The notes beneath the pieces are model-generated. The model was not told the DNA's origin and ran no database searches. It was given only the letters and a program-made list of their open reading frames with translations. A stretch of 64,000 nt of DNA from the NCBI RefSeq assembly GCF_000002995.4, contig NW_025062479.1, forward strand, positions 3,839,221-3,903,220, in the 5' to 3' direction. Shown here piece after piece: positions 1 to 64,000 of the stretch. The stretch is from Brugia malayi (taxonomy: Eukaryota; Nematoda; Chromadorea; Rhabditida; Onchocercidae). Each line of letters starts with the position of its first letter. Within the stretch, counting starts at the first letter, position 1. The position numbers and the translations under genes are program-made.

Positions 1-97
1 TCGTTTCTCTTGGGCCGATAGATAAATCGTTCTAAATATTCCTAGATTGTTCCAGGTATGTCTGCCTATTGGTCGCTGAATGTGTTGTAATTCAGCG

Positions 98-415
98 AGG
101 TACGATGAGCCCTGAGAAGGGGAACACTCGATGTCAAGCTGGTAAGGTTTTTGTGTTATTTCACTGCTATTTAAAAGTAATCTGTTGCAATGATTCTGAA
201 TTAACAAACTGGAAATTAGTAAAATGAGACCCTTCCAACAGAACCTCGTAGAACGGAGACTCGGAGTACGGCTGCAGCAGAGCTGAAAAGTAGTCCAAGT
301 GGTTGTAGAACGTACGCTTCAACTTCACCCTATAAAACCAGGTTACTTGTTGCTTTACGTTTACTACATTTCTGGAAGTTGCTTTATGCTGTGATCTGTT
401 TGTTGTTGAAATAAA
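98..415 (+). other. possible 3' end of an upstream transcript
   Basis: A short exon-like block (about 98-146) lies between a TTCAG acceptor and a GTAAGG donor. It is followed by a GC-richer stretch (about 220-380) that stays open in one frame with Thr/Arg/Ser-rich content, and by an AATAAA motif at 410-415. The two blocks cannot be joined in one reading frame with the splice sites I can see, so no prot­ein is proposed. If the AATAAA is used, a transcript ends about 90 nt before the next candidate 3' splice acceptor, the spacing typical of nematode operons. This is inference only. Confidence 0.2.
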
Positions 416-485
416 TATAGAAAGCGCTTATCCTTGCTGCCTTGTTGTACTCATTAATGCTTAGCAAGCAGTTTATCCTTCTGAA

Positions 486-498
486 ACTTTCTTTTTAG
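486..498 (+). promoter_or_regulatory. candidate trans- or cis-splice acceptor before SUZ12
   Basis: A polypyrimidine run ends in TTTTTAG at 498, 70 nt before the chosen SUZ12 start codon at 569. It could receive a spliced leader or end a 5'UTR intron. No leader sequence is visible in genomic DNA, so the choice cannot be made here. Confidence 0.3.
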
Positions 499-568
499 AA
501 GGTTTTGATAGTCTGATAACGATTCATAGCTGATATTATAAGATAATTATAAGAAAGTAGATTTAAAC

Positions 569-3500
569 ATGTTCTTTAGGCAACAGAGCAATGGAATAAC
601 GACAGAGAAGACTCGCTATACACCCGATTTTGCACCAGTACGCTCGCGGCGGGGCTCAGCAGCACTTATCATACCTCCTCTTCCAGCAGTACCATCCACT
701 GCCGCAGCAAGTAACCTGTAGTTTTATAGCAGTTGATTTTTTCATATTTGGTCTGAGTGACAAACAAAGTAATAGAATATTTCGTGAGTCTGTGAGCAGA
801 TTCCATTATTTTTATCTATTTAACTTCATTATTATCTAATATTGCTTACTTTTAATGGATTCAGGAAAAAAAGGACGTCGCGGTAGAGATGACGATAGTG
901 ATAGTGATACTGCAAGTAGTAACTCAGGACCTGTGAATGCCAAACGAACTCGCTTGTGTCATAGCAAGAATGATATTAAAAGCGTGGAAATAGTTGTTGG
1001 TAATGTTGCATCGGAAATTAAAGAAATTACGCAACAGAATAATGTGGCTAAGGTATTGTATAGAACTATTCAGATGAATCCTGATATTTATGTCCCTCCA
1101 AAATTTATGAAGACACTGTGCCATCATATGTGCCGTCATTTTAGGAAGGTTCTTATAAAAATTAAGGTCGCAAAGGTCATTTGTCTGTATGAAATCATTT
1201 GCTTTATTCGCTTCATGATAGCAGGACACTTCACATGATGCGCTGACAGAACGACAACCTCAGAAGAAAACAGATTCCGATTTGGAGCAGCACTTCAAAA
1301 GTTCGTTATCACTTGCTGCTTATTTGCGCCTTTAATGTTATCAGTGTATTTTCTTCTTTCTTTCTTCATTGCTAATGCAAAATTTACTTCTTTAAAACAT
1401 TCGAAAATTTTTTTGCAGAGGCTATTCGACTTTATCGATACATGTCACTGCCGGATACGCAAGTTGGTAGCGCTAGACCAGTATATAGGCCTTTCTTAAA
1501 AAGAAATTTGATATACATGAGACGATCTGCTGTAAGTTGAGAGATTATTTTTAATTAATTTTCGCTCTTATAATAACTACGAAAAATTTTCAGTCCATTT
1601 ATGGAAGTTATAACTTCCCCATTCTAAGTATGTGTTCATTGTATTTGTATTATTGTAGCAGTCGATAGCAGTAGGAGATGATTGCATGCCTCCCCTTTGT
1701 CCACCAGCTGCTATTGGAAAAACTGGAATGAAGGCGAAGTTACGCAAACACGAAAATCTCATGAATATACTTCATGCAATCAGGCGGAGGAATGAAATAT
1801 TAAAAAAGGTGTCGACTTTCCATGTACTATTTTCTTTCCTTTTTTTTGCTGCATACTCATTCTCAAATTTTTATATACTGTTTAAATTTTCCCCCTGATT
1901 TCTTTTCCACCTTTCGGTTTAGATGCTTGTGATGCATATATAAGTTATGTTTCAGAATCCAAAAACAAAATCATCAGGTTCAGCAGCTGTCTCATATTTG
2001 GTGCGTGTCTTAAAGCAGGATGAAGATAGCAGAAAAGGGAGTGGTAAGGATGCTTTGTCAAAGGAAACAAGAAGACATGTTAATTGCTCACATGCTACCT
2101 CAATGATCAAATTTATTGATGTTCGAAACAAAGAATTACCAGGTAATTTTTGTTGGTATTTCCATCTCTTTGTAATTATGAAATGAGCAGTAATGACAAT
2201 TATTTGTAGGTAATCGACATGCCGTTATTACGGTGTACCTTTCAAGTGAAGTCGATGGTGTCTTTAGCGAGATCGTAAGTTTTATTTTTCTCAGTGCATT
2301 TTTTTTTGTTGCATTTTATGTTGTTAATTACAATATTAGTCTGTTATGAGAAATTATCATATGCAGAAATGTGAAGTAAAGTTATCTAGATGCGACTTCC
2401 TTCTGCTACAGTACAAATGCAGATAAATACTCGTGGTGAACCTGTTGCAATAGATTTACCATTATCTATTGGTTGCCCGTTGCATTGCAGTGGAAGACAA
2501 AGGTACATTTTTTGGGTTGACTGATGAAGTAATTTGGAGTAACAAAGATATTTGGGACAAGTTTAATAGGACTGACTACATTCACTTATTCAGTATCATT
2601 TTTGAAGTATCAGTTTGTTTTGCAGGAATGATTATGTGATCATTCGTGTTACGTTTTCGGGAGAAGAATTCGCTCATATTTTAGGAGGAAAATCATTAAG
2701 AAGTGTTCCATCAAGACTGATAGACAAAGATTCGAAAACAGTCGTCCATGTAAGTGTACCGAGAAGTTGTGGAAATACTTTTATCGCAGTTTTGTGTGGC
2801 TTATTGTTACTTCAAAGGAAGTAAAATATAGTAAAATATCATAATGGATCGAGAAAGCGAATAATCGATCGAAATTTCAAACAGTGAAGGTCGCTGTGAG
2901 CCAAAATACTAGGCTTTGGTATAGTAACTGTGTAGATGAAAGAATTAAGTGTGACATAGCGAAAAATCTGACGGTTTATTGATGTTTTATTCTTTTCATT
3001 ATTTAAGGTTACCCGACGTATAAGCTGCCTTTCTTCGCCTGATAAATTAAAGAATAGTGAAGGTTCAATAACGATGTATGGTGCACGTTGCATATCTTCT
3101 GTTGCAAAAGGCGAAACGTCTGACGGTTTAATATACGGCCATGGTAGCATTACCCTGATGTTAGTCTTCATTCTTTTTTAGAAGAACCTTTGCTTTTGAT
3201 ATTGTGTTTTTTACTACTTTCACAGTTTGCATATGATTATGATAAAAACTGTGTCCAAATTTTTTCAGCCCGGATTCTTTTCTTAGTTTAGATGACAGGT
3301 GGCGTTCGGAGAAAAATTTGACGAAGAAACTTATCGATTTAGGGAAGGTAACATCTTCCGCATTTTCTTCATTTTTTACTATTGACTGATAAATCCTTTG
3401 CAAGGACCGGGGAACATATTAAATGACAGTTGTTGACATTCAGAAAATGCATATGAGCCCATTCGTACGCATGTCGATTGTGCCAGATAATAGTGGGGAA

Positions 3501-6500
3501 TCGAGTTCATCAGAAGACGATGATGAAACAAGAAGTTGTTCAAGTACGTACATAATTAAATCTTCATGGCATACTTGTGTGTGATTTTGTAAAATTGGAC
3601 TATTATCTTTTTTTTTTTTTTTTGAAGTGAAGTAGAACTATGCCTCCAGATATAAATTAATTTAGGTTTCGCCACATCTGTTTCAACAGGCTGTATAGAC
3701 CGTTGTCATCAAAACAGTGAGATGTCAGCAAAGGAATCCATACATAGCTTTGCATCAGCAGAAACCGGACTTCAAAGAGATGACAGTGTAGTCCACTTTA
3801 TTCTAATAAAGATCTCTTTTGCACTCATTCTATTTAAATTATTCAACACGAAAGTGTTGCATATTTTAAAACATTTATCTTTCAGGGTTTTGAAGAGTAT
3901 ATGAAATCACGGTTCAAGCGAGAAATGTCGCTAAAATTTCCTAAGCAAATATGGTATGCTTTATTTCATTTTTTGGTAGCTGGACTGTATGTCTATGTTA
4001 CATAAATTTGTATACTGTCTGTTTATGTTTTATAGCTATCGCTTTATTACGAGATACAATGACGAACCGAATACTAGTTTTCCGGAAAGCAAGCATCTAC
4101 TTTGTTCCGAAACTTCATCAGATTTGGTAAAAAGTGAGCTGCTGAATTCAAATGCTAACGTTGAAACTGCTGTAAATGGTGGTAGAAGTCAGTTTTTTTT
4201 TTTTTTTTTTTTTTTTTTCTTTTTTTCTTTTTTTCTTTTTGGAATTGAAGAGTATATTATTTCATTTTTAGGAAATAATATTCTGTTGTATACATGAAAC
4301 AATTTCAGGACATTGTTCTCCGTTGAAAGAAGTTTCTCCAGGAAAGGTTTTGAATGGACGATTATTTTCCAAACCTCTGACTTCACCTAAATCTTCACCA
4401 AAGTCATTTCCATCATCGCCTACTAAATATCGTTTGGATGTTCCACGTCGAGATAAACCCTTGGCTGCTATGGTTGATAGTTTAGCATCCAAATTTGAGA
4501 AATGTTCTAAAATTGTGCCGCCCAAATCTGTTGCTCCCGACGATAAAGTAACCGTTTTTAATATCTTTCAGGAATCTTTTTGTAAATTTAATTATTTAGC
4601 TTTCATATCTGATAATCCAAGCAATATGTCTGCTATTTTCAGGTTACAGTTCCCGAACTGCATTATGAAGGATATCCCGAACCGGATGGTAATGGAATCG
4701 TTACACGCTTTGTTTCTCCGGCCAACAAATGTTTTTTCTGCCTTGGAACATTTCCTGATATGTTTGCTTTGCTACTTCACATGAGAACAAGTTACCCACG
4801 ACTTGACATAGTATACAGAGTGCGTTCTTGATTTTTTTTATAACAATTTTTAAATAAGGTTATTGAACGCTATGTTGGATATTTTCTTCATTCTCTTGTC
4901 ACAATACTCATAACTATTAAAAGAAATTTGCATTTTTGATTTGGGTAATTTCATGTTTTGTTGCATCTAAGCTATATTAAATTAATTTAATATAAGTTGG
5001 ATTAATTTATATTAAATGCTTGTGTAGGGTGATGCACGGCAGACAGCTGTTATAAATAACGGTGCACCGGTTTTCATTGATGTGTTCGTTCGCAAACATT
5101 TCGACGGCTCGTATGAAGGTTCATTGGTTCGGCAGTACACAACTTCTCGTAATAGAGTTATACCACAACATTGTATTCCCAGTGATCGCCTCACTTACAT
5201 TGTTCACAAGTTAGTTTTTTCACCTTTTCAAACATTTTTTTGAATCTAGAGAGCAGTTCATCATTGTTTCAGAGTTGAAGCAAGAGCTATTCGTAAAATG
5301 CCAAAGGATCTTAGCATTTTTTTCATGCAAGCTGATCGAGAAAGACGTGCTACAAAGGGAAATAATGCGTAAGCTCGTTATTTTTAAACATTTCTTCCGG
5401 CGTAAATAAAATAAAGTGCATGTATTTCTTGCTTGAATAAAATACTTCATTTCCATAATTTTTATTAACATGGTAAGTAATTTGTAGGGCATATTTCGGT
5501 TTCCGCAGCAGGCATCCTTTAATGAAATGCACGCAAATATCAACGAAGCAGACGGATCAAGAATGGTTACGAGAATTCATTATCAGAGCAAGTATTGCAG
5601 CCTGTTTTAATGCTATTTTATGCAAAGTTTACAAAATTTTTAATGCTTGAGTATATAAACATCTCACTCGTTGTTATTTCTTTTTAGCAGATTGAAGATT
5701 TTCTCGATTTGTCACGTGTTGAGAAGGATTTTATGTCGTTGTGGAGTATTTTTCTTCTCAATCTTAATCACAAGCCACTTGGTCGTTGTCACACATATCG
5801 CACTTGCGTAAGTGTATTTCGATGCTTTTAATTACAGTTTTTTTTTTTGCACAGATCATTTTCCATAGCTTGTTATATTTATCGATGATTTGAATTTTGT
5901 ATAATTGTTTATTAAAAGTTCGGCATATTTTCCAGCGACTTTTCCTGCAAAAGCATCGGCAAGATATCTTGCAAAATAATTTTCAAAACGCTTGGGTATT
6001 TCATCTCACTGCTTTACATGAAAAAGAGGCGTTGGATACAGACGAGGTGTATGACTTGACGATGCGTTTAAAAGATAATTATGACCCCAGTACGGACGTT
6101 CGTCATGTGGTCTATGCGTAAGTGTAATCGTGATCAGATTCTGTTCGGATTTTGGAAGGTTGTTTGTAGGAATTATTTTCAGTTTTTCTGAATTGTTTTT
6201 ACTTGCTTTTTAGTACACGTGCACGATTAGAAGCAGCAGCTTCTAGTGCAAAACGAGAACCTCCAGCTTGGCAGAAAGAACCAGTACATGGGCCCAAAAT
6301 TTCAATACTAAGGAGTTCATCCGTTGCGCGTCTGTCATCTCTAGAGCCGAATTCCGATAACGAAGTTTGATTTCGCGGAGAATTTCATTATAAAAATTTC
6401 GTTACCTTATGGTTTTACTATTTTTGCCTGTTTCAGGATATGTTCAAAAAATTCATGAACGATTCTGGTCGCAAAGAGAGGCGAAGTAGTAGCTGTTCAG

Positions 6501-6743
6501 TAGATGAGCCCAGCCGAGTAAGTGATTTTGTTTACAAAATGTTTATTCATGCATCTGTTTGTCTCATCTGGTAATATTTGTCATATCTGCGCAAGAAATA
6601 CTTTTTCCCTTATCTCAGTACTGGCTTTCATTTGTTTTCTTCAGCATTCAACAAGTCGTCGTCAACGTGAACCTGATTGTTCGAAGTATCTGACAACACC
6701 TCGTGCTACGCAACCACCGAAGTGGTTATCCTTTGCCGAATAA
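569..6743 (+). CDS. SUZ12: Polycomb PRC2 subunit SUZ12-like, VEFS-box protein
   Basis: Core, non-catalytic subunit of the PRC2 histone H3K27 methyltransferase, acting in the nucleus. I join 26 exons, all phase-consistent: 569-710, 865-1148, 1225-1300, 1419-1531, 1659-1808, 1956-2142, 2210-2274, 2367-2375, 2423-2502, 2626-2749, 3008-3159, 3269-3347, 3444-3543, 3666-3787, 3886-3953, 4036-4187, 4309-4547, 4643-4819, 5028-5209, 5273-5368, 5509-5587, 5688-5807, 5936-6117, 6214-6364, 6437-6517, 6645-6743 (about 1,102 residues; human SUZ12 has 739). Diagnostic parts are a C2H2-type finger (C744, C747, H760), the following IDVFVRKHFDGSYEG block, and a VEFS box (about 882-990) with EWLREFIIRQIEDF aligning to human EWLREKTITQIEEF. 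An N-terminal IRLYRYM...LKRNLIYM region matches the human IYRFL...LHRTLTYM region. The last finger ligand is Tyr (Y765). Exon 2's donor and the 9-nt exon 8 are the least certain parts. The intron after 5587 looks GC-AG. Confidence 0.87.
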
Positions 6744-7512
6744 CTTTTCTGCTCATAAATTTCACTTTCTACAATACGGTAAACTTCGATGTAGTTATAC
6801 CATCCAGCTTCGTTATATATTGTCATTATTTACCAATTTAAGTCAGCAGTGAGACTGGGCAGAAACTTTCATAATTTTAAAAACAAATACTTTTCTAGCT
6901 AGGTGGATTTTTCGTATTTTCTTGATGTTTTCGAAATTTTGTTTTCCTTGCTTTTTTGTGTAAACAAACAGAACACAAATTTTTTTCGAACATGCCTTTA
7001 AGCGAGGTAACATCTTCCATTTATTGGCTAGAGTTTGATTGGATCCGTAATTAATTTCGTCGTTCAACTGCAAATTTGTTGTTGGAGAAGGTTTAGGCAT
7101 TCAGCAAATAGTAACGGGTCTCAGTTAGTTAAGGATATTTAGTATTATGTATTTGGCAATTAGCCTTTTTGGTTTACTTAATGACTTTTTTTTTCATTAG
7201 TGAAATGCAAAAACTAAAAGCTGTAGACAAATGAAAACATCGGAACTAATGCGCAAGACTAATTGGCTTAGTGAAACTTTTTTCAGGGTTGAATCATTTT
7301 ATGAATATGACGCACTGTTAATCATTTATGCAGGATCGCTGTCAAAAAACTGCCTTGCAATTTTTTTGCAGTCTTTCTTTGATAGGCAATGCTGATAATT
7401 TAACATTTAGTATCTGTGGTTCTTATGTAATACTTTTGCAAGCTGAAACAATAGTTGATGTCTATCCGTTTTGCTTCGATATTAACAATATTACTGTCTA
7501 CTTTTTTTTATT

Positions 7513-7620
7513 TGTTTTTATTTTGTAGTATTTGTATTTTTCGTCTTTTTATTTTGTAATATTTGTATTTCTTTGTCCTTTCATTTTGTGCTATTTGTAC
7601 TTTTTTTTTTCATTTTAGAA
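7513..7620 (+). repeat. imperfect tandem repeat, about three copies
   Basis: Three adjacent diverged copies of a T-rich unit of about 35 nt, each containing ATTTTGT followed by TATTTGTA and a C-containing T tract. It lies downstream of SUZ12 in non-coding sequence. Confidence 0.55.
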
Positions 7621-10600
7621 TATTTCACACAGTTTGGTCTATGAAAAAATTGCTGCTCTTCCGGGAGGAGGGTGAGAGAGGTTTGGAAACTGTAAAATGA
7701 CAGCGGTACGGAGTCTTTCAAATTATTTTTTGGCCATTATTTATTTATTTTTCCTATTCTTTGTGTCATAATTCTCTATTGTCATCTAAAATTCGTTTTC
7801 ATTTCATCAAGTTATTAATTTATTCATCCCATAAAATTAAATGCTTCATCTAAAGTGTGGTTGAAATTGGCACTTTTTAAGTGCTCCGGTAACGTTTCAG
7901 GCTTCTGAAGTCCATATGCATATCTATCTCTTAAATTTACCAGTCCCGGCATCGTTTTATTTTGTTGTTTATTTCTCTACTTTGATGATATTTTGCAAAC
8001 GATGTCTTTAACTTATAATTCACCCCAAGGGCTGAAATCATGAATAGATTGTGAATATCGTTTACAATATTATTGTATTAGTACACATCTTATTGCGCTT
8101 TGTTGTTGTAGGATACCAACATTGTTTTATTCTATCAAATTGTGCAAAATTCAGGTGTTTTGTTTCGTTTCATATTGTTTTATTTCGTGTCGTACTAATG
8201 AATTGGCAGTTCGCCAACATTGTGTTACAGTCTAGGAAATTCTATTTATATATTGTTTGTTGTCTAAAAATGTTGGGCTTCTGATCTCTAATTTTATTGA
8301 AAAGTTCCACTAATGAAAATTTGTGATCAGTATCTTTTCTTGTCAGAAGCATTTCAAATTTTTCAACTCACTTTTAGTATAAAATGAGTAGTAGAGCCTT
8401 CTCTTGAAGAGACTTGCGATTTATTTTAGTAATTTTCGCTTCATACTGCACGATCAAAGGTGCTAGAAACCTCCATTAAAGTTGAAGAGTTATTTATGAT
8501 ATTTGTAGTTGAAGTTTCTTTTGGACTATTCCAGATTTGAACATTTAGCATTTAAAGCTTCCATTATGAATTCACTTGATAAATATGAAAGTGTTTCAAC
8601 TTTTTAAGTTGAAAACTTTGCATATAAGCAGTGAGGTTTTACTTATCAGTTATTGAGTCTCTTCGTTACGATGAAGTGGCGGATGCCTATTGCTTACCGA
8701 CACTTTGAAACTTCAGAACTGGCTGAAAATATTCATGACTTTATATTAGACCATTGTTTTTATAACCTTTAAGGCCCATTTAGTTGTAAATGGAATTTTC
8801 TCTTCATACTTCTGAAGTCTAAAAAAATCACATGAAATTTTAGTGTTGACGGATGAGATACGAAACTATAAGATTTATGTGTAGTATATAATTGGATCAT
8901 TACCGTAAGGTTATGTTATGCGCATATTTCCTAGCGTTGACGATGTTCTAAACAAGGTTGCTGTTATCTGCTGGAAATCTGATTCTGGAAATTTGACATA
9001 CTCCAGTTTGTCTGTCGGTTAACATATTCCATGTTGAAATTAAAGTAGAACCACTATTCGTTTATAGTTCTATCCACAGGCATAATATATATAATGCGTA
9101 GTTTGGACTACAGCTGTGCTGTAATAATATGTATTAGGAGGTGTATAGATTAATAAGAAAAGTTAGATAGGTTAATCCCAATGGCATGATATAATTGAAG
9201 TCAGTCTTAGTGGATCATTGATGAACTGATTTAACGGATGAGTATTCTAATTCTTAACAATTACTTTGAACTGGGTTGTGTTCATAGCTAACACGAGGCA
9301 TATGAAATGGTTATTTTTTTGGTTGGTCACAATTTCTTATGAACACAAGTTGAAAAACTTCGAATATGCATACATAGAATTTCGAACAACACATCCAAGG
9401 TCAGTATAATTTTTGGTGTGAGGGATTACAAACTAGGTAAAGAATTATCAAACTCTTCTTACCTTAGCTACCTATTTCCATTGACGATTGGCAAGTCATC
9501 AAGAGCAAAATGCAAACTACAAGTCATTCCCTTTTCAATTTCATTACGAAAAACACATTCCAAAGCTGATTAAAAATAAGTTTTCAGAAATGGATCACCC
9601 AATAAATTTCACAAAAAATTCGTCAACAAATATGTAGTATAAATAAAAATTTAACATAGCGTTCTTCCCCAATAAAGCAGTCTTTCTGAATGAATGCTTT
9701 AGTGGATAAGAAATGATAAGAAATGGTGAGAACGAATCAGATTCATTATTTGTTCAGTATCATGGGCTATTGGTTTTGTAGTTATGATACGAAACTAAAA
9801 ATGATACAACACACTGAATGGAAAAAAGAATGAATGAAAGACCTCTGTGAATCAATTTTCCATTTGTTTAACGCATAATTTCTTCTTTTAAACAGCATTT
9901 AGAAAGAATAATCCAATTTTACAGGAATAAAATATTGATGAAATATTACTTACTAATTTAGATGTATCAAAAAAATAGGTTACAATAGTCATTAACTATC
10001 ATTTTTTTAATTGATATTGCATGCAAATGAAAATCAATCTAGTGAAAGAAGTTTTTCGGGTTTTAATTGGTCATAACTTCCTAATTCTAAAACTCCTTAG
10101 AAGTGACACTTATTTTTTTATTAGCCATTTCAACCACTTTTTTTTACCAACAATTTGAAGTTTGGCTCACAATTATTTTGACAGTACGGTGTGAGGACCT
10201 GATTTATATAATTAGCCTAATTGAGCTAAATGGAATGAATCGATATGCACAATTGTCGAAAATATATTTTAAAAAGAAAAAAAAAAAAAAAAAAAACTGC
10301 TTGGTAATGAAGTGAGAAAACTTTCACTTATATATATATATGAAAAAAATGAGGTGAAATAAGTCTTTACTTCTCTTATGCTATTGATACCTCAAAGGAA
10401 TTATTTGAAATAACTGACGCCTAAAAGCATATATACGAGCATACAACCACCATTGTCAATTATTTTCCAATAAGAAAGCAAGTAAAAAAGATCTTCAAAG
10501 TGAAGGCATGAATCAAGAAAAATCCTCTTATTTTCAAGATTTATATGAAAGCGATAATGATGACAGTACTGTTGAGCACTAGGGCAGTATTTCCTCATCA

Positions 10601-11959
10601 GCAGTTTGATTTAAGTATTTCAATACAGTATTATGGCATGGGATCGATTACTAAAATTGAAGTTTATATGCTGATGCAAGGTGTGTGGATAAATGAGTCG
10701 GGTATTCTAAACAATAACAACAACGACGCTAAGTATGGACATAGAAAATAAATCGTTTCCAAATGTGAAAATGTTTCCATTTACCCGATCACAATTTTTT
10801 ATTTCATGGGAAAATTGCTGTGAATTTGTTCTACCTTGTATGCAGACAGCTTTGCCAACTGTTTTCGATGGGTTTAGCATAAAATGTAAGTCTACCAAGA
10901 AAGATAGGGTTTATGTTGAAACATCGTTTTACTACGAATGCTATTCGTTAATGTGTGTTAGTTTCATCTATCATTTCATTTTTGATATGTTGATAATCAG
11001 AATTAAAAGTTGGAATGCAAGATTGAAAAGAATTGTTTTGCTTTGTGATTCTATCCTGGCAATTCTTATTTACCGATTTGTTTACGATTTTTTCATTACT
11101 TGTTTGCCTTCATTTTCTACTGCAATCTAACGGTTTAGTATCAGTTAAGTGCTATTCAAAATTCGGTACTAAACATTTTATGGGTTTTCTCTTTCAGCTG
11201 ATTGTTCCGACAATATCATAAATTTTTTTTAAAAAACTAAAGTTTCCAAGTTTCTTGTGCTTTTTCTTTCTTACTTAAATCTCCAAATGCTTTTTCTCTT
11301 TCCATGATTAGATCACTGAGCTATTTGGTAGCTTTGACTTGCGTGATACTCTTATCTATTTCTTTAAAAAAAAAGAAAAAATTAGAAGCAAATTTAATAT
11401 TTTATGAATTGTTTTTTCTCAAATATCTAATGGACGCTAATCAAACATCTCAAATTTGTGCTCCATAATGAATCATTTTTTAATATATCTTAAAGAACAG
11501 CTAGTACTTCGCCGTTTTAACTAACATCGGAAAATTCGATTCCCCAAGAAATTCAACTTAGAAGCTTTATTAATTTGCGGGAATATCAAAGCTAAATTGT
11601 GTGGAATTAAATCAAGCGCAATATTGGTTAATGTTTAACACTTGAAGCTATCAGTATTATATATGGGACAGAAGACTACGTTCGATGTACGTTCTATCAT
11701 TATGAAGAAAGAATTTGCGTAAGAAGATAAATCGGTACAATTTGCAACATTCTTGCTTGCTATTAGCGTGAAGTTTGTTAATGGTCGCTCGAGAAATTGA
11801 GTGCAGATAGATATTAATTATCTGCGTTGTCCACAAAATACATTTATGTCCTTTACATTCTTGTTCACATGTCATCATTGATTACTACTATCATATCTCC
11901 TTTCAGTATATGGAATTAGGAGGAGTACAGTTTGTAGAAGGGTTCAGCAATGTTCTTCA

Positions 11960-12400
11960 TTTACAGCATAACCAAGGGCTGATCGCTACCAAGGGACAGC
12001 GGACAACCAAATGTCCACTCCACCCTGTCGGCATCACTAGTTCCCAAAAGAGCAGATAATAAGGAACACCAGTGGTGGTAGCAGTAAATACTATGCACTC
12101 GCTCGCGTATACTATGTTGAATTTCAATATGCATTCGGAATGGTTGACGAGCAGAGTGTGTAGAGTGGAATTGAGGATGAGGAATGGGACGGGACGGACC
12201 GTTGGGTGTCGACCCTAAGGACAGGCGCTTCTCAACGACAGGCGCTTCTGCCAACGAGAAGTGGCAGTGGCGGCAGCTTCAACTCAGCACACTCTTCTTT
12301 CTCGGACATCTCGATCCTCATTCTCCCTCAGCTGTAATCTCATGCAGCAAGCTGTTTGTGTTAGCAGCAGGGCAGCGCTATGGTCACTTCACTCTCGCAA
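11960..12400 (+). promoter_or_regulatory. GC-rich island upstream of tincar
   Basis: This block of about 400 bp is much richer in G+C and CpG than its surroundings. It lies about 1 kb before the tincar-like start codon and stays open in several frames on both strands (for example 12184-12462 forward and 11961-12254 reverse). I read it as a candidate promoter and non-coding first exon. No coding exon could be joined to tincar from it. Confidence 0.3.
12221..12258 (+). repeat. 19-bp direct tandem repeat in GC island
   Basis: Two adjacent near-identical copies, GACAGGCGCTTCTCAAC then GACAGGCGCTTCTGCCAAC, inside the GC-rich island upstream of tincar. Confidence 0.7.
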
Positions 12401-13355
12401 AAACACAAATGTTTTCTTCCCATTTCGTCTATGCTTATTGGCATTTCGCCTGTTTCAGTTGAAAGTTTCCTTTTCAAACATGTATGTTCTTCTTCACACT
12501 CAATTTTGTTACTTCGCAAACTGCAAATTCTTCATTACTTTGCTTTCATTTTTCTACTTGTCTATATTATTTTGCAAGGCTTATCAGTCACTCAGTGCGT
12601 TCCCCTTATTTCCATCTTCTTTTTTTCTGATTGTCATACTTATTGTTTCATTTTTCAGTTGTAACAGTCATTCTTACCTTTAATTAAATTTTCATAGTTT
12701 CCAATAAATAATTAATCATTATGCTTCATTCGTTTGTCTTCCTTTTTCTGATTTACATGAACCGAAATTAGTCCAGTTTAAAAATTCACTAAAATGAGTG
12801 AATTGGCATATTTGAAGCATTCACTGTCATCAAGAAAAACAAACGACTGTCGTACACTGCTTTATTTCTACTTTTCTTTTCAGAGTCTATTAATGTTATG
12901 TTGAAACACAAGTTCATCATTGTTTCCCTTCTTTCCACCTTGTTTCCTGCGAAATCATGTCTAATAATTATTCGTGGATTGTTAATAATTATGCGACAAA
13001 TTTTCAGATTACTTGAGTGAATTAATTTAAAAGTAATGACTAATTATAATTTGCTGAAACGCTCTAATATACTGTATTTGTTGAACACAATTGATTTCTG
13101 GTGTTAACATATGTGAATACTGTCATCCATTAATTGCTTCTGGAAAATAACACTATGGAATTTGAAATGAAATGAATGAAACTTCAAATTATATGAAGGA
13201 CTCGATAGTATGCTTACTGCAGTCATTTTCCAGTATTACAGTCGAATGAGAAAAAGTGATGAAAATTTCGTTACAACCAAAAGAAATGATTGAAATCATT
13301 ATCAGTTGAAAGCTTTATTGCGCCATCTTTAACTGTTGCTTCCACATAATCTACA

Positions 13356-16300
13356 ATGCCGTGTTCATTTCGAGCCCGTGTAAACCAACTTTGGTCTATA
13401 TGGTACACTATAGTAATGGTACTTCTACAGACTTACTTAATTTATCTTGGTTTCGAACGTTACCGGTTATATTCGGAAATGAAATGGCCTCATGGTGCCT
13501 ATCCGAGCCTATGGTTAAGTGTTTATGTTGTACTGTATTCCTCATGCATACCTGGTTTACTATTGTTTATGGCATTTGGAATATTCAAATCTGGCAATGT
13601 TGCTGGCGATAACGATCGACTTGGTGCTCGAATTGATCGTGTTATTGAAATTACTCGGAATTCATATAGAAAAGGTTCCATGCTAATCAACGCTGAGAAA
13701 AAAAAAATGCTAAAAAAAAGTTTTATACTGTTTTATGTCGAATTTTTACAGTTCAAAAGTATTGAATTGGATCTAACCTTTGTTTACTGTATTGCAGGAA
13801 GATGCTCACTTTTGCGATGCATCAAGTCACTGTGGCAGCATGCACCACCGTTGCCACAACTTATTCATCTATCGATGGCGCTTTTTCAATTATTTGCCCA
13901 ACAAGTGATGTTATCACAACTTTATCGATACGGCTTCATCAATTCCGGTAAAATTATTACTGCCTTTTAGTTTTGAAACCTAAACTTGTTTTCTCTTCTA
14001 GCACCATACACAACTGATATTTTTTTAAATCCATATTAGGGAAATCATTTTAGAGAAAAAAAGGAAAAAGAATTGGCCCATTTTTAAACGATTGTAATTA
14101 TGCAAAGATCCGAATTTTCAACTTTTTAAGTTTATCCTTTTCTATACATATATATGTGACGTGTGTGTTAATGGGTGAATATATTTGGTTATTTGAGTAT
14201 GCCTCATACGTTGATGTCCTTATATACATGAAAGATATCCCATACCAGGTAGTGCCAAACGCCTTTTGATTTCGGCAAACATAGTGAAATAGCCAGTGTT
14301 ATCACAAAAACGCATTTTTTTTTTTTTTTTTTTTTTTGATAAAGAAGCCTAGCGAAAGACGACGCATGAAGTTGAAGGAAAAAATAGTGTCGAGAATGCG
14401 ACTTAAAAAACTTAGAAATACTCGATATTGCTTCTCTTCCCGTACTTTATTGACGTTCCTTCATTTTACGTCTTTTTTTCATTTGACTGGGTACCACTTA
14501 CAAACACAAGCGAATGTTTGTGAATATAGTCATTATCAGAATCGATAGAATAATTACTTGACCAGTTGCAAATAGGAAAATTTTGGTAATATACAAATTA
14601 GGAAAAATAATACGACAATATTTGGAGGAATTTGAAATTAGTGCAATTTCATAACATTCTAATCTTCTAAGTCAATTGTCCAAATAAAGCATTCGATTAC
14701 AAGTAGGTGTAACATGATACGGACTGCTTTTCATGTTGTTAATTGATATTTTTAACATTTTGACTTTAAAATTGGTCAATAAATATTACTAAGTATATAT
14801 CTAACCGACGAGATCAGTATTAATAACCTCTTTCATTCAATTCTGATATCAAGTTTAAAATTGATAAAAAGTACATAGCATGAAAATATAGTGGGCATTG
14901 ATATTATAGTTCATCTGATCCATTTCTGCACTTCCTTTCGCTTTCATAGCTGAGCGACGTCACGAATCCTCTGAAAAGCTTCAGAATACTTTTATTAATT
15001 AATGCTGGAAATTGTTCGGAGTAAGAGCTCTATCATTCCAGTTGTTTGCTAAGACTTTGGTAAATGTTAAAAAATAAAAGATTTAGTCTGCTAACATCAG
15101 AACTAAGTGGCAATCTTGAGATCGAAAATTAATATTCCTCTTTACTAAATGTAGGCGCTAATTCTGAATTTCGAAATAACTTGAATTATCAAATTTTTTT
15201 CAGTCTTTTCAAATTACTAACGAGCTTCACAACATTAGTACTTTGCTTGATAATCATGTCTTTCAAAAATTACAGGTGATTTTTTGAACACAGAACTCGA
15301 TTTCGTGTATCAGCGCGCTCGACAACTGGCGGCAAATCTGCCTATGCTCGATAATCGATTGCAGGGTTTTCGTATATCGGCACAGGATTTGGCTGCTACA
15401 CCAATCAGTCCTAATTTATTACCAAGTAAAATTCGATTTTACTACTATCTCCAGAGCTAAAAAAATTATGGGGTTAGATGGTCTAAATGATAGCTATCTC
15501 ACCTGATATCATTTGATAAGAATTCAGAAGACAACATGATAAAAATATTCAGTATTGATGCATGCTCGTTTGTTTGGCATACCATTGGAATTCGTCAATT
15601 TACTGATTGCACTATTCGTCTACACGTGTACTTATTCAGCAGTTTTCTGGCATACCAACAAGCCATTTAGTTTTATATTTTCTCTTCATTTATTGATTTA
15701 CTCGACGACAATCATTTGGTCTTATCTCGGGTTTAGTGTTCTTCATCGTATACAAGAAACAAGCTACTCTAGTATCCGACCGATCGGTCTCGGTATGTCA
15801 AATTATTTATGTATTTATTTATTTTTTTTTTTTAATGATTTATTGTGATCGTTTCTCATTAAATTTTTATTTGGCATTAAATGTTGGAGTGACTCCTGTT
15901 TTCAAATTTTCTTTTCATTTCAAATCTCATTATAACTATCAAATTAGTTAGGTCACCTGGTTTAGGGCAATATTTGATTTCTTCACGTCCCTTAAAAATT
16001 TATCATCCATCCACAATTATTGCCACCTATGTTATGACGATTGTGCTTATTAGTACTGCACCTGTTGCATTGTATATGTATGGTTACAGCAAATATTTTG
16101 TAAGTTGCCTCTGAATTTCCTTTTTTTTTTAAGATCTTTGACAATTTAAAAATCAAAGTCCTTCATTGGAGACTAAGCCCCTGAAAATATATTATTTTTA
16201 TCAGATAAGTATGTCAAATGTGCGGCAAAAGAGTGCCTTTCAAAATCAGACTAGCAGTATTAATGGTGCGCAGAGTGAGTATTCAGAATATCGTCTCCGA

Positions 16301-19300
16301 AGCTCATCCAAGGTGCCACAAGCGAGACTATGTTGTGATGGGTATGTTTTGACATGTTTTTGCAATGTAGATAATACTTATAGAAAAATTATGAACTTTT
16401 ACTGGCAATTTCTGCAGTGAAACACTTCTCTAAAATTCGAATTCCTTTTTGAAGTACTTGAAGTCAGTGATTTAAATCATTTAGATATGCACCTCACATA
16501 TTTGCAATAATTTTGCTTGTTTTAATTGTTATAACCAAAGCTCCAACTATATATGCCCATATGGTTATCTATCAGGTAATCTACTTATGTATTTTTTCAC
16601 AGATCTCACTATATAATCGCATGCTTCGGTTGAATGGTTTTTTTTTTACTGTAAAGAAAATGAGATATGAAGAGTGAGTGAGAAAAAAACGAAGAGAAAA
16701 TGTTCTATAGTTTATTGCCTATGGAGCATTTTATTAAATTTTAATTATTGTGAAAAGTGTTTTAGATTCACACAACTTCAGTAACTTGTTCATTCAGGAT
16801 TTTAAGCTGCATTTATTTAGGATGAGGAAAAATTATAGGAGGAAGCTACTATAGGAATAAAGGTCATCAACTAAGAATTTTATTTTCAGCATGAGGAAAA
16901 GGCGTTATTGTTATCTTGTATCGTTGTTGATATTGTTTTCCTCTTTGCTTGGATTATTCTCTGGCTTATACTTACACTTAAAAGAGATTGGAATTTCAAA
17001 GTTGTTCATCAAGTGCATGAAATTATTGCTTTGCAAGTAATAAATAACCTAAGTTTATTTATGCTTTGGTTGTAATAATATCTGATGAAGACACGGTAAT
17101 GTCCGTTACAAAAAGTTTTATGATTATTTAAAGATGAACAGATAATAAAAATTTTTCCATTTTCCAGCAAACTCATGATTTGTAACTTGATGAAACTTAA
17201 TTGTGTTATTTTTTAATTGAATGACAAGAAAGTGTTGTGAACAACTTTTCTGATTAAAAGTTGCAGAATGGGCCTCAAACGATGATTGCTTCGCCCAAAA
17301 AAATCATGGAAAAGAAACCATCTGAATTAAAAAATTCATTGATATTAATGCATGGTGACCAGGTAGGTTCTGATTTTTTAAGTTTTCTTAATGAAAAGTT
17401 TCAATTTTATTACTGAAATACTAATTTTCTTCGTTTCCAAACTTCCATGCATTTTGATATTTGAAGTCGATGAGGGTGTTAAATGCAAAAATGATGTTTT
17501 ATCGCACTTAGAATTCCAGATGTATCTTACGGATGATACCATAGCTAAAAAGTCATTATTACGACAAACACAGAAAAACGTGATTGGCACTGCAAGCGAA
17601 GATATTTACTGGTTGAAAGGAAATAATACGCAGTCACCCACAACGAGGTTCTTTGGTGCTTCGCTATTGTAATTTTCCCTCTCCTTATTTACTTAAATGA
17701 CTTAGTCGTACTTACTTGGCCACCTACTGACTGTTTTGTTTACGATATTTCTATGATTTTCATGCTGTGCTTCTTCAGAAGAGTTCCACAATGTGAAAGT
17801 GTAAAAGAAACATTGGAAATGAATCGGCTGCTTGGTCCATCTGCAGTTCATCGGCAAAGTAGCGACGGAAACTCATCACCCACTGCTGCTTACCATACGG
17901 CATGTTGACGAAATTTTGTTCATTTCTTACTATAAAAATTTCGATGCTACAGTACTAGTAAAAGAAAATTTTCTAATTCCAATCTTTAAGTTAATTTAGG
18001 AATTGGTATTTTAATCTTTTCTACATTAATATGCAGATTTCTCATACCATACAATCACAAATGACGTATCCATCGCGACAGCGGATTATAATGAATATTC
18101 CCAAATATTCCAGTGAGGCAAAAGTTTCAGCAAATGTAACAATGCCCGGGAATACGTTTGCAACATTCCAGGTTTGTAAATTTATGCACGTCGGTTTTGG
18201 TAGAAATTTTGGAGCTTTCCACATTTGCAAGTTTACTTTGATTTTTTCCTTAAAGATTCAAATTGAAATTTTGGGTTTCTTGATTCTGATTTTCCTAAAA
18301 ACTGCCCTGAAGTCGCTCTTTTCAATTTTTTAGCGAGCTCAAGGATCGGAGTTTGCATCCGGTAGCAGTCGGCAAATGATGCAAAATCCCCGAAGACCAT
18401 CCCTACAAAATTCGATGAGCGCATGCACTGAAAACAATACTTCTGATATCACACCTTTGACGGTGAACATAAACTTTCTTTTCAACTTTTTATAAATAAT
18501 GAAATAGGGGAGGTAATGGAATTATCAAAATCTAAAAGATACGTATAGTTCTTGCTACATTTTGCTTCATGGAGTTTGAAGTATAGTACTGCTTTGTCAT
18601 AATTTGACGGTAGACAGTTTCAAAACAGATTTTCCCCAGACAAAACTTTTTTTCCAAGCTGTTTTGTAGTTTCTCCTTACAGCGGAATCATTGTTTAGCA
18701 ACAGGAAGCATATGCTTCAATTCTCAAAAGCCGGACTGGACAAACAGAAACAATAACACGAAGACGTGGTTCCAAAGATGACGGAGCAGTTAACACTGGG
18801 TTTGGAAATGTGAGTGTTTCATATGGAACACATACGACTTATGGTCGACCTCAGGTTCAAAATGAATTTTCTTTATTTTTTTTAGTACCATGTAATTGTG
18901 TCATCTTCCAGAAGTAACAAGTTGGTAGTTTTGATTATCTGAAAATTATAGACGTTTTCATTCTTTTGAGTGATATGAATAATGTTTTAGGAGTTAGACT
19001 CATGCTTTTTAGAATCAGCGATTAATACAACAAGCTGCTGTTCAAGCTGCTCAAGTAGCTCAAGTGAGTCGAAATAAGGACACTGTTTATAACAGAACAC
19101 AGGTTCTTTCTTCAGTTTTAAATTTGGACTATACATTTCCAAAAAAAAAATACAGAAATGAGACCTAACTCTTAGCCCAGTTTTAGCTATATCATTTCAG
19201 ACTAATACATCGCAGAATGTGTTGGAGAGTGGGCCAACTTCTTCAGTGCTTTCAATCCGAAGTAGTCCCGTCGCTGAAAATCGTTTAGGTACACGCACAT

Positions 19301-20806
19301 CTATTTCCAGCAGGTTGGCAGTTTTTTTTGAACCCTTCCACTCTATCAACTGTTTAATTAAAAAGTAATGGAATCTCTTTTTAAATCTCTGAATAATTAT
19401 AATTGTATACCAAGAGTTCATATCTAAAACCATGGTAAAAGCCATAAAAAGTTTCCAGGGAACATTCGCCGTATCAAAGAGCTCCCAACCTAAAATTATC
19501 ATCATTCAATAGTGTTATTCCTGCTGTTGATTCGCATATCAAACAACAGCAACAGAACTGTGGTGCTGGATGTATCTATGGAAACTGGTCACAACAGCGA
19601 CAAATTTCACAGAGCTCTCAGGCAGTGGACTGGTGTCCCTCATCATATGATAAGGTTCGTTTATTTGTTTCCACAGAAGTCATTCCATTGGAATTCTAAG
19701 CCATTATTGCTTCAAAAGGAATGAGTGTAAGTATATGCGTCCATTTTTTTTTTGGTTAGAATTTACATAATAATTTAAAAGCTATACAACAAAGTCGTAT
19801 AACTTTATGTCAGAATTTATGAAATCGAATACCTTCAAAGAGGAATGTCTCATAACCACAACTACTGTAGTACTTGTTCTTTTTTAGGTTTTTTATATTT
19901 AAAGTAAGATTATGTACATATGGGCGTGAGTTGCTACGTTTTGAGGATTCGTTTGTTATTTTACTATATCTTTTTTTCTTTTTTTTTTCTCTCTCACAAA
20001 TGCAACTAATAACTTCGTTTTGAAATAGTAATCTGATACTAATATGAATATGCAAACTTCTCATGCTACAATATAAACAAATGAAGTTTGAATTTTTCCA
20101 ATTATTTACCTGAAAATATGAAAGGAATGCTTCTAACGTTCTGCTCGTGTGCTTCTAATGTTTTTGAATACAAGTTTGATGTGATGACAAAGATAAATTT
20201 TGTTCCACAACACTACTTGCATTGCTTACTGTAAGCAAATCTTTTTTTACACCTGAAAAAGTGGTACGGCACACTGACTGAATGAATGAATTATTATTTC
20301 ATTTCAGCAAATGTGACATTAGTTTATCTTAGCATGAAGATTTCCAGATTTCATCGACAATTCAGCAGGAACAGTGTTGCACTCCCACATCGACACTAAC
20401 TAGTCAAGGCAGTGCAAGTAACTGTTCGTCACAACAAGCACCTACGCCAGGATCGCCCAATTCACGAAATATTTATAGCGGAGGACGATTTGTAAGTAGC
20501 CGCACAACTGGTACTATTAATCTTCACGGTAATTTGGGTTCTGAGTACGGTACATCACATCTGGGAGACAGTGATCGAGATCGAACGTTGAGAGCTCAAC
20601 AGCAACCAAAATCATCGCGCACCACAATTGTTAGTGGGAGTACGTCGACACGATATCAAATTAAGGCTAGCATTGGCGGTTCACGTCAAGATGATTCAGC
20701 TAATTACAGTTTAACATCTAGTAATGAATCTGCAGAAAATGCTCGTCTTAGTGGACAAACAAATCGTATTATGGATTCAACTGAATTTGCGACCAGTATT
20801 GTTTGA
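13356..20806 (+). CDS. tinc: Tincar-like eight-pass membrane protein
   Basis: Homologue of Drosophila Tincar, a multi-pass membrane protein needed in heart and eye development; its molecular role is not known. Proposed exons: 13356-13674, 13798-13947, 15276-15425, 15553-15792, 15948-16099, 16205-16341, 16485-16575, 16890-17036, 17267-17362, 17520-17647, 17779-about 17899, 18037-18171, 18334-18462, 18699-18854, 19013-19102, 19201-19313, 19459-19654, 20348-20806 (about 1,002 residues). Eight hydrophobic segments lie near residues 13-32, 51-77, 125-143, 219-237, 244-270, 305-330, 384-407 and 418-440. Blocks NQLWSIWY, PLEFVNLLIALFVYTC, AVFWHTNKPF and LTLKRDWNFKVVH fit the family. The remaining half is Ser/Gln/Asn-rich and ends in T-S-I-V, a class I PDZ-ligand pattern. 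The start gives a short N-terminus before TM1; upstream coding exons are possible. The exon ending near 17899 has no good GT donor in phase and reads to a TGA at 17906-17908, so a short isoform is possible. Confidence 0.8.
14317..14338. repeat. poly-T tract in tincar intron 2
   Basis: A run of about 22 T residues within the intron between the second and third tincar exons (13948-15275). That 1.3-kb intron shows no other coding signal. Confidence 0.8.
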
Positions 20807-22326
20807 ACATACTCTATTGTATAATTAATATTCAATTGTTTCATTTTCTTCAATGTTAGAATCTAGGAAAATACACGGAAGAAAATTTTCCCAGTTCCAA
20901 AGTAACCAGTTTGCTGGTTGCTACTTAGTTACCTCATCTCAACAATTTAGTTCTCCCAACTTGAACAGCTGACAAAATGAGTTCCATTTCACACTTAAGT
21001 CACTCTCTTATGTATTTTATCCTTGTATAATTTTTTGACGCATAATATTGTTGATGTCTAACAGTTCATTACAATAAATTTTCTCGTACAAATAATTCAA
21101 TTTGACCTTATCGCAATGCAAGAATAATCCGTATAGTTAGGTAAAAAATACTATCGGAAGCTGAAAGCAAAAAACAACCAATAAATAACCTTAAAACAAT
21201 AGCGAGGAACACTGAAAGTGGCAAATAGATTATGTAAGAAGTGTGGGTTAAATCCATTATTAATATATGCAAAGTCCCACCGGAGTTCCATGTGCAATCC
21301 ATGCATAGTCATAATGAAGAGCAGGTACAGCAAATGATTTTTTTTTCTAATGATTTAGATTTAGCCTAATTATTATTACAATTTCTTGAGATTATTTTAG
21401 TAAATAACAAGAAGAAAATTCCATCTAGAAACGTTCAATTAATTGTTCGGCACATATAACCGGAATCTACACCGGTAAACATAATATAGCAATGTTATCT
21501 TTTCCAAGCATATATTTATTTAATCTACAAATTTCCAGTCTAAAAATTAAAGCTTATCATAACAGCATGGGTCTGAAATCCATCTCAGTTGAAATGCTGG
21601 TCATTATTTTTCATAAACTTCTTTATTCAATATAAAATGAGTAAACTTGGTGTATGCAACATATAACTGACCTCAGACTTTCTGCAATTGATATTTTTGT
21701 GATCAAAATCGATTAAAGAATTGGTAACGCATAGGTATCAACCTATCTGTTCTAATATATGCTTTCTAGCAGTTATAATATCAAAAATTACCTCACCTTT
21801 TCCTTCGTTGGATATCTCCTTCCCAACGAAATTAATATATATCGTTGTATATCATGTTCCAGAAAATACAAAAATGAATATTCCGTAAGATAGCGGAGAA
21901 AGCTAATTTTGATCTTGACAATATTCACCTTTAAGTATCAGGTGGCTAAATAACTTACTAGCCAAACAGCATCATGAATATCCGGTTATTTTTGGATTCA
22001 AATCCTGAATTTTTAAGAATAAATGCAAAGTAAAGACAATAAAGTTTACGGTTTTATGTCATGATCCTTTATCAAAAGCAAACAGAACAAAGGTAACACA
22101 TTCAATTTGTTACCAATATTGGTCTACAGAGTGCACCTAGTAAGGTCTTCATGGAGTTATTTAAAACCCTGGAGTTTTTTCTTCTGGTAACATTAAAACT
22201 GGAGAAAACTTTCAATAAAAATAAAGTGATTAAAAAAATTTGTAACATTTTAAACTAGTAAAAAGGATGATTTTTCAACATGCATCCCTGTCTCATCCCG
22301 CGGGTTGAAGAAGAGTTTTTCAAGTC
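20807..22326. other. intergenic, between convergent genes
   Basis: The 3' flank of tincar (+) and of the CCxxxCC membrane-protein gene (-). It contains AATAAA at about 21073 on the forward strand, a candidate tincar polyadenylation signal, but no coding exon I can support. Confidence 0.6.
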
Positions 22327-24887
22327 TCAGTATTGATTAGGTCCACCAACATACGGATAATAACCACTTTCATTTCGATTTTCCAATGTAGTTAGATTTG
22401 CCTACAAATTAACTCGAAGAAGCAGATTTCAAACTTAATTTCAGATTACCATTATTTTATATGAAATTGAATTCAAATGAATAAATCCTACACATCACAG
22501 TTCCTTCTGGAAAATTTAAGAAAAACTTATGTATAAAACGAACTTGTGATATGGCTGGACTCATCCCATCCAATGATTGGTTAATGCATCGTTTTTGACG
22601 CTTATCTCTGGCACGATTATACAACCAGCAAAATAATGTTGCGAACAAAGAAAGAAGAACAAGAGCACAAAACAGAGAAAGGAGTGCAATTGCCCAAGCG
22701 TACTTTCCTTGCCTGTAAAATGGTTCCTTAATTTTTTTTTTTTTTGATGACCTCTCTCTCGTAGGATTTTAAAAACAGGGAAAGTTAGAGAAGATTGAAA
22801 TCCATTTGGCAAGTTAAAAAAGCCTATTAATCGGGATAGAAACTGTAGTTTTATTTTAACTACATAGAAAATTAACCATGAAGGATTTCTACAGCACGCT
22901 GTTTCACAACATCCAACATTTGCCAGACATCGTTTGACGACACGAACTGGAGAATTTTCCATTCCATATATACAGTCAATGAAATTTGCATCATTTGCTG
23001 CAAATTATTAGCTATAAAAAGTTCTAAATTCCAATTTAGCCAATATCTCAAATCCGTGGAAGCAAATGAAAAGAAAAAAATTGCAACAATTACTGCATGC
23101 ATAATGTGTATTACAAATACTGTCTCATAAATCACAATATGCTTTCCATCATGACGACAGATAGCATGGTAGAATAATGTAAATAGAACAATGAATGTCA
23201 ATAGGTCATCATAAATGAAGAGAGAAAACCTCATCAAAATTATAGCTCACCGATGTCAGAAATAGCTCATTTAAATTGATTAATTTCATCACTTAATTAG
23301 TTCATTCTCAGAATAACTGGTTGCTTTACAACTCTATGAAATGAATAAAGTTACGTTTCCAAAAAACTATTTTTCAATACAACTAACCATACACTTCTCA
23401 TAACTGCAATTTCACTGCTTAGTTATTTAATTAACTTACGATCTGCCTTTTGGTCAAGGAGTCTGTTGGCTCCTATTAACCTTAGTCGTGCTTCATTTCC
23501 AAACTGTAGTCCAGAATTTTCAAATCCAGTATCGTACTGTAACGGAAATGGTTGCTTGGTTTTATTTGACACATACAGATAACCTAAAACTATTCATAAA
23601 ATTTTCTGGACAAATATAGACAGGATGTGAGTTAAACAGCTATCTGTTCGTAAAGAAAATGGTTATTTTTACAAATAATCAAAAGGAGAAAAAGGATGCA
23701 CCAACCCACTTATTTGCTTAGAGTTTGCTCAATTACAGATTTCATTGCAAACACAAAATCTAAGGCAAAGAAAGAAGTTAAAAAGGAAAAACCATTCAAA
23801 GTATATTTGGTTATCGGATAAAAATATCGGTATGTGTCATAATTATCAAATTGTGAATTAGAGGCTAACCCGGTGCATCCCATCTGGACCACGGCGATGA
23901 ATGTACTTGAGCCATGAACAATTCCAATCAATAATTATGAACACTGCAGGACAGTAGCTGATTTCATTTTTAATCATTTTTATTCAATTTATACAAAGTA
24001 CAATCAAAAAAATAACTGGCAATGTAATTAATAAGGGAATACTGAATATGACCAGATAAACAAAACAGGACAATTTCTCCTCTTTTGTCACTCCAGTCCT
24101 TCTAATCGGTTTTTCAAAGCCGTTTTTTTTAGAAGGAAACTGTTGTATTTCCCTTTTTAAAGAAATAATAATGTTCGTACCATAATTAGGTTCGTACTAT
24201 AATTCTAGCATAGCTAGAATTTGTTAGGATTATATGAAATGCTGATTATTCGTTAAGGAGTGTGGAAAGGAATGTTAAAAGAAAGCAATGAGAAACAAAG
24301 GTAGTAGAGATTGGGTAGAACAGACATAGTAAAGATGTTCGAGTTGGACAAACATTAAAAACTGGCAAATATCTTGCAATGCACAAGCAGCAGGATAAAA
24401 GTATATATGCCGCATTTCCAGTGAATAATAAATTTCATATCCACTGAAACGTCTTCTAACACGACTTTTAAAACTTTTCCTCAAGGAAAACTTTCATAAA
24501 TAGATAGCTAAAGTAGTACATGAACCCACAGATAATTCTTGATTATAAGTTCTTTTTTATCACAAATAAAAGTCCCGACGTTAAACAAATGTAGGAAAAA
24601 ATCTAGAAATTTAGAATACTCCTTACCAACACTGTAGCACTTGTAAGAATGATGAAATGTTTGTGAAAAACAACGGATGCAATCATTACAATACCAGCGA
24701 CAGAGGAGATGGAGTTATTACTCAGTTTGTTGAATTTGTCGTGGTAGCAAGTGTAAGTTGTGCAAACACCGATTTAACACAAATTATACATTACTGCACA
24801 CCCACTCATTATCCATATGCTTCCAATGACACCTTCATCCATCATGTTAGTAAATACAGATATTCCTCTTGGATTTTCCAGAAACAA
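22327..24887 (-). CDS. unrecognised multi-pass membrane protein with CCxxxCC cluster
   Basis: Read on the reverse strand, exons join in phase: 24627-24720, 23995-24196, 23870-23943, 23440-23536, 22877-22997, 22544-22712 and 22327-22401 (stop), about 277 residues. A further upstream exon (24795-24887) is likely but its junction is unsettled, and the start codon was not found. From the N-terminus there is a hydrophobic segment, a cytosolic-looking basic loop (IRRTGVTKEEK), and a strong TM (FVYLVIFSIPLLITLPVIFL). An ectodomain of about 90 residues follows, ending in C-x(n)-C-x(n)-CCETACC. Last come a TM (WAIALLSLFCALVLLSLFAT), a basic stop-transfer and a Tyr-rich tail (SGYYPYVGGPNQY). CCxxxCC just before a membrane segment is typical of Shisa/WBP1-VOPP1-type adaptors and of the nematode CX module. 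I infer only a resemblance; no family is assigned. Confidence 0.55.
24201..24221. repeat. perfect 9-bp inverted repeat
   Basis: AATTCTAGC, a 3-nt loop ATA, then GCTAGAATT. It sits in the intron just upstream (reverse strand) of the exon ending at 24196, close to its splice acceptor. Confidence 0.6.
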
Positions 24888-25534
24888 CTTTACATATATT
24901 CAATCTAGACTATATATATTTCAAACTTTGTTGGGTCAGTATTGCCACTTTCATTGCACTCACATAGCGCTTTGGCTCAAGGGACAAAAACTAAACTTTA
25001 GCATTATCTCAAAGAAGCAAAAAGAAAATGTTATAGATATTGATCCACCTGCATTTTGCTTCATATAAATCGCAGCTTATTAATTTCAAAAACCATTTGA
25101 AAAGCATTAACATAATGGTATGTATGGGAAATTATTTTGAAAATTTATATATAATAAATAGAATCCATGTCGCTGCCTTTTTATTAATCTTAAGCTATCA
25201 AAGTAACACTTCTCAAAATCATTGACTTACCAACATATCTTATTTTGTATCATAAAATACTCCTGTCTTATGACATGGCCCACTATCGTTTATTCAAAAT
25301 GAGGGATAAACTACATAATACATCATATTATTACAACGAAACATATTAAACTGGTTAAGCAGTCACATGCATAAACTATATATAAAACTGACATCAACTG
25401 AATCGATATTTCGTTTTTTTTTTGATCAGAACAACAACGTTTGAAGTGAGGAATGAAGTGAACTGCGAAATATTCGGAAAGAAGTGAATCAAATAAATAT
25501 CTATAACCACAAAAAAGAATTTATAACCACTTTT

Positions 25535-25537
<3 letters not shown>

Positions 25538-25588
<51 letters not shown>
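25538..25588. repeat. (AT)n dinucleotide microsatellite
   Basis: About 25 uninterrupted AT units, flanked by non-coding sequence. Confidence 0.95.
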
Positions 25589-25591
<3 letters not shown>

Positions 25592-25686
25592 AAGTTTGGA
25601 ATTAAAGTTGGATAAGCAACAAATGAGAATCTTCAAATACAGTCTGTGAAAATTGATAAGAAAGGGATAGTTCCTGTTTTCTTTCG

Positions 25687-25714
25687 TTTTTTTTTTTTTT
25701 TTTTTTTTTTTTTT
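25687..25714. repeat. poly-T tract
   Basis: Uninterrupted run of about 28 T. Its length is likely to vary between reads or assemblies. Confidence 0.9.
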
Positions 25715-25823
25715 GTAAATGAATTAAAATGAGCCCATATATATGAATATAAAAGACTAACTTCATACTCTTATATTAAAGCTTATTTTAGAAAACAAAA
25801 TTTGACATTTGTCAACTGGTCAA

Positions 25824-25910
25824 ATGCAGGGTACTCAGAACTATTCGGATACGGAAGCTACGCTGGACAGTATATCGAAAGCCCAAGCAGCAGATGGTGG
25901 ATCAAGATAA
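25824..25910 (+). CDS. possible terminal exon or 28-aa small ORF
   Basis: ATG at 25824 opens a 28-residue frame ending in TAA at 25908-25910, with protein-like composition (SDTEATLDSISKAQAADGG). It directly follows a CAG that could be a splice acceptor, and an AATAAA lies downstream at 26063-26068. It could be the last exon of a forward gene whose other exons I cannot find, or chance. No function is proposed. Confidence 0.22.
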   Translation: MQGTQNYSDTEATLDSISKAQAADGGSR

Positions 25911-26062
25911 ATAATACTTGAGAATAATAGGTACTTGAAGACTACAAGGGAGATGTATCGGACACCAATTTTTAGAATCCAAGATCAATGTCCCCATAAC
26001 AAACAATTCCTTTTCTCCACAGCTTAACATCTAACATTCGCGACGCCCTCGTCTCACATCCC

Positions 26063-26111
26063 AATAAAGAAATGCAGAAAGACTAAGACTGCTGGGTAAA
26101 AAACTACCCAG
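26063..26111 (+). terminator. candidate poly(A) signal plus short hairpin
   Basis: AATAAA at 26063-26068, then a 7-bp inverted repeat CTGGGTA / TACCCAG at 26092-26111. It would suit the 3' end of the possible small ORF at 25824. Confidence 0.25.
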
Positions 26112-26152
26112 TAATTTCTCACGTTGCACAACAACTAAGCCTTACCTTCCTT

Positions 26153-26395
26153 TCAAGTTTCGAAATATACACGATCAGCTCCACCTAAACACCCTCCAAA
26201 ACTGAACCTTTCTGAGTGAAAACAAAGACGAATATTGTCAACAATAGGTCTGGGTGCCCCTTCCTCGAAGATTGAAAGGAAACCGGTCCGAAAAGGTCGC
26301 ATTGCAATCGTTGCAGAAAGCAGTTTACATGATTTCAGCTCACATGTACCAGTGGACGAAACAATAAGACCATTTAAAAGAATATATTTACTCAT
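26153..26395 (-). CDS. orphan 80-codon reverse ORF
   Basis: A single open frame from ATG (26395) to TGA (26153) in sequence richer in G+C than its flanks. It has no low complexity and a charged C-terminus (GGADRVYFET). The forward strand is also open for 66 codons across 26235-26435, so the coding strand is uncertain. I do not recognise either product. It may be an isolated exon or a remnant. Confidence 0.2.
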   Translation of the reverse strand: MSKYILLNGLIVSSTGTCELKSCKLLSATIAMRPFRTGFLSIFEEGAPRPIVDNIRLCFHSERFSFGGCLGGADRVYFET

Positions 26396-26591
26396 TTCAC
26401 GACAAATTAGGAGACCAAAAGTTTGTCAAACATAGTACTCTGGAATGGACAACAATACCACATCCAACCCTTAACAAAGGTATTTCCATGCAAAAATGAA
26501 AATGGAAATGCTTACTGTTTCGACATGTTAACAAAACCACCAGGATCCATCCCACCCCTTTTGCAAAATGCATAACACTGCCTCTAGTAAC

Positions 26592-26615
26592 AAAAAAAAA
26601 AAAAAAAAAAAAAAA
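26592..26615. repeat. poly-A tract
   Basis: Uninterrupted run of about 24 A in intergenic DNA. Confidence 0.9.
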
Positions 26616-27070
26616 CGGTTCTCTATGAACACTTTATACGGGGGCTGGAAAACTGAGGATAGGATCCACGGGAAACAAAAATACACTTCACCTACCAACT
26701 CTAATATTTGGTTAAGAAAAAAATGTCTGATTCCATTTTATATTACTAGGTGGTATAGGTATCTCCTAAAATAAATCCCCAAATAAATAACGAACAATGC
26801 ATTTAAGGAATACATCGATAAAGTAACTGACGAAGTAATACTAGAATAAAAGATGTTAAGAAATTTAAATAAACAACTGCCGGAAACACAAAACATCTAG
26901 TTATCATGATAAATGCGACAAAGCAACAGAAATCATAATTGGAAATCACCGTAACAAGAAGTCAAAACCACTCTATATACAGGTCATATTCAATGTAAAA
27001 AATTAACTGGCGAGAACGAACTTTGTATTAAAAAGCAACCATGAAACATAATTGATTTACATCATGCTAC

Positions 27071-27122
27071 ATATGTATATATATATATATATATCCACAC
27101 ACATACACACACACATCCACAT
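27071..27122. repeat. compound TA/CA microsatellite
   Basis: A TA run followed by CA-rich units (ACACACATACACACACACAT). Confidence 0.85.
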
Positions 27123-27992
27123 ATCACCAATAATGGGAAAACTTTACTTGCGGTAAAACGAGATATAAATAAACGAAAGAAATACACACACAAGTAGACA
27201 TACACACTGACGTACGTGCACAAGTATCCACATTAGTCAAAGAATCTATAACCGACCTTTCGTTTTCAGTACCACCAATGTTTCTATTTGGATGATGAAA
27301 CTATTCCACACAAAATCAATTTATAACTACTGACAACAAGCTCCTAAAATCTTCTTTTTTGAAACAAACCCAACTAGAAAAGAAAAGTGGTAAAAGAAAC
27401 AAATCACTTCCGCATGCCAAAATCTGTCATAGAGGTATATCCAAGTTATTCCGTCGTTCTATCTATAATAATGAACGAAATCTAAATACCATAATATAAT
27501 TACGCTGAACCAATAACTGTCACTACTAATAACTTTTCATAAACTACTGCTTTCTTAGATCTTCCACACACAACTAACAACAAGATAAAAACACCCTCTC
27601 AACCACTGCAGCTGCAGCAAATCGATTTTTGTCTCTAGATTCTATTTAAACATTTAAAAATACCTTTCCATAAGCAAAACAAGATAAAAAGGCAGGAGCC
27701 GATATTTGACGGGCAATACTCACGCCATAAGAGGTCTGCCAAATTGCGGAGTTTCACAAAAAACTTCACAGGTAAGATGAGATACAGGCTTTGCGCTTTT
27801 TATGTTTATTTGCAAATGACGTTTCAAAAATGGAACAAAGCAAGTAAAATTCACAAATGCTAATAGGAAAAAACTATTTCCATCGGTTTAATCAGTTTTA
27901 CCACTGCTGAATACATATTAGTCTCATAGTTGCGTATTCATTAGTCAACAAACCTAATTAAAGTGAAATGTGAGAAAGTATTAAAGATCAAC

Positions 27993-40186
<12,194 letters not shown>

Positions 40187-42780
40187 CAGACATGCGCTGA
40201 ACGAAGCAGCGCGCTGCAACCATTTAACACATCCACAACTGTTAATTTCATTAAGCTTACACAATATCTACAGTAGCGAGAAGATAACAGCCCATTATGG
40301 AGTAACTACGTATACAGTATATAGCGTACGTATACAAGGAGGAAGCATGAAAAGTATTAGCATCTATAGATAACTGGTACTTCATACTTCAGCTCCTCAA
40401 GTAGTATAGCAGTACCTGCTCCCCCTAACACTGCTAAATTTGATAATCACGTACTACTTAGCAGCCTACTTCTATTTCACAACATTCACCTTTAGTGCCA
40501 ATTTTAATCTCATACCTTCTATAGCAACAAAGCTCCAACAACCTGCTCAAAACATTCTAGTACTTTCGCTTCTTTCACCATTAGTCTAATCTAATTCATT
40601 TAAGTGATTTTTATCAAGTTGTTACGTACCTTTTTGGAATTTCTAGGTTTTAAATAGTTTTCGCTTATTCTGGAAACATTTCAGCGCTAAAAAAAATGTT
40701 ACTAAATCTTTTTTCTGATTTAGTGCGCATCATTACTAATCAAGAAATAAATCAATAACTTATTATTAGCAAGAATAAACATAGCAGCCAGCCAGTGAAA
40801 TACCGATAACAAGGATGCAGCAGCATACGTGTACACCCTTTTAATTGGCTATAACTTAAATATATAAGCACAAAAGCTAATAACAGATTCCAAAGCGATC
40901 ACAGAAGCATTTAAAATCTGTGCGTGGAACAACCACAATATTTAGCAGCTAACAATTTCACTTTAGCGTATGTCCCTGCAAACCGTTCCATTCAATTTTT
41001 TTTTTTTTTTTTTTTTTCTTTATTAAACGAAATTTTTACATTAAGCAATTTGTTGAAGAATGAGATGAAGAAATACTAGCAGAAAAGCAACGGGGACAAT
41101 GTTACAATTTCAGAGAATTTTACGGTAGGAAATGAACCTAAATGAATAACCAATCTATGTAATTTTCTCTACACAACACAGAATATGCAAACTATTTGAA
41201 AATTAAATTTGTTAATATTTAACAGGTGTGGGAATGGACTTATACGGTAACAAGCATGAAACGGGAGATGAAGGAAACAATGAAATGAACAAGATAATGT
41301 GAGATATCATGTAAATGTCATCAGTTGTAACGTGCTGTGAATTTGTGCATCATTTTTCGCTATCACTAGTATGCTTTTTTACTAATGAATAGTACAGCAT
41401 GTAGCCCATGAACACTTAGGGCCAAATTTCGGGTTTTCAATTTTAAAAATATATAAAAGATATTCTGCTTCCAGTAATTTAATATTTCCAGTAAAAAGTG
41501 CGGCGACATATTACTGCTCCGTTAAATAGCGAGAAGATATTTAGTGTGGAAGCATAGCCAAGCCTGAAAACAACAGGCACTAAAATACGCAGATAGTAGC
41601 AGTTATGATAAGTGGGTGGCTATAGGTGATGGCAAGAATATCATTTGAAAGAGCACTGCTGAAAATGTTATAGGAGATATTATAAGCGAATATATTAATG
41701 TGCACCCGGAACAGGAAAATATTGTGACTGGAACCAACTAGTAATATAAGACTCGGCAACTACTACCAGCAGCAGGTGAAGATAGTGGATCGTAGTGTTA
41801 GGCAACGGAGCTTAATGACCACAAAATGAAAAGAAGTGCACTGAGGAGAGCCTCATCATCAAGGAGCACCACACGAAGTGCTGCCGTCCGGATTGAATTA
41901 CGGGCATCGCCGATTACACGGTCTCTCCTCTTCTCAGCGGCCACAAACAAAAATCGAATGGAAGGAGCAGCCGGCGGCAGCGAAATTTAATCCATGTGCC
42001 TCTTCGGGGCAAGTCGTCCACTCCAGCTATACTCATCAATCAAAGTTAAATCTTCTACTCGACAGGTATCAATATACCACTAATGAGTTGAGCTAGAGGA
42101 TAAGAAGACCCAACTAACTCTCACTTTCGATCATGAGAAGGCATCTTTACACTCACTAGGCTCCCAATGCAGACAACCATAATCCATCCATTCCTGTCCT
42201 CATCAGTAGCAAATGCCGCCACTCTTCCCGGATTCCATTATTTGTACCCTTCGTTCATCCAAACCACTCACATCCATCTATGGGCCATCTCTAAAGTGTC
42301 CTCATCCTGCTACGTCACTTGTTTGTACCACCGCTATTGCCACTACCACCTACTGCTTACCGTTATCATTGTGGAAACCACGACTGGACTCTTCCCTTCC
42401 TATTAATTAATCAATGCAGTGCAACGCCCAAGGCTAAAACTTTCATTAAGCAGTGCTTCTGAGTCAGCACAACACATTCGCTGTCGCCACCGCCATCAGG
42501 ATAACGTCCCTAGGCAAGATGGATCTAACCACGTACACCACCATACATCACACCACCAGCTCCAACGGCCCTCCAGGAGTTAAGAAACAGCAACACAAGA
42601 CTCTCCATTTCTTCCTCCCTTTCCTCATAATATCTTGCCGCATCTCACATACACACCACACTGCACTACACTACGCTACATCACAGCACATCACCACAAT
42701 CACTCCACTCGCACCTCACTGTAATGAAGACGAGTGCTTTCCTTAACCGAGCAAGCTAGCACTCACTAAACAACTTTTCA
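40187..42780. other. ctbp-1 upstream region, CpG and pyrimidine-rich part
   Basis: From 40187 to about 41750 it is AT-rich with a T run near 40997-41018. From about 41760 to 42760 it becomes GC-richer, with C/T and CAC-rich low-complexity stretches, a possible distal promoter or 5'UTR zone for ctbp-1 (-). Apart from the small frame at 41826 no coding exon is supported. Confidence 0.45.
41826..41990 (+). CDS. possible small Arg/Ser-rich ORF
   Basis: ATG at 41826 opens 54 codons ending in TAA at 41988-41990. The start is Arg/Ser-rich (MKRSALRRASSSRSTTRS), in a GC-rich stretch. It could be a first exon, an upstream ORF or chance. No partner exon was found and no family is recognised. Confidence 0.18.
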   Translation: MKRSALRRASSSRSTTRSAAVRIELRASPITRSLLFSAATNKNRMEGAAGGSEI

Positions 42781-45700
42781 TCATGAAAAGCTGCGGCTAT
42801 TGCTACTGCTGCCTTTTCCAGATGCATCGTCAAATTCAATAGAAATATGTCCCACTCCTGAAACCAAATGCCCAATTCAGCTATTTCACACAGATTCTTC
42901 ATTTATTCGGAAGTCATCAGAACAACCAGTGTCTCTCATCTAATGCTATTCACTCACAAACAAATTCAATCAATTTAAAAATTTATTCTCATCCAAAGTC
43001 CCTCCTCTAAAACCCCGCATTAGCTTTCTAATTTTTCATCCACGGCCAACTTACATAAATAAATGTATACATTCAAATAGCAGCATCCTGGAAAACAAGA
43101 CGTAGTTCTCCTCAAGGTGGGGTCAAACTGCGAGGAAATGCAGCTTATGACAGCTGACACAGAGAATAGAAGCTACCCGTACCACATCTGTATCAAGTCT
43201 GACTATGAGAAATTTAATAATGAGCGAATACAAGAAAGCTTTATATCTCAGCATTTTCTCACTAGAATACAGGATGATCATCAGTATATGGACATACCCT
43301 TCTCCTTCGAACTGGAAGATTGTTCTTCACGAAGGCCACAGTAACAAGAAGCATTAAGCGAAAACAGACATTACATTTTCCGGATGAACGAGGAGCTGGG
43401 ATGTTTATGTAGCGATTTCATTTGCACCAAAATATAACTGCATATTAGCAGAATCAATTTGAATCAAATTACAAAAATAATTCCACAAATATACAATGCT
43501 AAATCGGTACTGGTTTTTTAATTTTACTCGGATTTTTTCAATACTTGCAGCTTCAAAACATATGTCATTGCGTTCTCAACACTGTTTTTCCTACCTAACC
43601 ATGATATCTTTTAACCAAGTAGCAGCAACAGACTACAGAAGATAACAAAGTAAATGGTCACTGTAGCACAACACCAAGTATACCTCCAATAGCATAACTA
43701 CATACTATTAACTGCCTGTTTTGCATATTCAAGCTCGCTATCAATACAAGTAGTTGAAATGCAACAAGGAAAACTTATTTGTTTCGCTATGATTTAAATT
43801 GTGAACTAAATTAAATTCACAATTGGTATATTTGCTATAAGTTAGTACATAGCTGATATATTTGCTGATCCGCGCACTGGTGCATATACTGGTAAAATGA
43901 GATTTACTATCAGTTAAAACAATACCAGCATCTATATATAGTTTTTATATTCCGCTAATTAAAAGGATTTCTGAAATATATCCCAGTACACAAGATTAAA
44001 CTAAATTCAAAGAGAAAAAGAAACCAAAGAAACAGCAAAATGAATTATATAAGCTCATGTGAAATATCAATTAATTCGTTAGGGCATGAGACGTCCATAA
44101 AAAAACGTATAACAAAATTTAAAGAAAAACGAAATGAAACCATTATAATCAAATGACCTTCTCTATATACAAAACAAAAATAAAATACTAAAACTAAATA
44201 AAGAGGATTCGATATTACACAAAGAATCTTTTAAATGCTTTAATATCAACACTATAAGTTGTGAGTCTGGATCATTTCAGAATTAAAAAGGCGGCTACTT
44301 TATAAATCCTTGCTCTAATCTTAAGAAAATGACCCCAAAATAGATAGAGGAAGGAAGATCAAAATTCTACTTACCTGTAATGTGACAAAATGCATCTAAT
44401 AAGGTGCACATTTTTTTATAATTTATAACTGAAATTTTTCAAGAAAGAGAGAAAACCGGGAGTGAAGGAAGTCATGTTACATCCAAGCAATAACAGTTTC
44501 CAAACTTACCGACTATTAACTTATCGCCCAAATTGATGTTTCATAAACTGGAAAATGTTGAAGACTGAAGAATTTCGATAAACACAACGTTATATTTCAC
44601 TCCTTTCAGAAATCTCTGTAATGGAATTGTTGAAATTAGAACAGAAATATTTGCTATATATGTAAAAATACAATAATATTTGATAAATTACTGTAACATG
44701 CGAAATACAATAAATAAATACTATTCAGGCATTAATGATTTCTTAAAAAAGTGAGTAGTTATGTGAGTAGTAACCCGACAAGTCTTAAAAGTACAATTTT
44801 GTCACAAAGTGGGCATAATATACCTAACCATGCTAAAACCTTTGTAAGACGCCTAAACGTCAAGTCACCATAACATCCCTCACATCTTCGAAACTACAAC
44901 TAATGAGAACGGAGAAAACCTGAATCTTGGAGAACCCTCGACTTTTGCAGCATTTGGCCCAGATCCAGAAGAGTTTCCACTCAATTGCAGCGCTATATCA
45001 AATGCTTTTCCCTTTGCCGCCTGCATGAAAGAGGCGAGCAAATTCTCGAATTCGGACAAAGTCTGGGGTTATGATATAATTGAGGAGGAGTATAAAATTA
45101 AACTATAATCGATGCAGTCATAATGTTTCTTCATGGTTTCACCGTGAAATTTGATCTCAAAGCTTGTAGGAATCTGACTCCGTAAAGCACAGCTGTTGTT
45201 TTTTAATTCAAAAGTTTGAAAAATCACTGAAACATACAAAAGAAATTTTTACTCATTTATTTTAGTATAGACTGTAGAATTTGAAAATTTTGATAGATTA
45301 GAACAACAGCGTTGTGTATTTAGCGAACGCTGTTGATTGTTGCCATGGTATCAGAAGAAGCACACTTTATTTTTCAGTTCCATAATTTTTCTGCTTGTTT
45401 GAAAAATCCTCATCCTTATCAAAATGATTCCAAAATTTTTTCGAATTTCTTGTTAATAATCAATCACCGACTGGGTAATCGATGGCCTGTATTACGTGAT
45501 GGTGGACTAGCCAACAGCTGTCAGGTTTAGAGCATTTTATTCCTGAAATATACTTACTAGTCTTTAAAATTATTCTGAAATAGATTGATAGATTAGATTT
45601 GGAAACGTTTGTAGATTCGTTGCTGAAGGATATCATTGTTTTTAAGCAAGTTTGATATTTTGAAACAACATGGAGCAGCGCAATATCACCACTCAAAAAA

Positions 45701-47721
45701 TAATATTTTTGGGTAAGACATGCTTTTTTTTAAGCTTATAAATCACAAATTGTTGTTACGAGACTTGTATCAGATTGGGTCACATGAAATTCATTTATGA
45801 AGATTAAAAACTTGACCTATAGAAATAAAACGTTAAGGTGTCCCTTACGCATTACTCAGCTCTCCTTAATTAAACATATATATCTTTTCACACATAAATA
45901 GGAGAGTGGATATCCATTTGAAGTTTTCAGGGGCAGTTCGAGTTGGTAAAAGTACGATCGTGAAAATATTGACTCGAAAGTTCAATTTTAATAGTAAGGA
46001 TTATCAAATGGTAGGATCTAAACAGCAAAATTATCTGGTCTCACAGCTATACTGCAAAGAAAAACTGATATTGAAGAAGTTCGAGGCAAACTTGAAAGCT
46101 AAAGACTAAAATAAGTCATAAAGAAAAATATTATTTGTCGTTCTATTCTCTATTACTTATTTTAAAAAATAAAATATGAAATATTACTTCTATTCAAAAT
46201 ATTTTAGACTCAAGGTGTGGAACTGCATGATAAGGCATTAGAGGTTTGTGGACATACAGTGGATACAGTACTGGTAGATACTGCTGGCCATGAACTTTAT
46301 AAATGGGTTGTCAAACCCGTATGCGATGAAAGTGCTTTTTGTGCACTCTGTTTTGATCTTACCAATAAAGATAGCCTTAGTATTCTGAAGGCATATCTTG
46401 AAGAGCTGAGCATCCAAAAAAGTAAATGATTGCCAATCAAAACTTAAGTTATTGTGATGGATGGTTTAAGTTTCTTGTTTTTTCATTTTCATAGATTTGC
46501 TAGATTAATATGCTTAGAAGTGAAATTAAGCAACAAAGCATTTCACTGATCAAGTAGTTGCAATATCAATGCAAGTTTAAGGAATGCCAGAAGACGGATT
46601 TTGAATAAAATTAGAGGAATTAGCAACTGTTGCAAAATACGAAATTTGAACCTTTTCAGTTGTAATAGAATCAGGCCAAAATAAACCGCTACTTTGGAAT
46701 TTTATTTTACGATGAAATGAGAAGAGGGGTTATAATACAGACAAATATCGAGGTTTTAAAGAAAACAGTTTTGCACTAATTCATTCAGATTTTAAATTCT
46801 ACTGAACAAAACTTTCCAATTTGAGATTTACAGGTGTCCTGATCGGCTGCAAATTTGATTTACAATCAAGACATGCCATTTCACTGTCAACTGCTGAAGA
46901 ATTCGCTATAAATAACAACCTGAAACTACATCTTACTTCAATGGTAACTTTCATGACAAATTCTTTATTATCTCTCTTCCTAGTGTATATTAGCGTACGG
47001 TTTCATCTTTTACCTTATTCCTATCATTTCTTTATCTATCGCATTATCCATTTGTTATCAGTTAGCTTTCTATCTTAAACTATTAACACCGCAATGTTCT
47101 TCTACTAGTTTTACATCAAAAAGAAGAATCATTATCATTTGCTTCTTCTTTCCCTTCTTTTCGTCCATTGTGCTTATATGCCAGTTACAAATCAAACTTT
47201 TCAGACCTGATTATGCCACCCAACCTTTGTATCCTAGAGATTCAAATTAAAGATATACCCCTTAAAATCTATAAGTCACATGCTAACTATGTCTTGCTTA
47301 TTGGACATGACTAAGTCGTTATATTTGCTTAGTAGCGCTATTACTATCGTTACCAATTTGGATATAGTGAATCTACAACGCGGTTGGATCTTGATCTTCG
47401 TAAAGATTAATTTATTGAATTACATCGCATCATATTTCACATGCCTCAGTTCTCTTCATATAAGTTCTTTTAGATAGCTATTTCTTTATCCGCTTCACTT
47501 TTATATAAGCAGTAAACATTTGTATTTAGATGACAACATCGACTGAAATGGAAGAACTATTCTACAGCAGTATCACAGATTACGCCAGCGAAAGCTAAAT
47601 CAGACATCTGCATAGCTATCTCATTTAACGATTTTCTACTTATTTCTTTTAACTATTATTGTCATTCAACCAGAAAAGTATGATTATTTCAATAAAGCAT
47701 AATAGCAATAAGTCTCATAAA

Positions 47722-47768
<47 letters not shown>

Positions 47769-48459
47769 CCGTAGTAATTTGCCTACCTAAACACAAAGAT
47801 TTGCAAGTAAATTAATTATCCGAAGTGAAGTTTTTGAGATACAATACACGCAAATGAGCATGTCTTTTGTGCACATAATGCAGTAGTAGTAGTATCACAT
47901 TGTAAAATAAGAAGATACACGGAGAAATTTGAAATTCTTCTATCTAGTGCAATGCTAAAAAACTTCATTGAATTGATAACAGGTGTCAGTCATAGATGTA
48001 AATGAAACTATGCTATTTCAAGAGATGCTATGTTTTACATATCTCGTCATCGCTGTTTTCGTGGATGCATAAAATTATACATATAGTTTCATTTTGATTA
48101 AGATAATGATCAATGCAAAAATAACAAAATGCTAGTCCTCGATGGTATTTCTTTGTTCTTTTTTTTTTTTGTAAATCAATGGATTTAATTAAATTTTAGG
48201 CTTTGAAAGATTAAAACTTGATCAGTTCCTCAAGTATTCAAAAAGTGAACTAGAAGGATTCAAATAGAAATGAAGATGAAAGCAAAATAAAACAGGTAAT
48301 TAATGTTTATTTGACCGTCGTTCCAAAAGCAACAGTATGACTTCATTTACAGTCTCATATATCTGCTTTGTTAAACTAATGAGTTGAGAAAATTTGGTTT
48401 GATCATATAGGTCTGATGCAAATTTCCTTAATATAGTAAAAAATCTTACTTTGATCAAC

Positions 48460-48497
<38 letters not shown>

Positions 48498-48849
48498 CAA
48501 TGAAAATAAATATAAAAAGATTTAATATATAAATCTTAGGACTTTATTTATTATTAAATTTCCATTACCATAAGATTAACGAATTTGATAGCAGTTATAA
48601 AGATCATAACTTTTTTGAAGCTCTGATCAATCCTAAAACTTTGTTTTGGTTATCAACGAAATTCACAAAAAACGAGAAATGATAAAACAATTTGAAGAAG
48701 TGAGACGATACTAAAACAGTTATAATTTGAACATGTCTAGTTTATCCAGAATTCGCTTATAGTGAATGGGAGCCTGTTCTGTTGCACAACTTCAACCTCA
48801 TCACGTGCCAGTATTCTTCAATAACTCTATGTAACTCTCGTAGACGCAT
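42781..48849 (-). CDS. proposed 82-aa protein from three distant exons
   Basis: Three reverse-strand blocks with splice sites join in one frame. They are 48849-48805 (MRLRELHRVIEEYWH, donor GTGATG, phase 0), 45062-44936 (acceptor CCCCAG; LSEFENLLASFMQAAKG and a Gly/Ser stretch; ends phase 1) and 42857-42781 (acceptor TTTCAG; ends ...SGKGSSSNSRSFS then TGA). The product would be 82 residues: a helical, amphipathic N-terminal half and a low-complexity Ser/Gly C-terminus. An in-frame stop lies just before the ATG. I do not recognise the family. The first intron of 3.7 kb contains two genes on the other strand. Linking the exons over this distance is inference; the middle exon alone is fairly convincing. 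Confidence 0.42.
43081..43344 (+). CDS. possible orphan exon, 87 codons
   Basis: A frame opens directly after AAATAG (a possible splice acceptor) at 43081 and ends in TAA at 43342-43344. Its composition is protein-like and uncomplicated (ENRSYPYHICIKSDYEKFNN; DDHQYMDIPFSFELED). The first in-frame ATG is at 43138. No upstream exon, donor or family could be assigned. It lies inside the second intron of the proposed reverse-strand gene. Confidence 0.27.
   Translation, partial: QHPGKQDVVLLKVGSNCEEMQLMTADTENRSYPYHICIKSDYEKFNNERIQESFISQHFLTRIQDDHQYMDIPFSFELEDCSSRRPQ
45345..45655 (+). CDS. orphan 83-aa protein, just upstream of the GTPase
   Basis: Two exons, 45345-45524 (donor CAG|GTTTAG) and 45584-45655 (acceptor AAATAG), join in phase 0 to give 83 residues. 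The start MVSEEAHFIFQFHNF is hydrophobic-aromatic. The second exon begins IDRLDLETFVDSLLKD, an amphipathic helix. I do not recognise it. Its stop codon is only 14 nt before the ATG of the small GTPase on the same strand, so the two probably share a transcript as a dicistronic or SL-processed pair, unless this is a regulatory upstream ORF. Confidence 0.45.
45670..47598 (+). CDS. Rab-like small GTPase, most like IFT27/RABL4
   Basis: Small GTPase, probably of intraflagellar transport (IFT27, of IFT-B/BBSome export, in ciliated cells). Five exons: 45670-45712, 45931-46010, 46208-46421, 46834-46943, 47530-47598 (171 residues; human IFT27 has 186). Motifs are a P-loop GAVRVGKST, a switch I region YQMTQGVEL (compare YTLTTGMDL), G3 DTAGHELY (IFT27 has DSAGKELF), then LCFDLTNKDS and VLIGCKFDL (IFT27 has VLVGNKTDL). 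The G4 NKxD is degenerate, CKFD, lacking the base-contacting Asn. There is no C-terminal prenylation Cys, as in IFT27. The MTTSTEMEELFYSSITDY end resembles the IFT27 C-terminal helix. RABL5/IFT22 and RAB28 fit less well. Its ATG follows the upstream gene's stop by 14 nt. Confidence 0.6.
47691..47696 (+). terminator. poly(A) signal of the GTPase gene
   Basis: AATAAA, 93 nt after the GTPase stop codon, with a genomic run of about 36 A beginning 30 nt later. Confidence 0.5.
47726..47761. repeat. long poly-A tract
   Basis: About 36 uninterrupted A residues just after the GTPase poly(A) signal, an unusually long genomic homopolymer. Confidence 0.95.
48460..48497. repeat. (ATA)n trinucleotide microsatellite
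   Basis: About 12 ATA units in the first intron of the proposed reverse-strand gene. Confidence 0.9.
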
Positions 48850-51800
48850 GTATAATTACATGTGGCATAAGTCATGCTTAAGTGTAAAGTGACATGTAAA
48901 AATGCGTTACTGTTGCTGTCAAGTCAGTAAATTTGCTCAACTGATTGGATTAAAATAAGTGATTTGAAATTGTGGTACCACTCGTTGAGTTTTCAAACTA
49001 AACAATTTTTCAGTTAGCTAATAGTAATATCAGAAGATATCACATACATTTGGCTGAATTTTGAACTTTTTAGAAACGTAATAGCACCGAAAAAATATGA
49101 GAATTTTTAATGAAATGCAGCTACGGCATTCAAAAAGTGGTTGTTTTTGTAATTCAGTTTATAATTTCTTTCTATCCAATAGAATCTTTGACGAAAAAAC
49201 GATAACAGTAAAGAGGCAGAGAAACCAAATGAAAAAATGCATAATAATTGAAACTGAATAGCATTTGAGAGTATATCTGACATAAAATAGAATCTGAAAT
49301 ATAACCTTTGACAAAGTTTAGAAAAACGAGGTAGTAGTGAATGATAATAATTTTATAACCTTTTAATTTCAACAAATCTAAATCGAGTTAATCGAACCGA
49401 GGATGAAATTTAATACGTTAGCATAAAAACTGAAAATTTGAAAATTCTTTCAACCTTTTAATCAATCTAAAATAAAATACAATTCAATTTTTGGCGAAGT
49501 TGAGAACAAATTTGCTGATATATGAAGAGCAAATAAAAAGAGTAGCGTAATGTGCAGGACGCCTAAGAACTTAGCCAAAAATATAGACAATGAATGCTTC
49601 AGGACCGGCCAGCAATTTATTGGAATTCGATGTTTTCATAAATGATGCTATCCCTAATATTAATAATGTAATGCTCAATTTGCACTATTTTTTATTATGA
49701 AGCACATATATATTTTTAAAAAAAGTGAAGTAGTGAAAATGATATTATTATTTTGTAGAGAACAGTGGATTTGTTCTCATATAACATTTTAATATAATCA
49801 TTGCAAATCATTCAAGAGACAATAAACGAACTTGCTTTTCTTTGAAATGAAGCAATCTTTTTTTATGTAATAAATTTTCATGAAAAGGTATTTTGTTTAA
49901 GTTACTGGAAAACTTACAACAAAACAAAATTTCGATCTGTGATTTCAGCATGTGGAACAGATTGTATGTACAAAGTTTCTAAAAGCATTGAAGGGATTGA
50001 AGGGATTTAAACAGAACTTGTCTCAGTATTTTCCAATTTAACTGTCCAATGAGTATTGTTTTAATTTATTATTCACCTTATTAGTTATCATAAGGCTAAA
50101 CAATTCATGTTTTCGTCATCATCACATATTTCCAAAAGAACTAATTTACAGGATCAAAATCGAGTTTAATGTTATGGCAGATATATATAGTTTTTTTTGC
50201 CAGTCAGTACAAATACAGCTTTTTTTTTCTTCAGATTTCTCATCTTTGCGTATAGTCTAATGAATTCGGGAAATAACAATATATATCATTTAACTCATGT
50301 TAAACGTTGTCTACAACAACATTTGTTCAGAGACCTTTACTGTCTACAAAACAACTATTTACACGATCAAAAAAATATTTGTCAAATCTTGATAACAATA
50401 AATATTGAAAAAAAGAAAAAGAAATATAGATGATCCTAAATTGTTTATTTACTATGAGTTGGAAAGAAAACAATTATCTATAAAAAAAAATAAGAAGCAA
50501 CTGGTGGCGTAAACCAAATGAGACATACTAATCGACTTACTGTTGAAGTTTACCAATAATCAGCACTAATCAAATTTCAAAGTTATAAATTAAGTCCTTG
50601 ATAATGATGTGAAGTAGAAAAGAATGAAAAATCGAAATAGGATAAAACTGCCATCTTTCACAAAATTTTAGAACAGTTAAAATTTGATTCAAATATTTGA
50701 AATGTTTCAAAGAATGTAGGTTTGAAATTATTGAACCAGTGTTGACAGAATTTGAATACAGAATGATATTGAAGTGTTAAGCTAGTGTTAGATAACTCTA
50801 GTGAAAACAAACTTTAAATTCTCAACTGATTACCAAATAAATTTAAAAATCTGGAAGAACATTGTTTGCTGTCGTATTAATTAAATTTAAGATTCAGTCA
50901 TTTAAGCTTGATTACAAGTGTTCCTTTTGTAATGGTGTGTTCCTATTCATTTATTCCTATTCACGAGCTTAATTCATAATATTTGAGAAACTGACATCGA
51001 GTAGTTCCACTATGTTCACTAAAATGACAAGATGGCTTCTCTTTATGATTACTCAACCAGTTTTGTCATTCTTTTTTGTATTTCTTATTATTTCTTGTCA
51101 GTTTCCTCTTCTTTATGATTCTTCTCATTTTACTTGCTTTTGTTGCTTCATTTTATTTTTCATTTGAAACATCTATCTTTCATTCATTTCAACTTCTAGC
51201 AATATGCTCACTGTACTTTCAATCTTTTTCAGAATATTCCCAATTAGGAGTAGTATTTGAGGGTGAATATATTTGAAGATTGTTTGTAAATTTGTTTATA
51301 CATTTTTTAATATAATTTATTTTTAAGAAATGTTTCGCTTTTAAGTAAGTTAAAAAGATGACTGTTTTGTACATTGCGATAAAGTTATCTAATTGACATG
51401 TTATTAAATAAAGTCTATCAAAATCAATAAACAGTGTACCTCGAATTTCATGAAATTTTATGTAATTGGACAGGAAAAATGATTGAGCAATCACAAGATG
51501 TACAATATTCTGCAATTAAATAATCCTTTTATTTTTTTTAGTAATTATTAAGAGTAAAAAATTGTGCCAGTATGACTTAATATTAAATTTCAAAATTTTC
51601 AAAACATTTTTGGAAATGTTCTTATAAACTTATTGGAGTTCATAAATAATGAACAACTGTAGTACTTTTTGTAAAACCCTTTTCTATTTCATATTAGTGG
51701 CATGTTTCAGCAATTATTTTATCAATCCGTAATTTTATTTCTGATATTTCCTTATTTATTCTTTTATTCCTGATATTAGTAAAGAAAAATCTGTTCAACG

Positions 51801-52856
51801 AAAAAAAATCAAGAGTTTTACGTAATTGACTAATAGTTATTATTTTATCAAATGGTTATTTGTTAAATATCTTTCTGCTTATTGATTAACTATCCATATC
51901 ACATATTCCACTGAAATGTTCTTATTTTCAATTAAATATATCTCAGATTATTGCTGTTAGTGAATTTATAACATAAAACTTTATTAGAAACTAAAAATGA
52001 AGACAAGAACTTTGTCATCAAGAATTTTATCTACTGGAGCTGGTCAATGAACGATTTCGAATGAGTTGTGATAGCAGCAGCAGCGATTATGCTTGGGCTT
52101 CTTGTAAAATCATTGCTCTGCTATAATCCCTTTCATTTGACAGTTTTTGAATGTGACTATTTATCACTATAAAGTTAATAAAGAATTTTGATCTGAATTT
52201 CCAAATTCTAATTACAAAAAATTACCTCATTTTTAGAAATTCTCTGTTTTTAATAAAATCGACTATAGTGAATAAATCTTGGACCTGTACAATACTTCTT
52301 GGTTTAATTTCGAATTTTAAAACTTAAATTATATTGCATCAAGAATTATTGCGAGGATTTAAGAAGAAAGCCTAAAATTGTATGCCTCTGATCATTGGAA
52401 TGTGAATTCGTTCGTATTTTGCAATGAAGTACTTGTATAAATATATATTCTAATTTCTACTCTTTCAGTAAAAGTTTTTCCTATTAATAATAGAAAAAGA
52501 AATTTTCATTCTTGAAGAGTCAGGTGATTAATATATGAAGTTGAGCACAGCGCTTTTGACGCATTTCGCAACCAGTCATTTAGCTAATGATATAAGAAGA
52601 AAACGAAGAATATCTTGGACTTCTGAATCCATTAGCAAACTAAGAGATTAATTGTTGCAAACGGACTAAACTCGATAAAATTCGGAATTCATTTCCAACC
52701 AGAATTTTTGCTGTACTCCTTGCTTTTATAATTTTCTCAACGTTTTTTTAAGGTCAGTTTTATGTAGTGAGTTATTCCTTATTGTTTAACAAAATTGCAA
52801 ATTAAGTTACAGTTTGAATTTCTTTTATCAATGCCTATTTGAATAGCAATGAGGAA
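48850..52856. other. 4-kb AT-rich intergenic region
   Basis: Mostly non-coding. One forward stretch at about 51998-52113 has a coding-like frame (ELVNERFRMSCDSSSSDYAW) after an AAG, possibly an upstream exon of the LIM locus, but no compatible junction was found. Confidence 0.5.
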
Positions 52857-54089
52857 GCACTGCTGTGGAAAATGTATCCTCCGGTGTATTTTTCGGAGTT
52901 GGTGCAAGTTGCCGGATGATCGTGGCACACACACACTGTTTTCATTGTGGTAAGTATTTCTCTAATTTTTTTTATCACTTTAGTTCTTGAAACTTACTGA
53001 AAATTTCAGTTTTTGTTTTTTTTTTTTTTTTTTTTGTAGCAAATGCAGAATGTGGAAAGTTCATGGATAACCGATCTTATAACGATCACAAGGAGCAGGT
53101 TAACTAACAACTTTCATTTCTTCTATAAACGAGGTATACTTTTGACTGTTAGATAACAGCAAGTATTTTGTAAGGCAATTAATTTATAACTGTATTGTAG
53201 TCACTACTACAAATATTTATTCGGGGCTAAAGGTGTCGGAGTGTGATTTGCAGTCAGTAGTAAATGCAAAGATTCAAATTCAAATGAACGAAGTGAATTA
53301 GACAGTGGTAATTTTAAGTTGTATTACTTCTTGTCTTGGACATTCGAATTCCATAAGTTTGATCGAAAAGGAATGGATTCTTGCGTTAAAATACTAAAAT
53401 AAATTTATGAACAATTTGCTGAAATAAATATTGTCTGTAGAGGCCATAGTAACAGCTACAATTTCTTACACTGATGGAATGAGAAACCAAAAATTGGGAT
53501 ACATCAAACTCATCGACGAATCATTTTGCGATAAAAGTTAAATACGCTCCAGAAGTTAGCTAATAATTATATCATCAGTAAATAATATATTTAATGATTT
53601 TATGAACTGTTTTCTCATTTCGAAATCTTCGCACGATCAATACTCTCAATTGAATTATTTATAGTTTATTTCAAAAACAGAAATACACCTTCACTTAAAT
53701 AACTCTTACATTAATTACCACTATTCTGCATTCTGCATTCCAGGTTCTGCTAATGGAAAAAAACATTCAGTAAGGAAAACTATAAGTCATTACTACTATT
53801 ACTACATTTACCATCATCGAATCCAAGACAAAATTAATTTTATTAATTTGTTTAAATTTCAATACCCATTCTTGTCATATCACTTCATATGTGTAAGCGA
53901 AACAATATTTTTTACTACAAATTACTAGTTCATTCTTACATGAGTAAATTACAGAATCGGCCATACTCAATTCTTAGCTTATACACTACAAATAGAAAAG
54001 ACGGAAATGCTATTACAAGTGCAACAGTCACATGTCGTAAATGCTCAAAAGAAGTGTATGATGTAGAAAAAATATTAGCAGGTGGTATG
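52857..54089 (+). pseudogene. degenerate or incomplete LIM-domain locus (CRP/MLP-like)
   Basis: Three forward pieces carry parts of LIM zinc fingers of the cysteine-rich/muscle LIM protein type. About 52857-52949 and 53040-53098 join in phase (via GTAAGT and TTTGTAG) to give HTHCFHC then ANAECGKFMDNRSYNDHKEQ, the second half of a LIM domain. The usual C-x2-C after CFxC is C-x4-C here, and the expected YC after HKEQ is missing. About 53994-54089 gives VTCRKCSKEVYDVEKILAGG, the first half of another LIM domain, followed by a GTATGT donor. No matching H-x2-C half follows: the expected place reads WHLILQL without cysteines. No start codon was found. It could be a decaying paralogue, or a gene whose other exons I missed. 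Confidence 0.4.
53017..53036. repeat. poly-T tract at LIM exon acceptor
   Basis: About 20 T immediately before the TTTGTAG acceptor of the second LIM exon, forming its pyrimidine tract. Confidence 0.7.
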
Positions 54090-55625
54090 GTATGTCTGGT
54101 AGCAGTTTCAACACTAATGTTTAGTAACTTCTAATTGTTAACAATTGAAAAATACAATCAACAACATTTACTATATTTTTTTAAATTTGTTAGCCAATTT
54201 TGCCAATAGGATAATTTCCTAGATCACTGTACCAATATCAGTGGATTGTCGAGAGTATGCGTTCGATGTGGCATCTGATATTGCAATTGTATGTTTCCTA
54301 CAAATAAATTAGTTTCATTTTGTATTTCTCCCCCATTTTTACTAAAGAGAATACTGACTAATTAAGAATCACGTCGGAATTGCAGCTTGCGAAAAAATTT
54401 TGAGCTTCTGTGCAAATTCGTAGTGAAGGACTTCAATGATAGTTGAAAGAATCTATTCAACGACAAATTGGCTAGCGGCTTATTATATTTCTCTTTTAAC
54501 TTGGAGAAATAAAGAAGTGAGTGTTTCTAGAACCCATAGGGCATAGATCGCTTTACACTTTTGTTTGAATTTCTTTAAAAGCTATTATTTACATATAGCT
54601 TTAAGACAAAGCACACAATATGGATAACTGGTCTGAAACCCCACCTCGTAACATTATTTGCTCAGTGAATTTTAACTTGAACTTTCATTGCAGAACTATA
54701 CAGACTAAAAAAATTCGAAAATGTGATGGTTGACACTAGAACGTTTAGCAGTGACAATTTCAATAGCAGACAGACTTGTACGGATCATTTAATGAATTAT
54801 CCGATCTAATGCAAACCCAAAGAAGCATACACATAGGAAGCAAAAGAAAATCAACCTTGAAACTCAACATTTTTATTCTCTCATCACGCACATATGAGCA
54901 AAAGCAGCGGACGTATTGAATACTATTTAAAATATGCCATCATCAGAACTGTTTTACTCAAGACCAGAATACTGTAAGGAAAGAAACTGATTGAATAATA
55001 GAATTTTGGGAAGCGGGCGATAAAGATAAAACGTACTTCAAACATTTCTGAAAAGGCATTTCATTTAACAATAACTACTAAATCCTGGTGGTAGTTTGAT
55101 TCTTGTAAGTTAGAAAAATAAACAATCGGAAGATGAAAAAGCATAATTCAGAATTGAAAACCGGTGAAAAAGCGTAACTGCTCAAACATCCTTTGTATTA
55201 AGCATTCTCAGAACTGAGACTGCTTACGAATGATTTCGAGATAGGATTCACTTCACTAAATCGAAACATTTGACTACAAAAAATGTTTGACAGAATACGG
55301 CATTAAATCTGGGTATGTAAAAGCAAACATTACAATAGTAATAATAGCAATTAATATTTGGTAATAGAAAAGGACAATGCATGTGGGCAAGGATTAGTTG
55401 CTCGATATCCAAAGAAATGATATATCCATCGAGCGTGGAAAAAGAGTTAGCAACAAATACTGGCACCATTACATTACCTTTATTTTATAAACAGAAACAT
55501 CTCCTTACGAAATATAACGCAAATTTAACACAGAAAGATCCATTCAAGAAACTTCCGATACTTTGGCAGATTTTTTGCTGTTCATAGGATCCAACATGTT
55601 GTGGACCATCCAGAACTTGTCCATT
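54090..55625. other. intergenic, no coding exon seen
   Basis: AT-rich sequence between the LIM locus and the 3' end of dim-1. Open frames such as 55381-55587 are short and featureless. Confidence 0.55.
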
Positions 55626-58600
55626 TCACGCCTCGCTGGCATCATCTGCTCCTTCGTCTAACGGTCCTATAAATGGAAGCTTATACTAAATAGCCATATT
55701 TCAATTAGTTAACATCAGGAAAAAGAGAAAAGAAATCCTTCTCGTCTTTTTAATTAGTTTCCTAACAATCTGAAAGGTTGGTACTGTGAAATTCAAACAA
55801 CTCGAAAATTCAATAGAAAATTGGTAACAAACCGCCAGAATGAGCAATCAGTTAGAAATATTTTTAGAAAGCATCCAAGGCACTGAATCTCATTTTTTTT
55901 TACAACCTGATATTTCGAAAAATTCAGTGTTAGCAATTAATCAATTTCTAGATGAGCAAGTATTTCTACCATCAACCTTACAGTTTTCAAACTGTTGAAC
56001 TCTGAATAGGAAAAAACACACAAGGCAAACTTGTTGATTGTTATAATGCGTGAAGAAGTTAGCAGGCAAACAGGATTTGATATGATATACTGCATTTGAG
56101 ACACGATAAAACACATGGTTACATATTAGAATTCAATGCATATCAATCTGTCATGCTTTCATCGTTATCACCTGAATAAACTATACCAGCAGTTAGTGAA
56201 ATTTTTTATCTAAAAAAAAAGCAAACTCAGTTATAATCCTAAAATTTGTTACTATGTCATTTGCATTTGCATTAGCTGAACTAAAAATTTTATCCGAAAT
56301 CAATGTAAAGGGCTATAATCCATCCTCTCGTCATAATAAACGGTAATAATGAGCTAACTTATCATAATTCTTTACACAGTCCAGACTTTCAAACATTTCA
56401 TATTCAAAAAAAGATAATTATAACTTCTTTTGCTTGTGATGATGCAGTGAATCATTATGGATCCAAAACAATATCAGAGGACTTTTAAGAAAAGCGTTAA
56501 AATATATGAATATGGGGTTCAAAAAAGGACTAGAAATTGTAATAACAGTCCAGTCACAATCCAAAAATTCCGTTAGAATAACAGCAGTTCACAAAGAAAC
56601 AAGAATGCTACTCATGCCAAATTCGATGAAAATCTAAAGTCCGTCTCTATAAGTTAAAAAACATGCAATACAGATCAAATAGTATCAGATATTTCATACA
56701 AAGAACAAACCTTCGATGTTCAATGTCAATTCAACGTTTGCTTCACCAGCTTCATTCTTAATATTGCACGTATATGTACCACTATCCTTTGCCTTATAAT
56801 TCTGAAAATGCTTTAAAATCTGAACCTCGAACGTTGAAGGAAAATCTGAATCTCAGACGTTAAGAGAAGTTCCACCTAGCATATATTTTTAGTTAGAAAA
56901 AAGATTTTAATTAAATTGAGATATCAAAATTCTTTTATGAATTATAATATATGAAATAATAGGCAACGACCATACTTTCAGTTCTAACTGAGCAGTGAAC
57001 GTGTTTGCACCACCGTCAGGTGTTAATCCAAATTTTATACGACTTGATTCCTTCATTTTCTTGCCCTTTGGATTTAACCAGATGACCTGCATTAAAATAA
57101 TTTTAGATACACAAATAGTGAATCGTTTTAATTTAACTCTTTCAGCTTATAATGTTAAACACAACATTACCTCTGGGTTTTGATCAGCTTGAAATCCAAT
57201 ATCAAAAACAATAGCTGGATCACCAGAATCTGAAGTTTTTTGCAAAATCTGTGGTTTACGGGTAAAGGTCGGAGCTCCTTGTGGCACTGAAATTGTTTTT
57301 AGACAGGAAGAGATATGACAATCAAAATATCTGAGCAATATATCAATTCCAAGTTCACACATTGGAAAGAAAATACTTAAGTTCAAAAAAACCTTCAAAT
57401 TTAACAGTAAAAGTGGCTGTTAGTTTCCCAGATTCGTTCTTTGCTGTGCAAACAAATTGGCCCGCATCCTTTTCCTTTGTCGGCTCCTGAAATACTCCAG
57501 TAAAATAATTTTTCAGTAATGTGATACCAGATTTTTTAAAACAGTAAATTTAGTGAAAGTAAAATCGATACTTTGATTTCCAGAGCAGCGTAATATGTTT
57601 GATTTGCTTCTTCTCGTAGAACAATTTTCACTCGATCCGATTCAGCTACGATTTCTTCACCCTGAAAGAAAAAGCATAAAATTCAATATAAATATCAGCT
57701 AGGATTCTAAATTAAAAAACAATTATAAAACTTAAGAGCAAACAAAATTTATCCGTTTTATCGATTTTTTTCAAAAAATATTATTATCCTTCTAAAAATA
57801 ACGAGTGCCAATCAGGGGACCTTCTGCCAGACGAAAGTAGGTTTAAGAATCGATTTCGCCCTGAATTCCATAACCATTACTTGCCCATCGTCACGAGATG
57901 ATATTTGTGGTTTCTCGACAAACGTTGGAGCGCTGAATCCTGTAATTTGGAAACAAGGAAAGTAAAATTCGGTTTTCAAGTCCATTGAGGAAAGCTAACA
58001 TATAAATTTCCCATCAATTACTTTTCATATTTACTCACAGTGCTTTCCAGACCTGGATGAGTTTTTTGCGAAATAATATGGAACAAATTTGAAATATTAG
58101 ATGCAGTTTAAGAAAGTTGACCATAGACGTCTTTGCTTAACGATGCTCAACTTATTATTGAAGGCAAATGATTTCTTACCTTCCAAAAGTTTTGACATAA
58201 AACACTACAAATTCAAATGTGATAAATATACGACAAAAATAAACCTGTAAGTTTAAGGTTAAAATTGGCGTTCCCTTTTCCATGTGGATTTACAATAGCA
58301 CATCGATAAGCTCCAGCATCACTATCAGCAAGATCCTGAAAAAAGCAACTAAGAGACATTCACAGGTTGACCATAATAATTATATTTACAGTAAAATAGC
58401 ACTGCTTTAAAAGCAAATAATGTCATCAGTTAGAGCTACTTCTAACATTTCTGTTTTCATATATTGTTTGAAATGTTACTTTGATTTGTAAAATGGCGGA
58501 GTAAGCATCGTTTCCTTTGTTATCCAGTCGGAAACTGAACCGCTGGTCTTGTTTTAGTTCAGTCTAGAAAATATGCAATCACTCATTCAACTTTTACAAA

Positions 58601-58846
58601 TGTTACATGTGAACTAAATAAAAATTTAGTGTAGAACAGCTTCCCTCCTATTCAATTTTGATTATGAATCAAATGAAAAAATATTTACTAATATCAAATT
58701 TCTTAAGAAAAGCATACTGTGTCGTAGAACCACTTAATATCCGGAACTGGTTGAGCTTCTAAAAAACACTCCAGTTCCAATGATCCATCATCGTTTTGTC
58801 GAGCTACCGGCTGCTGCGGGAAATGAGGTGCCTTACCCTCCGGCAT
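55626..58846 (-). CDS. dim-1: DIM-1, short form: three-Ig-domain muscle attachment protein
   Basis: Intracellular Ig-superfamily protein found near dense bodies of nematode body-wall muscle, where C. elegans DIM-1(S) stabilises the contractile apparatus. Ten phase-consistent exons in reverse: 58846-58718, 58563-58480, 58335-58245, 57939-57821, 57661-57572, 57486-57393, 57286-57171, 57086-56976, 56801-56711, 55666-55626 (321 residues, matching the roughly 35-kDa short form). The start [13 protein letters not shown] is typical. Ig1 (about 7-101) has Cys27, Trp38 and the DAGAYRC motif. Ig2 (about 103-202) and Ig3 (about 206-308) keep the F-strand Cys (DAGQFVC, DSGTYTC) but have Phe and a non-Cys residue at the B-strand position, as in disulfide-free intracellular I-set domains. 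The tail is acidic ([12 protein letters not shown]). A 3' splice site lies 4 nt before the ATG. Confidence 0.9.
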
Positions 58847-58850
58847 CTTT

Positions 58851-58857
58851 CTAATAG
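58851..58857 (-). promoter_or_regulatory. splice acceptor 4 nt before dim-1 ATG
   Basis: On the reverse strand CTATTAG is followed by AAAG and then the ATG. This suits spliced-leader addition to the short dim-1 mRNA, or a cis junction to upstream exons of a long form. Confidence 0.45.
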
Positions 58858-61270
58858 TTAGCTTTATTACTTACCACCCGCAGAAAGCCTGTTAACAAAT
58901 ATGAAATACTGATCCAAAAGAAAATTTGGACAAACGAATCCGCTGTAAAAGTTAAATCTTATGAAAAAGGCTTACAAAATGATATAACGACTGCAATCGG
59001 AATTCCTGTTGGATACTTCACATGATACGAATTAATAATAACAGTAAATATATATATATATATATATGAAAGCAATAATGGTATTAATGGTACATTTTAA
59101 GTTGATAAAATACGCGTTTTGAAAGGAAGCTGTTACTTAAGCAACATGTACCGGAGACATACCAAATTAAGCGTTAAAGTTCAGAATGTATTTCAACTTT
59201 ATTTCGAAGCCCAATGTTCTAACTATAATTTAAATTATTCAATCGGTTTTGAAAATATTTTGATCATTAATCATTAATTACTTCATAGTTTCTTACTACT
59301 AGTACTTTTAATCATAATCATAATAATTAGAATTTGATAATAATTTTGGAATGTTTGATAAAATACAACATTAAGTTAATACAATTTATGCAATGATCTA
59401 AAATTTATAATGGTAAAAGTGAAATGCAATACATTTGCAAGAACAATCAATGTAATTAATAAGAATGACTTGGCAAAAAGGGAGGAGAAATGAAAAGCGG
59501 TAAATCAAACTAGAAAAAGCTGCTTGGAAATACACTTATATTAAACATTACAACAATCATTTTTGCTAAGATTCATAATAATGAACAACTCTCATTTATA
59601 TCTGGAAAGAAAACAGAAAAAAAAAAGGAAAAAGAAAAAAGTGAGGAAGAAACGAAGGAAGAAAACACAAATGATTTAAACATCTCCGTCGAGCTATTTT
59701 ATTCTTCTTCCGCCTCTCATCTCAATCTTCAAGCACACCGAGCTAATGACAAGTGGCAACTGTTCACGACACCAACCTCTTACGAAACAACAGTCAATAC
59801 TTTCCTGATTGAATAACATGAAAGGGTCAGTAAAAATTAAGCAAAATCATAACATTTCTCAAGAGTGGAGTGAATTCGGTGCAATTTATGGGATATCCTT
59901 ACATTCTTCTTGTTTTTTTACATTCTTTCTCAATATTTTTATTTCTATATAAGATCAGAAATTTCCTCTTACATAATAACAAAGTAGCAATACACATTTG
60001 GTAAAATTCGACATCAACCATTATGCATACTTGCAGGAACTGATGTAAATCTATTTCTAGTCATATGATACTACGCAATACTTAACTACTTCCTCTAGTA
60101 TAAGTTACTATTATCAATCAAGTATCACTAAGAATTAGTTAAGACTCTGCGAGGACCATTATGTCTTTTCCTCTTCACGATTATCCACGATTATTCAGAA
60201 CCATTTCCATTCACTCTGCTCACAGCTAGACTAACTTATTGTTTTCACAATGGTAAAAAAGGTCTTCATACATTAGTTTCCTTAATGCCTTATTAAACTC
60301 GAAAACTCTCTTGCCCAGAAAAGTTATGTATAACAAAAGTTCACTTCACTACTATCAGTCACTTATATACTTTATTAGGATCAGTAAATTTGAAATATTT
60401 CACTAAAATAAACAAAGTAAAAAGAAGAGATTTCAAAGATATTAAAACTCGAAAAATGAAAGAGTTCTAGAAAACAACATATAAAATCTCATAACAAAGG
60501 TGAACAAAAGAAAACTATCGAAAAGGATGATGAGCAACATAATACACATTCTATGTGTTTTTGACTCCACTATGATAGCATAATTCATAAAAATGTACAA
60601 TATTATTATTCCTACTTCTAGTAATATTATTATCACTGGGTATTATTACTGTTAATATCAAAATGCCTCGACACCTTATTAAAGTCCATGTCTAGATTTC
60701 GATTATAAAATACTGAATTTCTACCTGGACTAGTACATTCATTTGATGTGGACAGCGAATAATTTGAATTTCATGTATTGGTGGAATTAGAAATACGGAC
60801 AAACTGAATAAAAGCAGAGCGATCGATCAGTTTGCATGTCTCATCATTACAGAAATTTAGAACAACTGCTAATAAATAAATCCTACAAAGAGTTGCACAT
60901 AATGTGTACCGGAAACTGTAGAAGGTTTTAAATTATATTTCTATTTTTATTTCTTCAGCAAATTCAGATTTTCTTGACTAAAAAATAAAGCAAAAGATTC
61001 CAGAAATACTACCACCAAAATAGTATGCATTTTTAAGAACCAAATGATTTATATTGCGATACTTTGGCAGCAGATGGGCAAAACGTTCAAAGCAATGAGA
61101 AAAACGAAATAATAGTTTGTCTATTAAATTGGTATTGTTGTCTTACAGTTTGTGTACTGTTGTCATGTTATTAAAACTACGCTAAGTCTAGGAACGATTT
61201 GTTCTTAAATAATAATAATCCTAAGGAACAACATGATATGTCACCAGTTAGTTATAGATCGTTCTGGAAT
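58858..61270. other. dim-1 upstream region, little coding signal
   Basis: AT-rich with a TA microsatellite at about 59047-59069. One reverse-strand exon-like block, 60803-60725, lies between TTTATTCAG and a GTAGAA donor and reads FLIPPIHEIQIIRCPHQ. Its phase does not fit the neighbouring gene at 61271, so it is left unassigned. Confidence 0.45.
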
Positions 61271-62293
61271 TTAATAACTGATTATTTCCTTCTTCATACC
61301 TCGCTTTTTCTTATCTAATCGATCATTAATAGCTCGCCTCTTTCGTGCTTTATAGATTCCACTTAATTTACCGCCCAATTTAACATGTTCTAGGATTTTT
61401 TTTTTCTAATGATGTCTCGCGATGGATCTGGAAAAAAAATCCTCTAAAAATTTCATTTATCATAGATAAAGACATTTTAGAGTTAAAAAAATTAATAGTA
61501 ATTGTAAAAAAATAGCAAATCAATCTGTCATCTTTATTTTCCTACATAGATATACGTGTTTTTACGGGTGAGGAGAGATTTTCATAGTTTTTGGGAAGTG
61601 GCTATCTTGCTTTTTCTCAGAAATTACAGATATATGCACAAAACACCGATCTTGCTTTCATTTAAACTGGTTAACATTCTTACACCTACCGTTGGCATTC
61701 CAAATATTTACTGAAAACAAGGCTTACGGAATCCTAATATCGATTGATCAGTAAGAAATTCTACTTCCACTCAAAATTTCCATATATTATCTTTTGGGAT
61801 ATTTACAGATGATTACAGGGGTATGTCAAGATCTTTGCATCATATAAGAATGGTGTTAGTGGGTATCTCCATGATTGTTTTTTCACCTCTCTCCCTCTCC
61901 TAATCAGTTTATCGCAATTCATTCATTTGACCAGTACATAAATTGTACATGAGGTTTCTAAAACTTTAAGAATGTCGCTTAGCAGTGTAAATCATCTTAA
62001 TGGGGTCGACTATTTGTCTCTGAAATTTCGACAACAGTGTTATCAAGGAAGCAGTCAAGCAAAATATAGATATGTTACTAAGATAATCTAATTAAAAAAG
62101 TCTCACCATATTTAAAATAGGGTTTTGGTTTATTGGAGTATGTTGAAGTACGCTTCCCAGTCATTAAGGAATCTTCATTCGCATTGCTATCACTTGTTGA
62201 AAATTCATCTAGTTCCCGAAATATGACCAAGACCCGATTTGGAATATAATGAATTTGATGTCTTATGAAATAATAAGCGGATAAAAAGACACA
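61271..62293 (-). CDS. 3' part of an unrecognised membrane-anchored basic protein
   Basis: Two reverse-strand exons join in phase: 62293-62107 (acceptor ATATTAG, donor G|GTGAGA) and 61389-61271 (acceptor TCCTAG, ending in TAA), giving the last 101 residues of a protein. The first exon opens with a hydrophobic segment (CVFLSAYYFIRHQIHYIPNR, then VLVIF), then a polar Ser/Asn stretch. The second exon is strongly basic: KLGGKLSGIYKARKRR, then RLDKKKRGMKKE. A donor GTATGA inside the second exon could extend it to further exons. The 5' exons were not found. No family is recognised; a single-pass protein with a basic cytosolic tail is one reading. Confidence 0.4.
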
Positions 62294-62840
62294 CTAATAT
62301 CAGCCAATATATGTGATATTATTGTTGCGCTATGAGAACAATGGAAGAAAACATCCAGCCTAAACTGCATAATAAGCCTTGCAGACGAGAAACACAACAA
62401 GGTGTTATGTAGGACTGTCAATGGCTTCGTAGCAATGGCATATACTGACTGCTGTTGATCGTTGAAGTGGAATGATATACGAAATGAAAGTGTTTAAGGT
62501 ATGAAAACAAGTGGCCTAAAGAGACAAACAGAGTAAATCGGGTCACAGGGAAAAAGAAGGAACACTACTACATCACTAAAGGGCTGTTATCATTTATCTA
62601 AGCTTAGAAAAGGAGGAGTTGGGAGTACAATTTGTTGGCTAATGGGTCAGCGGATGAAATGATTGAAGTGGCAGAGAGGAAGATGAATGATATGGATAAC
62701 TGTGTAAAAATAGCAATTCGCTACTGAACTTCACGCATACTATCTCAGTTCCATCCATAAAATTCCTCACAGACAAAAAGTCCATATTGAAGAGGGAAGC
62801 AGTGAAAAGGCCCTTCCAAATGTCTACTCTACAGATATAT

Positions 62841-62856
62841 ATGTGTGTGTGTGTGT
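62841..62856. repeat. (GT)n microsatellite
   Basis: Eight GT units following a short TA run. Confidence 0.85.
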
Positions 62857-62946
62857 TAAGCAGCGAGACAACGCAGTTACATTCAGTCGGGAGGCATTAC
62901 AACATGTCTGTTTGTGTGTGTACGTGTGTGCGTCTGCGTGTGGGTG

Positions 62947-62995
<49 letters not shown>

Positions 62996-63008
62996 ATGTG
63001 TATGTGTA
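62947..63008. repeat. TA/TG compound microsatellite
   Basis: About 22 TA units with one CA interruption, then TG-rich units. Confidence 0.9.
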
Positions 63009-64000
63009 CACTGTTTGAAAAACGCCCACGGAAACATACAGAAAGACAAAAGTGAGCTATGGAAGAATCTCCGGATATCCTGAGAACCATAGATCGAGGG
63101 AATAGTAGTGAAGGACAGGATGGGTCAAACGACAGCTTTATGTCGTAAAAAACTGAAGTAGTGAACAGTTTGAAGAGAAAGCACACTGAGCAACTGAGTG
63201 ATGAAGAGATGTGGCATGAGATTCATCACCCGAGCGTTCCGGAAATCTATGCATTCAATTCAGTTTTATCATTCCAACTTCAACAAACAACTTCTCTTTC
63301 TAAATATATACAAGAATGATTTGTGTTTCTCGGAACTGTATGCTACACGCTGTAATAATATGTGTTACTATAATTAGTGGTAATTGATTGATAACTGATG
63401 AAACGATATATACAAGACGATGGAAAAGATTGTCAACACATAAGGCAGAATTTCATTTCAGGCTTGAATGAATGTCTTGGCATCTAGTAATTTTCACCTA
63501 GTAATTCTTTAAAGAACTTTTTCATTGAAGTTTTAAATGTAGCACACTGTTGTAACAGTTAAGGAAAATTCCAACATTTATTAAAAATTAAGTGACATTC
63601 AGTAGATATTTGGTAACGATTTGATGGAAAGTTTCCGGAAATATTTTTTTTTTTTTGTTAATTTCTGCGAAAAGAAAAAGGAAAAAAGGAAAACTAAGCT
63701 CGACATCAAATAAGTAGGACTTTTAAAGTATTTTCTCAAACAATCTTATATTTCACTAGAGACAGTGCATTTGAAGCAACGAGAATTTGTCAACCGTGCT
63801 TCCTATCATTTCCTCTAAAGATAACCAACTTTAAAAGTATGGAGAAAAATGACAAAAGAAGGAAGGTCAATCATAATTACATTGAGGATAGCCCATAATT
63901 TATGAGAAAATTAATGGAGGCGAGAGGAACAGGTGTGTCTATGTTGTGTAGGAGTTCGGATAATGGCATGAACATCAATACATCTCTTAGACATATCTGA

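What the first reader, a model, noticed from the sequence alone, without database searches (positions are those of the whole stretch)
569..6743. Conserved, canonical SUZ12 in a nematode
C. elegans PRC2 uses MES-3, which is so diverged that it was long thought unrelated to SUZ12. Here the zinc-finger region, the IDV...DGSYEG block and the VEFS box align plainly with human SUZ12. This suggests the ancestral nematode PRC2 had a normal SUZ12 and that the MES-3 state is derived. The exon model is seen in the sequence, the MES-3 history is established knowledge, and the evolutionary reading is inference.
Basis: partly seen in the sequence, partly recalled or inferred. Interest (0 to 1): 0.75.

Follow-up and report, generated by a model that had tools for sequence, protein, structure and literature searches.

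The report
Filarial worm SUZ12, altered zinc finger
This is the ordinary gene for SUZ12, the scaffold of a gene-silencing complex, in a filarial worm; its presence there was already published, but one of the four metal-binding residues of its zinc finger is changed in every related worm protein examined that holds that part.

Summary
The gene is real. Relatives correct the model to 27 exons at 105-6743 (1125 aa), 99.0% identical to a Brugia pahangi protein. The given start (569) lies in an intron; two coding exons lie upstream. VEFS-box: Pfam E 2.6e-17; human SUZ12 E about 2e-14. One locus was found in the genome, which also holds EZH2-, EED- and RBBP4-like exons, so a complete core PRC2 is likely.

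The headline is not new: Snel et al. 2022 (PMC9253717) report SUZ12 in Brugia malayi and Trichinella spiralis and argue that MES-3 is a diverged SUZ12.

'Canonical' is too strong. Human zinc ligands C450-C453-H466-H471 align with C760-C763-H776-Y781. The fourth is Tyr in 13 of 13 homologues holding the motif (10 named nematodes, 3 unnamed) and His in 119 of 119 from the human query. Pfam Zn_SUZ12 does not match, yet this is the most conserved segment of the nematode alignment. No JARID2-like locus was seen, on weak searches. I found no report of this change; searches were limited.

The parts
105..6743 (+). SUZ12 gene, coding part: 27 exons 105-141, 242-341, 580-710, 865-1052, 1225-1300, 1419-1531, 1659-1808, 1956-2142, 2210-2274, 2390-2502, 2626-2749, 3008-3159, 3269-3347, 3444-3543, 3666-3787, 3886-3953, 4036-4181, 4309-4547, 4643-4819, 5028-5209, 5273-5368, 5488-5587, 5688-5807, 5936-6117, 6214-6364, 6437-6517, 6645-6743
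   Evidence: Open frame of 1125 aa, 99.0% identical to P0001 (B. pahangi) over its whole length; 28 genome matches to P0001, all at this one locus
105..341 (+).
   Evidence: Litomosoides protein P0007 starts at the same MSPEKG and Toxocara P0010 at MNSEKG; frame and splice sites
1493..1510 (+). RBBP4-binding epitope FLKRNL (residues 203-208, FLxRxL)
   Evidence: Matches human FLHRTL at 110; motif as given by Snel et al.
1956..3159 (+). Exons for the putative C2 domain (its first part; the end is unclear)
4643..4819 (+). Zinc-finger exon: C760-C763-H776-Y781
   Evidence: Alignment with human SUZ12; most conserved segment of the nematode alignment
4793..4795 (+). TAC codon for Tyr781 at the place of the fourth zinc ligand (human His471)
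   Evidence: Sequence; Tyr in 13 of 13 nematode-type homologues holding the motif, His in 119 of 119 others holding it
5028..5209 (+). Exon with the IDVFVRKHFDGSYEG block
   Evidence: Aligns with human IDVSINECYDGSYAG
5334..6058 (+). VEFS-box (Pfam residues 871-996, over four exons), with E927-K928 = human E610-K611
5588..5687 (+). Intron with a GC-AG boundary inside the VEFS-box
   Evidence: Donor gcaagt; both flanking exons read on in B. pahangi P0001

Best explanation
The gene encodes the SUZ12 ortholog of a Brugia species (most likely B. malayi; species name recalled). It works as the scaffold of PRC2: the C-terminal VEFS-box docks on EZH2 and EED and supports H3K27 methylation, and the N-terminal FLxRxL epitope binds RBBP4/LIN-53. 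Shown here: gene structure, VEFS family, conserved E/K pair, RBBP4 epitope, one locus found, and exons like the other three core subunits in the genome. Inferred: complex assembly and activity, and that the Tyr-for-His zinc finger still folds, with an altered or absent fourth ligand and an altered accessory-subunit surface.
Against: Pfam Zn_SUZ12 does not match and the fourth zinc ligand is Tyr. Two VEFS residues that matter for assembly differ (L652 to F, F656 to W). Structure models are poor overall (mean pLDDT 35.8 and 38.9); the second used vertebrate SUZ12 rows, so its match to human VEFS is not independent of sequence. The EED evidence is two short exons. The genome search scores only the best candidates, so 'one locus' is a lower bound. 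Brown et al. 2024 did not recover B. malayi SUZ12 in their orthogroups. No expression or biochemical data.
Confidence: 0.95

Rival explanations
1. The zinc finger is intact in function: Tyr781 or a nearby Asp (D785 or D791), or a Cys in some species, serves as fourth zinc ligand, so the protein is canonical in all but one letter.
For: C, C and H are kept and the segment is the most conserved of the nematode alignment (top 34-residue windows start at 755-762; up to 28 of 34 columns identical in the 7 rows counted; mean over the protein 0.256). Y781, D785 and D791 are invariant in the 6 rows of A4. Both models put a helix at the finger's helix position, P0001 837-850, at low confidence.
Against: Tyr is an unusual zinc ligand (recalled). 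In the 6 rows of A4 no His or Cys is invariant in the 50 columns after the kept His. The models are too weak to judge (block mean pLDDT 28-48 over the finger).
Confidence: 0.45
2. The finger no longer binds zinc and has been re-used as a zinc-free packing or partner-docking element after loss of JARID2-type partners.
For: PF23320 no match up to E 10 in 6 of 6 nematode proteins scanned, though one of these, P0014, lacks the region; the only place with both ARID and JmjC matches reads as KDM5; Mtf2_C not found; in human PRC2 Zn and ZnB form the JARID2 platform (PMC9255955 passages); MES-3 has lost the Zn domain (PMC9253717).
Against: Absence of JARID2 and PCL rests on exon-by-exon searches without a positive control, and PLU-1 was missed although KDM5 is present; strong conservation speaks against simple decay.
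Confidence: 0.4
3. The gene is a pseudogene or a chimera of unrelated exons.
For: No expression data here.
Against: Unbroken 1125-aa frame through 27 exons, 99.0% identity with B. pahangi and 44-93% with the other homologues compared.
Confidence: 0.01

Closest known systems
Filarial SUZ12 proteins already in databases (B. pahangi VEFS-Box protein P0001; Loa loa LOAG_17336 P0003; Onchocerca volvulus P0004)
   Same: Same gene; 89.7-99.0% identity, same zinc-finger string with Tyr
   Different: These models carry extra 5' residues upstream of MSPEKG; some use alternative exons
Human SUZ12 (PDB 6c23_A, 5wai_B, 5hyn_C)
   Same: VEFS-box 33 of 118 aligned residues identical, E610/K611, FLxRxL epitope, DGSY block
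   Different: Fourth zinc ligand His471 is Tyr781; 1125 against 739 aa; finger not recognised by PF23320
C. elegans MES-3
   Same: Presumed same position in PRC2; FLxRx[VL] epitope kept in both (paper)
   Different: MES-3 lacks the Zn domain and E610/K611 and has no obvious sequence similarity to SUZ12 (paper); the window protein keeps E/K and a recognisable VEFS-box

Membership tests
SUZ12 / VEFS-box family | VEFS-box at the C-terminal side | tested here: met
   PF09733 63.4 bits against a cut-off of 23, E 2.6e-17
SUZ12 / VEFS-box family | Acidic-basic pair E610-K611 that stimulates methyltransferase activity | tested here: met
   E927-K928; role from PMC9253717
SUZ12 / VEFS-box family | RBBP4-binding epitope FLxRx[VL] | tested here: met
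   FLKRNL at 203
SUZ12 / VEFS-box family | C2 domain | tested here: inconclusive
SUZ12 / VEFS-box family | WDB2 motif | tested here: inconclusive
   10 of 38 aligned residues identical, bounds recalled
Canonical animal SUZ12 architecture (typical, not family-defining: MES-3 lacks it) | C2H2 zinc finger C-x2-C-x12-H-x4-H | tested here: not met
   C760-C763-H776-Y781; PF23320 no match up to E 10 and none at this locus in the genome search up to E 10
SUZ12 / VEFS-box family | One ortholog alongside EZH2, EED and RBBP4 in the genome | tested here: met
   EED on two short exons only
SUZ12 / VEFS-box family | Assembles an active H3K27 methyltransferase | not testable with these tools
   Needs biochemistry

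The most novel reading that the evidence does not exclude
Clade III nematodes (clade name recalled) carry a lineage-fixed, re-engineered SUZ12 zinc finger (C2H2 to C2HY) that is the most constrained part of the protein and serves a new partner or packing role in a PRC2 without JARID2. It would be an intermediate stage on the path by which the MES-3 lineage lost the finger.
Probability: 0.25. Interest if true: 0.55.

Novelty: already known. Interest (0 to 1): 0.3.

Why it matters
SUZ12 in a non-Caenorhabditis nematode shows that the MES-3 state is derived, but this is in print since 2022. The zinc-finger change is the usable addition. It suggests that the JARID2-docking face of PRC2 was already altered in nematodes that keep SUZ12, which makes the order of events toward MES-3 testable by sampling Trichinella, Trichuris and other nematode clades.

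Tried and rejected
Rejected: the start at 569; my own first rendering with a 9-nt microexon 2367-2375 and a long exon 2, replaced after comparison with relatives. The genome search with PF09733 gave 0 matches, I think because the VEFS-box is split over exons; the same gene rings with a protein query. A profile search with rearranged segments (5 of the 13 homologues plus a human stretch) returned 10 proteins, none named to a nematode outside filarial, ascarid or oxyurid worms. The human query listed the best 120 of 1207 hits, all vertebrate where named and 6 unnamed, so invertebrate outgroups and Trichinella were not seen and the polarity of the His-to-Tyr change outside vertebrates is untested here. 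Structure models were too weak to judge the finger, and the fold comparisons say nothing for or against it. PF23320 in the genome gave 24 weak matches elsewhere, 18 below cut-off and 6 over it only with neighbours summed. PLU-1 was not found even though a KDM5-like gene is present, so a negative family search in this genome is weak evidence; this also weakens the Mtf2_C and JARID2 negatives. I did not search for AEBP2 or EPOP. A structural paper on SUZ12 was not held. Rfam found nothing at gathering score in the window. Pfam matched 1 of 8 long ORFs tried elsewhere in the window.

Literature: PMC9253717 read in parts 1-3 of 4; PMC11075575, PMC10638273, PMC8864842 and PMC9255955 as passages; others as search listings only. 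That the Tyr change is unreported rests on five listings and those readings.

Full report
The window. It comes from an 86.8 Mb genome of 139 contigs and sits at C139:3839221-3903220. The contig is 24,943,668 bases long, which I recall as the size of the B. malayi X-chromosome scaffold. The spliced protein is 99.0% identical to B. pahangi P0001 and 99.6% over 275 residues to a B. timori fragment, P0015. So this is a Brugia, most likely B. malayi (species recalled, not from a call).

The gene model. I first rebuilt a 26-exon model by hand. It gave a VEFS-box match at E 2.4e-17 and human SUZ12 at about 2e-14. A protein search returned 13 homologues: seven filarial, Toxocara, Parascaris and Anisakis proteins, and three without a species name (P0008, P0009, P0013). 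Comparison with them corrected the model. Two coding exons lie upstream of 569, the ATG at 569 is intronic, one exon ends earlier (1052), and one begins at 2390. The result is 27 exons, 105-6743, 1125 aa, with all 26 introns GT-AG except one GC-AG after 5587. The start at MSPEKG (105) agrees with the Litomosoides start and with MNSEKG in Toxocara. Six filarial database models (P0001-P0006) extend further upstream, and a stretch matching P0001 residues 1-64 lies before the window (C139:3838984-3839169, with one TGA inside), so a longer 5' end is not excluded. A search of the whole genome with P0001 gave 28 matches at E up to 0.01, all at this one locus.

What is not canonical. Aligned with human SUZ12, the zinc ligands C450, C453, H466, H471 fall on C760, C763, H776 and Y781. 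I had 139 proteins. Nineteen came from the nematode queries; of these 13 hold the motif and all 13 have Tyr, and the other six (P0014-P0019) are partial proteins without the segment. The Syphacia (oxyurid) protein P0014 is among those six; the unnamed P0013 resembles it by eye. Of the 120 from the human query, vertebrate where named and six unnamed, 119 hold the motif and all have His; one (P0118) has no match. Pfam Zn_SUZ12 matches none of the six nematode proteins scanned, P0014 lacking the region, while two fish controls match at 1.1e-30 and 6.9e-30. The region is still homologous by position and by profile comparison (probability 81, E 1.3e-5). It is not decaying: among 1091 overlapping 34-residue windows of the alignment, the best-conserved ones start at 755-762 and cover the finger (up to 28 of 34 columns identical, mean over the protein 0.256). 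That count used 7 of the 13 nematode-type rows of the alignment, window included, to lessen weight on near-identical filarial sequences; P0007 lacks some exon sequence, which lowers the score of those other parts.

A possible link. In human PRC2 the Zn domain and ZnB helix form the JARID2 platform (PMC9255955 passages). Snel et al. suggest that lack of identified JARID2 and other accessory proteins may explain the lost Zn domain in MES-3. In this genome JmjC gave 11 matches and ARID 6. Only one place has both, C139:9984470-9987208, and its translation reads as KDM5, with a PHD-type finger and an HTEDH stretch (reading by eye, recalled features). Mtf2_C gave none. These negatives are weak: none of the 14 control genomes is a positive control, and PLU-1, part of KDM5, was also not found, since exons are searched one by one. 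The idea that the finger changed because JARID2 was lost stays a hypothesis, and the strong conservation argues for a kept or new role rather than decay.

Against what is known. Snel et al. 2022 (PMC9253717, parts 1-3 of 4 read) state in the legend of Figure 1A that SUZ12 is absent by sequence search in C. elegans but present in B. malayi and T. spiralis, and argue from profiles and structure models that MES-3 is a diverged SUZ12 that lost the Zn domain. Brown et al. [quoted passage not shown] malayi or the T. spiralis protein, presumably for reasons of method. [quoted passage not shown] the finger seen here is an exception to that sentence. I found no paper on it in five search listings.

Verdict. 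Real gene, mostly right reading, already known; one modest addition. Interest 0.3.

Noticed in passing
window 105-6743 (G000:C139): The gene lies on the 24,943,668-base contig, recalled as the B. malayi X scaffold. A PRC2 scaffold gene on the X would be curious, since PRC2 silences the X in the C. elegans germ line.
   Followed up: no
window 5588-5687: GC-AG intron inside the VEFS-box coding region.
   Followed up: partly
P0011 (Parascaris univalens): Database protein has WD40-type repeats in front of SUZ12; probably two neighbouring genes merged by annotation, possibly an operon-like arrangement.
   Followed up: no
P0015 (Brugia timori): A fragment of this same SUZ12 is named 'Movement protein' in UniRef, an evident mis-annotation.
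   Followed up: no
P0010 (Toxocara canis): Protein model repeats two segments of SUZ12, probably an assembly or annotation duplicate.
   Followed up: no
window 29774-30148, - strand: Exon of a D-2-hydroxyacid dehydrogenase-type NAD-binding domain (PF02826, E 8.6e-23); by eye CtBP-like.
   Followed up: partly
window 7506-7599: Three near-tandem copies of a 31-base T-rich unit downstream of the gene, 74-100% alike.
   Followed up: no
G000:C139:3838984-3839169: Stretch just upstream of the window matches residues 1-64 of B. pahangi P0001 at 85% with one TGA inside; either 5' UTR called as coding or a further 5' exon.
   Followed up: partly
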